Positions 1 to 64,000 of a stretch of DNA of 64,000 nt are shown here, one piece after another. Each line of letters opens with the position of its first letter. Position 1 is the first letter of the stretch. Origin of the DNA: Rhodanobacteraceae bacterium (GTDB lineage Bacteria > Pseudomonadota > Gammaproteobacteria > Xanthomonadales > Rhodanobacteraceae); contig JAACZU010000006.1 of NCBI GenBank assembly GCA_009996615.1, positions 124,001 to 188,000 of the forward strand. Reading direction: 5' to 3'. A program made the translations under genes and the position numbers. A model generated the notes under the pieces. It searched no databases, was not told the DNA's origin, and was given only the letters and a program-made list of their open reading frames with translations.

Positions 1-289
1 GCAGCGACTGGATGAGCTCGCGCCCGTTGCCGTCGGGCAGCATCAGGTCGACCAGCGCCAGCGCCACCGGCTGGGTCGCCAGCAGCGCACACGCCTCGCT
101 GATCGAGGCGGCGAACAGCAGCGCGTCGGGCGCGTAGCCCAGTTGCCGCAGCACGTCGCCGAGCCGGCGCTGGAACAGCGGCTCGTCCTCCACCACCAGC
201 ACCGGCGCCGGCAGGATCGACTCGGCCGGCGGGTGTGCTCCGGCAGCGGGTGCGGGCTGGGCGGGATCGGGCGGCAAGGGCATGGACAT
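1..289 (-). CDS. Response regulator, N-terminal receiver domain (runs off the window)
   Basis: The ATG at 289-287 opens a frame that continues past base 1, so about 96 residues are visible. After a Pro/Ala-rich leader of about 28 residues comes a receiver domain: the strand VLVVEDEP carries the acidic Mg-binding pair, and LVDLMLPDGNG carries the phospho-acceptor Asp. The output domain lies outside the window, so the subfamily (NarL-like, OmpR-like or stand-alone) cannot be told. A second in-frame ATG at 283 is possible. No partner kinase is visible. Confidence 0.85.
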   Translation of the reverse strand, partial: MSMPLPPDPAQPAPAAGAHPPAESILPAPVLVVEDEPLFQRRLGDVLRQLGYAPDALLFAASISEACALLATQPVALALVDLMLPDGNGRELIQSL

Positions 290-708
290 CGGCGCTGACT
301 CGTCAAGGCATTGAACCGCCGTCATCGTAGGCCGGTCGCGACGATCCGCTATCCCTTGAATCAGGTAATCGCCAGGAGCCTGTCGAACTTGAGAGGGCCG
401 GGCTGCAAATCCGCCTGCGCGGTCCATATTTCCGCCGTTTCTTGGCCCATAGAACCACTATGGGCCGGCGAAACGTCGAAAATCTGTCCTCGCGCAGCCG
501 CATTCTCGCCTCGACCCCTCAAGTCCGACAGGCTCCTCGGGCGGCGCAAATTACCTGAACCAAGGGACATACACAAAAGCGGCGGCTGCCTACAGTGCGC
601 CGGACTCCCGACCGGTCGCCGCCGGCCGCGGCCGGGCTCGCGTGGCACGCATCGCCGCGCGCCACCCAATCCCTGCAACAACCGTTCAACCACGCCAAGG
701 AAACCACC
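290..708. other. 419-bp intergenic region
   Basis: This gap separates the divergent response regulator and the small secreted protein. Nearly half of it is the 196-bp palindromic element at 362-557. The remainder (558-708) should hold the promoter and leader of the downstream gene. No convincing ORF or RNA gene was seen. Confidence 0.6.
362..557. repeat. 196-bp imperfect palindrome, MITE-like
   Basis: The ends are CAGGTAAT and ATTACCTG. Inside them AGGAGCCTGTCGAACTTGAG (374-393) is mirrored by CTCAAGTCCGACAGGCTCCT (518-537) with one mismatch. The arms stay alignable down to a central perfect hairpin, CCCATAG-AACCA-CTATGGG (446-464). No ORF lies inside. The architecture suggests a non-autonomous mobile element or a long dispersed palindrome; no transposase is nearby. 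Confidence 0.7.
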
Positions 709-1089
709 ATGCGTCACGCATTGCTGAACAAGTCCCTGATCGCCCTGGCCATTGCCGGCGCTTCGCTGCTCGCGGCCGGTTCCGCGCTGGCGGAGAACCT
801 GGACTTCACGATGGTCAACAAGACCGGCTACCCGATCAACGAGCTGTACGTCAGCTCGGCCGCGACGAACGACTGGGAAGAGGACGTGCTCGGCCGCGAC
901 CAGCTCGGCGACGGCGAACGCGTCGACATCCAGTTCGACCGTGGCTCGCGCGGCTGCCGCTGGGACCTGAAGGTGACCTACGAGGACGGCGAGGACGCCG
1001 TGTGGCAGGCGCTGGACCTGTGCTCGATTTCCAAGGTCACGCTGCGCTATGACCGCAACAAGGGCCGTACCTGGGCGGAAACCGAGTAA
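709..1089 (+). CDS. Small secreted protein of unknown function
   Basis: 126 residues. The N-terminus is a clear Sec signal peptide (MRHALLNKSLIALAIAGASL, then a small-residue stretch ending SALA before ENLDF). The mature part of about 100 residues begins LDFTMVNKTGYPINELYVS and contains DWEEDVLG, an acidic centre and two cysteines (GCRWD, LCSIS) that could form a disulfide in the periplasm. An AAGGA ribosome-binding site lies 7 bases before the ATG. Similar short exported proteins are common in proteobacteria, and I recall some being mislabelled argininosuccinate lyase; no enzymatic motif supports that. Function unknown. Confidence 0.8.
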   Translation: MRHALLNKSLIALAIAGASLLAAGSALAENLDFTMVNKTGYPINELYVSSAATNDWEEDVLGRDQLGDGERVDIQFDRGSRGCRWDLKVTYEDGEDAVWQALDLCSISKVTLRYDRNKGRTWAETE

Positions 1090-1112
1090 GCAGCGGCGCT
1101 CGTCATGGACGA

Positions 1113-1143
1113 GCACGAGGTGGCCCGCAGGGTCACCTCGTGC
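1113..1143. terminator. Bidirectional hairpin between convergent genes
   Basis: Perfect 10-bp stem GCACGAGGTG / CACCTCGTGC with an 11-base loop, between the 709-1089 gene and murU and covering the murU stop codon. It has no U-tract, so intrinsic termination is uncertain; it may instead protect both transcript ends. Confidence 0.45.
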
Positions 1144-1810
1144 CCGTCGACGCGGCGAGTTCGGCCAGTTGCTGCGGCGTGCCGATGTTGCGCCAGTAGC
1201 CGTGGTGCCGTTCGCCGCCGAGGCGGCCTTCACGCATCGCGCGCTGGTACATCGGCAGCAGTTTGAAGTGCGTGCCGGTCTCGCCGGCGACGAGCTCCGG
1301 CCGGTACACGCCGATGTTGCCGAAGGTCAGGCGCTCGCCGGCGCCGTCCTCGTTGAGGCGGCCGCCGTCGAGCCAGAAGTCGCCGCGCGGATGGAAGTCC
1401 GGGTTCGGCACCATGACCAGGTGCGCCAGCCCCGCCGGTTCGGCCGGCAGGCGCGCGTAGTCGTAATCGCTGACGATGTCGGCGCTGACCGCGATGAACG
1501 GGGCGGCGCCGAGCAGCGGCAGCGCGTGCTTGATGCCGCCGCCGGTCTCCAGCGGCTGCGGACCCTCGTAGCTGTAGTGGATGCGCAGGCCCCAGCGCGC
1601 GCCGTCGCCGAGCGCGGCCGGGAATTGCTCGGCCAGGTGCGAGGTGTTGATGACGACCTCGTCGATACCGATCGCGGCGAGCTTTTCGAGGTGATGCTCG
1701 ATCAGCATCTTCCCGTTCACGCGCAGCAGCGGCTTCGGCGTGGCATCGCTCAATGGGCGCATGCGCTCGCCGCGCCCGGCGGCGAAGATCAGCGCGCGGC
1801 GCAGCGTCAT
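1133..1810 (-). CDS. murU: N-acetylmuramate alpha-1-phosphate uridylyltransferase
   Basis: 225-residue nucleotidyltransferase. It begins RRALIFAAGRGERMRPLSD, the G-x-G-x-R-(M)RP nucleotide-binding loop, followed by PKPLL and, further on, DIVSDYDY with a metal-binding Asp. In the cell-wall recycling route known from Pseudomonas, MurU makes UDP-MurNAc from MurNAc-1-phosphate, bypassing de novo MurA/MurB synthesis. The kinase gene amgK lies immediately upstream on the same strand with a 4-base overlap, which makes the assignment strong. Closest alternative: a generic sugar-phosphate nucleotidyltransferase. Confidence 0.9.
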   Translation of the reverse strand: MTLRRALIFAAGRGERMRPLSDATPKPLLRVNGKMLIEHHLEKLAAIGIDEVVINTSHLAEQFPAALGDGARWGLRIHYSYEGPQPLETGGGIKHALPLLGAAPFIAVSADIVSDYDYARLPAEPAGLAHLVMVPNPDFHPRGDFWLDGGRLNEDGAGERLTFGNIGVYRPELVAGETGTHFKLLPMYQRAMREGRLGGERHHGYWRNIGTPQQLAELAASTGTR

Positions 1811-2880
1811 GCCGTGGCTTCCGCGCGCGGCGCGGTCAGGTCGCGTTCGTCGCGCGCGCGCTCGAGCAGGGCGGTGAAGTCGGCCAGTTCCGGATAGCGC
1901 TGCGCGACCGTGATCGCGTAGCGCCAGACCAGCGGCAGGTCGCCGAGGTATTGCGCCTTGCCGTCGCGGTACCACAGCCGGCAGAAGATGCCGAGCACCT
2001 TGAGGTGCCGCTGCAGGCCCATCAGGTCGAACCAGCGGCGGAAATGCGCCGCGTCGATCTCCGGCCCGATCAGGTGCGCGTGGCGCAGGCGCTGGCGGTG
2101 GCTTTCGACCCAGCCCTCGATCCGCTCGGCGTCCCACTCGATGTAGCAGTCACGCAGCAGCGAGACGAGGTCGTAGGTGATCGGCCCGACCACCGCATCC
2201 TGGAAGTCGATGATGCCCGGACTCTCCAGGAGCGGCGTCGCTTCCTGCTTTTCCAATTCCCGATTCCCGATTCCCGATTCCCGGCAAACCAGCAAATTGC
2301 GGCTGTGATAGTCGCGATGCACGAACGCGCGCGGCTGTTCCAGCGCGGCGTGTATGAGGAACGTGAACGCGGCCTCGATCACGTCCCATTCCTCGCAGCC
2401 CGGCGCGTAGCCCAGGTGGCGCTTCAGGAACCACTCCGGCAGCAGCTCCATCTCGGCGATCAGGCGCGCACGGTCGTAGGCGGGCAGGCCGGCCGTGTCG
2501 ACGTGCGTCTGCATGCGCAGCAGCGCATCGAGCGCGTCGGCGTAGAGCATGTCGACGCTCGTGACGTTCAGTTCGGGCAGGTAGGTGCGTGCGCCGAGGT
2601 CCTCCAGCAGCACGAAGCCCTGCTCGCGGTCGGCTGCGAGCACGGCCGGCGCATGCAGGCCGCCGCGGCGCAGGCGCGCCTCGACGTCGAGCCATGGGCC
2701 GATGTCCTCCTTGTCCGGCGGCGCGTCCATCACGACGAGCGAGCGGCCGTCGCGGGCGGTCGCACGCCAGTAGCTGCGGAAGCTGGCGTCGGCCGAGGCC
2801 GGCGTGAGCGCAGGCGTCTCGGCCATCGCCGCGGCGGCGAACTGGCGCAGTGCGGCCAGGCGCGGAGAGGAAGCTGTCAC
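1807..2880 (-). CDS. amgK: N-acetylmuramate/N-acetylglucosamine kinase, carrying a repeat-encoded insertion
   Basis: 357-residue aminoglycoside-phosphotransferase-fold kinase with a GTG start. The catalytic loop FVHRDYHSRNLL (about 187-197) and metal-binding DFQDA (about 225-229) are intact. AmgK phosphorylates MurNAc or GlcNAc at the anomeric position and feeds MurU. Oddity: between these two active-site motifs, residues about 200-210 (RESGIGNREL) are encoded by four tandem 7-bp repeats, an insertion I would not expect in the family. A gain or loss of one unit would shift the frame. murU is translationally coupled downstream. Confidence 0.9.
   Translation of the reverse strand: MTASSPRLAALRQFAAAAMAETPALTPASADASFRSYWRATARDGRSLVVMDAPPDKEDIGPWLDVEARLRRGGLHAPAVLAADREQGFVLLEDLGARTYLPELNVTSVDMLYADALDALLRMQTHVDTAGLPAYDRARLIAEMELLPEWFLKRHLGYAPGCEEWDVIEAAFTFLIHAALEQPRAFVHRDYHSRNLLVCRESGIGNRELEKQEATPLLESPGIIDFQDAVVGPITYDLVSLLRDCYIEWDAERIEGWVESHRQRLRHAHLIGPEIDAAHFRRWFDLMGLQRHLKVLGIFCRLWYRDGKAQYLGDLPLVWRYAITVAQRYPELADFTALLERARDERDLTAPRAEATA
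2256..2283. repeat. 4x7-bp tandem repeat (ATTCCCG) inside amgK
   Basis: Four exact copies of ATTCCCG (CGGGAAT on the coding strand) within the amgK reading frame. Because 7 is not a multiple of 3, only 1, 4 or 7 copies keep the downstream frame. Confidence 0.95.
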
Positions 2881-2982
2881 GGGGATTTCCAGGTTTCAGG
2901 ATCGCGACAGTCTAGCGTGCGTAAACGGCGGCCGGAGGCGCCAAGCCGGCCGGAACGCGGGCAGAACGCGCGACGGCGACGT

Positions 2983-3011
2983 TTGACCGCCGCCGCTCCA
3001 ATCAGTACCAT
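2983..3011 (+). promoter_or_regulatory. Predicted sigma-70 promoter of the suf operon
   Basis: TTGACC (2983-2988), a 17-bp spacer and TACCAT (3006-3011), ending 36 bases before the regulator's ATG. The -10 hexamer lies inside the inverted repeat at 3004-3020. Confidence 0.55.
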
Positions 3012-3020
3012 TTCGGTACT
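3004..3020. promoter_or_regulatory. Operator-like inverted repeat over the suf promoter
   Basis: AGTACC-ATTTC-GGTACT, perfect 6-bp half-sites with a 5-bp spacer, covering the predicted -10 region just upstream of the Rrf2-family gene. The position suits autorepression by that regulator. It is not identical to the E. coli IscR type 1 consensus. Confidence 0.6.
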
Positions 3021-3047
3021 CATTCGCCAGCGGCTTCCGCCCGCGCC

Positions 3048-3494
3048 ATGCTTCGCGTCAGCAAACTCACCGATTACGCCACCGTCGTCATGACCTGCCT
3101 GGTCGATGCCGGCGACGGCGTGCTGAGCGCGCAGACGCTGGCCGAGCGGGCGCGCCTGGAGGCGCCGACGGTGAGCAAGCTGCTCAAGCAGCTCGCGCAG
3201 GCCGGCCTGGTCGTGTCCACGCGCGGCATCAACGGCGGCTACCGGCTCGCGCGCGCGCCCGAGGCGATCACGGTCGCCGACATCGTGACCGCGATGGAAG
3301 GGCCGATCGGCATGACCGAGTGCATCGCGCACAGCGGCCTGTGCGACCTCGAGCCGCACTGCGGCGCGCGCGTGAACTGGCAGCGGATCAACCAGGCGAT
3401 CGCCGAGGCGCTCTCGAGCGTGACGCTGGCCGACATGGTCAACCCGCCGCCGCAGCGCAATACGGCGATCCCGCTGCGCGTCGCGGTGATCTAG
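3048..3494 (+). CDS. sufR: Rrf2-family suf operon regulator (IscR-like)
   Basis: 148 residues. An N-terminal winged helix (LTDYATVVMTCLVDAGDG, then APTVSKLLKQLAQAGLV and the wing GINGGYRLAR) is followed by three cysteines at about 92, 99 and 105 (ECIAHSGLCDLEPHCG). These match the [2Fe-2S] ligands of IscR, so it should sense Fe-S status. It is first in the suf operon, about 100 bases before sufB. The overlapping promoter/operator suggests autorepression by the holo form. The gammaproteobacterial SUF-regulator subfamily is the closest match; the symbol is by analogy. Confidence 0.9.
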   Translation: MLRVSKLTDYATVVMTCLVDAGDGVLSAQTLAERARLEAPTVSKLLKQLAQAGLVVSTRGINGGYRLARAPEAITVADIVTAMEGPIGMTECIAHSGLCDLEPHCGARVNWQRINQAIAEALSSVTLADMVNPPPQRNTAIPLRVAVI

Positions 3495-3592
3495 GTTTTC
3501 ATTTGAACGTGCGGCCATGGATGGCCGCGTATTGACTCCCGCGATCAGGGACGACCGCAAGCTTGTACGCATACACGCACCCCAGGCAGCCG

Positions 3593-5082
<1,490 letters not shown>

Positions 5083-5083
<1 letters not shown>

Positions 5084-5484
5084 TGCAGCAATCTTCGGCA
5101 CCCGAGAACGACGTCATTCCCGCGAAAGCGGGAATCCATCGTCTGTGGCCCTCTCAGGGCGACATGGATGCCCGCTTCCGCGGGCATGACGCCTCGGCAT
5201 GCGCCGCTGGAGCAGGCGCGCCGCCTTGGCGCGTCATGGCGGTGCGGCCGCTGCCGGGCTACCGGCTGGAGCTGCGGTTTGCGGACGGCGCGGGCGGAGA
5301 AGTCGACATGAGTGCGTTGGTGACCGGTGCGGACGCTGGCGTATTCGCCGCATTGCACGAGCCGGAAGTTTTCGAGGCGGTGGGCATCGCGCATGGCGCC
5401 GTGAGCTGGCCGAACCAGATCGACCTCGCCCCCGATTCCCTGCATGCCGCGATCAAGGCCGACGGCCGTTGTGTGCTTCGTTGA
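5083..5484 (+). CDS. DUF2442 domain protein with a repeat-derived N-terminus
   Basis: 133 residues from an ATG that overlaps the sufB stop by one base. The DUF2442-like domain starts only near residue 48 (WRVMAVRPLPGYRLELRFAD) and runs to the end. The first ~45 residues (including VIPAKAGIHR and MDARFRGHDA) are translated from the REP doublet at 5112-5191. An in-frame ATG at 5236 gives an 82-residue protein matching the usual domain length but lacks a clear ribosome-binding site. Either the repeat was inserted between a coupled start and the domain, or the true start is 5236. The function of such small proteins is unknown, and its place inside suf is unusual. Confidence 0.75.
5112..5191. repeat. 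REP-type doublet with two GC-rich hairpins
   Basis: Hairpin 1 is ATTCCCGC-GAAA-GCGGGAAT (5116-5135). Hairpin 2 is ATGCCCGC-TTCC-GCGGGCAT (5168-5187). The outer flanks GTCAT...ATGAC also pair, so the pair forms a head-to-head BIME-like unit. This motif is widely dispersed in proteobacterial genomes. Confidence 0.85.
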
Positions 5485-5565
5485 TGGAATAAACCAATGC
5501 TGAAGCTCGTGCGGCTTGATCCGGTTTAAGAGGCAGAGCCGTGACGGTCGCGAATCCCGCTGTTT

Positions 5566-5593
5566 CGAATCACGAATCACGAATCCCCAATCC
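5566..5593. repeat. 4x7-bp degenerate array directly before the sufC ATG
   Basis: Units CGAATCA, CGAATCA, CGAATCC, CCAATCC end one base before the ATG at 5595, so they occupy the place of the Shine-Dalgarno sequence. Confidence 0.85.
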
Positions 5594-5594
5594 C

Positions 5595-6356
<762 letters not shown>

Positions 6357-6357
6357 G

Positions 6358-7635
6358 ATGGGCGCTGCGCTGCTCGAATCGCTGCTCGGCGACGGCGCCG
6401 CGCTCGCACCGGCCGCGCGCGAGGCGGCGGTCGCCGCGCTGCGCCGCGACGGCCTGCCCGGCGCGCGCGACGAGGCGTGGAAGTACACCAGCCTGCGCGC
6501 GCTCGAACAGCGCCGCTACGCCGACGGCGACGCCGCCGCGGCGACGCGCGCGGTCGACCCGGCCACGTTCTCGCTGCCCGGCCTCGACGGTCCGCGCCTG
6601 GTGTTCGTCAACGGCGCGTTCCGCGCCGACCTGTCCGACCGGTGCGCGCTGGCCGGCCTCGAGATCGTCGTGCTGGCCGAACGGCCGGACGCGCTCGCCG
6701 CGCTGCTCGCGGACGATGAACCGGGCGCGCGCAGCGATGCGTTCGCGCGCCTGAACACCGCGCTGGTCGGCGACGGTGCGTTGCTGCGCGTGGCCGCCGG
6801 CGCGCAGGTCGCCGCGCCGGTGCACGTCGTGTTCGTCGGCGCCAGCGCCGAGGTGGACCTGGCCTGGCAGGCGCGCCTGCGCGTCGAGCTCGGCGAAGGC
6901 GCCGCGCTGACGCTGGTCGAACACCACGTCGGTGCCGGCGCGCATGCGCACCTCGGCAACCTCGTCGTCGACGGCACGCTCGCCGCGCACGCGCGACTGG
7001 ACCTGGTGCAGATCCAGGACGCGCCGGAGGGCGCGCCGCTGGTCCGCCGCAGCACGTTCCACGTCGGCGAGGCGGCGACGCTGTCCGCGCACACGCTCGA
7101 ACTCGGCGCGCAGACGATGCGCCACGACCTGCGCGTCGAACTCGCCGGCCGCGGCGCGCGGTTGCGCTCGCGCGGCGTGTTCGCGCTGCACGGCCGCCAG
7201 CACGCCGACACGCACCTGGACGTGCGCCACCGCGCGCGCGACACCGCCTGCGACATCGCCTGGCGCGGCGTCGCCGACCAGCGCGCGCGCGGCGTGTTCC
7301 ACGGCGCGATCACGATCGAGGCCGGCGCGGACGGCGCCGACGCGCAGCTGTCGAACAAGAACCTGCTGCTGTCGGCGCAGGCCGAGATCGACACGCAGCC
7401 GGTATTGGAAATTTACGCCGACGAGGTCAAGGCCGCGCATGGCGCGACGGTTGGCCAGCTCGACGAGCGCGCGCTGTTCTACCTGCGCTCGCGCGGCATT
7501 CCGGCCACGGCGGCGCGGCGCATCCTGGTGTCGGCGTTCTGCGGCGCGGTGCTCGGCGAAGTCGCGCCGGCCGGCCTGCGCGAGCGCATCGACGCGCTGC
7601 TCGCCGCGCGCCTACCGCTGGAGGAGGGCACCTGA
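6358..7635 (+). CDS. sufD: Fe-S cluster assembly protein SufD
   Basis: 425 residues. N-terminal WKYTSLRALEQRRY is the SufD-type start, and the C-terminus carries the shared SufB/SufD beta-helix ending AHGATVGQLDERALFYLRSR. SufD pairs with SufB in SufBC2D and is needed for iron acquisition by the scaffold. It starts one base after the sufC stop; its own stop overlaps the sufS start by one base, and a GGAGGAGG just upstream serves as a strong ribosome-binding site for sufS. Confidence 0.95.
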   Translation: MGAALLESLLGDGAALAPAAREAAVAALRRDGLPGARDEAWKYTSLRALEQRRYADGDAAAATRAVDPATFSLPGLDGPRLVFVNGAFRADLSDRCALAGLEIVVLAERPDALAALLADDEPGARSDAFARLNTALVGDGALLRVAAGAQVAAPVHVVFVGASAEVDLAWQARLRVELGEGAALTLVEHHVGAGAHAHLGNLVVDGTLAAHARLDLVQIQDAPEGAPLVRRSTFHVGEAATLSAHTLELGAQTMRHDLRVELAGRGARLRSRGVFALHGRQHADTHLDVRHRARDTACDIAWRGVADQRARGVFHGAITIEAGADGADAQLSNKNLLLSAQAEIDTQPVLEIYADEVKAAHGATVGQLDERALFYLRSRGIPATAARRILVSAFCGAVLGEVAPAGLRERIDALLAARLPLEEGT

Positions 7636-8879
7636 TGAACGCGCTGCATGATCCGGCGCCGCCGCTCGACGTCGAGCGCATCCGAGCGGACTTCCCGCTG
7701 CTCGCGCGCACGGTGCACGACAAGCCGCTGGTCTACCTCGACAACGCGAACACGGCGCAGAAGCCGGCCGCGGTGATCGAGGCGGTCGACCGCTTCTACC
7801 GTGAAACCAATGCGAACGTCGCGCGCGCGGTGCACCAGCTCGGCGAGGAGGCGACCGCCGCCTACGAGGCGTCGCGCGACAAGCTCGCGCGCTTCCTCAA
7901 CGCGCCCTCGCGCGACGAGATCGTACTGACCAGCGGCACCACCCAGGCGATCAACCTGGTCGCCTACAGCTACGCGCTGCCGCGGCTGCAGCCGGGCGAC
8001 GAGATCCTCGTCACGACGATGGAGCACCACGCCAACATCGTGCCGTGGCAGATCGTCTGCGGACGCACCGGCGCCAAGCTCAAGGTCGCGCCGATCAGCG
8101 AACGTGGCGAGCTGATCGTCGACAAGTTCGTCGCGGCGCTGACGCCGAGCGTCAAGCTCGCCGCGGTCGCGCACGTGTCGAACGTGCTCGGCACGATCAA
8201 CCCGATCGCCGAACTCGCGCGCGCGGCACGCCAGCGCGGCATCCCGCTGCTGGTCGACGGCTCGCAGGCGGCACCGCACCTGCCGATCGACCTGAAGGCG
8301 CTCGGCTGCGATTTCTATGCGCTGACCGGGCACAAGCTGTTCGGCCCGACCGGCACCGGCGCGCTGTGGGCGCGCAAGGACATCCTGCGCGAGATGCCGC
8401 CGTTCCTCGGCGGCGGCGAGATGATCCGCGAGGTGCGCTTCGAAGGCACCACGTTCGCCGATCCGCCACACCGCTTCGAGGCCGGCACGCCGAACATCGC
8501 CGGCTTCGTCGGCCTCGGCGCGGCGCTCGACTACGTCGAGGCGCTAGGCCGCGAGCGCATCGTCGAACGCGAGCAGGCGCTGCTCGAGCACGCGACCGCG
8601 GCGCTGAAGGCCGTGCCGGGCCTGCGCATCGTCGGCGAGGCCGCGCACAAGGCGGCGGTGATCTCGTTCCTGGTCGAGGGCGCGCACGCGCACGACCTCG
8701 CCACGCTGCTCGACCACGAAGGCATCGCGGTGCGTTCGGGCCACCACTGCGCGCATCCGCTGATGCAGTTCTATGGCGTGCCGGCGACGCTGCGCGCCTC
8801 GCTCGCGTTCTACAACACGCACGAGGAGATCGACCGTTTCGTCGCGGCGCTCGTGAAAGTGCGCCAGTTCCTGCTGTAG
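7635..8879 (+). CDS. sufS: Cysteine desulfurase SufS (class II)
   Basis: 414 residues, PLP-dependent. TGHKLFGPTG contains the Schiff-base lysine and RSGHHCAHP the persulfide-forming cysteine; TMEHHANIVPW is the PLP-stacking region. It removes sulfur from cysteine for the SUF scaffold. It is normally activated by a sulfur acceptor: no sufE is present, but a SufU-type gene follows directly. The stop codon TAG (8877-8879) is part of a GTAGGAGCGG repeat. Confidence 0.96.
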   Translation: MNALHDPAPPLDVERIRADFPLLARTVHDKPLVYLDNANTAQKPAAVIEAVDRFYRETNANVARAVHQLGEEATAAYEASRDKLARFLNAPSRDEIVLTSGTTQAINLVAYSYALPRLQPGDEILVTTMEHHANIVPWQIVCGRTGAKLKVAPISERGELIVDKFVAALTPSVKLAAVAHVSNVLGTINPIAELARAARQRGIPLLVDGSQAAPHLPIDLKALGCDFYALTGHKLFGPTGTGALWARKDILREMPPFLGGGEMIREVRFEGTTFADPPHRFEAGTPNIAGFVGLGAALDYVEALGRERIVEREQALLEHATAALKAVPGLRIVGEAAHKAAVISFLVEGAHAHDLATLLDHEGIAVRSGHHCAHPLMQFYGVPATLRASLAFYNTHEEIDRFVAALVKVRQFLL

Positions 8880-8906
8880 GAGCGGGCCATGCCCGCGACC
8901 GGCGCG
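8876..8906. repeat. GTAGGAGCG-family repeat at the sufS stop codon
   Basis: Reads GTAGGAGCGGGCCATGCCCG then CGACCGGCG, with inner hairpin GCGGGC-CAT-GCCCGC. It shares GTAGGAGCGG and CCGGCG with the copy at the mlaE stop codon. Confidence 0.7.
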
Positions 8907-8920
8907 CCTGCAATCCACAC

Positions 8921-9367
8921 ATGACCGCCCCGACGCCATACCCGCAGATCGTGCTCGACCATTTCCGCGCGCCGCGCCACCGCGGCACGCTGGCGGCCTG
9001 CACGCATGCGGCCGATGGCGCCAATCCGCTGTGCGGCGACGCGCTGCGCATCGAGCTGCGTTGCGTCGACGGGCGCATCGAGGCGCTCGCGTTCTCCGGC
9101 GAGGCCTGCGCGATCGCGACCGCGACCGCCTCGATGCTGGGCGAACTGGTGCTGCATCGCGACGGTGCGGACATCGGTGCGCTCGGCGCACGCTTCGCGC
9201 GGCTGCTCGAGAGCGGCGACGAGGATGCCGGACTCGGGCCGTTGAATGCGCTGCGCCCGTTGCAGCAGTATCCGGCGCGGCGAAAATGCGCGCTGTTGCC
9301 CTGGGCCACCCTGTGCGCCGCGCTCGCCGGCGCGCCGCACGCGACCACCGAACCGGACTCCGCATGA
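8921..9367 (+). CDS. sufU: SufU-type Fe-S assembly protein (sulfur acceptor)
   Basis: 148 residues. The three conserved cysteines are in NPLCGDAL, GEACAIATAT and RRKCALLPW. The stretch between the second and third cysteine contains the extra segment typical of SufU rather than IscU (LNALRPLQQYPARRKC). SufU is a zinc protein that accepts persulfide from SufS, replacing SufE; a scaffold role is the older alternative. The last codons overlap the next start as ATGA. Confidence 0.9.
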   Translation: MTAPTPYPQIVLDHFRAPRHRGTLAACTHAADGANPLCGDALRIELRCVDGRIEALAFSGEACAIATATASMLGELVLHRDGADIGALGARFARLLESGDEDAGLGPLNALRPLQQYPARRKCALLPWATLCAALAGAPHATTEPDSA

Positions 9368-9936
9368 CTGCAACCGCTGCCCCCCCATTCTTGAGCTTCC
9401 GCACCGCCCGCGCCGACGACGTGCCGGCGATCGTCGCGCTGGTCGAATCGGCTTACCGCGGCGACAGCAGCCGGCGCGGCTGGACCACCGAGGCCGACCT
9501 GCTCGACGGCCAGCGCACCGACGCGGCGGCCGTCGCCGAGCTGATCGCGCGGCCCGCCAGCCGCTTGCTGCTGGCCGAGGCCGGCAGCGAGTTGGTGGCC
9601 TGCGCGCACCTCGAGCGGCAGGGTGAGGCGGCCTATTTCGGCATGTTCGCAGTGCGCCCCGAGCAGCAGGGCGGCGGCCTCGGCCGCGCGCTGCTGGCCG
9701 AGGCCGAGCGCAGCGCGCGCGCGGACTGGCACTGCAGCGCGATGCGCATGACCGTGATCACGCTGCGCGATGAACTGATCGCCTGGTACGAGCGGCGCGG
9801 CTACCGCCGCACCGGCGAGTACTCGCCGTTCCCCTACGGCGATGCGCGCTTCGGCCTGCCCAAGCGCGACGACCTGCGCTTCGAGACGCTGGTGAAGCCG
9901 CTGGCGCCGGCCGCCGCGCTGCAGGGGGTCGCATGA
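9364..9936 (+). CDS. GNAT-family N-acetyltransferase in the suf operon
   Basis: 190 residues. The acetyl-CoA-binding region reads FGMFAVRPEQQGGGLGRALL (motif A, Q/R-x-x-G-x-G/A), followed by ELIAWYERRGYRRTGEY near the end. Substrate unknown. It overlaps sufU and the ferredoxin gene by four bases each, so it is clearly part of this operon, as I recall it being in other Lysobacterales. A link to Fe-S protein modification is speculation. Confidence 0.9.
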   Translation: MTATAAPPFLSFRTARADDVPAIVALVESAYRGDSSRRGWTTEADLLDGQRTDAAAVAELIARPASRLLLAEAGSELVACAHLERQGEAAYFGMFAVRPEQQGGGLGRALLAEAERSARADWHCSAMRMTVITLRDELIAWYERRGYRRTGEYSPFPYGDARFGLPKRDDLRFETLVKPLAPAAALQGVA

Positions 9937-10253
9937 GCGGCTGGGTGGCGGTTTGCGGCACCGGCCAGTTGTTGCCGGGCGAATACCAGCTCGTGTGGGA
10001 CGGCGACACGCCGATCGCCGTGTTCAACATCGACGGCGAGCTGTATGCGATCGAGGACGTGTGCACGCATGACGGCGGCGAGCTGACCGGCGGCCCGATC
10101 CGCGGCCACGAGATCGAGTGTCCGCGCCACGGCGCGCGCTTCGACATCCGCACCGGCGCGGCGTTGTGCCCGCCGGCCTACGAGCCGACCGCGAAGTTCC
10201 CGGTCAAGGTCGAGGACGGCGTGGTCTACACGCGCGACGACCGCGACGATTGA
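9933..10253 (+). CDS. Rieske-type [2Fe-2S] ferredoxin
   Basis: 106 residues. The Rieske ligands are in CTHDG and CPRHGARFD (C-x-H ... C-x2-H). Size and sequence match the ferredoxin component of non-heme iron dioxygenase systems, but no oxygenase is nearby. As last gene of the suf operon it could supply electrons for cluster assembly. It overlaps the GNAT gene by ATGA. Confidence 0.92.
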   Translation: MSGWVAVCGTGQLLPGEYQLVWDGDTPIAVFNIDGELYAIEDVCTHDGGELTGGPIRGHEIECPRHGARFDIRTGAALCPPAYEPTAKFPVKVEDGVVYTRDDRDD

Positions 10254-10343
10254 GTCGCCGACGCTGGACGACCTCTGTGGGAGCCGCGTAGGGCGGGACG
10301 CAGCCGCGTGCCCACGCGCATCGAAGCGCAAACGTTCGGCGGG

Positions 10344-10384
10344 GAGTCCCACCGCCCGCCTGTGCATGGCTGATGGTGGGACTC
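10344..10384. repeat. Inverted repeat between suf and the two-component genes
   Basis: GAGTCCCACC (10344-10353) pairs perfectly with GGTGGGACTC (10375-10384) across 21 bases. It lies between two convergent operons and is followed by CGCGCCTTCGGCGCTGCG, which recurs near 22045-22066. It may work as a shared terminator or be a dispersed repeat. Confidence 0.6.
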
Positions 10385-10426
10385 GCGCCTTCGGCGCTGC
10401 GTCACACCCCGCGAAAAGCCTTGGCT

Positions 10427-11842
10427 TCAGGCGCTCGCCGCCTCGCCGCGGCACGGGAAGCGCACGGTCACGCGCAGGCCGCCGTCGCGGCCGCGGTCGA
10501 AGCCGACGCTGGCGCGGTGGCGGTCGGCGATGCGGCGGACGATCGCCAGGCCCAGGCCGGAGCCTTCGCGCCGGCTGCCGGGTGGGCGGAAGAAGCGCTC
10601 GCCCAGGCGCGACCACCATTCCTCGGCCACGCCCGGGCCGGAGTCCTCCACGCTCAGCGCGACCGTGCGCATCTCCGGCGTGACCGCGACCGTGACGCTG
10701 CCGTGCTCGCCGGCGTAGTTCAGTGCATTGTCGACCAGGTTGACCAGCGCCTCGCGCAGCATCACCGCATCGCCATCGATCTCGGCGCCGCTGGTCGGCC
10801 CCTCGTAGCCGAGATCCACGCGCTGGGCGAGCGCGTCGGGCACGCGCTCGGCGACGTAGTCGCGCGCCAGCCGCGCCAGGTCGACCGTGATGGCCGGATG
10901 GCCGGTTTCGTCCAGGCTCTGCGCGCGCGCCAATGCGAGCAGCTGGCCGGCCGCGCGGCCGGCGCCGGCGGACAGGCGTTCGACGTGCACGAGCGCGTCG
11001 CGCACGCTGTCCGGGCGCGGGTCGGCGAGCGCGCGCTCGGCCTGCAGGCGCAGGCCGGCGAGCGGCGTGCGCAGCTGGTGCGCGGCGTCGGCGATGAAGC
11101 GCTCCTGCAGGTCGAGCAGGTCGCGCAGGCGCGTGAACAGTGCGTCGATGGTGCGCGTCAGCGGGAGGATCTCGACCGGCACCACGCTCGGGTCCAGCGC
11201 GGACAGGTCGTGCGCTCGCCGCTGCGCGATCTGCTCGGTCAGCGGATCGAGCAGGCGCAGGCCGCGGCTGACGCCGAACCAGACCAGCACCAGCACGAAC
11301 GCGATCAGCAGCAGCACGATCGGCAGCGTGCCGACCAGGATCTCGCGCGCCAGCGCGTGGCGCTCGCGCAGCGTCTCGGCGACCGAGATGATGACCGCAT
11401 CGGCCGGGTCGTCGGCCGCGATCGCCAGCGAGGCCATGCGCAGCCTGCGCCCGCCGACCGCGATCGAGTCGAGCCGTGGCCGCGCGCCGACCGTCGGCAG
11501 CGGTGTCGGCAATGGCAGGTCGAGGTTGGAGGCGAGCACGCCGTGGCGGTGGCTGCGCACGGCGTAGTAGCTCGGATCGGCCGAGTCGTACTCCATCAGG
11601 ATGCGCACCTGCGGGCTGAGCTCCTGGTGGCCTGATTCGCTGCGGATCATGCGCTCGAGCGCGCGCGCGCTGTCGACCAGCGAGCGGTCGTAGTTGACGT
11701 TGGCGTAGTGCAGCGCCAGCACGTAGATCAGCACGCCAGAGCCGAGCCAGGCCAGCACCATCGGCACGGCGAGGATCGTCAGCAGGCGCCGGCGCAGGCT
11801 GGGCGGCCGCGGCCACGCCGGGCGGGTGGCCGGGTCAGGCAT
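10427..11842 (-). CDS. Sensor histidine kinase (QseC/TctE-like)
   Basis: 471 residues. A first membrane segment lies near residues 20-45 (LLTILAVPMVLAWLGSGVLI), a periplasmic sensor region of about 110 residues follows, then a second membrane segment (LVGTLPIVLLLIAFVLVLVW). The H-box is FIADAAHQLRTPLAGLR, the N-box EALVNLVDNALNYAG, and the G-boxes DSGPGV and GSGLGLAIV. It phosphorylates the response regulator encoded just upstream, overlapping it by 8 bases. Signal unknown. Confidence 0.92.
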   Translation of the reverse strand: MPDPATRPAWPRPPSLRRRLLTILAVPMVLAWLGSGVLIYVLALHYANVNYDRSLVDSARALERMIRSESGHQELSPQVRILMEYDSADPSYYAVRSHRHGVLASNLDLPLPTPLPTVGARPRLDSIAVGGRRLRMASLAIAADDPADAVIISVAETLRERHALAREILVGTLPIVLLLIAFVLVLVWFGVSRGLRLLDPLTEQIAQRRAHDLSALDPSVVPVEILPLTRTIDALFTRLRDLLDLQERFIADAAHQLRTPLAGLRLQAERALADPRPDSVRDALVHVERLSAGAGRAAGQLLALARAQSLDETGHPAITVDLARLARDYVAERVPDALAQRVDLGYEGPTSGAEIDGDAVMLREALVNLVDNALNYAGEHGSVTVAVTPEMRTVALSVEDSGPGVAEEWWSRLGERFFRPPGSRREGSGLGLAIVRRIADRHRASVGFDRGRDGGLRVTVRFPCRGEAASA

Positions 11843-12506
11843 CGCCGGCTTCGAGCAGGTAACCGAGGCCGCGCACGGTGCGGATGCGCACGCCGCTGCC
11901 GTCGAGCTTGCGCCGCAACCGGTATACGGCGATGTCCAGGCCGTTGTCGGTCAGGCTGGTGTCCCAGCTGCACAGCGCGTCGACCAGTTGCTCGCGGCTC
12001 ATCACGCGGTCGAGCCGCGCGGCGAGCGCTTCGAGCAGGCCGAACTCGCGCGGCGTCAGTTCCAGCGGCGCGTCATCGACGTGCGCGCGCCGCCGCGGCA
12101 GGTCCAGGCGCAGGCGGCCGAGTTGCAGCTCCGGCACGCCCTGGGTCGTGCGCCGGCGCAGCAGCGCGCGCACGCGCGCCTCGAACTCGCGCAGCGCAAA
12201 CGGTTTCACCAGGTAGTCGTCGGCGCCGAGGTCGAGCGTGCGCACGCGCTCCTCCAGCTCCTCGCGCGCGGTCGCCACCAGCACCGGCACCGCGTCGGCG
12301 CGCGCGCGCAGGCGGCGCAGCAGCTCGACGCCGTCGACGTCGGGCAGGCCGAGGTCGAGCACGACCAGGTCGTAGGGGTGGTCGCGCAGCGCCGCGTCGG
12401 CCTGGCGGCCGCTGGCGAGGCGATCGACCACGTGGCCGGCGTTGGTCAACGCTGCGCCGATTGCATCGGCGATGGCCGCGTCGTCTTCGATGATCAGGAC
12501 ACGCAT
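11835..12506 (-). CDS. OmpR/PhoB-family response regulator
   Basis: 223 residues. The receiver domain carries IEDD, the phospho-Asp in VVLDLGLPDVDG and the Lys in ADDYLVKPF. A C-terminal winged helix follows (ELTPREFGLLEALAARLDRV ... LDIAVYRLRRKLDG ... VRTVRGLGYLL). It is partner of the adjacent kinase. No Shine-Dalgarno precedes the ATG. A TAGAAT hexamer lies only six bases before it (12513-12518, minus strand), so the transcript may be leaderless. It is divergent from the iron-uptake genes; no functional link is shown. Confidence 0.92.
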   Translation of the reverse strand: MRVLIIEDDAAIADAIGAALTNAGHVVDRLASGRQADAALRDHPYDLVVLDLGLPDVDGVELLRRLRARADAVPVLVATAREELEERVRTLDLGADDYLVKPFALREFEARVRALLRRRTTQGVPELQLGRLRLDLPRRRAHVDDAPLELTPREFGLLEALAARLDRVMSREQLVDALCSWDTSLTDNGLDIAVYRLRRKLDGSGVRIRTVRGLGYLLEAGDA

Positions 12507-12633
12507 GCCGACATTCTACCGGTCCTCGATTGCCGCCGACTGACCCGGTCGGGGCAGGCGCGCACGCGATGACTGCCGCCGGCGCGGCCCGGTCGGCGGT
12601 TCGCAATTAGAAGCTGGATGTAGTGCTAACGAT

Positions 12634-12653
12634 ATTGCGAATGATTCGCATTT
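12634..12653. promoter_or_regulatory. Predicted Fur box
   Basis: ATTGCGAATGATTCGCATTT contains the perfect palindrome TGCGAAT-G-ATTCGCA and closely fits Fur-box sequences. It lies directly upstream of the PepSY and TonB receptor genes, implying repression in iron-replete cells. Confidence 0.8.
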
Positions 12654-12695
12654 GTGATCTTATGCGGCGCCTTCCGGACGTCGCCGAGATCCACC

Positions 12696-13835
12696 TTGCT
12701 CCACGCCCTGCCGTTCCAACGCCTGCTGTTCCGCCTGCACTGGCTGGCGGGCCTGAGCGCGGGCCTCGTGCTCGCGGTGGTCGGGATCACTGGCGGCCTG
12801 CTCGGCCTGGCCGAACCGATCCTGGCGCTGGCCAACCCCGGCCTGCGCATCGAAGCCGACGGCCGTGCGCCGCTGGCGCCGGAGCAGTGGGTCGCGAGCG
12901 CACGTGCGGCGCTGCCCCAGCATGCGCCGCGTGCGCTGAGCTGGAACGGCGACGGCGCCGCGGTCGGCGTGCGCATGGCGCAAGGGACCGAGCGCGGCGT
13001 CGAGCTGGCGCTCGATCCATACGATGGCCGCGTGCTCGGCCTGCCGCGCGGCACCGACTTCTTCGCCGCGGTCGAGCGGCTGCACCGCACGCTGGCCGTC
13101 GGTCCCATCGGCAAGCAGGTCGTCGGCGCGAGCACGGTCGTGCTGGTCGGGCTTGCGCTGAGCGGGCTGGCGCTGCGCTGGCGGCGCCGGCCGAAGCGCG
13201 CGTCGGCGTGGCTGCGACTCGATCTCAGGCTGCGCGGCCGGGCCTTGCTGTGGCAGCTGCATGCGGTCGCCGGCACCTGGCTGCTGGCGTTCTACCTGAT
13301 CGCCGCGCTGACCGGCCTGTGGTGGTCGTACGACGGCTATCGCGGTGCGGTCAACCGCCTCGCCGGCGTGACCACGCCGCTGCGCCGGCCCGCGCCGCCG
13401 CCGCTCGCGGCCGATGCGCCGATTCCGCCGCTCGAGGCCGCCTGGGCCGCGTTCCGCCGCGCCGTGCCGGACGCGACGCGCGCGAACCTGGCGCTGTCGG
13501 CCGACGCCGCCGCGCCGCTCGAGATCCGCTACCAGACTGCCGCGAGTCCGCACGAGCGCGCCTGGGACAGCCTGAAAGTCGACGCGACCGACGGCCGCAT
13601 CGTCGGCCACGAGCGTTACGCCGAGTTGCCGCGCGGCCGCCGCTTCGTCGCCGCGCTGTTCCCGCTGCACTCGGGCAGTTTCCTCGGTGCGCCCGGCCGC
13701 ACGCTGATGGCGCTCGCTGCGCTGCTGATGCCGCTGTTCGCGATCACGGGCTACTGGCTGTGGCTCGCGCGGCGCCGCGCCACGCGTGGCGCCGCGCCGT
13801 CGCCGACCGCGACGCGCACCGCCGGCGCGACCTGA
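12696..13835 (+). CDS. PepSY-domain inner-membrane protein (iron-regulated)
   Basis: About 379 residues from a TTG start. Hydrophobic segments include LAGLSAGLVLAVVGITGGLL at the N-terminus, VVGASTVVLVGLALSGLAL, GTWLLAFYLIAALTGLWWSY and a C-terminal LMPLFAITGYWLWLA. Conserved His lie in LFRLHWLAG, ERLHRTLAVG and LLWQLHAVAG. Such PepSY-associated membrane proteins, often beside TonB receptors, are thought to act in siderophore-iron reduction or release. A GTG at 12654 is in frame but abuts the Fur box, so transcription probably starts after it. The receptor gene follows after 35 bases. Confidence 0.82.
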   Translation: MLHALPFQRLLFRLHWLAGLSAGLVLAVVGITGGLLGLAEPILALANPGLRIEADGRAPLAPEQWVASARAALPQHAPRALSWNGDGAAVGVRMAQGTERGVELALDPYDGRVLGLPRGTDFFAAVERLHRTLAVGPIGKQVVGASTVVLVGLALSGLALRWRRRPKRASAWLRLDLRLRGRALLWQLHAVAGTWLLAFYLIAALTGLWWSYDGYRGAVNRLAGVTTPLRRPAPPPLAADAPIPPLEAAWAAFRRAVPDATRANLALSADAAAPLEIRYQTAASPHERAWDSLKVDATDGRIVGHERYAELPRGRRFVAALFPLHSGSFLGAPGRTLMALAALLMPLFAITGYWLWLARRRATRGAAPSPTATRTAGAT

Positions 13836-13870
13836 CCCTCTTTCCGTTTCGTCACCCAAGGATTGCCACG

Positions 13871-16051
13871 ATGTCCAACGTCTCCTCGATCGCCGCGCGC
13901 GCGGCCACCTCGCCCCGCCTGCTCGCCGTCGCGCTCGCCGCAGCCTGCGCCGGCCCGGCCTTCGCGCCGGCCGCGGCGCGCGCAGCCGAGGCGGCCACCT
14001 TCGCCGCCAGCGAGGCCGCCGACGACCGCCTCGATGCGCCCGGCACCGAACTCGACCCGGTCGAGGTGAACGGCTTCCCGGGCAAGGGCTACCGCGCCGA
14101 CCGCACCTCGACCGCGACCAAGACCGACACGCCGCTGCGCGACATCCCGCAGGCGATCAGCGTGGTCACGCGCGCGCAGATCCGCGACCAGGCCGTGCAG
14201 AGCCTGGCCGAGGCGGTGCGCTACGTGCCGGGCGTCGGCTTCGCTCAGGGCGAGGGCAACCGCGACACCGCGATCTTCCGCGGCAGCAGCTCGACCGCCG
14301 ACTTCTACATCGACGGCATGCGCGACGACACGCAGTACTTCCGCGACCTCTACAACATCGAGCGCGTCGAGGTGCTGAAGGGGCCGAACGCGATGATCTT
14401 CGGCCGCGGCGGCTCGGGCGGCGTGCTCAACCGCGTCAGCAAGGCGCCGGGCTGGAACGACACGCGCGAGCTCGGCCTGACGCTCGGCTCGTGGAACGAC
14501 CGCCGCCTGACCGGCGACGTCGATCAGGCGCTCGGCGACACCGCCGCGCTGCGTGTGACCGGCGTCTACGAGGACTCCGACAGCTACCGCCACGGCTACT
14601 CGCTCGAGCGCTGGGGCATCAATCCGACGCTGTCGTTCCGCCTCGGCGAGAACACGCTGGTCACCGCCGGCTACGAACACTTCAAGGACGAGCGCACCGC
14701 CGACCGCGGCATTCCGTCGTTCCGCGGCCGGCCGCTGGCGACCGATCCGTCGACGTTCTTCGGCAACGCGGAGCTGAGCCCGACCTGGGCCGAGGTCGAC
14801 GCGCTGAACCTGCTGGTCGACCACGAGTTCGCCGACGGCGTGACGCTGCGCAACCGCACGCGCTGGGCCGACTACTCGAAGTTCTACCAGAACGTGTTCC
14901 CCGGCGCGGTCAATGCGGCCGGCACCGAGGTCGCGCTGTCGGCCTACAGCAATGCGACCGAGCGCACGAACCTGTTCAACCAGACCGACCTGACGTTCGC
15001 GTTCGCCACCGGCGCGCTGCGGCACGAGGTGCTGGCCGGCGCCGAGTTCGGCCGCCAGGACACCGACAACCTGCGCCAGACCGGCTACTTCGATGGCGCG
15101 ACCTCGATCAGCGTGCCGGTGAGCGATCCGCTGGCGCGCGGGCCGGTCGTGTTCGCGCCGAGCGCGACCGACGCGAACAACCGCGGCCGCGCCGACACGG
15201 CGGCGCTGTACGTGCAGGACCAGGTCGAGCTGACGCCACAGCTGCGCGCGATCGTCGGCCTGCGCTACGACCGCTTCGAGGTCGACCTGCGCAACAACCG
15301 CAACGGCGCGCTGGTGTCGGCCACCGACACGCCGTTGTCGCCGCGCGCCGGCCTCGTCTACAAGCCGCTCGAACCGCTGTCGCTGTATGCCAGCTACAGC
15401 GTCGCCTACCAGCCGCGCGCCGGCGAGCAGCTGGCCTCGCTGTCGGCCAGCAACCGCTCGCTCGAACCGGAGCAGTTCCGCAACCTCGAGGTCGGCGCCA
15501 AGTGGGACCTGCGCGAGGGCCTCGCCGCGACGCTGGCGGTGTACCGGCTCGAGCGAAGCAACGTGGCGGTGCCGGACCCGGCCGATCCGACGCTGTCGAT
15601 CCTGGTCGACGGCCAGCGCACCAAGGGCGTCGAGTTCGGCCTCGCCGGCCAGCTCACCGAGGCGTGGCAGCTGATCGGCGGCTACGCGTACCAGGACGGC
15701 ACGATCACGCGCACGCAGTCGGCCAGCGCGCAGGCCGGCGCGCGCCTGGCGCAGCTGCCCGAGCACACGTTCTCGCTGTGGAACCGCTACGACTTCTCGC
15801 CGGCGTGGGGCGTCGGCCTCGGCGCGATCTACCGCAGCGCGATGTTCGCCTCGACCGACAACACCGTCACGCTGCCCGGCTTCACGCGCTTCGACGCGGC
15901 CGTCTATTACCGGGTGAATGACAACCTGCGCCTGCAGGCGAACATCGAGAACCTGTTCGACCGCGCTTACTACGCGAACGCGAACGGCAACAACAACATC
16001 ACGCCGGGCTCGCCGCGCGCGCTGCGCGTGGGCGTGGACCTGCGCTTCTGA
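13871..16051 (+). CDS. TonB-dependent siderophore receptor (Fiu/FhuE-like)
   Basis: 726 residues with an Ala-rich signal peptide. The plug domain contains DIPQAISVVTRAQIRDQ, YVPGVGFAQGEGNRD, DFYIDGMRDDTQYFRD and VEVLKGPNAMIFGRGGSGG. A 22-strand barrel follows, ending with the outer-membrane signature LRVGVDLRF (terminal Phe). The plug sequence fits receptors for catecholate or hydroxamate ferri-siderophores. It is probably co-transcribed with the PepSY gene from the Fur-controlled promoter. The exact siderophore cannot be read from the sequence. Confidence 0.93.
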   Translation: MSNVSSIAARAATSPRLLAVALAAACAGPAFAPAAARAAEAATFAASEAADDRLDAPGTELDPVEVNGFPGKGYRADRTSTATKTDTPLRDIPQAISVVTRAQIRDQAVQSLAEAVRYVPGVGFAQGEGNRDTAIFRGSSSTADFYIDGMRDDTQYFRDLYNIERVEVLKGPNAMIFGRGGSGGVLNRVSKAPGWNDTRELGLTLGSWNDRRLTGDVDQALGDTAALRVTGVYEDSDSYRHGYSLERWGINPTLSFRLGENTLVTAGYEHFKDERTADRGIPSFRGRPLATDPSTFFGNAELSPTWAEVDALNLLVDHEFADGVTLRNRTRWADYSKFYQNVFPGAVNAAGTEVALSAYSNATERTNLFNQTDLTFAFATGALRHEVLAGAEFGRQDTDNLRQTGYFDGATSISVPVSDPLARGPVVFAPSATDANNRGRADTAALYVQDQVELTPQLRAIVGLRYDRFEVDLRNNRNGALVSATDTPLSPRAGLVYKPLEPLSLYASYSVAYQPRAGEQLASLSASNRSLEPEQFRNLEVGAKWDLREGLAATLAVYRLERSNVAVPDPADPTLSILVDGQRTKGVEFGLAGQLTEAWQLIGGYAYQDGTITRTQSASAQAGARLAQLPEHTFSLWNRYDFSPAWGVGLGAIYRSAMFASTDNTVTLPGFTRFDAAVYYRVNDNLRLQANIENLFDRAYYANANGNNNITPGSPRALRVGVDLRF

Positions 16052-16105
16052 GCAGGATGCGCGGCGGCATCGCGCCGGCGCCGGCGCGGTGCCGCCGCCG
16101 CGTGC

Positions 16106-16834
16106 CTACATCTCCAGCGCTTCGCGCTGCCTGGCGCAGAGTTCGGCCACGCCCCTGGTCGCCAGCACGAGCATCGCGTCGAGCTCGTCGCGGCGGAACG
16201 CGTGGCCCTCGGCGGTGCCCTGCAGTTCGATGAAGCCGCCGCCGTCGTTCATGACGACGTTCATGTCGGTGTCGCAGGCCGAATCCTCGGCGTAGTCGAG
16301 GTCGAGCACCGGCTCGCCCTGCCAGATGCCGACCGAGACCGCGGCGACCGCGCCGAACACAGGGTCACGCTTGATCAGCTTGCGCGCCTTCAGCCAGCGC
16401 ACCGCGTCGACCAGCGCGACGTAGGCGCCGGTGATCGCGGCGGTGCGCGTGCCGCCGTCGGCCTGGATCACGTCGCAGTCGAGCGTGATCGTGCGCTCGC
16501 CGAGCGCCTGGCGGTCGACGCAGGCGCGCAGCGCGCGGCCGATCAGGCGCTGGATCTCCATCGTGCGCCCGCCCTGGCCGCCGCGTGCGGCCTCGCGCTG
16601 CGTGCGCGTGCCGGTCGCGCGCGGCAGCATGCCGTACTCGGCGGTGATCCAGCCCTCGCCCTTGCCGCGCAGGAACGGCGGCACCTTCTCCTCGACGCTG
16701 GCGGTGCACAGCACGCGCGTGTCGCCGAACGCGACCAGCACCGCGCCTTCGGCATGGCGCGTGTAGTGGCGCTGCAGCATGACCGGGCGCAGTTCATCGG
16801 CGCGGCGGCCGCTCGGACGGGTGATCGACGACAT
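16106..16834 (-). CDS. rph: Ribonuclease PH
   Basis: 242 residues, the full family length. Motifs: [13 protein letters not shown] at the start, [59 protein letters not shown] and the acidic site [18 protein letters not shown]. RNase PH trims tRNA 3' ends phosphorolytically. It is divergent from yicC, a neighbour pairing also seen in other gammaproteobacteria. Confidence 0.97.
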
Positions 16835-16896
16835 GGCGGGCTACTCGGAAAACGGGTGCGGAGTTTAGCGTAGGGGCGGCGGGCGAGGGATTGGGA

Positions 16897-17013
16897 TTAG
16901 GGGCGAGGGCGCGACAACCGCATGAGTCACCGAGTCGGGAAGGTGGCACGGCCGCCTTTGTCGCACGCTTGTGAGCTCGGCTCGGTCGTCGATTTTCGCG
17001 CCCTCGCCCCTAA
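16897..17013. repeat. 18-bp perfect inverted repeat in the rph/yicC intergenic region
   Basis: TTAGGGGCGAGGGCGCGA (16897-16914) is exactly complementary to TCGCGCCCTCGCCCCTAA (16996-17013), 81 bases apart. The outer flanks continue as degenerate GGGATTA-like heptamers. It could form a long hairpin, or mark a small transposable palindrome between two housekeeping genes. Confidence 0.8.
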
Positions 17014-17035
17014 ACCCTATTCCCTAACCCCTGCT
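17008..17035. repeat. 4x7-bp degenerate array upstream of yicC
   Basis: Units CCCTAAA, CCCTATT, CCCTAAC, CCCTGCT. Same unit length and count as the arrays in amgK and before sufC. Confidence 0.75.
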
Positions 17036-17080
17036 CCTCACATGGCATACTGCGCCGCCCAGCCACCCCACAGACGCTCC

Positions 17081-17944
17081 ATGTTGCGAAGCATGACGGC
17101 CTTCGCCAGCGCCGAGACCGACACCGGTTACGGCGTGCTGGCCATCGAACTGCGCTCGGTCAACCATCGCTATCTCGAACTCGGCCTGCGCCTGCCGGAC
17201 GAGCTGCGCGCGCTCGAGCCGCAGGTGCGCGAGCGCGTCGCGGCGAAGCTCGCGCGCGGCAAGGTCGACCTCGGCCTGCGCTGGAAGCCGGCCGTGGCCG
17301 ATGCGGCGGCGATCGCGGTCGACGAGGCGCTGGTCGCGCGCCTGGCCGACACCGCGCAGGCGCTGACCGCGAAGTTCCCGGCGCTGCAGGTCGATTTCAC
17401 CGCGCTGCTCGGCTGGCCCGGCGTGCTGATCGAGCGTGAGACCGACCAGGACTCGCTGCGCCAGGCTGCGCTCGACCTGCTCGAGCGCGCACTCGACGAG
17501 ATGGTCGCCGCGCGCGGCCGCGAGGGCGAACGCCTCGGTGGCTTCATGCGCGAGCGCCTGGATGGCATCGAGCGCCTCGTCGCCGAGGTGCGCGCGCACC
17601 TGCCGGAAGTCCGTGCGGCACTGCGCACGCGCTTCGACACGCGCCTGGCCGAGCTCAAGCAGCCGCTCGATCCGGGCCGGCTCGAGCAGGAAGTCGTGCT
17701 GCAGCTGCAGCGCATCGACGTCGACGAAGAGCTGGACCGCCTGACCGCGCACGTGGCCGAGGCGCGCCGCGTGTTCGGCCTGAAGGAGGCGGTCGGCCGG
17801 CGCCTGGACTTCCTGATGCAGGAGTTCAACCGCGAGGCGAACACGCTCGGCTCCAAGGCCGCCGATCCGCGCACGACCAATGCCGCAGTCGAGCTGAAGG
17901 TGCTGATCGAGCAGATGCGCGAACAGGTGCAGAACCTCGAATGA
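17081..17944 (+). CDS. yicC: YicC-family endoribonuclease
   Basis: 287 residues. It begins MLRSMTAFASAET, followed by ELRSVNHRYLELGLRLP, the hallmark of the family. It ends with the DUF1732 part: RLDFLMQEFNREANTLGSKA and LKVLIEQMREQVQNLE. YicC is now known as an endoribonuclease acting on small RNAs in E. coli. The gmk start overlaps its stop (ATGA). Confidence 0.93.
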   Translation: MLRSMTAFASAETDTGYGVLAIELRSVNHRYLELGLRLPDELRALEPQVRERVAAKLARGKVDLGLRWKPAVADAAAIAVDEALVARLADTAQALTAKFPALQVDFTALLGWPGVLIERETDQDSLRQAALDLLERALDEMVAARGREGERLGGFMRERLDGIERLVAEVRAHLPEVRAALRTRFDTRLAELKQPLDPGRLEQEVVLQLQRIDVDEELDRLTAHVAEARRVFGLKEAVGRRLDFLMQEFNREANTLGSKAADPRTTNAAVELKVLIEQMREQVQNLE

Positions 17945-18573
17945 GCGCCGCGCCTGCCTCCGGAACGCTGTTCATCGTCGCGGCGCCGTCCGGCGCCGGA
18001 AAGACCAGCCTGGTGCATGCGTTGCTCGAGCGCGAGCCCGGCATCCGCCTGTCGGTGTCCTACACCTCGCGCCAGCCACGCCCGAACGAGGTCGACGGCC
18101 AGCATTACCACTTCGTCTCGCGCGAGGCGTTCGAGCGCATGGCCGCGGCCGACGAGTTCTACGAGTACGCCAACGTGCACGGCGACCTCAAGGGCACCGC
18201 GCGCAGCGCGGTCGAGCCGCTGCTCGCGCGGGGCTGCGACGTGCTGCTCGAGATCGATTGGCAGGGCGCGCGTCAGGTGCGCGCGGCGCAGCCCGACAGC
18301 GTCAGCGTGTTCATCCTGCCGCCGTCGCGCGCCGAGCTGGAGCGGCGCCTGCGCGCGCGCGCGTCCGACAGCGCCGAGACGATCGCGCGCCGGCTCGCCA
18401 ATTCGCGCGAGGAAGTCGCGCATGCCGGCGACTTCGACTTCATCGTCGTCAATGACCGCTTCGACGACGCGCTGGCCGACCTGCGCGCGATCGTGACCAC
18501 GCAGCGGCTGCGCCGCGACGCGCAGCTCGTGCGCCACGCCGCGTTGGTCGCCGACCTGCTGGCCGCCGGATGA
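17941..18573 (+). CDS. gmk: Guanylate kinase
   Basis: 210 residues. P-loop APSGAGKTSL near residue 15-24, then SVSYTSRQPRPNEVDGQHYH, the GMP-binding FYEYANVHGDLKGT and DVLLEIDWQGARQVR. It makes GDP from GMP with ATP. The order yicC-gmk is normal, but in related genomes gmk is usually followed by rpoZ; here the mla genes intervene. Confidence 0.97.
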   Translation: MSAAPASGTLFIVAAPSGAGKTSLVHALLEREPGIRLSVSYTSRQPRPNEVDGQHYHFVSREAFERMAAADEFYEYANVHGDLKGTARSAVEPLLARGCDVLLEIDWQGARQVRAAQPDSVSVFILPPSRAELERRLRARASDSAETIARRLANSREEVAHAGDFDFIVVNDRFDDALADLRAIVTTQRLRRDAQLVRHAALVADLLAAG

Positions 18574-18645
18574 GGCGGCCGTGCGATGGCGGCGGCGCCG
18601 CCGCTTCGGCTAAGGTGGCGTTTTGTGCAACCGGACAGGATTGAC

Positions 18646-19521
18646 GTGAGCGACGATCGCGCCCAAGCCCGCACGCCGCACGCCGCCGACGCGCTGATCG
18701 AGGTGCGCGGCCTGCGCACCGTGCTGGGCGGCAAGGTCATCTTCGATGGCCTGGAGCTCGACATTCCGCGTGGCCGCATCACCGCGGTGATGGGACCGAG
18801 CGGCACCGGCAAGACCACCCTGCTGCGCCACATCACCGGCCAGTTGCGTCCGGACGCCGGCTCGATCCGCATCGACGGCGCGGACGTGACGGCGCTGCCG
18901 CGCCACGCGCTGTTCGCGCTGCGCGAGAAGATCGGCTACCTGTTCCAGAACTCGGCCCTGCTGACCGACTTCAGCGTGTTCGAGAACGTCGCGTTCCCGC
19001 TGCGCCAGCACCTGGACCTGCCCGAGGAGCTGGTGCGCAACCTCGTGCTGACCAAGCTGCAGGCGGTCGGCCTGCGCGGCGCCGCCGAGCTGATGCCGAG
19101 CGAGCTGTCCGGCGGCATGGCGCGCCGCGTCGCGCTGGCGCGTGCGATCGTGCGCGATCCGACCCTGATCCTGTACGACGAGCCGTTCGTCGGGCTGGAC
19201 CCGATCGCACTGAACCAGGTCCTGAAATTGATCCGCACCCTCAACGACACGCTCGGCATCACCAGCATCCTGGTCGCGCACGAGTTCGCCGCGGTCGCGC
19301 GCGTGGCCGACCTCGTCTACCTGATCGCCGGCGGCAAGGTCGTCGCGCGCGGCACGCCGGCCGAGCTCACGCGCGGCGATTCGGCGTGGACACGGCAGTT
19401 CTTCGGCGGCGAGGCGGACGGCCCGGTGCCGTTCCAGTATCCGGCGCGCGACTATGCGGCCGACCTCGGCTTTCCAGCCGGCGCAGCCTCATCCACCCCA
19501 CATACGGAGCCACGGCCATGA
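18646..19521 (+). CDS. mlaF: Mla phospholipid transport ATPase MlaF
   Basis: 291-residue ABC ATPase: Walker A GPSGTGKTTLL, Q-loop LFQNSALLTDFSVFENVAFP, signature LSGGMARRVALARA and Walker B LILYDEPFVGLDP. It energises the MlaFEDB inner-membrane complex that maintains outer-membrane lipid asymmetry. I chose the GTG at 18646 because ACAGGA lies five bases before it and the preceding codons are not family-like. mlaE overlaps by ATGA. Confidence 0.93.
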   Translation: MSDDRAQARTPHAADALIEVRGLRTVLGGKVIFDGLELDIPRGRITAVMGPSGTGKTTLLRHITGQLRPDAGSIRIDGADVTALPRHALFALREKIGYLFQNSALLTDFSVFENVAFPLRQHLDLPEELVRNLVLTKLQAVGLRGAAELMPSELSGGMARRVALARAIVRDPTLILYDEPFVGLDPIALNQVLKLIRTLNDTLGITSILVAHEFAAVARVADLVYLIAGGKVVARGTPAELTRGDSAWTRQFFGGEADGPVPFQYPARDYAADLGFPAGAASSTPHTEPRP

Positions 19522-20291
19522 GCGCGGTGCGTCCGAAGCCGCCGTCGATGATCGGCGATGCGCTGGCGCAGGTCGGTGCCTGCGGCCTGTTCCTGCTGCA
19601 GATCCTGGCCGCGGTGCCCAGGAGCCTGCGCCACATCCGCGAGACGGTGCGCCAAGTCTGGTTCACCGGCGCGATGAGTTTGGTCATCATCATGACCTGC
19701 GGCCTGTTCGTCGGCATGGTGCTCGGCCTGCAGCTGTACTACGTGCTGTCGATCTTCGGCGGCACCGCCGCGCTCGGCACGGTCGTGTCGCTGTCGATGT
19801 ACCGCGAGCTCGGCCCGGTCGTGACCGCGCTGCTGTTCGCCGGCCGCGCCGGCACCTCGATCACGGCCGAGATCGGCCTGATGCGCGCGACCGACCAGAT
19901 CGCGGCGATGGAGATGATGGCGGTCGATCCGATCGCCTACGTCGCCGCGCCGCGCTTCCTCGCCGGCGTGATCGCGATGCCGCTGCTGGCCTGCGTGTTC
20001 AACGCGCTGGGCATCTTCGGCGCGCACCTGGTCGGCGTGAGCTGGCTGGGCCTGGACAACGGCACGTTCTGGTCGAACATGACCTCCAGCGTCGACGTCT
20101 GGAAGGACGTCGTCAATGGCGTGTGGAAGAGCGTCGCGTTCGGCGCGGTGGTCGCGCTGATCGCGGTGTTCCAGGGCTACACGACCGCACCGACCAGCGA
20201 GGGCGTGGCCTATGCGACCACGCGCACGGTGGTGTTCTCCTCGATCGTCGTGCTGGCGCTCGATTTCGTGATGACCGCATTCTTGATGTAG
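19518..20291 (+). CDS. mlaE: Mla permease MlaE
   Basis: 257-residue integral membrane permease: GLFVGMVLGLQLYYVLSIFG, then the conserved core LGPVVTALLFAGRAGTSITAEIGLMRATDQI and the C-terminal helices. It forms the channel of MlaFEDB with MlaF and MlaD. The stop TAG (20289-20291) is the TAG of a GTAGGAGCGG repeat that fills most of the gap to mlaD. Confidence 0.94.
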   Translation: MSAVRPKPPSMIGDALAQVGACGLFLLQILAAVPRSLRHIRETVRQVWFTGAMSLVIIMTCGLFVGMVLGLQLYYVLSIFGGTAALGTVVSLSMYRELGPVVTALLFAGRAGTSITAEIGLMRATDQIAAMEMMAVDPIAYVAAPRFLAGVIAMPLLACVFNALGIFGAHLVGVSWLGLDNGTFWSNMTSSVDVWKDVVNGVWKSVAFGAVVALIAVFQGYTTAPTSEGVAYATTRTVVFSSIVVLALDFVMTAFLM

Positions 20292-20353
20292 GAGCGGCGC
20301 AGCCGCGACCGGCGTCGCGCGACGCGGCGCGGTCGTGCCTGTGGCGCTCCTAC
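20288..20353. repeat. GTAGGAGCG...CGCTCCTAC palindrome between mlaE and mlaD
   Basis: GTAGGAGCG (20288-20296) and CGCTCCTAC (20345-20353) are perfect inverted ends around a GC-rich body with further dyads. The left end contains the mlaE stop codon. Same family as the copy at the sufS stop. Confidence 0.8.
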
Positions 20354-20373
20354 CGGACAACCGGACGCAATCC

Positions 20374-20904
20374 ATGACCCAACGACGTTCCTACCAGATC
20401 GGTACCGGCCTGTTCATCCTGCTCGGCTTCGCCGCGCTCGCGTACCTGGCCACGCAGACCACGTCGATCGCGAACTTCCAGCAAGGGCCGAGCTACACGC
20501 TCAAGGCGCGCTTCAGCAATGTCGGCCAGCTCAAGCTGCGTGCGCCGGTAAAGGTCGCCGGCGTGCGCATCGGCTCGGTCGAGTCGATCGCGCTCGATCC
20601 GGGCAAGCTTGACGCGCTCGTCACGCTGTCGATCGACAAGCGCTACGCCGAGCTGCCGGACGATTCGTCGGCGGCGATATTCACCAGTGGTTTATTGGGT
20701 GACCAGTACGTTGGCGTGCAGCCCGGCGGCTCGCCGGAGATGTTCAAGGACGGCGACGAGTTCGTGCTGACGCAATCGTCGATGCAGCTCGAGGACCTGA
20801 TCGGCAAGTTCCTGGTCAACGGTTCGCCGGCGCAGAAGCCCGCGCAGCCGGAACCGGATGCCGCCAAGCCTGCCAGTCCGTCCGCTCACGACAACCACCA
20901 CTGA
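20374..20904 (+). CDS. mlaD: Mla substrate-binding MCE-domain protein MlaD
   Basis: 176 residues. One N-terminal membrane anchor (YQIGTGLFILLGFAALAYLA) and a periplasmic MCE domain (YTLKARFSNVGQLKLRAPVK, VAGVRIGSVESI, then IFTSGLLGDQYVGVQPGG). A Pro/Ala tail ends in HDNHH. It forms the hexameric lipid-binding ring on MlaE. The ATG at 20374 lies just past the repeat; it has no strong Shine-Dalgarno. Confidence 0.94.
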   Translation: MTQRRSYQIGTGLFILLGFAALAYLATQTTSIANFQQGPSYTLKARFSNVGQLKLRAPVKVAGVRIGSVESIALDPGKLDALVTLSIDKRYAELPDDSSAAIFTSGLLGDQYVGVQPGGSPEMFKDGDEFVLTQSSMQLEDLIGKFLVNGSPAQKPAQPEPDAAKPASPSAHDNHH

Positions 20905-20914
20905 GGAGTTCTCC

Positions 20915-21562
20915 ATGATGCGCATCGTTGGTCTTGCGTTCGCGTTGCTGCTGGCCGTCGTCACGGCGGCGCCGGCACGGGCCGATACGCCAACGCCGGA
21001 CCAGGTCGTGCAGGGCATCGCGGACGATCTCGGCAAGGCGATCGATGGCCACCAGGCCGAGCTCAAGGGCGACCCCGAGAAGCTGATCAAGGTCATCGAC
21101 AAGATCCTGCTGCCGCGCTTCGACATCGACTACGCCTCGATCCTCGTACTCGGCCAGAACGCACGCACGGCGACGCCGGAGCAGCGCGAGCGCTTTGCCA
21201 AGGCGTTCTACAACTCGATCACGCACCGCTACGCCGAAGGCCTGCTGAACTACACGCGCGGCCGCGTGCGCGTGCTGCCGAGCAAGGGCGAGCTCAGCGA
21301 CAAGCGCTCGATCGTGCGCACCGAGGTCGTGCTCGACGACGGCAAGACGCTGGCGGTCGACTATGCATTCCGCAAGACCAAGGCCGGTGACTGGAAGGCC
21401 TACGACGTGATCATCGAAGGCATCTCCTACATCACCAACTACCGCAACCAGGTCGGCGCGGAGATCCAGAAGTCCGGTCTCGACGCGCTGATCACGCGCC
21501 TGGAGACACAGGGCGACAAGTTGCTCGAGTCGATGGAGCAGGCGCAGAAGGGTTCGCCGTGA
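20915..21562 (+). CDS. mlaC: Mla periplasmic phospholipid carrier MlaC
   Basis: 215 residues with a signal peptide (MRIVGLAFALLLAVVTAAPA then RADTPTP). The body has the MlaC fold signatures LLPRFDIDYASILVLGQNAR, YNSITHRYAEGLLNY and VIIEGISYITNYRNQ. It shuttles phospholipid between MlaA at the outer membrane and MlaFEDB. GAGGAG lies before the tandem ATGs at 20915 and 20918. mlaB overlaps the stop. Confidence 0.93.
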   Translation: MMRIVGLAFALLLAVVTAAPARADTPTPDQVVQGIADDLGKAIDGHQAELKGDPEKLIKVIDKILLPRFDIDYASILVLGQNARTATPEQRERFAKAFYNSITHRYAEGLLNYTRGRVRVLPSKGELSDKRSIVRTEVVLDDGKTLAVDYAFRKTKAGDWKAYDVIIEGISYITNYRNQVGAEIQKSGLDALITRLETQGDKLLESMEQAQKGSP

Positions 21563-21864
21563 CGGCGCTGCGCATCGAGCGCGTCGGCGCGGCGGAAGTA
21601 CGCGTCGGCGGGCGGCTCGGCTTCGCCGAGGCATCCGTGGCGCTCGCGCGCGGGCGCGAACTGCTCGACGGCACGCGCGGCGACGTGGCGGTCGACGTCG
21701 CCGGCCTGGAAGACATCGACAGCGCCACGTTGGCGGTCCTGCTGGCGTGGGCCGCGCACGCGCGGCAGGTTGGCGCCGCGCTGCATTTCCGCGGCGTGCC
21801 GGCCGGCCTGGCCGCGCTGGCGCACCTGTGTGACGTCGAGCCGCTGCTGGCTGGCAAGGCGTAG
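21559..21864 (+). CDS. mlaB: STAS-domain protein MlaB
   Basis: 101 residues with GTG start overlapping the mlaC stop (GTGA). A single STAS domain: VDVAGLEDIDSATLAVLLAW contains the conserved D-S-A phosphoacceptor-like region. It binds MlaF and is needed for activity of the transporter. Last gene of mlaFEDCB. Confidence 0.88.
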   Translation: MTALRIERVGAAEVRVGGRLGFAEASVALARGRELLDGTRGDVAVDVAGLEDIDSATLAVLLAWAAHARQVGAALHFRGVPAGLAALAHLCDVEPLLAGKA

Positions 21865-22097
21865 GCGGCGGAGCGCAGCCGTACAGCGGTCGAAGCGGCC
21901 CTGCGGCCGCTGAGGTCCAAGCCGCCACGAGGCGGCTGAGGGGGAGGCACGGATGCCGACCGGAGTGCGCTCCATGGAGGGATTTCCGGGCCGCCATCGA
22001 ACGGAGGCCGATCGGAATATCGCTCCGTGGATGGATGCCTGGTAGGGCTCGCGCCTTCGGCGCTGCGCCCCGCCCCAGGCTTGCTGCGTCAGCCGCC
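21865..22097. repeat. Repeat-rich gap between mlaB and mlaA
   Basis: 233 bases between convergent genes. It holds AGCCGCC-ACGA-GGCGGCT near 21922-21939 and CGCGCCTTCGGCGCTGCG near 22049-22066, the latter shared with the gap near 10384-10402. No ORF is supported. These are probably degenerate dispersed repeats that may also end both transcripts. Confidence 0.5.
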
Positions 22098-22934
22098 TCA
22101 ATCCCCGCCGTCCTTGCCCTCGTCCTTCTTGCCGGCCTTCTGCTTCTCGTAGGCGTGCTGCTCTTCGAGCAGCGCATCGACGTCGATGTCGTTGGTGCCC
22201 TGCATCTGCTCGATCAGCTCGGCCGGTGGCTCGCCGTGGTACATCATGTACAGCCGGCGCTGGCGATAGGCGTCGCGGAAGAAGATGTAGCGGTCGTAAA
22301 CGCCCTCGAGCAGGCCCTCGGCGTCGATCCCGCGCGAGCGCAGCGTGACGAGGTAGCCCAACTGCGGCAGGTACTCGGCGTTCAGGCGCAGGTCGTGCTC
22401 GCGCGCGTACCAGCCGAGCGGATCGAAGTAGTTGTCCACCGGCATGCGCCAGACGTCGCGCGGCGTGGTCGAGCCGATCAGCGGCAGCACCAGGTAGGGA
22501 CCCTCCGGCACACCCCAGCGCGCCAGCGTCACGCCGAAATCGGTCTCGTTCGGCGGCAGCTTCATTTCGCTGGCGGGGTCGAACAGGCCGGCGAAGCCCA
22601 GCGTCGAGTTGATCAGGAAGCGCCCGGTGTTGTGCGCGGCTGCGCGCGGCTCGGCCTGCAGCAGGTCGTTGATGATCGTGATCGGCAGCTTGATGTTGGC
22701 GAAGAAGTTCGCGATCACCCGGCGCATGTCCGGCGTGGTGACCTTGCGGTAGGCCACCGCGGTCGGACGGATGATCGCCTTGTCGGCCGCGTCGTTGAAC
22801 GCATACATCTTGCGGTTGAAGCCCTCCCAGGGGTCGTCCGTGCGCGGCTTGGCGACGGCGCACCCGGCCATCAGGATGGCGCTCAGGGCGAGCACGCCCG
22901 CCTGCAGGCTGGTCGGAATCGTTCTGGATCGCAT
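22098..22934 (-). CDS. mlaA: Outer-membrane phospholipid-removal lipoprotein MlaA (VacJ)
   Basis: 278 residues. Signal peptide with lipobox LMAG-C, then DPWEGFNRKMYAFNDAADK, LPITIINDLLQ, RFLINSTLGFAGLFDPASEM and GVPEGPYLVLPLIGSTTPRD, all VacJ hallmarks. The C-terminal tail is Lys/Asp-rich. MlaA extracts misplaced phospholipid from the outer leaflet and passes it to MlaC. It is encoded convergently to mlaFEDCB, so the whole pathway lies within 4.3 kb. Confidence 0.95.
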   Translation of the reverse strand: MRSRTIPTSLQAGVLALSAILMAGCAVAKPRTDDPWEGFNRKMYAFNDAADKAIIRPTAVAYRKVTTPDMRRVIANFFANIKLPITIINDLLQAEPRAAAHNTGRFLINSTLGFAGLFDPASEMKLPPNETDFGVTLARWGVPEGPYLVLPLIGSTTPRDVWRMPVDNYFDPLGWYAREHDLRLNAEYLPQLGYLVTLRSRGIDAEGLLEGVYDRYIFFRDAYRQRRLYMMYHGEPPAELIEQMQGTNDIDVDALLEEQHAYEKQKAGKKDEGKDGGD

Positions 22935-23048
22935 GCGATGCTCTCGATGGGCGCATGGACGCGTGGCATCCACGGCAACTGGTTGTCCCTTTCCGCCGCG
23001 CAAGGCTACGCGAAATCGGCGGCGACATGTACCCGCACGCGGCCGCGA

Positions 23049-23078
23049 TTGCGCTGCACAAAACCGCGGCGCTACAAT
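23049..23078 (+). promoter_or_regulatory. Predicted rpoZ promoter
   Basis: TTGCGC (23049-23054), 18-bp spacer, TACAAT (23073-23078), 52 bases before the rpoZ start. Confidence 0.6.
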
Positions 23079-23088
23079 GGTCGACCTG

Positions 23089-23111
23089 CTAAAGCCATGA
23101 ATTGGCTTTAG
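23089..23111 (+). promoter_or_regulatory. Hairpin in the rpoZ 5' leader
   Basis: CTAAAGCCA-TGAAT-TGGCTTTAG, a perfect 9-bp stem between the predicted promoter and the GGAGAG ribosome-binding site, followed by ATTTAT. It is AT-richer than its surroundings. It may stabilise the leader or attenuate transcription. Confidence 0.6.
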
Positions 23112-23130
23112 ATTTATCCGGAGAGTATCG

Positions 23131-23424
23131 ATGGCACGGATTACCGTGGAAGATTGCCTGCAAGTGGTCGACAACCGCTTCGAGCTGGTGCTGATGGCGA
23201 CCAAGCGCGCGCGCCAGCTGGCCAAGGGCGCCAATGCTGCGGTCGACGTGGAGAACGACAAGCCGACCGTGCTGGCGCTGCGCGAGATCGCCGAGCGCAA
23301 GGTGGACCAGGCCATGATCGACGAGATCGATAAGCAGGAGCGCGAGCGCGCCGAGCGCGAGGCGCTGGAATGGGCGGCGGCCGAGGTCGACGACGACCTG
23401 GGCAAGGGCGGCGACGACCTCTGA
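23131..23424 (+). CDS. rpoZ: RNA polymerase omega subunit
   Basis: 97 residues: [20 protein letters not shown], then [11 protein letters not shown] and [12 protein letters not shown], the classic omega sequence. It aids RNA polymerase assembly and helps bind ppGpp. The Shine-Dalgarno GGAGAG is at 23120-23125. The neighbouring spoT gene makes and degrades ppGpp, a conserved pairing. Confidence 0.97.
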
Positions 23425-23482
23425 TGCGCATGCAGCGCGCCACCTGTCGACCCGACGGAGCGGCCTGACGGCCGGCGGCACC

Positions 23483-25651
23483 ATGCCCACGACCTTGTCC
23501 CGGGCACCGGTGCCGGCGGCAGCCACTCCGCTGCCCGCCGACGTGCGGGCCCTCGAACAGCAGCTGGCGGTCTACCTGCCGCCCGAGCAGGTCGCACGCG
23601 TGCGGCGCGCCTACGAGGTCGGCGCGCAGGCGCACGCCGGGCAGACCCGCAAGAGCGGCGAACCCTACATCACCCATCCGATCGCGGTCGCCAGCATCCT
23701 CGCCGAGCTCGGCATGGATGCCGAGACGATCATCGCCGCGATCCTGCATGACACGCTCGAGGACACCGCGCTCGGCTCCGAGCAGATCGTGGCCGAGTTC
23801 GGCACGGCCGTGATGGAGCTCGTCGACGGCGTCACCAAGCTCGACAAGGTGCGCTTCCGCAGCCGCCAGGAAGCGGCCGCCGAAAGCTTCCGCAAGATGC
23901 TGCTGGCGATGGCGCGCGACCTGCGCGTGATCCTGATCAAGCTGGCCGACCGCCTGCACAACATGCGCACGCTCGGCTCGATGGAGGCCGAGGCGCGCCG
24001 GCGCATCGCGCGCGAGACGCTGGAGATCTACGCGCCGATCGCGCAGCGCCTGGGCATGAACCGCTTCAAGGCGGAGCTGCAGGATCTCGGCTTCCGCATG
24101 CTGCACCCGGACCGCCACCGCGTCATCGCCGAGCGCATCCGCTCGGTGCTCGGCAACCGCCGCGAGGCGATGCTTCGCATCGAGAACGCGCTGAACGCGC
24201 GGCTGGAGATCGAACAGGTCCCGCACCGCGTGATGAGCCGGATCAAGTCGCCGTACAGCATCTATTCGAAGATGCGCAACGAGCACAAGTCGTTCGCGCA
24301 GGTCATGGACGTGTACGGCTTCCGCGTCGTCGTCGACAGCGTGCCGCACTGCTACCACGCGCTCGGCGCGATCCACGCGCTGTACAAGCCGCTCGACGGC
24401 CGCTTCCGCGACTTCATCGCGATCCCGAAGGCGAACGGCTACCAGTCCCTGCACACGGTGCTGTTCGGCTCGTTCGGGGCGCCGATCGAGATCCAGATCC
24501 GCACCGAGGACATGGACGCGGTGGCCGAGCGCGGCGTGGCCGCGCACTGGATCTACAAGACCGACGCGACGCCGGCCAACAGCGCGCAGACGCGGGCGCG
24601 CGAATGGCTGTCGAACCTGGTCGACCGGCAGACGCAGACGCCCTCGTCGCTGGAGTTCATCGAGAACGTCAAGGTCGACCTGTTCCCGGACGAGGTCTAC
24701 CTGTTCACGCCCAAGGGCAAGATCCTCGCGCTGCCGCGCAACGCGACCGCGCTGGACTTCGCCTACTTCGTGCACACCGACGTCGGCGACCACGCGGTCG
24801 CCGCGCGCGCCGACAAGAAGCTGGTGCCACTACGCACGCCGCTGGAAAGCGGCCAGACCGTCGAGATCGTGACCGCGCCGTCGGCGGCGCCGACGCCGCA
24901 GTGGCTGGAATGGGTCGTGTCCGGCCGCGCACGCACCGCGATCCGCCATCACTTGAAGCGCCTGCAGCACGAGGACGCGGTCGACTTCGGCCACCGCATG
25001 CTCGACCGCGCGTTCGAGGCGCTCGGCAGCTCGCTCGAAGCGGTGCCGCATGCCGTGCTCGAGCGCTGGCTGGCCGAGCAGAAGTTCAAGCGGCTGGAGG
25101 AGCTGCTGGCCGACATCGCGCTCGGCAACCGCGTCGCCGACACGGTCGCGCAGGCGCTGCTCGACGCGCAGGGCGAGCATCCGCACGTGCGCCGCGCGCG
25201 CAGCAGCGAGAAGATCCTGATCAGCGGCGCCGAACGCGGCGTGCTCAGCTTCGGCAACTGCTGCCATCCGCTGCCGGGCGACGAGATCATGGGCTACCTG
25301 TCGGCCGGCAAGGGCATCGTCGTGCACCGCGTCGAGTGCCCGAACGTGCCGGAGCTGCGCAAGTCGCCCGAGCGCTGCATCGAGATCGCCTGGGCCGCCG
25401 ACGTGCAGGGCGACTACAAGGTCGAGCTGCGCATCGAGGTCGCCAACAAGCCCGGCGTGCTGGCGCAGGTCGCCGCGGCGATCGCCGAGGCAAGCTCGAA
25501 CATCGAGAACGTCGAGTACAAGGAACGCGACCTGACCACCGCCACGCTGCTGTTCACGATCGAGGTCAGGAACCGCAAGCACTTGGCCGACGTGATGCGC
25601 CGCGTGCGCCTGCTGCAGGTCGTCACGGCGGTGAAGCGGCATCCGGTGTGA
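23483..25651 (+). CDS. spoT: Bifunctional (p)ppGpp synthetase/hydrolase SpoT
   Basis: 722 residues. HD hydrolase domain (HPIAVASILAELGMD, ILHDTLED with the catalytic HD at 89-90). Synthetase domain (RIKSPYSIYSKM, VYGFRVVVD, IPKANGYQSLHT), then TGS (DEVYLFTPKGKILALPRNAT), a CC motif (FGNCCHPLPGDEI) and a C-terminal ACT domain (VANKPGVLAQVAAAIAEASS). The hydrolase motif is intact, so I call SpoT rather than RelA. It sits 58 bases after rpoZ. Confidence 0.96.
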   Translation: MPTTLSRAPVPAAATPLPADVRALEQQLAVYLPPEQVARVRRAYEVGAQAHAGQTRKSGEPYITHPIAVASILAELGMDAETIIAAILHDTLEDTALGSEQIVAEFGTAVMELVDGVTKLDKVRFRSRQEAAAESFRKMLLAMARDLRVILIKLADRLHNMRTLGSMEAEARRRIARETLEIYAPIAQRLGMNRFKAELQDLGFRMLHPDRHRVIAERIRSVLGNRREAMLRIENALNARLEIEQVPHRVMSRIKSPYSIYSKMRNEHKSFAQVMDVYGFRVVVDSVPHCYHALGAIHALYKPLDGRFRDFIAIPKANGYQSLHTVLFGSFGAPIEIQIRTEDMDAVAERGVAAHWIYKTDATPANSAQTRAREWLSNLVDRQTQTPSSLEFIENVKVDLFPDEVYLFTPKGKILALPRNATALDFAYFVHTDVGDHAVAARADKKLVPLRTPLESGQTVEIVTAPSAAPTPQWLEWVVSGRARTAIRHHLKRLQHEDAVDFGHRMLDRAFEALGSSLEAVPHAVLERWLAEQKFKRLEELLADIALGNRVADTVAQALLDAQGEHPHVRRARSSEKILISGAERGVLSFGNCCHPLPGDEIMGYLSAGKGIVVHRVECPNVPELRKSPERCIEIAWAADVQGDYKVELRIEVANKPGVLAQVAAAIAEASSNIENVEYKERDLTTATLLFTIEVRNRKHLADVMRRVRLLQVVTAVKRHPV

Positions 25652-25659
25652 GAAAGGCC

Positions 25660-25689
25660 GGGATCTGTGATTCGTGACGGGTGATTCGG
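25660..25689. repeat. Degenerate heptamer array after spoT
   Basis: Units GGGATCT, GTGATTC, GTGACGG, GTGATTC follow directly on the spoT stop. Same unit length as the arrays in amgK and before sufC. Confidence 0.6.
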
Positions 25690-25769
25690 AAAAGCACCCA
25701 AAGGCCGCTTGATTATTTCATTATCCCTTGTGGAGAATGCCCGAATCTCATTGCACAGGGAGTTGGGGC

Positions 25770-27917
25770 ATGAGGCATGGGGTGGGGAATTCGAGCGGCT
25801 TGTCCGCCGTGCGTGGCGTTGCATTCGCACTCGTGGGGCTTGGTTTGGTCGCGATGGCCTCGGCGCTCCGCGCCGAGCAGATCGATATCGCCGGCCCTGC
25901 GGGCAGCGTGTTGCTCGGCAAGGCCGTTGCGGTCCTTCCGAACGGCAATTTCGTCGTCACCGACCCGGATGCGGGCGTTCCGGTGCAGAGAGCGGGCGCG
26001 GTTTATCTCTACGGGCCGACCGGCAATCTGATCAGTCGCCTGACCGGCAGCAGCGTGGACGATCACGTCGGAAGTGCCGGCGTGGTGGTGTTGCGCAATG
26101 GAAACTTCGTCGTCTTGAGCCCGCAGTGGAATCGTGGCCCGAACGCACGCGTCGGTGCGGCGACGTGGGTCAACGGCGGCAGCGGCCTGTCGGGAACGGT
26201 TTCGATCGAGAACTCCCTGGTTGGCACAACGACGGATGACGCGGTGGGCGAGGCGGCCACCGCGTTGAGCAACGGCAATTACGTCGTCCAAAGTTCAGGA
26301 TGGCATGACGGCGCGGCGGTCGGCGCAGTGACCTGGGCCGATGGCGGTACCGGTTTGTCCGGCGAGGTGTCGGTCGCCAACTCCCTCGTCAATGCGCGTG
26401 CTGCCAGCGTCACGGCGCTGACCAAGGGCAACTATGTCGTCGCCAGCATCGAATGGCAGAACGGCTCGGCGGCCTACGCAGGCGCGGTGACCTGGGCGGA
26501 CGGCAGCAGCGGGCGCGTCGGCGTGGTCTCGGCAGCCAATTCGTTGGTGGGAACGAGCCCGGGCGACAGGGTCGGCCTCAACGTCGTCGCGCTAAGCAAT
26601 GGTAACTACGTGGTCGGCAGCGGCTTCTGGCGCAATGGCTCGATACCGATGGCCGGTGCCGTGACCTGGGGTAGCGGAACGGCGGGAGTCTCGGGACCGG
26701 TCTCGGCCACGAACTCGCTCGTCGGGACCACGGAGAACGACGCGGTCGGACGGATCGTGGCGTTGCGCAATGGCAATTACGTTGTGGCCAGCCCGAACTG
26801 GAGCAATGGCGCGCTTGCGCAGGTAGGGGCGGTGACGTTCGTCGATGGCGGCAGCGGCCTGGTCGGGCCGGTTTCGGCGGCCAATTCGCTGGTGGGAACG
26901 ACCGCATACGATGGGGTTGGTAGCGGCGGTGTGACCGAGCTTGCCAACGGCAACTACGTGGTGGCCAGCCCGGGCTGGAACGACGCGGCAACCTCGACGC
27001 GCATGGTGGGCGCCGTCACCTGGGTTGACGGCAGCACCGGCCTGATTGGCACGGTGTCCGCAGGCAATTCGCTTGTCGGCACAGTGGAACAGGCCTCGGT
27101 CGGATTTGACGGTGTTACGGCGCTGAGCAATGGAAACTACGTGGTGGCCAGTTCGGTTTGGCATGACGGGGCGGGCTATGAACGCGGCGCGGTCACGTGG
27201 GCGGATGGTCGTGCGGGCCTGATCGGCACCGTTTCCGCGGCGAATTCCTTGATCGGCAAACCGGGCGATCGAGTCGGAGCCCACGGCGTCACTGCCCTGA
27301 GCAATGGCCATTACGTCGTCCGAAGCGGATTCTGGCACAACGGAACGGTCTATCACGCAGGTGCGGCGACTTGGGCCAATGGCACCACCGGCCTGACGGG
27401 TGAGGTTTCGGCGGCCAATTCCCTGGTCGGGACGTCCGAATTCGACTATGTCGGCGGAATAGTCATCGCCCTGCGCGATGGCAATTACGTGGTCGCGAAT
27501 TCGGCGTGGAATAACGGTGCCCTGCGGCGTGCGGGCGCGGTCACGTGGGGCAATGGCCAGGCGGGGGTGCGCGGCCCGGTCAGCGCAGCCAACTCGCTGG
27601 TCGGAACGACAGCCGATGACCGTCTCGGAGACGGCGGTGTAGTCGCGTTCGACGACGGCAATTACGTTGTCGCCACTCCGGCGTGGAGCAGCGAGTCCGT
27701 CCAGTTCGCGGGCGCGGTGACCTTGGCCAGCGGCCGCTTCCGCTCGGCGGGAGCGCTGCAGGCACACAACAGCGTCCGCGGAGCTACCAGCGGCAGCGGC
27801 TACCGGCTGGTCTTCGCCTATGACGCGGCACGCGAAAAACTGATCGTGGTACGCCCCGCCGACAACATCATCAGCCTGCTGACGAGGGAGCAGGTCTTCG
27901 CCGATGCGTTCGAGTGA
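25770..27917 (+). CDS. Secreted protein of about eleven tandem ~60-residue repeats
   Basis: 715 residues. The ATG at 25770 follows AGGGA by eight bases and opens a signal peptide (VAFALVGLGLVAMASALRA before EQIDI). The mature protein is almost entirely repeats of the pattern W-NG-GAVTW-G-GLxGxVSAANSLVGTT-D-VG-ALSNGNYVV-SP; eleven NGNYVV-like cores can be counted, the first two degenerate. They resemble a bacterial repeat of unknown function (I recall Pfam DUF5650). A fibrous or propeller-like extracellular adhesin is plausible. Codon use looks less GC-biased than its neighbours. The C-terminus reads EQVFADAFE, like the protein at 34033-35712. It separates spoT from ridA. Confidence 0.85.
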   Translation: MRHGVGNSSGLSAVRGVAFALVGLGLVAMASALRAEQIDIAGPAGSVLLGKAVAVLPNGNFVVTDPDAGVPVQRAGAVYLYGPTGNLISRLTGSSVDDHVGSAGVVVLRNGNFVVLSPQWNRGPNARVGAATWVNGGSGLSGTVSIENSLVGTTTDDAVGEAATALSNGNYVVQSSGWHDGAAVGAVTWADGGTGLSGEVSVANSLVNARAASVTALTKGNYVVASIEWQNGSAAYAGAVTWADGSSGRVGVVSAANSLVGTSPGDRVGLNVVALSNGNYVVGSGFWRNGSIPMAGAVTWGSGTAGVSGPVSATNSLVGTTENDAVGRIVALRNGNYVVASPNWSNGALAQVGAVTFVDGGSGLVGPVSAANSLVGTTAYDGVGSGGVTELANGNYVVASPGWNDAATSTRMVGAVTWVDGSTGLIGTVSAGNSLVGTVEQASVGFDGVTALSNGNYVVASSVWHDGAGYERGAVTWADGRAGLIGTVSAANSLIGKPGDRVGAHGVTALSNGHYVVRSGFWHNGTVYHAGAATWANGTTGLTGEVSAANSLVGTSEFDYVGGIVIALRDGNYVVANSAWNNGALRRAGAVTWGNGQAGVRGPVSAANSLVGTTADDRLGDGGVVAFDDGNYVVATPAWSSESVQFAGAVTLASGRFRSAGALQAHNSVRGATSGSGYRLVFAYDAAREKLIVVRPADNIISLLTREQVFADAFE

Positions 27918-27935
27918 CGGCCGACCAGGGCGGCG

Positions 27936-28703
27936 TCAAATCCCCGCATACCACTCGTAGCCCTGGTCTTCCCAGTAGCCGCCGTTGCCACCGCCGATCG
28001 CGGCGAAGTCGGCGACGAGTTCGATGCGCATGACGTACTTGGCCATCTTGTAGCCGAGCTGGCGTTCGACGCGCAGGCGGATCGGCGCGCCGTTGGCGAT
28101 CGGCAGCGGCGCGTCGTTGAGCTCGTAGGCGAGGATCGTCTGCGGGTGCCAGGCATCGTCCATGTCGATGCTCTCGTAGTACTTGGTGCCGGCCTCGTCC
28201 ATCGGGTCGGCGCAGTAGAACACGACGTAGCGCGCCTCCGGTTTCGGCTGCACGCGCTCGAGCAGCGCGCCGAGCTTCGCACCGGTCCACTTGCCGATCG
28301 CGCTCCAGCCCTCGACGCAGTCGTGGCGCGTGATCTGCGTGCGGCTCGGCAGTGCGCGCAGCTCGGCCAGCGAGAACGCCGCCGGCTGCGCGACGAGGCC
28401 GCCGACCTCGAGCCGGTAGTCGGCGAAGCCGTTCGCGGCCAGCGCCTGGTAGCCGGCGTCGTCCGGATTGGCGGTGCCGTTGCTGCGGAACGTCGGCGAC
28501 AGGTCGGCCGGGCCGAACTCCTGCGCCATCGCCCGGCGTGGCGTAATCAATCGCTGCAGCCGGCGGTTGAGCGCCTCGGCGCTGCCAAGCGCGGCCGGGA
28601 CCCAGGTCGTCGTGGACAGCTGGTCGCAGCCGCCGAGCAGCGCCGCGCCGCCGGCCGCCAGCAGGCGGCGCAGGAAGCGCCGCCGGGTGCGTTCATCGCT
28701 CAT
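27936..28703 (-). CDS. YedY/MsrP-like molybdopterin oxidoreductase
   Basis: 255 residues. A twin-arginine-like leader ([20 protein letters not shown], then GC) suggests Tat export, possibly also lipidation. The sulfite-oxidase-fold Mo ligand is the Cys in [15 protein letters not shown], followed by [20 protein letters not shown] and [10 protein letters not shown]. MsrP reduces methionine sulfoxide in periplasmic proteins; whether this protein does so is unproven. The partner cytochrome b is encoded just upstream with an 11-base overlap. Confidence 0.85.
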
Positions 28704-29541
28704 CGCGATCCTCCTCCGGCACGCGGTAGTAGCCGGTGATCATCGCGCGCAGGTGGTTGCGCGCACCGCTGACGACGATCTCGAACAGGTGCACCAGCAC
28801 GAACAGCACGATCAGCAGCGCGGCCAGGAAATGCAGCGTGCGCGCCGACTGCCGCCCGCCGACGAGGTCGATCCAGCCCGGCAGCAGCGCGTCCAGCCGC
28901 GGCGACATCGCCATGCCCATCAGCGCGATGAACGGCAGCAGAAGGAAGATCACGAACAGATAGGCGAGCTTCTGCAGCACGTTGTAGCGTCGGGCCGCCT
29001 CGCCGCGCGGATGACGGAACAGCAAATGGTCACTGATCGAGCGGCCGATCGAGCGGCGATCGCCGCGGTCCGGCCACAGGTCGCGCGCGAGGTGCCGGCT
29101 CGCCACCGACCAGATCAAATACGCGAAGCCGTTGAGCACGAACACCCAGGCGAAGAAGAAGTGCCAGCGCCGGCCCATCGCCAGCCATTGCGGGCCGGGC
29201 AGGGTCAGCCAGGTCGGAAAGCCGCGCGCCAGCCAGGTGCCATCCGGTGCCTTCGAGGCGCCGAACACGCCGGTGGTGGTGAAGCGGTGGCCGAACACGG
29301 TGGTGGTGCCGACGACGCGGCCGTCGCTGCCCTGCTGCGCGCTCATTTCGAGCAGTGGCGCATGGCCGTTGTAGGACGACTTGCCCCAGTACAGCGCCGG
29401 ATGCGCGTTGAAGATCTGCAGCCCGCTCAGGAGCAGCGCGAGCAGTGCGATCACGTTGATCCAGTGCATGATCCGCACTGGCAGGCGGTGCCGGTAGTAC
29501 CACGATTCGCGCGGGGCCCGGTTGCGGTAGCGGGGCGCCAT
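28693..29541 (-). CDS. Cytochrome b561-type membrane subunit
   Basis: 282 residues. Four or five membrane helices with candidate haem ligands: His in [37 protein letters not shown], and [19 protein letters not shown]. It resembles Ni/Fe-hydrogenase-type cytochrome b subunits rather than MsrQ. It probably passes quinol electrons to the downstream molybdoenzyme. The ATG at 29541 has GGAGGG just upstream; an in-frame ATG at 29585 would extend it. Confidence 0.85.
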
Positions 29542-29727
29542 ACGCCCTCCGAATTGCCTGTGGGACAACGCCGTGACGATGCCCATTGGAAACCTCGCCG
29601 CATGGCGCGTCAACCGCGACTCAACACTTGCGCGTCGTACTCCGCCCTGAAGCGAGAGGGCCTTCAATTTGACATTTCCCGGGCGACCTTTGACATTGCC
29701 GCCACCTTCAATGCCCGCAGGACGACC

Positions 29728-30111
29728 ATGACCCGCACGATCATCCACAGCGACCACGCCCCGAAGGCGATCGGCCCGTATTCGCAGGCCGTGCGCGCCG
29801 GCAACACCCTCTACCTGTCCGGGCAGACGCCGCTCGTTCCGGCCACAGGCGAGCTGGTCGCCGGCGACATCGGCGCGCAGGCGCGCCAGGTGTTCGAGAA
29901 CCTCAAGGCCGTGCTGGCCGCCGCCGGCGCCTCATTCGAGCAGGTCGTGCGCGTGGGCATCTACCTGACCGACTTGGGTGATTTCGCCGCGGTCAACGAG
30001 GTCATGAAGCAATATTTCCACGAGCCGTATCCGGCGCGCTCGACCATCGGCGTGGCGGCGCTGCCGCGCGGCGCGCAGGTCGAGATCGACATGGTCGCGG
30101 TGTTCGACTGA
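29728..30111 (+). CDS. ridA: RidA-family enamine/imine deaminase
   Basis: 127 residues. Signatures: [45 protein letters not shown] and the active-site region [20 protein letters not shown] with the conserved Arg. RidA removes reactive 2-aminoacrylate. Its position before recG is the ancestral order in this group. Confidence 0.95.
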
Positions 30112-30155
30112 CGTCACCGCTCGCCGCCGACCGCGCCGACGGACCGGCTCGACGC

Positions 30156-32270
30156 ATGTCCCGCCGCACGCCTTCCTTCGCCACGGCGTCGCCGGCCGAT
30201 CCGGGCGCGGCGCCGGTGGCGTCGCTGCCCGGCGTCGGGCCGGCGCTGCAGCAGGCGCTGCAGCGGCTCGGTCTCGAGCGCGTGCAGGACCTGTGGTTCC
30301 ACCTGCCGCTGCGCTACGAGGACCGCACGCGCATCACGCCGATCCGCGACCTGCGCGTGGGCGATCACGCCCAGGTCGAGGGCGTGGTCGAGGCGGTCGA
30401 GCGCGGCTTCCGCTACCGGCCGCAACTGCGCGTGGCGATCGCCGACGACTCGCACGCGACGTTGACGCTCCGCTTCTTCCACTTCAACCGCGCGCAGGCC
30501 GAGCAGTTCGCGCCGGGCGCGCGCATGCGCTGCTTCGGCGAGGTGCGCCACGGCGCGCACGGGCCGGAGATGGTGCATCCGGAGTACCGGCGCGTGCTCG
30601 GCACGACGCCGCTGCCGACCGAGGAGCGCCTGACGCCGGTCTATCCGACCACCGAAGGCCTCGGCCAGAAGCGCCTCGGCGGCGTGATCGCGCGTGCGCT
30701 CGAACGGTTGCCGGAGGAGGCGGCGCTGGAGCTGATCCCGGACGCCCTGCGCGCGCCGCTGCGCCTGGCCTCACTGCGCGAGGCGCTGCTGACCGTGCAC
30801 GCGCCGCCGCCGCAGGCCGACGTCGCCGCGTTCGCGCGCGGCCGCCATCCGGCGCAGCAGCGGCTCGCGTTCGAGGAACTGCTGACCCATCACCTCGGCC
30901 TCAAGCGCCTGCGTGCGCAGGTGCGCCGGCACGCCGCGCCGGTGCTGCGCGGCGACGGCGCCCTGCGCGCCGCGTTGCGCGCGCAGCTGCCGTTCGCGCT
31001 GACCGCGGCGCAGCAGCGCGTGACCGCCGAGATCGAGCACGACCTCGCCCGGCCCGAGCCGATGCTGCGGCTGGTGCAGGGCGACGTCGGCTCGGGCAAG
31101 ACCGTGGTCGCCGCGCTGGCCGCGCTGGCGGCGATCGAGGCGGGCTGCCAGGTGGCGCTGGCGGCGCCGACCGAGCTGCTGGCCGAGCAGCACTGGCGCA
31201 CCTTCGACAGCTGGCTGCGCCCGCTCGGCCTCGCGCCGGTGTGGCTGTCGGGCAGGGTGCTTGGCCGCGCGCGCACCGCGGCGCTGGCGGCGGTCGCCGA
31301 CGGCGCGCCGGTGGTGATCGGCACGCACGCGCTGATGCAGGAGGGCGTGGTGTTCCACCGCCTCGGTCTGGCGATCATCGACGAGCAGCACCGCTTCGGC
31401 GTGCACCAGCGGCTGGCTTTGCGGGACAAGGGCCGCAGCGGCGACAGCGTACCGCACCAGCTCGTGCTGACCGCGACGCCGATCCCGCGCACGCTGGCGA
31501 TGGCCGCGTACGCGGACCTCGACGTGTCGGTGATCGACGAGCTGCCGCCGGGCCGCACGCCGGTGCAGACGGTGGCGATCGCGAACGCGCGCCGCGGCGA
31601 GGTGATCGAGCGCATCCGCGCCGCCTGCGCGGAAGGGCGGCAGGCGTACTGGGTCTGCACGCTGATCGAGGAATCCGAGCAGCTCGAGGCGCAGGCGGCC
31701 GAGGTCGCGTTCGCCGAGCTGACGACCGCGCTGCCGGAGCTGCGCATCGGCCTCGTGCACGGGCGCCTGAAGCCGAAGGAGAAGCAGGCCGCGATGGACG
31801 CGTTCAAGGCCGGCGAGACGCGCCTGCTGGTCGCCACGACCGTGATCGAGGTCGGCGTCGACGTGCCGAACGCGAGCTTGATGATCATCGAGAACGCCGA
31901 GCGCTTGGGCCTTGCGCAATTGCACCAGCTGCGCGGCCGCGTCGGCCGCGGCAGCGCGGCCTCGAGCTGCGTGCTGCTGTATCAGCAGCCGCTGTCGCAG
32001 CTCGCGCGCGCGCGGCTGGAAGTCATGCGCGAGACCAGCGACGGCTTCCGCATCGCCGAGAAGGACCTCGAGTTGCGCGGCCCTGGCGAGCTGCTCGGCA
32101 CGCGCCAGACCGGCCAGCTCGCGTTCCGCGTCGCCGACCTCGCGCGCGATGCGCACCTGTTGCCGGCCGTGCAACGCGTCGGCGAGGCGCTGCTGCGCGA
32201 CCATCCCGAGCTGGCCGAGCGGCTGATCGCGCGCTGGATCGGCGGCGCGGCACGCTACGCCGGCGCGTGA
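30156..32270 (+). CDS. recG: ATP-dependent DNA helicase RecG
   Basis: 704 residues. An N-terminal wedge domain (FHLPLRYEDRTRITPIRDLR) precedes the helicase core: Walker A GDVGSGKTVV, DEAD-box variant IIDEQHRFG, TATPIPRTLAM, ATTVIEVGVDVPNA and LHQLRGRVGRG. RecG remodels stalled forks and Holliday junctions. The stop codon overlaps the methyltransferase start (GTGA). Confidence 0.96.
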   Translation: MSRRTPSFATASPADPGAAPVASLPGVGPALQQALQRLGLERVQDLWFHLPLRYEDRTRITPIRDLRVGDHAQVEGVVEAVERGFRYRPQLRVAIADDSHATLTLRFFHFNRAQAEQFAPGARMRCFGEVRHGAHGPEMVHPEYRRVLGTTPLPTEERLTPVYPTTEGLGQKRLGGVIARALERLPEEAALELIPDALRAPLRLASLREALLTVHAPPPQADVAAFARGRHPAQQRLAFEELLTHHLGLKRLRAQVRRHAAPVLRGDGALRAALRAQLPFALTAAQQRVTAEIEHDLARPEPMLRLVQGDVGSGKTVVAALAALAAIEAGCQVALAAPTELLAEQHWRTFDSWLRPLGLAPVWLSGRVLGRARTAALAAVADGAPVVIGTHALMQEGVVFHRLGLAIIDEQHRFGVHQRLALRDKGRSGDSVPHQLVLTATPIPRTLAMAAYADLDVSVIDELPPGRTPVQTVAIANARRGEVIERIRAACAEGRQAYWVCTLIEESEQLEAQAAEVAFAELTTALPELRIGLVHGRLKPKEKQAAMDAFKAGETRLLVATTVIEVGVDVPNASLMIIENAERLGLAQLHQLRGRVGRGSAASSCVLLYQQPLSQLARARLEVMRETSDGFRIAEKDLELRGPGELLGTRQTGQLAFRVADLARDAHLLPAVQRVGEALLRDHPELAERLIARWIGGAARYAGA

Positions 32271-33007
32271 GCCGTCTTCTGCGCCGCCTTTGGACGGGAC
32301 TGGCGCTGCTGGACGCGCGCGCATTCGGGCTGCGCGTGGCGCGCTGTCCGTTCTGCGGGCCGACGCTGTTCGTGCGGCTGAACGCGTCCGATGCCGGCGT
32401 GCGTTGCCTGCGTTGTGCGGCCAGCGCCGTGCATCTGCAGCTCGGCGCCGCATTGCGTGCGCTCGTGCCGGACCTGGCCTTGCGCGACGCTTGCGAGCTG
32501 TCGGCGCAGGGGCCGCTGGTCGAGTTCCTGCGCCGCCATGCGCGCAGCGTCGCGCTGTCGGAATATTTCTCGGACGTGCCGCCGGGCGGTCGGCGCGGCA
32601 CGGTGCGCTGCGAGGACGTGCAGCGGCTGACCTATGCCGACGCGAGTTTTGACCTGGTCATGCATTCGGAAGTGCTCGAGCACGTGCCGGACGACACGCG
32701 CGCGCTGTGCGAGCTGCGTCGCGTGCTGCGGCCGGGCGGCATCATGCTGTTCACGGTGCCGCTGCACGGCGGCGAGCGGACCGTGCAGCGCGCGCGCCTG
32801 CGCGCCGGCGAGCTCGAGCACCTGTGCGAGCCGGTCTACCACGCCGATCCGCTGCGCCGCGACACCGGTATCCTCGCGTTCCGCGACTACGGTCGCGACA
32901 TCCTCGACCAGGTGCGCGCCGCAGGGTTCGCCGAGGCGCACCTGGTCCGTTCCGGCGAGGGGTTGCCGTGGCTGGCCCCGCGCGATGTCGTGTTTGCGCG
33001 CAGATAG
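32267..33007 (+). CDS. Class I SAM-dependent methyltransferase with a zinc-ribbon start
   Basis: 246 residues, GTG start overlapping recG. Near the N-terminus are two C-x2-C pairs (CPFC, CLRC) that could bind zinc. The methyltransferase core then shows FDLVMHSEVLEHVPDDTRAL and LRRVLRPGGIMLFTVPLHGG. Substrate unknown. The canonical glycine-rich motif I is hard to place: the segment SVALSEYFSDVPPGG stands where it should be. Probably translated with recG. Confidence 0.85.
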   Translation: MSRLLRRLWTGLALLDARAFGLRVARCPFCGPTLFVRLNASDAGVRCLRCAASAVHLQLGAALRALVPDLALRDACELSAQGPLVEFLRRHARSVALSEYFSDVPPGGRRGTVRCEDVQRLTYADASFDLVMHSEVLEHVPDDTRALCELRRVLRPGGIMLFTVPLHGGERTVQRARLRAGELEHLCEPVYHADPLRRDTGILAFRDYGRDILDQVRAAGFAEAHLVRSGEGLPWLAPRDVVFARR

Positions 33008-33028
33008 TTGCGCATCGATGGAGTTCCG

Positions 33029-33976
33029 ATGACCAAGTCCCGATTGTTGATCGACACCGACCCTGGCGTGGACGACGCGCTGGCGATCCTCATGGCGCAT
33101 GCGCACGCCGACGTCGTCGGCCTCAGCATCGCCGCCGGCAACGTCGGCCTCGGCCATACCGTCGGCAACGCGCTCAAGCTGGTCGACGTGATCGGCGCGC
33201 AGACGCCGGTGTTCGCCGGCTGTCCGGTGCCGCTGGTGCTGCCGGCGGCCGATGCCGGCTTCGTGCATGGCGTGGACGGCTTCGGCGACGTCGGCTACCT
33301 GCCGTCGGCGCGGCAGGCGGCCGCCGAGCACGCTGCCAACGCGATCGTGCGGCTGGCGCGCGAGCACGCCGGGCGGCTGACGCTGATCGCGCTGGGGCCG
33401 CTGACCAACCTCGCGCTGGCGCTGCGGCTCGACCCGGAGCTGCCCTCGCGCGTCGCGCGGCTGGTCGTGATGGGCGGCGCGGTCACCGGCCGCGGCAACA
33501 CGCACCTGGTGCCGGCAGAGTTCAACACCGGTTTCGACCCGGAGGCCGCGCACATCGTGTTCTCGGGCTGGCCGCAGTTCGACCTGGTCGACTGGGAGGC
33601 GTGCGTGCGCCACGCGATCCCGTTCGCATCGTTCGACCGCATGCTCGCCGCCGGCGATGCGCGCGCGCAGTTCTATGCGGCGATCTCGCGCAAGGCGCGT
33701 GCGTTCAACGAGAGCCACGAGCGCGCCGGCATGATCATCGCCGATGCGCTGGCGATGGCGGTCGCGCTGGAGCCGGGTATCGTCACGCGCGCCGAGCGCC
33801 ACCACGTCGGCGTCGAGCTGGCCGGCGCGCTGACGCGCGGCGCGACCGTGGTCGACTGGGAGGACCGCCTCGGGCGGCCGGCGAACGCGCGCATCGTGCT
33901 GGAGGTCGAGCAGGCGCATTTCGAGGCGCTGGCCGCCGCGGCGCTGGGCGCGCACAAGAGCGATGCGCCGGGTTGA
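33029..33976 (+). CDS. Inosine-uridine nucleoside hydrolase family protein
   Basis: 315 residues. The Ca-binding motif is LLIDTDPGVDDALAILMA at the start; VVMGGAV and PAEFNTGFDPEAA mark the substrate pocket. These enzymes cleave the N-glycosidic bond of ribonucleosides for salvage. The ATG at 33029 follows GATGGAG; the preceding in-frame TTG at 33008 is less likely. Base preference cannot be told. Confidence 0.92.
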   Translation: MTKSRLLIDTDPGVDDALAILMAHAHADVVGLSIAAGNVGLGHTVGNALKLVDVIGAQTPVFAGCPVPLVLPAADAGFVHGVDGFGDVGYLPSARQAAAEHAANAIVRLAREHAGRLTLIALGPLTNLALALRLDPELPSRVARLVVMGGAVTGRGNTHLVPAEFNTGFDPEAAHIVFSGWPQFDLVDWEACVRHAIPFASFDRMLAAGDARAQFYAAISRKARAFNESHERAGMIIADALAMAVALEPGIVTRAERHHVGVELAGALTRGATVVDWEDRLGRPANARIVLEVEQAHFEALAAAALGAHKSDAPG

Positions 33977-34032
33977 GGGAATTTCGCGCCGAAGTGCGTA
34001 AGGAAGGAATCCTTCCCCAATAGCCCTTCGCG

Positions 34033-35712
34033 ATGCGCGCTTCACACCTTTCCCGTATCACCCGAATCCTCGCCTGCGCCAGCCTGCTGGCCGCAGGCCA
34101 AGCCGGTGCCGCCGTGTTCACGGTCGGCGCAGACGGCATCTGTACGCACGCGTCGATCCAGGCGGCGATCGCTGCCGCCGCCGCGAATGGTCCTGGCGAG
34201 GACGAGGTTCGCGTCACCGTCGGCACATGGACGCAGCAAAGCCTGCAGGTCACCGATCAATCGCTGCTGCTGAGCGGCGGCTGGAGCAGCTGCGCCGCCG
34301 ATGCCACGCAGGGCAATCGCACCACGCTGGTCGGCGGTCCGCAGGTGGGCAGTCCCGGCACGAACGCGGTGCTGCTGATCTCGGCCACCGACAATAACCA
34401 GCAGACCGTGACGCTGCGCGGCTTCGTCATCCGCGACGGCCACGGCGGGCCGGACGGCAACGGTGCCGGCATCGATGCCGGCGGCGCGGTCCGCCTGGTG
34501 CTGCAGGAAACCGAGGTGTTCGCCAACCAGGCCAGCGGCAACGGCGGCGGTATCGCGATGCAGGGACCGCAGACCGGCTTCGGCGGCATCCTGGAGCTGC
34601 ACGCCGGCGTGCGCGTGGGCGACAACCAGGCTGGCGGCTACGGCGGCGGCATCTACCTCGACCGCGCCACGCTGCGCATGCGCGCCGACCGCACCGAGAT
34701 CGGCAACAACGTGGCCTCCTGGGGCGGCGGCATCGCCGCGCTGCGCTCGAGTATCGGCATCGGCAACGCGGGCGAACCGGAGATGCAGGACGACGCCAGC
34801 GGCGCCCTGATCACCTCGAATGGCGCCCTGGTCGGCGGCGGCGTCTACCTCGACCAGCGCAGCCTGTTCGATGCGCATGAGTTGCGCCTGTCCTCCAACC
34901 TCGCTTCGCGGATGGGCGGCGGCGTCTACGCGACCGGCAACGCACAGGTGCAGTTCGCACGGGACTATCCCAATGCGATGGCGGTGCGCTGCCAGGGCAA
35001 TGCGTGCTCGCGCATCCAGGGCAACCAGGCCGGCAACGGCTGTCCCGGTACGAGCGGCGAGGGCGGCGGCCTCTACCTCGACAACGCCAGCGCCTACCTG
35101 AGCCAGGTCGAGATCCTCGACAACTGCGCGTGGGGATCGCCGGCCCTGATCAGCTGGGGCACGCGGCTGAACATGGAAGGGGTCGTGGTCGCGCGCAACC
35201 GCCTGAGCTGGCGCGACGGCATCAACTACACCGGTCGCCAGGCCATCACGTTCGCTTCGCGCAACGGCAATCCTCTGGCGACCGCGAACCTGGCGTTCGC
35301 CACGTTCGCCGACAACGTCGAAGTCAAGGGCGACGGCAGCACCGTCCCGGCCAGCGCGACCTCGGTGATTTCCAATTCGGGCGGCTGGCAATTCACCGTG
35401 CAGGGCGTGGCCTCGGCCGACTTGCTGGTGCTCAGCGAAGGTGCGAACGCGTACGGCAACTGCAACAAGCTGGCGGTGCCGCGCAGCGACTTCTTCGACG
35501 CCGCCAACGGCGACTATCGGCCGCAGCCGCAGGGCAGCCTCGTCGATGCCTGCGCGCAGGAGCAGGTCAGCTACGAGTACCGCGATCCGCGGCTGGTGGC
35601 ACGCTGCACCGACCATTCGCGCCCCGACCAGGGAGGCAAGTGCGACATCGGAGCGTACGAAACACCGTATGTCGCGCCGGCCGATCGCATCTTCGCCAAC
35701 GACTTCGAATGA
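34033..35712 (+). CDS. Secreted parallel beta-helix protein with C-terminal IFANDFE
   Basis: 559 residues. Signal peptide (ITRILACASLLAAGQAGA before AVFTVG). The body has repeated G-G-G-I/V-Y motifs (NGGGIAM, YGGGIYLD, WGGGIAAL, GGGVYLD, GGGVYAT, EGGGLYLD) characteristic of right-handed beta-helices of the polymorphic-outer-membrane or choice-of-anchor type. The C-terminal part ends KCDIGAYETPY and, after a short linker, PADRIFANDFE. Probably extracellular or surface-bound; function unknown. The ending matches the repeat protein at 25770-27917 although the rest is unrelated. Confidence 0.85.
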   Translation: MRASHLSRITRILACASLLAAGQAGAAVFTVGADGICTHASIQAAIAAAAANGPGEDEVRVTVGTWTQQSLQVTDQSLLLSGGWSSCAADATQGNRTTLVGGPQVGSPGTNAVLLISATDNNQQTVTLRGFVIRDGHGGPDGNGAGIDAGGAVRLVLQETEVFANQASGNGGGIAMQGPQTGFGGILELHAGVRVGDNQAGGYGGGIYLDRATLRMRADRTEIGNNVASWGGGIAALRSSIGIGNAGEPEMQDDASGALITSNGALVGGGVYLDQRSLFDAHELRLSSNLASRMGGGVYATGNAQVQFARDYPNAMAVRCQGNACSRIQGNQAGNGCPGTSGEGGGLYLDNASAYLSQVEILDNCAWGSPALISWGTRLNMEGVVVARNRLSWRDGINYTGRQAITFASRNGNPLATANLAFATFADNVEVKGDGSTVPASATSVISNSGGWQFTVQGVASADLLVLSEGANAYGNCNKLAVPRSDFFDAANGDYRPQPQGSLVDACAQEQVSYEYRDPRLVARCTDHSRPDQGGKCDIGAYETPYVAPADRIFANDFE

Positions 35713-35721
35713 AGCGGCGGT

Positions 35722-35751
35722 CCGGCGTGCCGCACTGCGCGGACACGCCGG
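35722..35751 (+). terminator. Hairpin after the beta-helix gene
   Basis: CCGGCGTG (35722-35729) pairs with CACGCCGG (35744-35751). No U-tract follows, so it is only a candidate terminator. Confidence 0.35.
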
Positions 35752-35815
35752 ATCGATCGGCGTCAGGCCGTGGTGCCTCGTGGAGGGCGGGCAGCAGGAC
35801 TCGCGGCGCTTCCGC

Positions 35816-35845
35816 TTGCCTACGCGGCGATCCGAAAGATATAAT
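35816..35845 (+). promoter_or_regulatory. Predicted rpmE2 promoter
   Basis: TTGCCT (35816-35821), 18-bp spacer, consensus TATAAT (35840-35845), 40 bases before the start codon. One of the best sigma-70 matches in the window. Confidence 0.7.
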
Positions 35846-35885
35846 GCCGCTCTTTTATCGCCGCCGCCCTGTCGCGGAGTAGCCC

Positions 35886-36128
35886 ATGAAAGCCGACATC
35901 CATCCGAACTACAAGCCCGTCGTGTTCCAGGACATCTCCAGCGACTTCGTCTTCCTGACGCGCTCGACGATGTCCAGCAAGGAAACGATCAAGTGGGAGG
36001 ACGGCCAGGAGTATCCGCTGATCAAGGTGGAAATCTCCAGCCACTCGCACCCGTTCTTCACCGGCAAGCAGAAGATCGTCGATACCGCCGGTCGCGTCGA
36101 CAAGTTCCGTCGTCGCTACGCCAAGTAA
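35886..36128 (+). CDS. rpmE2: 50S ribosomal protein L31 type B
   Basis: 80 residues: [20 protein letters not shown], then [20 protein letters not shown] and [12 protein letters not shown]. It lacks the zinc-binding CxxC pair of type A L31, so it is the zinc-independent form. In E. coli such a paralogue is Zur-controlled; here a consensus -10 and no evident Zur site suggest constitutive expression, fitting a primary L31. A rho-independent terminator follows. Confidence 0.96.
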
Positions 36129-36143
36129 GGTCGGGATGACCTT

Positions 36144-36182
36144 GTCCCGGCCGGTGCACGGCAGCCGGGACCCTGCTTTTTG
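36144..36182 (+). terminator. Rho-independent terminator of rpmE2
   Basis: GTCCCGGC (36144-36151) pairs with GCCGGGAC (36164-36171) and is followed by CCTGCTTTTTT. Confidence 0.8.
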
Positions 36183-36242
36183 AGCGGCCCCTGCTCGGGA
36201 TCCGGCGTGTGCCGGCCTGGGGCGGGAACCGCTGATCCTCAC

Positions 36243-36272
36243 AACGCCGGCCTCGTGCCGGCGTTCGTGTTT
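36243..36272 (+). terminator. Second terminator-like hairpin after rpmE2
   Basis: AACGCCGGC-CTCGT-GCCGGCGTT, a perfect 9-bp stem, followed by CGTGTTT. Confidence 0.6.
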
Positions 36273-36453
36273 GCGCGCGTCGGGCGCGCACAACGCAGCG
36301 CAGGAGGGATCCGCGCGAGGCGTGTTCCCGTACTGGTCCGTGCAATAATGATGTGTTGACCGCGGCGTATCCTGAGCGGTCACACCGTATCCCCGCCCGC
36401 CGCCTCGTGCCTTCCCCCGCGCATTGCGGCGACCCGCAGCAAGGAGTTTCGCC

Positions 36454-37743
36454 GTGTCCGACAAAACCGTTCAGCTCATCGACCCTTCGAACAAGTCCGC
36501 CACGTTTCCGATCGTGACGGGCACGCTTGGCGATCCGGCGATCGATATCGGCAAGCTCAACAAGGAAACCGGCTACTTCACGTTCGACCCGGGTTTCATG
36601 GCGACCGCGTCGACGCGCAGCGCGGTCACCTTCATCGACGGCGACGCCGGCGTGCTGCTGTACCGTGGCTACCCGATCGACCAGCTGGCCAAGCATTCCA
36701 GCTTCCTCGAGGTGGCCTACCTGCTGATCAACGGCGAGCTGCCGAACGGCGCGCAGTTTGCCGCGTTCGAGCACGAGGTCACGCATCACACGATGATGCA
36801 CGAGTCGCTGAAGAACTTCCTCAACGGCTTCCACCATGACGCGCATCCGATGGCGATGCTGTGCGCCTCGGTCGCCTCGCTGTCGGCGTTCTACCACGAC
36901 ACGCTCGACCTCTCCGATCCGGAGCAGCGCCGTTTCGCCGCGATCCGCCTGCTGGCCAAGATGCCGACCATCGCCGCCGCCGCGTACCGCTACTCGATCG
37001 GCTGGCCGATCCGCTATCCGCGCAACAACCTCGACTACGTCACGCGCTTCCTGCACATGATGTTCGAGGTGCCGAGCGAGCCGCTCGAGCTGAACCCGGT
37101 CGCGGCCAAGGCGCTCGACCTGCTGTTCATCCTGCACGCCGACCACGAGCAGAACGCGTCGACCTCGACCGTGCGCCTGGTCGGTTCGACCGGCGCGAAT
37201 CCGTATGCCTGCGTCGCCGCCGGCATCGCCGCGCTGTGGGGCCCTGCGCATGGCGGCGCCAACGAGGCGGTGCTGAAGATGCTGGCCGAGATCGGCGACG
37301 CGAAGAACGTCGGCGCCGCGGTCGCCAAGGCCAAGGACAAGAACTCCGGCTTCCGCCTGATGGGCTTCGGCCACCGCGTGTACAAGAACTTCGATCCGCG
37401 CGCGACGATCATCCGCGAGATGTGCCACAAGGTGCTCAAGGACCTCAACGTCAGCGATCCGCTGCTGGACGTGGCGATGGAGCTGGAGGAGGCCGCGCTG
37501 AAGGATTCCTACTTCGTCGAGCGCAAGCTGTACCCGAACGTCGACTTCTACTCGGGCATCATCTACAAGGCGCTGAAGATCCCGACCGAGATGTTCACGG
37601 TGATGTTCGCGATCGCGCGCACCGCCGGCTGGGTCGCGCATTGGCTCGAGCAGCACAACGATCCGGAGACCAAGATCGGCCGTCCTCGCCAGGTCTATAC
37701 CGGTGCGGAAAAGCGCGACTACGTCGAGTTCGGCAAGCGCTGA
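36454..37743 (+). CDS. gltA: Citrate synthase (type II)
   Basis: 429 residues from a GTG placed 7 bases after AAGGAG. Active-site regions: [34 protein letters not shown] and [13 protein letters not shown]. It condenses acetyl-CoA and oxaloacetate at the entry of the TCA cycle. The length matches the hexameric gram-negative form, which is usually NADH-inhibited. It is a monocistronic-looking gene. Confidence 0.97.
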
Positions 37744-37749
37744 GGAGCC

Positions 37750-37777
37750 GGGATTCGGGAATGGGGATTCGGGAATG
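37750..37777. repeat. Two direct 14-bp repeats (four heptamers) after gltA
   Basis: GGGATTCGGGAATG occurs twice in tandem six bases after the gltA stop. Total length is again 28 bases. Confidence 0.85.
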
Positions 37778-37821
37778 GTGAAGAGCCCCACAGCTCGATC
37801 CCTGGCCGGATCGAAGTTTGA

Positions 37822-37848
37822 CGGCATGCCCGGGCAACGGGCATGCCG
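37822..37848. terminator. Strong hairpin between gltA and the convergent gene
   Basis: CGGCATGCCCG-GGCAA-CGGGCATGCCG, a perfect 11-bp stem in the gap between two convergent transcripts. No long U-tract. Confidence 0.55.
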
Positions 37849-37915
37849 CGTGTAGTCAGGACAAGGCCGGAAGCACTCCCCGGTCCCTCGCGCGCCCTGA
37901 TGGGCGCGCTCGACC

Positions 37916-38524
37916 TCAGCTCTCGCTTGCGAGCAGCTCCTCCAGCGCACCCAGCGTCGCGCGCCGCATCGGCTTCTCGCTGATGCGGTCGAGCGGGGCC
38001 TGGCGCAGCAGGTCGTAGGGCAGCAGGGTCAGGTCGACCGGGGTGCCGTCGGCGCTGAATACCAGTGCCGGGACGTCGCGCGCGGTGTCGCGGTCCAGGC
38101 GCAGGCGCCGGGTCTGTTCCTCGTACGGGATGCCGTGCTCGAGCAACTGTGCGATCACCTCCTGCGGCTGGTCCGAGTACAGGTGCAGGCATACCGCCGA
38201 ATGTTCGTCGGCAGTGCCTTCGAGCACGGCGCCGACCAGGCGCGGCTCGTGCCGGGCGAAGAAGCGCATTGCTTCGCGCGCGACCTCGCGCAGGCGGCGC
38301 AGTGTGCGGGCCTGGTCGGTGGCGTGGAACAGGCGCTGATGCTCGCGCAGCGCGTCCTCGATCTCGCGGTTGCGCGGCAGGCTGGCCTCGTCGCTGATGC
38401 CGAGGCGGGCGGCCGCCTTCAGCTTGGCCTGGCGGTAATCGCGCAGGCCGCTCTCGCTGATCAGGCGCGCCGCTTCCACGGCGATGCGCCGGCGCAGCAT
38501 CTGCGTGCGCGACGGGGAGGACAT
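37916..38524 (-). CDS. Conserved hypothetical protein next to mrcA
   Basis: 202 residues, soluble, charged. It contains SGLRDYRQAKLKAAARLGIS, SLPRNREIEDALREHQRLF, FARHEPRLVGAVLEGTADEH and VDLTLLPYDLLRQAPLDR. The family is widespread in gammaproteobacteria and, as I recall, is sometimes mislabelled UDP-N-acetylmuramate-alanine ligase, for which no motif is present. The pattern of VGAVLEG followed by a late VDLTLLP hints at a degenerate nucleotidyltransferase fold, but that is a guess. It starts on the last base of the mrcA stop codon. Confidence 0.8.
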   Translation of the reverse strand: MSSPSRTQMLRRRIAVEAARLISESGLRDYRQAKLKAAARLGISDEASLPRNREIEDALREHQRLFHATDQARTLRRLREVAREAMRFFARHEPRLVGAVLEGTADEHSAVCLHLYSDQPQEVIAQLLEHGIPYEEQTRRLRLDRDTARDVPALVFSADGTPVDLTLLPYDLLRQAPLDRISEKPMRRATLGALEELLASES

Positions 38525-41001
38525 CAGAACACGTCGTAGGCTTCGCGCTGCTCGTCGTTCGCGTTGGTCGGCGGCGGCTGCGTGGCCAGGCGCGTGGCGT
38601 CCTCCGCCTTCATGACCTCGAGGATCGCTCCCGGCTCGTTGGCGGCAGCGAGCAGGCCGCTGTACGGATCGATGCGCACCTTGCTGATGCCCGGCGGCAT
38701 GTCGAACGGCTGCGGCGGGACGTCCTTCAATGCAACGCGCATGAAGTCGATCCAGATCGGCAGCGCGACCTTGGCGCCGAACTCGCCGCGGCCGAGCGAG
38801 CTGAAGTCGTCGAAGCCGACCCAGCTGGTCGCGACGAGCCTGGCGTTGAAGCCGGAGAACCATGCGTCGCGGTGGTCGTTGGTCGACCCGGTCTTGCCGG
38901 CGAGGTCGTTGCGGCCGAGCTCCATCGCGGCGCGACCGGTGCCGCGCACGATCACGTCGCGCATCAGCGAGGTGACGAGGTAGGCGGTGCGCGCATCGAG
39001 CGTGCGTGGCGCGAGGTGCGGGCGGCCCGGCGCCGGCGCGCTCGCCTGCGCGCTGCCAATCGGGTTCAGCGCCGCCACGGCTGTGCCCGCAGCGCCTGCG
39101 ACCGGATTGACCGGCTCGCCTTCGTCGAGCTCGCGCTCGGCGCAGTTTGCACAGGCGAGGGCCGGATCGGCGCGATAGACCACGTTGCCGTCGCGGTCGT
39201 CGATCTCGCTGACGAGGTAGGGGTCGATCAGGTAGCCGCCGTTGGCAAGCACCGCATAGCCACGCGCCATCGTCATCGGCGCGACCGCGGCCGTGCCGAG
39301 CGCCATCGACAGGTTCGGCGGGATCTGCTCGGGCGTGAGGCCGAAGCGCGAGATGTACTCGCGCGCATAGCGAACGCCGATCGCGTCGAGCAGGCGCACC
39401 GAGACCAGGTTGACCGACTTGACCAGTGCCTCGCGCAGGCGGATCGGACCCTGGAACGTGTCGTCGTCGTTCTTCGGCGTCCACATGCCGTCCGGGCGCG
39501 ACGGGTCGGGGAACGACACCGGCGCATCGTTCAGCACCGAGGCCGGCGTGAAGCCGTGGTCGAACGCGGCCGAATACAGGAACGGCTTGAAGCTGGAACC
39601 GGGCTGGCGCGCACTCTGCGTGGCGCGGTTGAACTTGCTGCGCAGGAAGCTGTAGCCGCCGACCATGCTGCGCACTGCGCCGTCTTCCGGGTCGAGTGCG
39701 ACCAGCGCCGCCTCGGCGGCCGGGATCTGTGCCAGCTTCCAGGCGCCGTCCTCGTCGCGCGCCAGGCGCACGATGTCGCCGCGCTTGAGCACCTCGGACA
39801 CGTCCTTGGGCGCCGCGCCGCGGCGGTTCTCGTCGAGCAGCTTGCGCGCCCAGCTGATCGCGTCGAGGTCCAGCGTGACGTCGCGGCCGTCGGCCAGATG
39901 CAGGTTCGCGGACTGCTTGTCGCTGTGGGTGACCAGTGCCGGCAGCAGGCCGGCGATCGGGCGGTAGTCGGCCAGCGCCTCGCTCCACTCGCTTGCGCCG
40001 GCGTTGGCAGCGAGGTCGACGTGCGCCTCGGCGCCGCGCCAGCCGTGGCGACGGTCGTAGGCGGTCAGGCTGGCGCGCACGGCGCGGTTCGCGGCCGCCT
40101 GCTGGGTCGCGTCGAGCGTCGTCTTGACCACGTAGCCGTCGGTCAGCGCGTTGTTGCCGAGCCGCTCGATCGCCTCCTGGCGCACCAGTTCGGCGAAATA
40201 GGGCGCATCCACCTCCACCGGCGCCTCGTGCGGGCTCGCCTGGTCGGGCGCCTGCATGGCCTCGTCGTAGTCGGCCTTGCCGATGAAGCGGTTTTCGAGC
40301 ATGCGGCCGAGCACGTAGGCGCGGCGTTCGAGCGCGCGCTGCGGCCGGCTCAGCGGGTTGCCGGTCGAGGGGAACTTCGGGATCGATGCCAGCATCGCGC
40401 ACTCGGCCAGCGTGAGCTGGTCGAGCGTCTTGCCGTAGTAGAACTCGGCCGCGGCGGCGATGCCGTAGGAGCGGTGGCCGAAGAACGCCTTGTTGAGGTA
40501 GAGGCCGAGGATCTCGTCCTTGCTCAGCGCGCTCTCGATGCGGAAGGCGAGGAAGATCTCCGACAGCTTGCGCGTGTAGCTGACTTCCGGGCTCAGGAAG
40601 AACATGCGCGCGACCTGCTGCGTGATCGTGCTGCCGCCGGCGACGTGCTTGCTGCCGGTGGTCGCGGTCAGCCACACCGCGCGCGCGATGCCGGTCGGGT
40701 CGATGCCGCGATGCTGGTAGAAGTCGGCGTCCTCGGCGGCGAGGAAGGCCTGCTTCAGGCGCTCGGGCACGTCCTCGATGCGCACCGGCGTGCGCTTGGT
40801 CTCGCCGAACGTGGCAATCAATTTGTCGTCGGCGGACTTGATCCTGAGCGGTACCTGCAGGCGCACGTCCTTGAGCGTCTCGACCGAGGGCAGGCGGGGC
40901 GCGATCAGCCAGTAGGCGGTGCCAAGCGAGAGTCCGCCGAGCACGATGCCGGCCAGCGCCAGGTACAGCGCATAGCGCAGCAGGCGGAGAAGTAGAGTCA
41001 T
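38524..41001 (-). CDS. mrcA: Penicillin-binding protein 1A
   Basis: 825 residues, bifunctional class A PBP. N-terminal membrane anchor (ALYLALAGIVLGGLSLGTAY). GT51 glycosyltransferase with catalytic Glu in LAAEDADFYQHRGID (E90), then GGSTITQQVAR and RKLSEIFLA. Transpeptidase motifs: SxxK in RQPGSSFKPF, SxN in KSVNLV and KTG in AGKTGSTND. It polymerises and cross-links peptidoglycan. It is divergent from pilM, as in many gammaproteobacteria. On the minus strand a TATACT hexamer (41051-41056) is a likely -10. Confidence 0.96.
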   Translation of the reverse strand: MTLLLRLLRYALYLALAGIVLGGLSLGTAYWLIAPRLPSVETLKDVRLQVPLRIKSADDKLIATFGETKRTPVRIEDVPERLKQAFLAAEDADFYQHRGIDPTGIARAVWLTATTGSKHVAGGSTITQQVARMFFLSPEVSYTRKLSEIFLAFRIESALSKDEILGLYLNKAFFGHRSYGIAAAAEFYYGKTLDQLTLAECAMLASIPKFPSTGNPLSRPQRALERRAYVLGRMLENRFIGKADYDEAMQAPDQASPHEAPVEVDAPYFAELVRQEAIERLGNNALTDGYVVKTTLDATQQAAANRAVRASLTAYDRRHGWRGAEAHVDLAANAGASEWSEALADYRPIAGLLPALVTHSDKQSANLHLADGRDVTLDLDAISWARKLLDENRRGAAPKDVSEVLKRGDIVRLARDEDGAWKLAQIPAAEAALVALDPEDGAVRSMVGGYSFLRSKFNRATQSARQPGSSFKPFLYSAAFDHGFTPASVLNDAPVSFPDPSRPDGMWTPKNDDDTFQGPIRLREALVKSVNLVSVRLLDAIGVRYAREYISRFGLTPEQIPPNLSMALGTAAVAPMTMARGYAVLANGGYLIDPYLVSEIDDRDGNVVYRADPALACANCAERELDEGEPVNPVAGAAGTAVAALNPIGSAQASAPAPGRPHLAPRTLDARTAYLVTSLMRDVIVRGTGRAAMELGRNDLAGKTGSTNDHRDAWFSGFNARLVATSWVGFDDFSSLGRGEFGAKVALPIWIDFMRVALKDVPPQPFDMPPGISKVRIDPYSGLLAAANEPGAILEVMKAEDATRLATQPPPTNANDEQREAYDVF

Positions 41002-41105
41002 GCGGCGGGACTTGTGATGCCAGTCAAGGTAAGCGCGATACGTCTGGACGAGTATAGACCCATGGGGTTGTCCGCGACAGGCGCCGAGCGGCGCCGGGGA
41101 CCATC

Positions 41106-41177
41106 GATTAACGGCAAGTCATTGTGAGGGCGCACTTTTTCGGTGCCGCGTGGGCTGCTGTTGTAAATCCGTTAATC
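41106..41177. promoter_or_regulatory. Separated inverted repeat in the mrcA/pilM regulatory region
   Basis: GATTAACGG (41106-41114) and CCGTTAATC (41169-41177) are exact complements. The second lies inside the predicted pilM promoter spacer, the first toward mrcA. The spacing could suit a looped regulator site. Confidence 0.45.
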
Positions 41178-41189
41178 ATCGTATTTAAT
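41161..41189 (+). promoter_or_regulatory. Predicted pilM operon promoter
   Basis: TTGTAA (41161-41166), 17-bp spacer, TTTAAT (41184-41189), about 50 bases before the pilM start, in an unusually AT-rich patch. Confidence 0.55.
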
Positions 41190-41214
41190 GTAAACGCGCA
41201 TGTTTCGCTCGTAA

Positions 41215-42296
<1,082 letters not shown>

Positions 42297-42297
<1 letters not shown>

Positions 42298-43010
42298 TGG
42301 CCCGCATCAATCTCCTGCCTTGGCGCGCGGAGCGCCGCAAGCAGCGTCAGCGCGAGTTTTTCATGATGCTGGCGGCTACCGCGGGCGCGGCCTGCGTCGT
42401 GGTGATCGTCGCCATCGCCTGGATGGGACACCTCATCGACGAGCAGAGCGCCCGCAATACCTACCTGCAGCAAGAGATCAAGGCCCTCGACGCCAAGATC
42501 GAGGAGATCAAGGAACTCGACAAGACGCGCTCGGCCCTGCTCACCCGCAAGGAAATCATCGAGCAGTTGCAGTCGAACCGCTCGCAGATGGTGCACCTGT
42601 TCGACGAGATGGTGAAGACGATTCCCGACGGCGCACGCCTGTCCTCGATGAAGCAGGCCGGCGACCGGCTGACGCTCGAGGGCGTGGCGGAGTCCAACTC
42701 GCGCGTTGCGACTTACATGCGGAACATCGAGGCGTCTCCCTGGATGGGGCACGCCGACCTGGGCAAGATCGAGAACAAGGCAGGCACCAACGGCGTTGAC
42801 AAGAAGATGCCGCAGGTGTTCTCGCTCGACGTGAAGCTGCGCAAGCCGGAAGAGGCGCAGGGCGCAGAGGCGGCCGATGAGGTCGCGGACACGGCGAAGC
42901 CGTCCGCCGCCGCCCGAGCCTCCAACGAGGTCGGCGGAGCTGCCGCGCCGGCCGCACCGGCCGCGGCTGCCACTCCTGCCACGACTCCGGCCACGGGGGA
43001 GAAGAAATGA
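42297..43010 (+). CDS. pilN: Type IV pilus assembly protein PilN
   Basis: 237 residues. The N-terminal MARINLLPWRAERRKQRQRE is the PilM-binding INLLP peptide, followed by one membrane helix and a coiled coil (about 50-90). The C-terminal tail is unusually Ala/Pro-rich (PAAPAAAATPATTPATGE). It starts on the last base of the pilM stop and overlaps pilO by four bases. Confidence 0.94.
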
Positions 43011-43681
43011 GCTTCCTCGACGACCTGCGCAATCTCGACCAGAACAACATCGGCGGCTGGCCGAAGTCGGTCAAGACGTTCTTCGCCGCGCTGCTGGCGA
43101 TTTTGATCCTGCTGTTCGGCTGGTACCTCTACATCAGCGACCAGCAGGATGAACTCGAGCGCGTGCGCCAGAAGGAAACGGCGTTGCGCAAGGAGTTTTC
43201 CGACAAGCAGGCCAAGGCCGTCAATCTCGAGGCCTATCGCAAGCAGCTCGAGGACATGAAGGAGATGCTGCAGACGATGCTGCGGCAGCTGCCGAGCAGG
43301 ACCGAGATGCCGGATCTGCTCAACGACATCACGCAGGCTGCGCTGGGCGCCGGCCTCGAGACGCAGCTGTTCCAGCCCGGCGCCGAGGCGATGAAGGAGT
43401 TCTACGCGGAAAAGCCGATCCAGCTGCGCATGCTTGGCACCTATCATCAGTTCGGCACGTTCATCAGCAACGTGGCGTCGTTGCCACGTGTGGTCATCCT
43501 GACCATGCATGACGTCTCGCTGAAGCCGGTCGGCGCGGCGGGCGGCCAGAAGGCGGGCGGACAGCTGATGCTGGAGGGCACGGTCAAGACCTATCGTTAT
43601 CTCGACGACGCGGAGACCGCCGCCGCGCAGCCCGCTGCCACCGCCAAGCCCGGCGCGAAACCTGCGGCGCGGGGGAAATGA
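43007..43681 (+). CDS. pilO: Type IV pilus assembly protein PilO
   Basis: 224 residues. A membrane helix (FFAALLAILILLFGWYLYI) is followed by a coiled coil and the PilO core (LPSRTEMPDLLNDITQAALG, LRMLGTYHQFGTFISNVASL). An Ala/Pro-rich tail follows. It pairs with PilN in the alignment complex. Confidence 0.94.
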   Translation: MSFLDDLRNLDQNNIGGWPKSVKTFFAALLAILILLFGWYLYISDQQDELERVRQKETALRKEFSDKQAKAVNLEAYRKQLEDMKEMLQTMLRQLPSRTEMPDLLNDITQAALGAGLETQLFQPGAEAMKEFYAEKPIQLRMLGTYHQFGTFISNVASLPRVVILTMHDVSLKPVGAAGGQKAGGQLMLEGTVKTYRYLDDAETAAAQPAATAKPGAKPAARGK

Positions 43682-43682
43682 C

Positions 43683-44210
43683 ATGACGTCCCATCTCACG
43701 TTCGCGCTGCGCTTCCTCGCGCTGTGCACCCCACTGGTCCTCGCGGGCTGCACGTCGGGCGACGACCTGCGGCAGTGGGTTGCCCAGGAGAAGGCCAGGA
43801 AGGGCACGCCCTTGCAGCCGCTGCCGGTGGTCAAGACCTTCGAGACCTTTCTCTACAAGGACCAGGACCAGCGCGACCCGTTCGGGTTGAGCCTGGCCGA
43901 GCAGGAAGAGGTTGAAGCCAGCGGACCGCGCCCGGACCAGAACCGGCCGCGCGAACCGCTCGAAGCGTTCCCGCTCGATGGCCTGAAGATGTCCGGCACG
44001 CTCGGCATGGCGAAAGCCATCGAGGGCCTCGTCCGCGACCCCGACGGCGTCGTGCATCGCGTCCACATTGGCAACTATCTGGGCCAGAACTACGGACGCA
44101 TCACCGCGATCGGCGAGGACCGCATCGATCTGGTCGAGCTCGTGCCCAACGGCGCCGGCGGCTGGATGGAACGGCAAGCCACGATCGCGCTGGGCGAGAC
44201 CAAGCAATGA
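43683..44210 (+). CDS. pilP: Type IV pilus lipoprotein PilP
   Basis: 175 residues. Lipobox LVLAG-C, then a flexible stretch and the beta domain (FPLDGLKMSGTLGMAKAIEG, HRVHIGNYLGQNYGRITAI). It links PilNO to the secretin PilQ. Overlaps pilQ by four bases. Confidence 0.94.
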   Translation: MTSHLTFALRFLALCTPLVLAGCTSGDDLRQWVAQEKARKGTPLQPLPVVKTFETFLYKDQDQRDPFGLSLAEQEEVEASGPRPDQNRPREPLEAFPLDGLKMSGTLGMAKAIEGLVRDPDGVVHRVHIGNYLGQNYGRITAIGEDRIDLVELVPNGAGGWMERQATIALGETKQ

Positions 44211-46495
44211 CCGCCTCATTGGGGACACACCACATGACCACGACATGCGCTGCAACGACGACGATGCCTGGGTCCGCCCCGAAGGCGGCACGATCCTGGC
44301 TGATCCGGTCGCTTGCGCTGCTGGGCCTCATGCTCGGCACCGGCGCGCACGCCGAGAACGTGCTCGAAGACCTTGCCTACACGGCGCTGCCCGGCGGCAA
44401 GGTCGAAGTGACGATGAAGTTCGCCAAGCCGGTGGCGGCGCCGCAGGTGTTCGCGACCGAGACGCCGCCGAGCATCGCGCTCGACTTTGCCGACACGCGC
44501 AACGGCCTCGGCAAGCGACGCATCGACATTGGTGCAGGCGCCACCTCTGGCGCGGCCGCGATCGAGGCGGCTGGGCGCACGCGCGTCGTGGTCGACCTGT
44601 TCCGCGTGGCGAGTTATGACGCGCGCACCAACGGTAACACCGTGGTGCTCAGCGTCAACAATGGCCTGGCCGGTACCTCCGGTGTTGCCAGCGGCGTCGG
44701 TCGCACCGACCCGACCAAGGCCACCGCCGCCGCCCAGGCGGTCGAGGTGGCCAACGTCGACTTCCGGCGCGGCAAGGGCGGCGAGGGTCGCGTCGTCGTG
44801 TCGTTCAGCGGTCCCGGTGCCGCCGCCAACCTCAAGCGGGAGGGCAACAGCATCATCCTCGACCTGCTCAACGTGAGGTTGCCGCCGAGCCAGGCAAGGC
44901 ATCTGGACGTGCTCGATTTCGCCACGCCGGTGCAGTCCATCGACACGCGTGCGCGCGGCGCGGGCGTGCGCATGGAGATCGTGGCCAAGCCGCCGTTCGA
45001 GCAGCTCGCCTACCAAAGCGGCAATGAATACGTCGTCGAGGTTGCCCCGAAGAAGGACGAGCAGAAGCAGCGCGGCAAGAATGCGGAACCGGAATACTCC
45101 GGCAGCCGCGTCACGTTCAACTTCCAAGACATCCCGACGCGCTCGGTGCTGCAGCTGATCGCCGACGTGTCCGACCTCAACATCGTCGTCGCCGACAGCG
45201 TGCAGGGCAACGTCACGCTGCGCCTGATCAACGTGCCGTGGGACCAGGCGCTCGACATCGTGCTGCAGGCCAAGGGCCTGGACAAGCGCAAGCGCGGCAA
45301 CGTCATCTGGGTCGCGCCGCAGAAGGAGATCGCCGAGCGCGAGCAGGCGCTCGCCGATGCGCGCATCAAGATGGAAGACACCGAGGCGCTGATCACCGAC
45401 TACATCCCGATCAGCTACGGCAAGGCCAAGGACATCGCCGGCCTGCTGACCAAGGACACGCAGACCAACACGGCCGGTGGTGGCCAGCAGCAAGGCGGGC
45501 AGCTCCAGCGCGGCTTCCTCTCGTCACGTGGCAGCGTCAGCTTCGACGACCGCACCAACACGCTGCTGGTCAGCGACATCCCGTCGAAGATCCAGGAGAT
45601 CCGCCAGCTCATCGCCGTGCTCGATCGCCCGGTGCAGCAGGTGCTGATCGAGTCGCGCATCGTGATCGCGACGGACAGCTTCGCGCGCGAGCTCGGCGTG
45701 AAGTTCGGCGTCAGCGGTGGCTACCAGGATGGTAACGGCAACGTCATCAGCACTGCCGGCAACGCGACCGCGACGGACGCGATGAGCAACGTCGTGCTGA
45801 ACAACCGCCTCAACGGCCCGAGCCGCGGCATGCCCAACACCGCGCCGGGTCGCATCCCGGGCGGCATTGCCACGCCGTCCCTGGGCGATCGCCTCAACGT
45901 CAACATGCCGGCGACGAATCCCGCCGGACGTTTCGGCCTGGCCATCCTGGGCGCTGACTACCTGCTCGACCTCGAACTTTCGGCGGCGCAGACCGAGGGC
46001 CGCGGCGAGGTGATCTCAAGTCCGCGCGTGATCACCGCGAACCAGCGCGAGGCCGACATCAAGCAGGGCCAGGAAGTCGGTTACGTGACGTTCCAGAACT
46101 CCGGCCAGGGCGGCGTCGGTACCGCGACCGTGCAGTTCAAGGAAGCCGTGCTCGAGCTCAAGGTCACGCCGACGATCACCGCCGACGATCGCGTCGTGCT
46201 GAACCTCAACGTCAAGAAGGACGCCGTGGCCGGCTTCATCGACAACCCGGGTGGCGGCCAGGTGCCGACGCTCGACAAACGCGAGATCAGCACCGAAGTG
46301 CTGGTCGACAACGGCCAGACCGTGGTGCTCGGCGGTGTCTACGAGGTGAGCAAGAACGACACGATCAAGAAGGTGCCCGTGCTCGGCGACGTGCCGGTGC
46401 TCGGCAACCTGTTCAAGAACAAGGGACGCAACGACACCAAGGCGGAGCTCCTGATCTTCGTCACGCCGCGCATCCTCAGCGAAAGCCTGAAGTGA
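44207..46495 (+). CDS. pilQ: Type IV pilus secretin PilQ
   Basis: 762 residues. After a long leader with a signal peptide (WLIRSLALLGLMLGTGAHA) there are AMIN domains, a secretin N0/N1 region (VTFNFQDIPTRSVLQLIADV) and the secretin barrel, including VLIESRIVIATDSFARELGV and the C-terminal VPVLGDVPVLGNLFKNKG and AELLIFVTPRIL. It forms the outer-membrane pilus pore. The ATG at 44207 overlaps pilP; an ATG at 44234 would shorten the leader. Confidence 0.95.
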   Translation: MTASLGTHHMTTTCAATTTMPGSAPKAARSWLIRSLALLGLMLGTGAHAENVLEDLAYTALPGGKVEVTMKFAKPVAAPQVFATETPPSIALDFADTRNGLGKRRIDIGAGATSGAAAIEAAGRTRVVVDLFRVASYDARTNGNTVVLSVNNGLAGTSGVASGVGRTDPTKATAAAQAVEVANVDFRRGKGGEGRVVVSFSGPGAAANLKREGNSIILDLLNVRLPPSQARHLDVLDFATPVQSIDTRARGAGVRMEIVAKPPFEQLAYQSGNEYVVEVAPKKDEQKQRGKNAEPEYSGSRVTFNFQDIPTRSVLQLIADVSDLNIVVADSVQGNVTLRLINVPWDQALDIVLQAKGLDKRKRGNVIWVAPQKEIAEREQALADARIKMEDTEALITDYIPISYGKAKDIAGLLTKDTQTNTAGGGQQQGGQLQRGFLSSRGSVSFDDRTNTLLVSDIPSKIQEIRQLIAVLDRPVQQVLIESRIVIATDSFARELGVKFGVSGGYQDGNGNVISTAGNATATDAMSNVVLNNRLNGPSRGMPNTAPGRIPGGIATPSLGDRLNVNMPATNPAGRFGLAILGADYLLDLELSAAQTEGRGEVISSPRVITANQREADIKQGQEVGYVTFQNSGQGGVGTATVQFKEAVLELKVTPTITADDRVVLNLNVKKDAVAGFIDNPGGGQVPTLDKREISTEVLVDNGQTVVLGGVYEVSKNDTIKKVPVLGDVPVLGNLFKNKGRNDTKAELLIFVTPRILSESLK

Positions 46496-46574
46496 GCGGG
46501 TGGTGCAGCGACATGCGATGAGGGTGCCCGCGCGCATCCGACGGTAAACGAACATGCAGGCTTGGAGGCTTTAC

Positions 46575-48881
46575 ATGAAATCTTTTGGCAAGACCCTGGG
46601 GCTGCTGCTCGCCAGCCTGTCCCTCGCCAGCTGTGGCGGTGGTGGCGGTAACGGTGGCTCGTACTCGCCGCCGGAGAGCGGCAAGATCACGCTCAGCGCG
46701 ACGGCGACGAAGCTGCCGGTGAACGTGTGGGGCTACAAGCCCACGCAGTACGGCAACCCGACCCAGGCCGAGGTCACGATCACGTGGCGCAATGCCGACG
46801 GCACACTGGTCACCGGCAAGGACATTGCGGTCAGCATCTCGCCGACCAACGTCGCCGCACTGTCCTGCCTGGTCGACGGCGATGCCTGCAAGGACGGCAA
46901 CGCGCTGTTCGGCTCGATTCCGATCAAGGGCATCAACGGCCAGGCAACGATCTTCGTCAATGCCACCGATACCCCTGGTACCGCGAATTTCACGGTGTCC
47001 GCGGTTGATCCGACGACCAGCCGCACCGTCAGCGCGAGCATGGCCTTCACGGTCAGCAGCGGCGTCGGCCCGGCGCCGGCCAACATCACGCTTTCGCCAT
47101 CGCCCGCGGGCATCTACCTTCCGAGCTCGGGTGGCGTCAGCAACTCCGCCATCAGCGCGACTGTCGTGGATGGTTCGGGCCAGCTCGTGCCGGACCCGGT
47201 CAGCGGCAACGCGGGCGTCGACAACATCCAGTTCGAGATCGTCGGCAATGCCGGTGACGCGCGCCTGAGCACCAGTTCCGTCGCCGGCCCGGTGTCGGGC
47301 AGCGTGGTCAAGTCGCACACCGTGCGCGGCGTCGCCACCGTCTCGCTGCAGGCCGGCGACCAGACCCCACAAGGTCCGGTGCAGGTTCGCGCGACGGTCG
47401 ACCGCGCCGACAACAACGTCAGCAACGGCATCCAGGACGCGGTGTCCTCGACCGTGTCGGTCATCGTCTCCGACGGCAAGCTCTACAGCCTGGAGCTGAC
47501 CTCGCCGCTGTTCGCGCCGAATCTGCCGGGCATCACCATCAACACGGTTTCCGGTGACGTCAGCGCCGACGTCGGCACAATCCCGGCCGATCCCGACGCG
47601 ACCCTCAGCCTGACCGTGTCCGCCCTTGCCACCGACCGCCAGGGCAATCCGGTGATCCCGGGTACGGCCGTGCGATTCGGCCTGATCGACGCACCGGTCG
47701 GTGCGCCGGGTACCGCGAACGACAACCAATTCCTGCTGTCGGGCTTGGATGGCAATCCGCTGGAAGGCGGCACCGGCTTCACTGCGCCAAGCGGTCGCTT
47801 CACGACCGCCGGTGGCGGTGCCGGTCCGGGCGACGCCCTGATCGTGCTCGGCAAGGCGGTGCAGGGCAACGCCGATCTCGAGAGCGCAGTCACCGTTCAA
47901 CGTGTCAACAGTGCCACCAGCCTGACCGTGTCGCCGTCGTTCAACCTCAACAACACGACCGGTACGAGTGTCGACGCGGGTCCGGTGCTGCCTTACCTGA
48001 TCGGTCGTGCGCAGCATGGCAACGTCACCGCCAGCGCAACCACCAATGCAGCCGGCGTCGCCCACGGCAAGATCAACTACACCGTGAACACGGTCGGCAA
48101 CGTGGCCGCCGTCTGGGTGCAGGGCGACGGCGTGGACCGTGTCAGCGGCGGCGCGCGTCGCGTTACCGACGCCGGCATCATGGGCTATCCGGGTGTCGCG
48201 CCGGCGTCGATCGTGGCATTCCCCAATCCACTGCTCGGCAACACGACCCAGACGGTCACCGTATGTGTGGAGGACGCGCTAGGCATTCCCTTGCGTGGCG
48301 TGCAGATCGGATTCAAGTTCACCCTGTCGACCGGCACCGGTTCGATTGACGGTAGCGCGGGCGCCGGCGTCTTCGCCCAGCTCACCGGGACTGATGGCTG
48401 CGCGGTAGGGAACGTCGTCACATCCGGTCTTCCGGTAACGCCGGCTACAGGCAACAGCGGTCAGGTGGTCTTCACGGGTGCTGGCGCGACCAGCAATCCG
48501 GTCGACTTCGTGGTCCAGGTCGCTTCGCTGCAGGCAAGTCCGAATGCCGTCCCGGTCAATTGCACCGGCACCCAGACCACGCTGATTGCGATCAAGGCGC
48601 TCGGTATCGACGGCGCCGCGATGCCTGGCGTCAATGTCACTGCGGCGTGCTCGGCTTCCGGCGGGGCCACCTTGACGCCGAATCCGAGCAGTGCCAAGAC
48701 GGATGGCAGCGGTATCGCTGCGATTGCGGTGGCCGCGGCCAACTTCGTGGATGGCAGCACCACGCCTCCGAAGTATGCCGAGGGCCAGTGCACGTTCACA
48801 TCCGAGGGGGGTGTCTCGCGGAGCGTGACGGTGAAGTTCTTTGGGGCCGCCGCGAGCCCGGCGCCCGCTTGCGTTCAGTAG
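46575..48881 (+). CDS. Ig-like-repeat lipoprotein downstream of pilQ
   Basis: 768 residues. Signal peptide with lipobox LAS-C followed by GGGGGNGGS, a linker typical of surface lipoproteins. The rest is Ser/Thr/Val-rich beta-sandwich sequence with Big-type features (SATVVDGSGQLVPDPVSGNA, VSALATDRQGNPVIPGTAVR, VCVEDALGIPLRGVQIGFKF, GVNVTAACSASGGATL), suggesting five or six Ig-like domains. GGAGG precedes the ATG at 46575. It is 79 bases after pilQ with no terminator between, and a strong one after it, so it is probably expressed with the pilus genes. Function unknown; an adhesin is plausible. Confidence 0.85.
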   Translation: MKSFGKTLGLLLASLSLASCGGGGGNGGSYSPPESGKITLSATATKLPVNVWGYKPTQYGNPTQAEVTITWRNADGTLVTGKDIAVSISPTNVAALSCLVDGDACKDGNALFGSIPIKGINGQATIFVNATDTPGTANFTVSAVDPTTSRTVSASMAFTVSSGVGPAPANITLSPSPAGIYLPSSGGVSNSAISATVVDGSGQLVPDPVSGNAGVDNIQFEIVGNAGDARLSTSSVAGPVSGSVVKSHTVRGVATVSLQAGDQTPQGPVQVRATVDRADNNVSNGIQDAVSSTVSVIVSDGKLYSLELTSPLFAPNLPGITINTVSGDVSADVGTIPADPDATLSLTVSALATDRQGNPVIPGTAVRFGLIDAPVGAPGTANDNQFLLSGLDGNPLEGGTGFTAPSGRFTTAGGGAGPGDALIVLGKAVQGNADLESAVTVQRVNSATSLTVSPSFNLNNTTGTSVDAGPVLPYLIGRAQHGNVTASATTNAAGVAHGKINYTVNTVGNVAAVWVQGDGVDRVSGGARRVTDAGIMGYPGVAPASIVAFPNPLLGNTTQTVTVCVEDALGIPLRGVQIGFKFTLSTGTGSIDGSAGAGVFAQLTGTDGCAVGNVVTSGLPVTPATGNSGQVVFTGAGATSNPVDFVVQVASLQASPNAVPVNCTGTQTTLIAIKALGIDGAAMPGVNVTAACSASGGATLTPNPSSAKTDGSGIAAIAVAAANFVDGSTTPPKYAEGQCTFTSEGGVSRSVTVKFFGAAASPAPACVQ

Positions 48882-48902
48882 TCGCGCCACAACGAGGCTG
48901 GC

Positions 48903-48938
48903 AGAAGGGGCCGCATTGATGCGGCCCCTTCTCTTTTT
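48903..48938 (+). terminator. Rho-independent terminator of the pil operon
   Basis: AGAAGGGGCCGCA-TTGA-TGCGGCCCCTTCT, a perfect 13-bp stem, followed by CTTTTT. The strongest terminator in the window. Confidence 0.92.
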
Positions 48939-49238
48939 GCGGTCGGCGGGGCGCACCCGTTGGTCGAGTGGTCGCCGCGGAGCTCCGGGCGATTCGATAC
49001 AAGCCTTGGTCAGTCCGGCCGACTACATGAGTTCCCCTCCTGTCACTCGTGAACCGCGGTGTGGCAGAGCCGGGGCCTGCGGTTGCGTGGGAAGGCCTCG
49101 TGGACCGAAGGCGGCTGGTCTGGCCTGTGCAGGTTCGCGGCCGATCTCGTCCCGTCACCTGCGATTTGTCATCGGGCCTAGGGCCTCGTCCCGCGCGGTC
49201 AGGGGCTCGCGACACAGCGTCCTGACACAGTTCGGCAG

Positions 49239-49267
49239 TTGGCCCATCCTCGCCCAGCGCTTACCAT
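49239..49267 (+). promoter_or_regulatory. Candidate promoter of the S9 peptidase gene
   Basis: TTGGCC (49239-49244), 17-bp spacer, TACCAT (49262-49267), 31 bases before the start codon; the -10 equals that of the suf promoter. Confidence 0.4.
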
Positions 49268-49298
49268 CGGCCGTCCACCTTTCCGTTGGGAGAACCCG

Positions 49299-51368
49299 AT
49301 GAAGCCCGTCCTTGCCGTGGCCCTGGCCGCCCTGCTGCCGGTCGCGGCGTTCGCTGCGCCACACCCGTTCGATGTGCACGACCTGGTCAACATGGACCGC
49401 GTCAGCGATCCGCTGCTGTCGCCGGACGGCAAGAGCGTGCTGTTCCAGGTGCGCCAGACCGACTACGCGGCGAACAAGGGCAAGAACGGCATCTGGCGCG
49501 TCGGCGTCGACGGCGGCACGCCGGTGCGGCTGACCGATGCCGGCCTCAACGCGACCAGCGCGCGCTGGTCGGCCGATGGCGCCAGCGTCTACTTCCTCGC
49601 GCCGCACGACGGCACCAGCCAGCTCTGGCGCATCGATGCGAGGGGCGGCGCGGCGCAGCCGCTGACCACGCTCGCGCTCGACGTCGGCAGCTTCAAGCTG
49701 TCGCCGGACGGCCAGCACGTGCTGCTGTCGGTCGAGGTGTTCCCCGACTGCGCGAGCGAGGCCGACGTGGTCGGCTGTACCAAGCAGAAGCTCGACGCAC
49801 GCAAGGCCGACAAGGCCAGCGGCACGGTCTATGACAAGATCTTCGTGCGCCACTGGGACACCTGGGCCGACGGCCGCCGCTCGCAGCTGTTCATCGCCGA
49901 CCTCGGCGGCGACGGCACGCCGGGCAAGCTGCACCTGCTGTCCCAGGGCATCGACGGCGACGTGCCGTCCAAGCCGTTCGGCGACGACAGCGAGTACGCG
50001 TTCTCGCCCGACGGCAAGAGCGTCTATTTCAACGTGCGCATCGCCGGCAAGACCGAGCCGTGGTCGACCAACTTCGACATCTACACGGTGCCCGCGCACG
50101 GCCCGTACGCGCCGAAGAACCTGACCGCCGACAACCCGGCCTGGGACGGCTACCCGCTGCCCTCGCGCGACGGCAAGACGCTGTACTGGCTCGCGATGAA
50201 GCGCCCCGGCTTCGAGGCCGACCGCTTCGGCATCATGGCGCTCGACCTCGCGACCGGCGCCAAGCGCGAGGTCGATGCGGCATGGGATCGTTCGGCGTCG
50301 CCGCTGAAGGAATCGGCCGACGGCAAGGCGCTGTACACGACCACCGACGATTGGGGCGACCACGCGCTGTTCGCGGTTGACGTCGCCAGCGGCAAGCCGA
50401 CCAAGCTGGTCGCCGACGGCACGGTGACGGGCTTCGACGCCGGCAAGCACGGCCTGGTCGTCGCGCGCCAGGACTTCAAGCACCCGACCGACCTTTACCG
50501 CGCCGACGCGCGCGGCAAGGGCCTGAAGCAACTGACCCGCTTCAACGCCGAGCGCCTGAAGGACATCGCGTTCGGCGACGCCGAGTTCTTCACGTTCAAG
50601 GGCCACGGCGGCGACACCGTGCAGGGCTACGTGGTCAAACCGGTCGGCTACAAGAAGGGCGAGAAGTACCCGGTCGCGTTCCTCGTGCACGGCGGCCCGC
50701 AGGGCGCGATGACCAACGACTTCCACTACCGCTGGAACCCGCAGACCTACGCCGGCCAGGGCTTCGCGGTCGTCACGATCAACTTCCACGGCTCGACCGG
50801 CTACGGCCAGGCGTTCACCGACGCGATTTCCGGCGACTGGGGCGGCGCGCCGCTGGAGGACCTGAAGCTCGGCTGGGCCGCGGCGCAGGACAAGTACGCG
50901 TTCCTCGACGGCAACCGCGCCTGCGCGCTCGGCGCCTCGTACGGCGGCTTCATGATGTACTGGATGGCCGGCGTGTGGAACGAGCCGTGGAAGTGCATCG
51001 TCGCGCACGACGGCGTGTTCGACGCGCGCATGATGAGCTATTCGACCGAAGAGCTGTGGTTCGACGAGTGGGAGCACAAGGGCAAGACCCAGTACGAGGA
51101 CCCGGCCGCTTACGAGAAGTTCAACCCGGTCAACCACGTCAAGGACTGGCGCGTACCGCTGCTGGTCGTGCACGGCGACCTCGACTACCGCATCCCGTCC
51201 GAGCAGGGTATCGCCGCGTTCACCGCGCTGCAGCGCCGTGGCATCCCGAGCCAGTTCCTGCACTTCCCGGACGAGAACCATTGGGTGCTCAAGCCGCACA
51301 ACAGCGTGCAGTGGCACGACACGGTCAATGCCTGGTTGAAGCAGTGGACCGCGGCGGGCGCGAAGTGA
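49299..51368 (+). CDS. Secreted S9-family prolyl oligopeptidase-like peptidase
   Basis: 689 residues with signal peptide (VLAVALAALLPVAAFA). An N-terminal seven-bladed propeller of TolB/DPP-type repeats (LSPDGKSVLFQVRQ, FSPDGKSVYFNVR) is followed by an alpha/beta-hydrolase: oxyanion HGGPQG, nucleophile GASYGGFM, Asp in VVHGDLDYRIP and His in PDENHW. It would cut oligopeptides in the periplasm or outside the cell. GGGAGA precedes the ATG. Confidence 0.93.
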   Translation: MKPVLAVALAALLPVAAFAAPHPFDVHDLVNMDRVSDPLLSPDGKSVLFQVRQTDYAANKGKNGIWRVGVDGGTPVRLTDAGLNATSARWSADGASVYFLAPHDGTSQLWRIDARGGAAQPLTTLALDVGSFKLSPDGQHVLLSVEVFPDCASEADVVGCTKQKLDARKADKASGTVYDKIFVRHWDTWADGRRSQLFIADLGGDGTPGKLHLLSQGIDGDVPSKPFGDDSEYAFSPDGKSVYFNVRIAGKTEPWSTNFDIYTVPAHGPYAPKNLTADNPAWDGYPLPSRDGKTLYWLAMKRPGFEADRFGIMALDLATGAKREVDAAWDRSASPLKESADGKALYTTTDDWGDHALFAVDVASGKPTKLVADGTVTGFDAGKHGLVVARQDFKHPTDLYRADARGKGLKQLTRFNAERLKDIAFGDAEFFTFKGHGGDTVQGYVVKPVGYKKGEKYPVAFLVHGGPQGAMTNDFHYRWNPQTYAGQGFAVVTINFHGSTGYGQAFTDAISGDWGGAPLEDLKLGWAAAQDKYAFLDGNRACALGASYGGFMMYWMAGVWNEPWKCIVAHDGVFDARMMSYSTEELWFDEWEHKGKTQYEDPAAYEKFNPVNHVKDWRVPLLVVHGDLDYRIPSEQGIAAFTALQRRGIPSQFLHFPDENHWVLKPHNSVQWHDTVNAWLKQWTAAGAK

Positions 51369-51678
51369 GTTGAGCGGCGACGTAGCAGGCACATCGCCGC
51401 GCTCGTCCACAGCAGGTTTATTAGGCAACGGCGATCAAGTGCCGAAAATCGCTGGGGCGCAGGACTGACGTCAAGCTTCGCTCAAGCCCCTCTCCCTTCG
51501 GGAGAGGGGTCGGGGAGAGGGTTCGGTCAAAGCCTTGAACCTCAATTCATGCAGACTTTCGCGTCGCCCGCACCCTCATCCGGCGCTTCGCGCCACCTTC
51601 TCCCGGAGGGAGAAGGAAAGCGTCGCGAGACGCTACGTCAACCCGGCCGTCTCATCGGATTGAATGCCGTGGTATGAA
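51369..51678. other. 310-bp repeat-bearing gap between convergent genes
   Basis: Dominated by the CTCTCCC/GGGAGAAGG repeat pair at 51487-51616. No ORF or RNA gene seen; termination of both transcripts could use these hairpins. Confidence 0.6.
51487..51616. repeat. Dispersed repeat pair with CTCTCCCTTCGGGAGAG hairpin
   Basis: Left hairpin CCCCTCTCC-CTTCG-GGAGAGGGG (51487-51509). Right part carries GGCGC-TTC-GCGCC (51582-51594) and CCTTCTCCC-GGA-GGGAGAAGG (51596-51616). This arrangement is a common intergenic repeat in Lysobacterales and related groups. Confidence 0.8.
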
Positions 51679-52302
51679 TCAGGTCGCCGCGGCGGCGCGA
51701 TGCCGCCGCGCCAGCTCGCCGACGACGTCGGCCAGCGTCAGGCCGCTGCCGCGCAGCAGCACGAGCAGGTGGAACACGAGATCGGCCGCTTCGCCGCGCA
51801 GGCCGTCGAGATCGCCGGTCGCGGCGGCGAGCGCGGTCTCGACGCCTTCCTCGCCGACCTTTTGCGCACGCCGCGCCGGAGTGCCGGCGAGCAGTTTCGC
51901 GACGTAGCTGGACGAAGGATCCGCACCGGCGCGCGCGGCGATCAGCGCTTCCAGTTCGTTGAGCCACGGGTGCGCCGGCGCGTCGCCGTCGAAGCAGCTC
52001 GGCGTGCCGCGGTGGCAGGTCGGACCGTGCGGCACGGCCTGCGCGAGCAGCGCGTCGCGGTCGCAGTCGGCGGCGAGCGAGACCAGCGCGAGCACATGGC
52101 CTGAGCTTTCGCCCTTGCGCCAGATGCGCTGCTTCGAGCGCGACCAGAAATGCACCTCGCGCGTGGCCAGCGTGCGCTCGAGCGCGCCGCGGTCGGTGTA
52201 GCCGAGCATCAGCACGCGGCCGTCGTGCGCGTGCTGCACGATCAGCGGCACGAGGCCGTCGCCCTTGCTCCAGTCCAGTGTGTCGAGCAGCGCATCGGTC
52301 AT
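51679..52302 (-). CDS. hisIE: Bifunctional phosphoribosyl-AMP cyclohydrolase/phosphoribosyl-ATP diphosphatase
   Basis: 207 residues. HisI part: VLMLGYTDRGALERTL, VHFWSRSKQRIWRKGESSGH and DCDRDALLAQAVPHGPTCH with metal ligands. HisE part: RAQKVGEEGVETALAAATGD. It catalyses steps 2 and 3 of histidine synthesis. Last gene of the operon; hisF overlaps it by four bases. Confidence 0.95.
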   Translation of the reverse strand: MTDALLDTLDWSKGDGLVPLIVQHAHDGRVLMLGYTDRGALERTLATREVHFWSRSKQRIWRKGESSGHVLALVSLAADCDRDALLAQAVPHGPTCHRGTPSCFDGDAPAHPWLNELEALIAARAGADPSSSYVAKLLAGTPARRAQKVGEEGVETALAAATGDLDGLRGEAADLVFHLLVLLRGSGLTLADVVGELARRHRAAAAT

Positions 52303-53075
52303 GGCCGCACCACGATGCCGCGTGCGGCGAGGAAGCGCTTGAGCTCGGGCAGGCGGATCTCGCCGGAATGGAACACGCTGGCGGCGAGCGCGGCGTCGAC
52401 GCCGCAGCGCTCGAACACCTCGGCGAAGTGCGCCGGCGTGCCGGCGCCGCCGGAGGCGACCAGCGGCAGCGTCGTTGCGGCGCGCACCGCGGCCAGCTGC
52501 GCCAGCGCGTAGCCGCCGCGCACGCCGTCGCTGCGGATCGCGTTCAGCACGATCTCGCCGGCGCCACGGTCGGCGACCTCACGCACCCAGCCGAGCAGGT
52601 CGCGGCCGCTGTCGCTGGCCGCGTCCGGCTTGCCGCTGTTGGCGACCACGCGCCAGCTGCCGTGATCGTCCGCTTGCGCGTCGACGTCGACGCCGATCAC
52701 GACGCACTGGCTGCCGAAGCGCGCGGCGAGCTCGTCGACGAGCGCCGGGCGCGCCAGCGCCGGGCTGTTCACCGAGACCTTGTCGGCGCCGGCCGCCAGC
52801 ACCGCCTCGGCGTCGGCGACCGAACGGATGCCGCCGGCGACGCAGAACGGGATGTCGAGCTCGCGTGCGACGCGCTCGACCCAGGCGGTGTCGACGCGAC
52901 GCCCCTCGGGGCTGGCGGTGATGTCGTAGAACACCAGTTCGTCGGCGCCGTCCGCGGCGTAGCGGCGGGCCAGCTCGACGATGTCGCCGACCACGCGGTG
53001 GTCGCGGAAACGCACCCCCTTGACGACGACGCCGTCGGCGACGTCGAGGCAGGGAATCAGGCGGCGCGCGAGCAT
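52299..53075 (-). CDS. hisF: Imidazole glycerol phosphate synthase cyclase subunit
   Basis: 258 residues, TIM barrel. MLARRLIPCLDVADGVVVKG with the catalytic Asp, DELVFYDITAS and SDGVRGGYALAQL. It works with HisH. Unlike most his operons, hisA and hisF do not overlap here: a 100-base repeat separates them. Confidence 0.96.
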   Translation of the reverse strand: MLARRLIPCLDVADGVVVKGVRFRDHRVVGDIVELARRYAADGADELVFYDITASPEGRRVDTAWVERVARELDIPFCVAGGIRSVADAEAVLAAGADKVSVNSPALARPALVDELAARFGSQCVVIGVDVDAQADDHGSWRVVANSGKPDAASDSGRDLLGWVREVADRGAGEIVLNAIRSDGVRGGYALAQLAAVRAATTLPLVASGGAGTPAHFAEVFERCGVDAALAASVFHSGEIRLPELKRFLAARGIVVRP

Positions 53076-53085
53076 GGGCGGACCT

Positions 53086-53165
53086 CGTAGGCTGGACGCG
53101 CGACGCGCGGCCGGCAGCTCGGTGGGGTGGGGATGGCCGGCCGACCTGCGGTCGTCCAGCCTACG
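53086..53165. repeat. 80-bp palindromic repeat between hisA and hisF
   Basis: CGTAGGCTGGACG (53086-53098) and CGTCCAGCCTACG (53153-53165) are perfect inverted ends; inner GC-rich dyads include GGCCGG. It fills nearly all of the hisA-hisF gap. Confidence 0.85.
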
Positions 53166-53175
53166 GGGGCGCTGC

Positions 53176-53901
53176 TCATCGAGCCTCCAGCGCAGCGAGG
53201 TCCAGCGTGCCGTCGAGCAACGCCGTGCCGGCGACGCAGGCGGCGACGCCGGTCGCGGCGAGCGCGTCGACGTCGGCGCGGTCGCGCACGCCGCCCGAGG
53301 CGATCCACGCGAACTGCGGCCAGCGCGCGGCGAGCTCGCGGTACAGCGCGAGGTTCGGGCCGGCCGCCATGCCGTCGTGCGCGATGTCGGTGCTGAGTAC
53401 GTGGCGCAGGCCGGCGTCGGCGAAGCGGTCGAGCAGGGCGGTGACGTCGGCGTCGCTGTCGGCCTGCCAGGCATCGAGCGCCGGGCGCCAGCGGCCGTCG
53501 CCGGCGCGGCGCAGGTCGAGCGCGAGGCACAGCGCGTCGGCGCCGAACGCGCGCAGCCAGTCGACGAACGTGTCCGGCGCGCGCACCGCGACGCTGCCGA
53601 CGACGACGCGCGCGACGCCGGCCGCGCGCAGCGATTCGACGTCGGCAGCCGTGCGCACGCCGCCGCCGGCATGCAGCCGCGCGCCGGCCGCGGCGATGCG
53701 CGCGAGCACGGCGAGCTGTTGCGGCTGGCCGGCGCGCGCGCCGTCGAGGTCGACCACGTGCAGCCAGTCGGCGCCGGCGCCGGCGTAGCGCGCGGCGAGC
53801 ACGGCGGGATCGTGGTCGAACGTGCGCGTCTGCGCGAAGTCGCCTTGCTTGAGGCGCACGACGTGGCCGGCGCGCAGGTCGATGGCGGGAATGATCTTCA
53901 T
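53176..53901 (-). CDS. hisA: ProFAR isomerase HisA
   Basis: 241 residues, TIM barrel. IIPAIDLRAGHVVRLKQGDF, LHVVDLDGARAG, GGGVRT, STDIAHDGMAAGPN and IASGGVRDRADVDAL. It opens the aminoaldose ring of ProFAR. Overlaps hisH by four bases. Confidence 0.96.
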   Translation of the reverse strand: MKIIPAIDLRAGHVVRLKQGDFAQTRTFDHDPAVLAARYAGAGADWLHVVDLDGARAGQPQQLAVLARIAAAGARLHAGGGVRTAADVESLRAAGVARVVVGSVAVRAPDTFVDWLRAFGADALCLALDLRRAGDGRWRPALDAWQADSDADVTALLDRFADAGLRHVLSTDIAHDGMAAGPNLALYRELAARWPQFAWIASGGVRDRADVDALAATGVAACVAGTALLDGTLDLAALEAR

Positions 53902-54533
53902 GTCAGGGCGAAGAAGTTGCGCAGCAGGCGGCGTCCGGCCGCCGCGGATTTCTCGGGGTGGAACTGCACGCCGTGCACGTTGCCGCGCGCGACCGCGGCG
54001 GCGAACGGCCGGCCGTGCTCGGCCAGCGCGATCGCGTGCGCGCCGCTCGCGGCGGCGTAGCCGTGCACGAAGTAGAACCAGTCGTCGCCGTCGAGGCCAT
54101 CGAACAGCGCATGCGCCGGCTGGCGCAGCGTGATGCGGTTCCAGCCCATGTGCGGCCAGCTCGGCGCCGCCGGCAGCCGGTGCACAGCGCCGGGCAGCAG
54201 GCCGAGGCAGCGCGTCACCGCAGGCGCCGCGTCGGCGCCGGCCGGCGCCTGCGCCGGTGCCTCCTCCGACGCCTCGAACAGCAGCTGCATGCCGAGGCAG
54301 ATGCCGAGCAGCGGCTGCGTCAGCGCGGCCAGCACGCAGTCGAGGCCGCTGTCGCGCAGCGCCTGCATCGCCTGCGCGGCGGCGCCGACGCCGGGCAGGA
54401 TCACGTGCGTGGCCGCTTTGATCCGCGCCGGATCGGCGCTGACCGCGGCGTCGACGCCGATGCGCCGGCAAGCCTGCTGCAGCGAGCCGAAGTTCGCGCC
54501 GCCGGCGGCGACGATGATGGCCTGCACGCTCAT
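53898..54533 (-). CDS. hisH: Imidazole glycerol phosphate synthase glutaminase subunit
   Basis: 211-residue class I glutaminase. Nucleophile Cys in [15 protein letters not shown]; catalytic HxE in [10 protein letters not shown]. Releases ammonia for HisF. An Ala/Pro-rich loop near residues 92-106 ([15 protein letters not shown]) is longer than usual. Overlaps hisB and hisA. Confidence 0.95.
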
Positions 54534-55600
54534 GCCAGCGTCCCCTTGCTGCTCGGCACCGTGCCGCCGTCGCGCCGGATCGCCTGGCGCAGCGCGCGGC
54601 CGACCGCCTTGAAGCAGGCCTCGACCATGTGGTGCGCGTTGTCGCCGCGCACGCTCAGGTGCAGCGTCGCGCCGAGCGCGTCGGCGAGGCTGCGGAAGAA
54701 GTGCGGCACCAGCTCGCTCGGCAGCGCGCCGACCTGCTCGCGCGGGAACGCGCCGTCGAACACGAAGTAGGCGCGGCCGGACAGGTCCAGCGCGACCTGC
54801 GCGAGGCTCTCGTCCATCGGCAGCACGAAGCCGTAGCGGCCGATGCCGCGGCGCTCGCCGAGCGCGCGGCGCAGCGCCTCGCCGAGCGCGAGCGCGCAGT
54901 CCTCGACGGTGTGGTGCTCGTCGACGTGCAGGTCGCCGTCGCAGCGCAGCGCCAGCGCGAAGCCGCCGTGCACGCCAAGCTGCTCGATCATGTGGTCGAG
55001 GAAGCCGAGGCCGGTCGCGACGCGCGGGCGCGCGCCGTCGTCGAGGTCGACCTCGACCTCGATGCGCGTCTCGCGCGTGGCGCGCTGCACGCGCGCGCGG
55101 CGCGGCGCATCGAGCAGGCCGCGCGCGATCGCGGCCCAGTCGCCGTCGGCGCCGATGCGCAGGCCGCGGATGCCGATGTTGCGCGCGAATTCGAGATCGG
55201 TTTCGCGGTCGCCGATCACTGCGCTGCGCTCGCGGTCGAGCGCGCCGGGGCCGAGGTAGTGGCGCACCAGGCCGACGCCGGGCTTGCGCGTGGGTGCGTG
55301 GTCGGCCGGCAGGCTCGGGTCGATCAGCACCTCGCGGAAGCCGATGCCCTCGCCGGCGAGGATCTCCAGCAGCAGGCGCTGCGGGCCAACGAAGTCGGCT
55401 TCCGGGAAGCTCGCGGTGCCGAGGCCGTCCTGGTTGCTGACCATGACCAGCTCGTAGCCGGCCTCGACCAACCGGCGCAGCGCGCCGATCGCACCGGGCA
55501 CGAGGCGGAACTTCTCGTAGGCGTCGATCTGCTGGTCGGCCGGTTCCTCGATCAGCGTGCCGTCGCGGTCGACGAACAGGATCTTCGGCGCGCCGCTCAT
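54530..55600 (-). CDS. hisB: Bifunctional histidinol-phosphatase/imidazoleglycerol-phosphate dehydratase
   Basis: 356 residues. N-terminal HAD phosphatase: [15 protein letters not shown] with the nucleophile Asp, MVSNQDGLG, and [14 protein letters not shown]-terminal dehydratase: [51 protein letters not shown]. This fusion is typical of gammaproteobacteria. It handles steps 6 and 8. Confidence 0.97.
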
Positions 55601-56664
55601 GGCGTGGTCTCCGTCGTCGCCGGCTCAGCGAGCGCGGCGAGCAGTGCATCGTTCTGCGCCGGCGTGCCGAGCGTGATGCGCAGGCAGTTCGCCAGGCCCG
55701 GCTGCGCCGAGACATCGCGCACGAGGATGCCGGCCGCGAGCAGGCCTTCGAACGCCGCGCGCACGTCGGCGAAGCGCACGAGCAGGAAATTCGCCGCCGA
55801 CGGCCATATCGTCTCGACCCTCGGCGAGTCCGCCAGCGCCGCGGCGACGCGCGCGCGTTCGGCCACCAGCGTGGCGATGCGCGCCTGCGTGCGTGCCAGC
55901 GCGGCCGGCGCGAGCGCGGCCAGCGCGGCCTCGACGCTCGGCGTCGGCAGCGGGTACGGCGCGGCGATGCGGCCGATCAGGTCGACGATCTCCGCGCGTG
56001 CGAGCAGCGCGCCGACGCGCGCGCCGGCCAGCGCGTGCGCCTTCGACAGCGTGCGCAGCACCGCGACGTTGTCGTGCGTGGCGAGCAGCGCGCTCGCGCT
56101 GGCCTCATCGGCGAACTCGACATAGGCCTCGTCGACCACCAGCAGCGCGCGCCCGGCCAGGTCGCGCGCGAGCGCGGCCAGCAGGTCGGCGCGGTACGGC
56201 GTGCCGGTCGGGTTGTTCGGCGAGCAGACGATCACGAGCTTGGTGGCGTCGTCGACCTGCGCGAGCAGGCGCTGCGGATCGAGCGCGAAGCCGTCGTCGG
56301 GCGACAGCGCGAGTGGGCGGAATTCGGCGCCCTGCAGCTGCGCGCCGATGCGGTACATGCCGAAGCTCGGCGCGAGCGCGACGACGTTGTCCTGGCCGGC
56401 ACGGCAGAACGCGCGCAGTAGCAGGTCGATCGCCTCGTCGCTGCCGCGGCCGAGCCAGAGCTGGCTGGGTTCGACGCCATACAGCGCGGCGAGCCGCTCG
56501 CGCAGGACTGCGGGTTGCGGCGCCGGGTAGCGGTTGAGGCCGTCGTCGTCCCACGGGCACTCGTTCGCATCGAGGTGGATCGGCGCGTCGAAGCCGCTGC
56601 GGCGCGCCGAGCCATACGGCGCGAACGCGACCAGTTCGGGGCGGGCACGGGCGAGCAGGCTCAT
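55597..56664 (-). CDS. hisC: Histidinol-phosphate aminotransferase
   Basis: 355 residues, PLP class [43 protein letters not shown] and the Schiff-base Lys in [19 protein letters not shown]. Overlaps hisD and hisB by four bases each. Confidence 0.96.
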
Positions 56665-58040
56665 GCGTTCACTTCCTCGGCGGCGCCCTCAGCCCTCCCC
56701 TTCAAGGGGAGGGTTGGGTGGGGATGGGTTTCATCACGCGACAGCGCCGCCAGCCGCACGTCGACCGCGCGCGCATGCGCCTCCAGCGCCTCCGCGCGCG
56801 CAAGCACGGCCGCGTCGGGACCGATCGCGCGCAGGCCGGTCGGATCGAGCTCCTGCACGTTCACGCGGCGCACGAAGCTGTCGACGCCGACGCCGCCGAA
56901 CGAGCGCGCGAAGCCGAGCGTCGGCAGCACGTGGTTCGGGCCGGCGCAGTAGTCGCCGACGGTTTCCGGCGACCACGCGCCGAGGAAGATGCTGCCGGCA
57001 TTGCCGAGCCGCGGCAGCAGCGCGCGCGGCTCGCGCGTGTTGACGATCAGGTGTTCCGGCGCGTAGCGCTCGGACACCTCGACCGCCTCGGCGAGGTCGG
57101 CGACGCGGATCAGCCGCGCGTGCGCGAGCGCGGCCTGCGCGATCTCGCGCCGCGGCAGCGCGGTGACCTGCGCCGCGACTTCGCGCACGACCGCGTCGAG
57201 CAGCGCCGCGCTCGGGCTGACCAGCAGCACCTGCGAATCGGCGCCGTGCTCGGCCTGCGCGAGCAGGTCGGCGGCGACGAACGCCGGGTCCGCGCTGTCG
57301 TCGGCGATCACCAGCACCTCGGACGGACCGGCCGGCATGTCGATCGCGGCGCCGTCGGGATCGGCCGCGACCTCGAGCTTGGCGGCGGTGACCCAGGCGT
57401 TGCCGGGGCCGAACAGCTTGTCGCAGCGCGGCACCGTGGCGGTGCCGTAGGCGAGCGCGGCGATCGCCTGCGCGCCGCCGAGCTTGAGCACGCGCGTGAT
57501 GCCGCACAGCCGCGCGGCGACCAGGATCGCCGGATCGGCGCGGCCGTCCGCGCGCGGCGGCGTCGCCAGCACGATCTCGCGGCAGCCGGCCAGGCGCGCC
57601 GGCACGCCGAGCATCCACACCGTCGACGGCAGCGGCGCGCTGCCGGCCGGCGCGTACAGGCCGACGCGGTCGATCGGGCGGATCAGCTGCTCGCAGCGCA
57701 CGCCCGGCGCGGTGTCGACGCGCAGCGCGGCCGGCACCTGCGCGGCGTGGAATGCTTCGACGCGTGCGATCGCGCGCGCCATCGCGGCGCGCACGCCGGC
57801 GTCGAGCGCGGCCTCGGCGGCGGCGAACTCGTCCGCTCCGACCTCGAACGCGGCCAGCTCGCAGCCATCGAGGCGCGCGGTCAGCTCGCGCAGCGCGGCA
57901 TCGCCGCGCGCGCGCACGTCGGCGAGGATCGCGCGCACCGCGGCGAGCTGCGCCTCGTCGCGCAGCGGCCGTGGCCGGCTCAGCGCATCGATGCGTTGGC
58001 AGTCGTCGAGCAACGACCAGTCGAGGATGTCCAGTTTCAT
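56661..58040 (-). CDS. hisD: Histidinol dehydrogenase with repeat-derived C-terminal tail
   Basis: 459 residues from ATG; a GTG at 58049 overlapping the preceding micro-ORF stop would add three. NAD- and Zn-binding core: [78 protein letters not shown] and GPNHVLPT. It oxidises histidinol to histidine. The last ~25 residues ([20 protein letters not shown]) exceed the family end and derive from the palindrome at 56693-56733, yet the hisD/hisC overlap is kept. Confidence 0.95.
56693..56733. repeat. CCCTCCCCTT-C-AAGGGGAGGG repeat inside the hisD 3' end
   Basis: Perfect 10-bp palindrome arms (56693-56713) followed by TTGGGTGGGGATGGGTTT. Read on the coding strand it gives [12 protein letters not shown] related, inverted, degenerate copy lies near 59647-59680. 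Confidence 0.8.
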
Positions 58041-58225
58041 CGTCGTCACGCCAGCCTGCGCTCCAGGTTCAGCACCAGCAGCCGGCGCGCGTCGCGCAGC
58101 GGCTGCGGCGAGTTCAATGCATTAATGCGTTGGTATGTGTCGCGAAGCGAACGGTCGGGGATGTCGCGTTTCATCGTCGTCACGCCAGCATGCGTTCCAC
58201 GTTCAGCACCATCAGCCCGTGCGCG
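57965..58225 (-). repeat. Tandem duplication of the hisG/hisD junction
   Basis: Two diverged direct copies, offset by exactly 134 bp. Copy 1 (about 58099-58225) has the true hisG end; copy 2 (about 57965-58091) has the true hisD start. Both share the block TTTCATCGTCGTCACGCCAG, then GCGTTCCA/GCGCTCCA and TTCAGCACCA. In protein terms LMVLNVERMLA is repeated as [11 protein letters not shown], and [13 protein letters not shown] as [13 protein letters not shown]. Confidence 0.85.
58046..58174 (-). CDS. 42-codon chimeric HisD-start/HisG-end micro-ORF
   Basis: Created by the 134-bp tandem duplication. Codons 1-28 resemble the HisD N-terminus ([20 protein letters not shown] vs [20 protein letters not shown]); the last 14 resemble the HisG C-terminus ([12 protein letters not shown]). 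The frame is intact, and its TGA overlaps the alternative hisD GTG exactly as the hisG TGA overlaps its own GTG at 58183. It may be a non-functional relic, a translational relay between hisG and hisD, or a real small peptide. Confidence 0.4.
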
Positions 58226-59073
58226 CCGAGGCGCTTGAGCTCTTCCAGGTGCTGCCAGTCCAGCGCGGTGGTGCACAGCGCCTGCATCGCGACGTCCTCG
58301 GGGCGGCCGTCGAGGCTGAGTACGCTCGGCACGTCGCGCGCCGGCAGCAGCTGCGTGATCGCCGGCAATGCCGAGCGCGGTGCCTGCAGCATCAGCAGAC
58401 GCACGCCGTCGCCGGACAGCGCGCCGCCGATGCGCGCGCGCAGGCGCTCGATCTGCGCGGTGGTGGCAGCGGTCTGCGCACGCGGGCTGACCGCGAGCAC
58501 CGCCTCGCTGCGCATCACGGTGACCAGCTCGTGCAGCTGGTTCGCCGCCAGCGTCGCGCCGCTCGAGACGAGGTCGCAGATCGCGTGCGCCTTGCCCAGG
58601 CGCGGCGCGATCTCGACCGAGCCGTTCAGCACGACGATCTCGGCGGTGATGCCCTGCTGGCGCAGCCAGTCGGCCAGCAACGCCGGGTACGAGGTCGCGA
58701 TGCGCAGGCCGGCCAGGTCCGACACCGCCGTGATCGCGCTGCCGTCCGGCACCGCGATCGCGAGGCGGCAGCCGCCGAAACCGAGTGCGCGCACCTCGGC
58801 CGGCGCCGGCTGTTCCGGCGCGGCCAGGCGCTGCTCGTCGAGCACGTTGCGGCCGACGATGCCGAGTTCGCAGCTGCCCTCGACGAGCAGGCCGGGGATG
58901 TCGTCGTCGCGCACCAGCAGCACGTCGACCGGCAGGTTCTCGCCGTACAGGAACAGGCGGTCGCGGCTGGCGCGGAACACCAGGCCGGCGCGGCGCAGCA
59001 GATCGAGCGAGACCTCGGAGAGGCGGCCGGATTTCTGCACGGCGATGCGCAGGCGGTCGCGGTTTTCGTTCAT
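58180..59073 (-). CDS. hisG: ATP phosphoribosyltransferase (long form)
   Basis: 297 residues. LRIAVQKSGRLSEVSLDLLR at the start, ELGIVGRNVL, and the PRPP-binding EIAPRLGKAHAICDLVSSGATLAANQL. A C-terminal regulatory ACT-like domain ends with LEELKRLGAHGLMVLNVERM. It catalyses the committed step and long forms are inhibited by histidine. Its start overlaps the upstream regulator gene by four bases. Confidence 0.95.
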   Translation of the reverse strand: MNENRDRLRIAVQKSGRLSEVSLDLLRRAGLVFRASRDRLFLYGENLPVDVLLVRDDDIPGLLVEGSCELGIVGRNVLDEQRLAAPEQPAPAEVRALGFGGCRLAIAVPDGSAITAVSDLAGLRIATSYPALLADWLRQQGITAEIVVLNGSVEIAPRLGKAHAICDLVSSGATLAANQLHELVTVMRSEAVLAVSPRAQTAATTAQIERLRARIGGALSGDGVRLLMLQAPRSALPAITQLLPARDVPSVLSLDGRPEDVAMQALCTTALDWQHLEELKRLGAHGLMVLNVERMLA

Positions 59074-59411
59074 GGCGTACTCCGCGCGGTCTTGGCCGCC
59101 GCGCGCGGCTTCTTCAGGCGGGCGGCCGCCAGCGCATAGCCGCCGGCGCCCTGTTCGAGGCTGCGGGCGACGCGCCCGATCGTGGTGATGCTGACCGCGG
59201 TGGCGGCGTGGATCTGCCAGTACGGCAGGCCTTCGAGCAGGTGCGGCACCACGCTCCAGCGGTCGCGCATCGATTCGCGCTCGGCCGGCGTGCACAGGTC
59301 GTCGAGGAACGCGCGTACCTCCTCGACGCTGCGCAGCGTCAGCAGCGCCTCGCACAGCGAGCGCTCGGCGCGTTCGGAGTCGACCTTCGGTTCGATCTGG
59401 CGGCGTTTCAT
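59070..59411 (-). CDS. hisR: TrpR-family (YerC-like) repressor of the his operon
   Basis: 113 residues. The TrpR-superfamily helix-turn-helix is CTPAERESMRDRWSVVPHLL followed by GLPYWQIHAATAVSITTIGR, then a basic tail. First gene of the his operon, overlapping hisG by ATGA. A trp-operator-like palindrome lies ten bases before its start, over the predicted transcription start. I recall HisR regulons of this type predicted for Xanthomonadales; histidine as co-repressor is the natural inference but unproven here. Confidence 0.85.
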   Translation of the reverse strand: MKRRQIEPKVDSERAERSLCEALLTLRSVEEVRAFLDDLCTPAERESMRDRWSVVPHLLEGLPYWQIHAATAVSITTIGRVARSLEQGAGGYALAAARLKKPRAAAKTARSTP

Positions 59412-59420
59412 CGCGGTAAT

Positions 59421-59438
59421 GTATTAGCGCGTTAATAC
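59421..59438. promoter_or_regulatory. Predicted HisR operator
   Basis: GTATTAGCGCGTTAATAC: half-sites GTATTA and TAATAC around six bases. It shares 12 of 18 positions with the E. coli trp operator core GTACTAGTTAACTAGTAC. Lies just downstream of the predicted +1 and ten bases before hisR. Confidence 0.7.
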
Positions 59439-59449
59439 GTTGGGCGCGC

Positions 59450-59478
59450 AGCATAGGGGTGTTGTTGCGTCGCGTCAA
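59450..59478 (-). promoter_or_regulatory. Predicted his operon promoter
   Basis: On the minus strand TTGACG (59478-59473), 17-bp spacer, TATGCT (59455-59450). The expected start near 59443 puts the operator over the first transcribed bases. Confidence 0.7.
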
Positions 59479-59600
59479 GCGGGTGGGGCGAGGTATCGGG
59501 GTCCGGTGCCGGCACGAGCGAGTCGCGCGGTACCGGCCTCGCGGACGCGGTCCGGCGTTCGCCCGCAGCCGGCGTGGCGGTGGGACGGACGACGGATTTT

Positions 59601-59690
59601 TCCGCAGGAGTGGCTTCAGCCGCGATGCGGTGGGCGCCTGCTCGACACCATCCCCACGCAACCCTCCTCTTGAAGGGGACGGCTCGAGCA
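59601..59690. repeat. Degenerate dispersed-repeat cluster upstream of the his promoter
   Basis: Contains GCAGGAGTGGCTTCAGCCGC (59604-59623), then CATCCCCACGCAACCCTCC (59649-59667) and TCTTGAAGGGGACGG, a diverged inverse of the hisD-tail repeat. CTCGA and TCGAG flank the second part. Confidence 0.55.
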
Positions 59691-59780
59691 TCGCGGCTTC
59701 CGCCGCTCCCACCGGGGGCCAGGCTTGTGTGCGCCGCGCCGGGCCTGTTTGCCGGCAGCGCGCGCAGCGGCTGGGCGCGG

Positions 59781-60362
59781 TTAGTCGAGGTCGGCGCCGA
59801 GCGCGGCGCGCGCGGGTTCGGCCAGTGTCGTGGTGGCTTGGTAGTGCGGGTGCTCGACCGCGAGGTGGATCGCGGCGTCGGCGCGCCAGGCGGCGATCAT
59901 CGCCGGTGTCAGCTCGAAGCGCAGGAAGTGCACGGCGGAGGTCTTGCTGTCTGTGCTGCGTTCGAGATCCTCGTCGGCGATCGCTAGCACGGCGGGAAGG
60001 TCGCCGACCGTGAGCGCGATGCGGTCCTCGATGCCGCGCAGGCGTTCGAGTTCGCGTCGGCGCTGCTCGACGTCGTCGTATTCGATCAGCAGCGTCGCCT
60101 TGAGGTTGTGGCCGTCCGGGATCAGCGGATTGTAGGCGTCGAGCTCGTCGGCGATCGCGTCGGGTTCGAAGATGCGCTCGATGCGCAGCATCTCCTGCAC
60201 CTGGTACTGCACGGTCAGGCGGTCCTCGAACAGCAGCGTCAGGTGTGCGCCGAGGTGCACGGTGCGCGGCTGCTTGTGCGCGAGCACGCGGCGGCGGAAC
60301 GCGGCGCGCTCGCGCGCGTAGTCTTCGAGCTTCCACAGGTCGGCGTGGGTGAGTTTGTTCAT
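59781..60362 (-). CDS. DUF3501 family protein
   Basis: 193 residues. MNKLTHADLWKLEDYARERA, HLGAHLTLLFEDRLTVQYQV and ELDAYNPLIPDGHNLKATLL match this uncharacterised family. It is the third gene of a rubrerythrin / Fe-S oxidoreductase / DUF3501 cluster that recurs in proteobacteria and is thought to act in peroxide or redox defence. I chose the ATG at 60362; a GTG at 60374 is in frame. Confidence 0.88.
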   Translation of the reverse strand: MNKLTHADLWKLEDYARERAAFRRRVLAHKQPRTVHLGAHLTLLFEDRLTVQYQVQEMLRIERIFEPDAIADELDAYNPLIPDGHNLKATLLIEYDDVEQRRRELERLRGIEDRIALTVGDLPAVLAIADEDLERSTDSKTSAVHFLRFELTPAMIAAWRADAAIHLAVEHPHYQATTTLAEPARAALGADLD

Positions 60363-60446
60363 TGCAGAGGGCACTGGGGCGAGAAACGAGGAACCAGGAG
60401 TGAGAAAAGAGGAACGAGGGCCGTCGACTTTCCAGCCCTCGGCCCG

Positions 60447-61790
60447 CTAGATCCCGTACGCCTGCCGTAGCAGGCTGATCGGGCTTTCCGCCGGCGGCTG
60501 GTCGCCGAGGCCGTGGGCGAGGTGCGCGCCGGCCATCGGGCAGTCGCTGGCGAAGTGGTCCGGCGCGGCCTGCGTGATGCGCGCCTCGACCGGTTGCGCG
60601 ATCTTGCGCGAGATCGGGTAGGTCGCGCGCTTGACGCCGTAGGTGCCGTCGTGGCCGGAGCAGCGCTCGATCGCGGTGACCTGCGTGCCGGGCACGAGCG
60701 CGAGCACGTCGCGCGTCTTCGGACCGATGTTCTGTACGCGCTGGTGGCACGCCACGTGCCAGGCGACCTTGCCGAGCGCACTCGGAAATTCGGTCTTGAG
60801 CAGCCCGGCCTGGTGGCGCTGCCACAGGTACTCGAACGGGTCGAAGAAGTGGCGCTTGACCAGCAGCACGTCCTCGTCGTCGGGGAACATCAGCGGCAGT
60901 TCCTGCTTGAACATCAGCACGCACGACGGGATCGCCGCGGTCAGGTCCCAGCCGTCGCGCACCGCGGCGGCGAGCACGGGGATGTTGGCGGCCTTGTACT
61001 TCGCGACGCTGTCGAGGTCGCCGAGTTCGAGCTTGGGCATGCCGCAGCACGCCTCGCGCTCGACCAGCTTGACCGCGATACCGTTGTGGCGCAGCACCGC
61101 GGCGAGGTCCTCGACCGCCTGCGGCTGCGAGACGTTGCAGTAGCAGGTCGTGAACAGCGCGACCTTGCCGCGCGTGCGGCCGGCCGGCTGCGCGGCGACG
61201 CCGCTGCCGTCGAGATGTTTCAGGCGGCGCCGCGCGGTGTCGGCGTGGTAGGTCGGCAGGCGCGCGTCCGGGTGCACGCCGAGCGCCTTGTCGAGCAGCG
61301 CGCGCGTCGGCTTGGCGCGGTTGGCCGCGTTGACGATCGGCGCGACGAGCGGGATCGAGGCGAGCGTGCCGACCGCGGTCGTGCTGGACAGGATCTTCGC
61401 CGCGAGTTTCGTTTCACCGCGTTTGTGCCGTGCCGCCTTGGCGCGCAGCATCAGGTGTGGGAAGTCGACGTTCCATGGATGCGGCGGCACGTACGGGCAC
61501 TTGGTCTGGTAGCACAGGTCGCACAGGTAGCACTGGTCGACGACCTTGGCGTAGTCGGCCTTGGCGACGCCATCGACCTCCATCGTCGGCGACTCGTCGA
61601 CGAGGTCGAACAGGGTCGGGAACGCCTGGCACAGGCTGACGCAGCGGCGGCAGCCGTGGCAGATGTCGAACACGCGTTCGAGCTCGGCATCGAGTGCGGC
61701 CTGGTCGTAGAACGCCGGGTTCTTCCAGTCCAGCGGGTGGCGCGTCGGCGCTTCGAGGCTGCCTTCGCGCGGCGAGCGGTCTTCGGCCAT
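60447..61790 (-). CDS. GlpC/HdrD-like (Fe-S)-binding oxidoreductase
   Basis: 447 residues. Two [4Fe-4S] ferredoxin-type motifs, [11 protein letters not shown] and [13 protein letters not shown], are followed by CCG domains (CYCNVSQPQ ... [25 protein letters not shown] ... CSGHDGTYG). Such proteins pass electrons to a partner. Its neighbours, rubrerythrin upstream and DUF3501 downstream, suggest it reduces a rubrerythrin. The ATG at 61790 follows GGAGCG. Confidence 0.9.
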
Positions 61791-61902
61791 CGTTCGCTCC
61801 TCACCGCCGGCAGCCGGGCTGCCGGCGCGTGGCACATGAGCGGCGCAGGCGCAACACGAGTCGCGCCTGCGGCGCTCCTACAGGGCCTTCACACGCGGCG
61901 GC

Positions 61903-62325
61903 TCAGCCGCCGATTTCGCCGAGCGCCTTGGTGAAGCGGTTCGCGTGCGAGCGCTCGGCCTTGGCCAACGTCTCGAACCAGTCGGCGATCTCGGCGAAGC
62001 CTTCCTCGCGCGCGGCCTTGGCCATGCCCGGATACATGTCGGTGTATTCGTGCGTCTCGCCGGCGATCGCGCTCTTGAGGTTGGCGACGGTGTCGCCGAA
62101 CGGCAGGCCGGTGGCCGGGTCGCCGACCGCCTCGAGGTACTCGAGGTGGCCGTGCGCGTGGCCGGTCTCGCCCTCGGCGGTCGAGCGGAACACGGCGGAG
62201 ACGTCGTTGTGGCCCTCGACGTCGGCCTTCTGCGCGAAATACAGGTAGCGGCGGTTCGCCATGGACTCGCCGGCGAACGCGTCCTTGAGGTTCTTCTCGG
62301 TGCGGCTGCCTTTCAGGTTGCTCAT
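61903..62325 (-). CDS. Rubrerythrin-type diiron protein
   Basis: 140 residues, ferritin-like. Diiron ligands: [51 protein letters not shown] and [12 protein letters not shown]. It lacks the C-terminal rubredoxin domain, so it needs an external electron donor, probably the adjacent Fe-S protein. It likely reduces peroxide. GAGGTGG precedes the ATG at 62325. Confidence 0.92.
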
Positions 62326-62463
62326 GATCCACCTCGTCGGAGAAGTCCATGAACTGAACTGCACGGCGCCGGTCCGATGGCGCGCCATCGGACCGTAGCA
62401 CCGTCCCGGCCGGCAGGGAAATCGAGCGTGACGATCGCAGCGATCGAGCCGCCCTATCGCCTC

Positions 62464-62877
62464 TCAGCGGTGCAGGTGGCCGCTCGCCTCGGGCTGGTAG
62501 CTGATCGCGGCGATGCGCAGCACGAGCTCGCGCCCGCCCGGCATCGGCCACTGGATCTTCTGGCCGACGCGCAGGCCGAGGATCGCGCTGCCGACCGGCG
62601 CGAGCACCGACACCTTGCCCGGGTCGCCGTCGGCATCGCGCGGGTAGACCAGGGTCAGCTGGTACTGCTCGCCGCTGGCCTCGTCGACGACGCTGGCGGT
62701 CGAGTTCATCGTCACGACGTCGGCCGGCACCTGCTCCGGATCGACGATGGTGGCGCGCTCGAGTTCGGCGCGCAGCGCCGACAGGGCCGGCACGTTGCGA
62801 TAGGCCGGCATGTCCAGCAGCGCGTCGATGCGCTCGAGGTCGAGGCTGGAAACAACGATGGGGGGGACTGCAGTCAT
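62464..62877 (-). CDS. rnk: Regulator of nucleoside diphosphate kinase (GreA/B-like)
   Basis: 137 residues. [18 protein letters not shown] starts an Rnk-type coiled coil, and the C-terminal FKBP-like domain reads [20 protein letters not shown] then [13 protein letters not shown]. Rnk binds RNA polymerase near the secondary channel without Gre cleavage activity. A GGAGCG site precedes the ATG at 62877. Confidence 0.9.
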
Positions 62878-63067
62878 GCAACGCTCCGTGCGAAATCGAT
62901 CGCGGGTCCAGGGATGTTGGGAGGCAGGCCGCCCATCCCGGGTGCAAAACGCGGCAAAGAACGACGGCGGCGCGCTCATGGCGAGCAGCGTCGTACCGCG
63001 CCATGGCGCACCGGGGTTGTCTGACGGTACCTGTCGGGACAGACGTTAGCCCATCGTGGGCGCTTTC

Positions 63068-64000
63068 TCAAACCCGCGCGGCCGGCGCCGGGTCGCCGCC
63101 ACCGGCACGCGGCGCGGGTACTTCGAGCAGCGCGTGCGGCAGTTCCTTGAACACGCCGGCCAGGTGCTTGAGGAACGGTGCGATCGCCGAGCTCTTGCGC
63201 CACACCATCGCGATGCGCCGGCTCGGCGCATGGCCGCGGAATGGCAGCAGGTGGATGTCGGCCGACGGCGCGACCGGCGGCTTGACCGCCAGCGCCGGCA
63301 GCAGCGTGATGCCGACGCCGGCCGCGACCATCTGTCGCAGCGTCTCCAGGCTGGTCGCGCGGAAGCCGCCGCGCTCGCCGGCGCCGGAAAGCTGGCACAC
63401 CTCCAGCGCCTGGTCGCGCAGGCAGTGACCGTCCTCCAGCAGCAGCAGGTTCTGCTCGGCGAGGTCGGCGAGCTTGAGGCTCGCATGCGCCGCCAGCGGA
63501 TGGCCCTCCGGCACCGCCAGCACGAACGATTCCTCGAACAGGAATTCCTGCTGCAGCTGCTCGTCGTGGATCGGCAGCGCAAGGATGCCGGCATCGAGGC
63601 GGCCCTCGCGCAGCTGCTTCAGCACGACCTCGGTCTTCTCCTCGGTCAGCAGCAGCTCCAGGCGTGGAAAGCGCGCGCGGATCGCCGGGATCACGTGCGG
63701 CAGCAGGTAGGGACCGAGCGTCGGGAAGATGCCCAGGCGCACCGTGCCGGACTCCGGATCGCGCGTGCGCCGCGCGATCGCGCGGATCTGCTCGACCTCG
63801 TTCAGCACGTCGCGCGCGCGCTGCGCGATCTCGCGCCCGACCTCGGTCAGCAGCACCTTGCGTGGCGCGCGCTCGACCAGCGCGACGCCGAGTTCCTCCT
63901 CGAGCTTCTTGATCTGCGTCGACAGCGTCGGCTGGCTGACGAAGCTCGCCGACGCGGCGCGGCCGAAGTGCTTGTGCTCGGCGAGGGCGACCAGATAACG
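63068..64000 (-). CDS. oxyR: Hydrogen-peroxide-sensing LysR regulator OxyR (5' end outside the window)
   Basis: 311 codons are visible; only the first few residues are missing. The helix-turn-helix reads AASASFVSQPTLSTQIKKLE, then GVALVERAPRKVLLTEVG. The two redox cysteines are in GHCLRDQALEVCQLSG, spaced as in OxyR Cys199/Cys208. It should activate peroxide-defence genes when the disulfide forms. The rubrerythrin cluster lies 740 bases downstream on the same strand, separated by rnk. Confidence 0.93.
   Translation of the reverse strand, partial: RYLVALAEHKHFGRAASASFVSQPTLSTQIKKLEEELGVALVERAPRKVLLTEVGREIAQRARDVLNEVEQIRAIARRTRDPESGTVRLGIFPTLGPYLLPHVIPAIRARFPRLELLLTEEKTEVVLKQLREGRLDAGILALPIHDEQLQQEFLFEESFVLAVPEGHPLAAHASLKLADLAEQNLLLLEDGHCLRDQALEVCQLSGAGERGGFRATSLETLRQMVAAGVGITLLPALAVKPPVAPSADIHLLPFRGHAPSRRIAMVWRKSSAIAPFLKHLAGVFKELPHALLEVPAPRAGGGDPAPAARV

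Follow-up and report, generated by a model that had tools for sequence, protein, structure and literature searches.

A diverged tandem duplication at a hisG-hisD junction carries a candidate second HisR operator within a relay micro-ORF

The his operon and its duplicated hisG-hisD junction

We analyzed a 64,000-nucleotide stretch of contig JAACZU010000006.1 from a Rhodanobacteraceae bacterium (assembly GCA_009996615.1), hereafter the window, in which a his operon is encoded on the minus strand in the order promoter, yerC/hisR, hisG, micro-ORF, hisD, and hisC (Table 1). Stop and start codons overlap by 4 nt at the yerC-hisG, hisG-micro-ORF, micro-ORF-hisD, and hisD-hisC junctions. The genome is Dokdonella-related, with best named hisG matches that are 75-84% identical and come mostly from Dokdonella or Rhodanobacteraceae records. 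The window's YerC falls within the YerC/YecD TrpR-related family, and the TrpR equivalog TIGR01321 scores 21.4 bits, below its cut-off of 67.25. Separately, the C-terminal ~24 residues of hisD (56661-56735, minus strand) match several places in the same genome (residues 412-458, at 52-71% in some rows), and most relatives' hisD alignments stop near residue 438; this C-terminal extension is perhaps a captured dispersed repeat.

Table 1. Features of the his operon and its duplicated junction, in window positions.
Feature	Position	Strand	Basis or remark
yerC-his operon promoter, TTGACG-17-TATGCT	59450..59478	-	no second promoter-like site in 57900-59560; mean of 0.0 in shuffles
O1, HisR-type operator, downstream of the promoter and ahead of the yerC start	59419..59440	-	40.6 bits, matrix of 29 relatives' sites
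yerC/hisR, TrpR-family regulator	59070..59411	-	TIGR02531 62 bits (cut-off 42.2); PF01371 78.2 (cut-off 27)
hisG	58180..59073	-	TIGR00070 171.1 bits; start codon on the stop of yerC, stop codon on the start of the micro-ORF
Duplication copy A (134 bp), with the true hisG tail and a hisD-like head	58090..58223	-	repeat search
Duplication copy B (134 bp), with a hisG-like tail and the true hisD head	57956..58089	-	repeat search
Chimeric relay micro-ORF of 45 codons, none for His, with a GTGA overlap at each end	58046..58183	-	
O2, candidate second HisR operator within the micro-ORF	58117..58138	-	25.8 bits; zero-mismatch pattern match
hisD-copy register matching O2, operator lost	57983..58004	-	-12.3 bits
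hisD	56661..58049	-	TIGR00069 512.3 bits; start codon on the micro-ORF stop, stop region shared with the hisC start

The initial annotation placed a 134-bp tandem duplication at 57965-58225. Two diverged copies offset by 134 bp are indeed present at the hisG/hisD junction, identical at 107 of 134 positions (80%), gap-free and in register; the bounds given for them were up to 9 bp off. At an offset of 134, the number of shared bases per 20-nt window is 12-18 inside the unit and 1-9 outside it, the windows at 120 and 140 being ones that straddle or follow the end of the unit.

For comparison, 150 hisG-hisD junctions were gathered, namely that of the window and those of 149 further loci in its genus, family, and order (150 of 151 loci were classified, L127 being left out for want of a hisG match). 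A hisG match was present in 208 genomes of the family, part of which were sampled for junctions, and the survey excludes two genomes without hisG (G003 and G009) and one with a weak hisG (G008). When the junctions were scanned for tandem copies (offsets 40-299, 60-nt windows), the window ranked first with 88% over 60 nt at offset 134, the runner-up reached 65%, and no tandem duplication was found in the other 149 junctions. The similarity between the copies is far above chance and is seen only in the window. Because the copies are 20% apart, they are not an assembly stutter, as judged from the one assembly of the species. Both copies share a GTG start with ACGACGATGAAAC, which occurs in none of the relatives' junctions among those listed, so that the copies arose in this lineage. 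The initial reading, which invoked selection, counted absence from close relatives against itself; all relatives surveyed lack the duplication, which is a lineage-specific event.

Across the genomes surveyed, hisG identity does not follow taxonomic rank (G007, G014, G019, G061, G072, and G081), being 58-59% in two genomes of the same genus, 78% in another genus, and 69-72% in another family, which suggests exchange of his operons or taxonomy trouble. One 99%-complete genome of the same genus (G009) yields no hisG or hisD match and is possibly a histidine auxotroph, or else carries very divergent genes.

The micro-ORF and relays at other hisG-hisD junctions

The chimeric ORF between hisG and hisD consists of 94 nt of hisD head followed by 44 nt of hisG tail. 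The 42 codons first reported for it are those counted from an ATG, and starting from the GTG three codons earlier gives 45. Overlaps of 4 nt join its GTG to the hisG TGA and its own TGA to the hisD GTG, so that its stop does overlap the hisD start as the hisG stop overlaps its own start, with GTGA at both ends. The small frame has stayed open, as was originally pointed out, but this is uninformative on selection, since in unselected simulations the frame of a hisD-head/hisG-tail chimera survives 10-27 random substitutions in 59-88% of cases.

A functional peptide, also raised in the initial annotation, is unsupported. The micro-ORF has an open frame with a start and a stop, but a functional 45-residue product is very improbable given that profile searches returned no protein family match for it, that it has no homologue in the other junctions surveyed, and that five of the six changes in its hisG-derived tail alter the residue. 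Residues conserved in hisD are lost from it, and differences between the copies show no excess at third codon positions, although in the hisD-derived part this flat pattern is not diagnostic, as relatives' true hisD heads are nearly as flat. That a short ORF within a his operon might be a histidine leader peptide or attenuator is contradicted by its composition, with 0 His codons in 45, and by the lack of any terminator-like site in 57900-59560; we regard this explanation as barely credible, the run of His codons before a terminator that defines a His attenuator leader being absent here.

Support for translational coupling, which the initial annotation had argued from the open frame, comes instead from comparison of the junctions. 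The 150 junctions comprise 100 in which hisD starts directly on the hisG stop with a 4-nt overlap, 22 single relays, 4 double relays, 1 one-base overlap, and 23 gaps. A start codon lies over the hisG stop in 29 of the 50 non-direct junctions, and 26 of these 29 reach hisD unbroken through one or two micro-ORFs. The remaining 21 of the 50 have no start on the hisG stop; such coupling is thus not indispensable and can be lost. Under a rough null (shuffled insert, random length, ATGA fixed at the hisD start), 2.7 complete relays are expected and 9 are seen among 12 clusters (P 1.5e-4), the clusters including the window and being crude, with some related loci split or merged. The micro-ORF in the window itself starts on the upstream stop and ends on the downstream start, as a coupled relay ORF would. 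An intergenic distance of ~20 nt almost abolishes coupling according to PMC10666635, so that inserting 134 bp would come at a cost unless a relay were present.

These comparisons suggest that relay micro-ORFs arise repeatedly between hisG and hisD. Relays of 3-11 codons occur in several genera (L096, L101, L116, L118, L176, L193, and others), some of them resembling short repeats of the junction. One locus (L043) has an insert of ~200 nt with a two-ORF relay of 44 and 29 codons, and in another (L171) hisG and hisD are ~180 nt apart with no relay between them. We also considered a gain of Shine-Dalgarno sequence through the duplicated hisG tail, and found nothing special: the duplex energy is -5.6 before hisD versus -3.3 before the micro-ORF, and four of the five relatives' hisD starts listed (L004, L008, L011, and L014, the L004 stretch being offset) are already comparable at -5.6 to -6.4.

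An operator-like site in the micro-ORF and its counterparts

Within the micro-ORF, the 22 bases of O2 have a GC content of 36%, whereas the remainder of the micro-ORF has 69% and the window as a whole 69.9%. In relatives, a conserved palindrome directly precedes the yerC start codon; its position and its kinship to the proteobacterial motif presented in PMC9413887 identify it as the HisR operator. From 29 such sites, with the window left out, we built a symmetrised matrix. In the window it finds O1 and O2, while the next independent place scores at most 2.2 bits and the remaining top places mostly overlap O1, O2, or the yerC start. The O2 score is among the low values of the training sites (22.8-44.7 bits) and comparable to those of L004 and L008, whose true O1 sites are weak (22.8 and 25.4 bits). 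Against a matrix of 18 sites from outside the genus O2 scores 24.3 bits, under the 32.8-44.6 range of those sites, and so is weaker than a typical O1.

By chance, the O2 score has an iid probability per position of 6e-10 at 70% GC, and it was reached by 0 of 400,000 composition shuffles. A 20-base pattern matches the 3.9-Mb genome with fewer than three mismatches at only two places, O1 and O2, both with none; O1 read on the other strand has two, and one further place has three. This pattern was written after both sites had been seen, which leaves the matrix as the independent test. Across 197 partly redundant loci (498,480 bases), the matrix gave 120 matches of at least 8 bits, all accounted for: 99 are O1 sites, 7 are 8-nt-shifted or adjacent to O1, 13 are redundant copies of O2, and 1 lies upstream of yerC in L127, a 32.5-bit site 174 nt from the yerC match. 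At one yerC promoter (L091, from G007), two operator-like matches overlap 8 nt apart, at inferred positions 1642-1670, perhaps as a double O1.

O2 conforms to the ~20-bp palindrome of the lineage motif. O1 lies immediately upstream of hisR, as described operators do, and O2 is 1302 bp away from it, so we treat O2 as a candidate second site and not as a member of the described promoter class. As a sequence match, O2 is strongly supported as an internal HisR operator candidate. It was absent from the initial annotation, and we think that this operator-like site is the main reason to care about copy A. DNA looping between O1 and O2 was considered and set aside, the spacing being long and not constant (1302 bp in the window, 1290 bp in L006 and L007, and 1325 bp in L008).

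Three relatives have a matching site in the codons of the hisD head, namely two D. fugitiva genomes (L006, 19.3 bits; L007, 14.9 bits) and a MAG (L008, 13.5 bits), and in each it is the second-best place of the whole locus. In the other 146 of the 150 junctions no position-matched operator site was found, with scores of at most 1.0 bits; a faint match (-2.4 bits) is present in L004 at this offset. At these sites hisD third codon positions are richer in A/T than in the rest of the stretch: 4 of 7 versus 39 of 422 (9.2%) in L006 (p 0.002), 4 of 7 versus 19 of 422 (4.5%) in L007 (p 0.00013), and 5 of 8 versus 94 of 421 (22.3%) in L008 (p 0.017). At O2, 22 consecutive nt are identical between L006 and copy A, which is unremarkable in itself because longer runs, up to 69 nt, occur elsewhere between the two operons. 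The MAG is labelled Polyangiaceae, yet its yerC-hisG-hisD stretch is Dokdonella-like (HisG 81.7%), and it is probably mislabelled or mixed.

The two copies differ in what they have kept. Inside O2, copy A resembles L006 (82% identity) more than it does copy B (64%), whereas outside O2 it is closer to copy B (78%) than to L006 (60%); in the hisD copy the operator is absent from the O2 register. With L006 used to polarize the differences, those in O2 favor copy A over copy B 6 to 1 and those outside favor copy B 7 to 1 (p 0.010 by Fisher's test); when both D. fugitiva genomes are used, the counts are 5:1 for copy A in O2 and 6:1 for copy B outside (p 0.029). With the majority of eight relatives, they are 2 for copy A and 5 for copy B in O2, and 1 and 9 outside (p 0.54). 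This last polarization fails to support an ancestral O2 and runs against the simple reading, although it is the outcome expected if most relatives never had O2. In the trees the O2 carriers are not grouped together, and gain of O2 in copy A and in D. fugitiva is a possible alternative to an ancestral site. We advance only tentatively, as somewhat short of probable, a history in which a stretch serving both as coding sequence and as operator was split by the 134-bp duplication, the coupled micro-ORF keeping the operator and hisD keeping the protein. If true, complementary degeneration would here have taken place at base level within a bacterial operon, and coupling would be preserved by a translated bridge.

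A putative second point of HisR repression

The overall explanation that we favor, and consider somewhat probable, is that an ancestral hisD operator was split by the duplication and that O2, now in a translated bridge, forms a second HisR repression point. The ancestor would have carried a secondary HisR (YerC) operator in the first hisD codons, with the main operator ~1.3 kb upstream at the yerC promoter, and tandem duplication of the junction would have produced two copies of this dual-use stretch. The upstream copy would have become the chimeric micro-ORF, retaining O2 and losing the residues conserved in hisD, and the downstream copy would have retained hisD coding and lost the operator. 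The micro-ORF would then serve as a translated bridge in a GTGA chain from hisG through the micro-ORF to hisD, with terminating ribosomes re-initiating on hisD. We infer that HisR on O2 would repress hisD and the later genes, most likely as a roadblock to elongating RNA polymerase and possibly also by covering a weak internal promoter.

The roadblock is our first choice because the scan for promoter-like sites gave none near O2 in the window, and the position of O2, downstream of the promoter on the same strand, fits one, given the transcription predicted. A LacI study (PMC4132739) describes roadblock strength as set by affinity, promoter firing, and spacing, and a weak site such as O2 would give modest repression. 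Several observations stand against this best explanation: O2 is the weaker of the two sites and is 1.3 kb away from O1, 146 of the 150 junctions have no O2, and an open frame is expected without selection.

The main alternative for the action of O2, because a promoter-like site overlaps it in L006, is that it represses an internal promoter for hisD and the downstream genes without any roadblock to elongation. That site (TCGACA-16-TATCCT, 3428-3455) overlaps O2 exactly, and was the one found where shuffles had a mean of 0.0; but the same scan, an insensitive one that also missed any yerC promoter in L006, finds none near O2 in the window or in L008, and we judge this alternative improbable. O2 might also be incidental, with the duplication kept only because hisD needs a terminating ribosome. 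The 26 of 29 relays, the steep cost of a ~20 nt distance reported in PMC10666635, and the recurrence of 3-11-codon relays without O2 all speak for this, yet it leaves O2 and its hisD counterparts unexplained, and undoing the duplication would preserve coupling equally well; we find it unlikely, though worth keeping in view.

A neutral duplication of the junction, with the micro-ORF and its frame as relics and O2 as leftover ancestral codons without a present regulatory role, would agree with the frame staying open by chance, with the flat codon-position differences, and with the occurrence of the duplication in one genome only. A drifting relic should score lower than O2 does, however: the remainder of copy A has drifted, while O2 scores like the weak but true O1 sites found in L004 and L008 and above the D. 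fugitiva hisD sites. This account strikes us as rather unlikely.

If O2 works as we propose, some Dokdonella his operons would have a second, internal histidine checkpoint that sets hisG, whose product is the feedback-inhibited first enzyme, apart from hisD and the remaining genes, and the junction would illustrate the relief of a conflict between coding and regulation through a small duplication. Reportedly, He and Zalkin in 1992 placed the PurR site of purB downstream of the transcription start, within the transcribed unit. O2 likewise lies downstream of the predicted start and within the transcribed unit, but the regulator here is HisR, the site is deep in the operon and would have moved from hisD coding sequence into a duplicate, and the blocking is putative. 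The PurR-purB case is cited in PMC10310618 for an intragenic or downstream operator acting as a transcription roadblock.

The HisR (YerC) regulon of Proteobacteria, as presented in PMC9413887, has its palindromic operator immediately upstream of hisR, where O1 of the window also lies, whereas the second candidate here is inside the hisD/micro-ORF region, 1.3 kb into the operon. That study describes training on non-coding upstream regions and a motif search covering -350 to +50 relative to starts. Since the regions upstream of operons are where operators are usually sought, sites in coding sequence are easily missed. We found no report of an internal HisR operator in the open-access literature searched.

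In keeping its short ORF coupled downstream, the insert resembles the mycobacterial MIRUs described in PMC12548453, which keep a short ORF coupled to the downstream gene via a -4 overlap, but MIRUs are mobile repeats, whereas this insert is a tandem duplication of a gene junction and bears an operator-like site. The ATGA/GTGA 4-nt overlaps are also like those of the termination-reinitiation gene pairs of PMC10666635, unlike which the his operon of the window places an extra micro-ORF between hisG and hisD.
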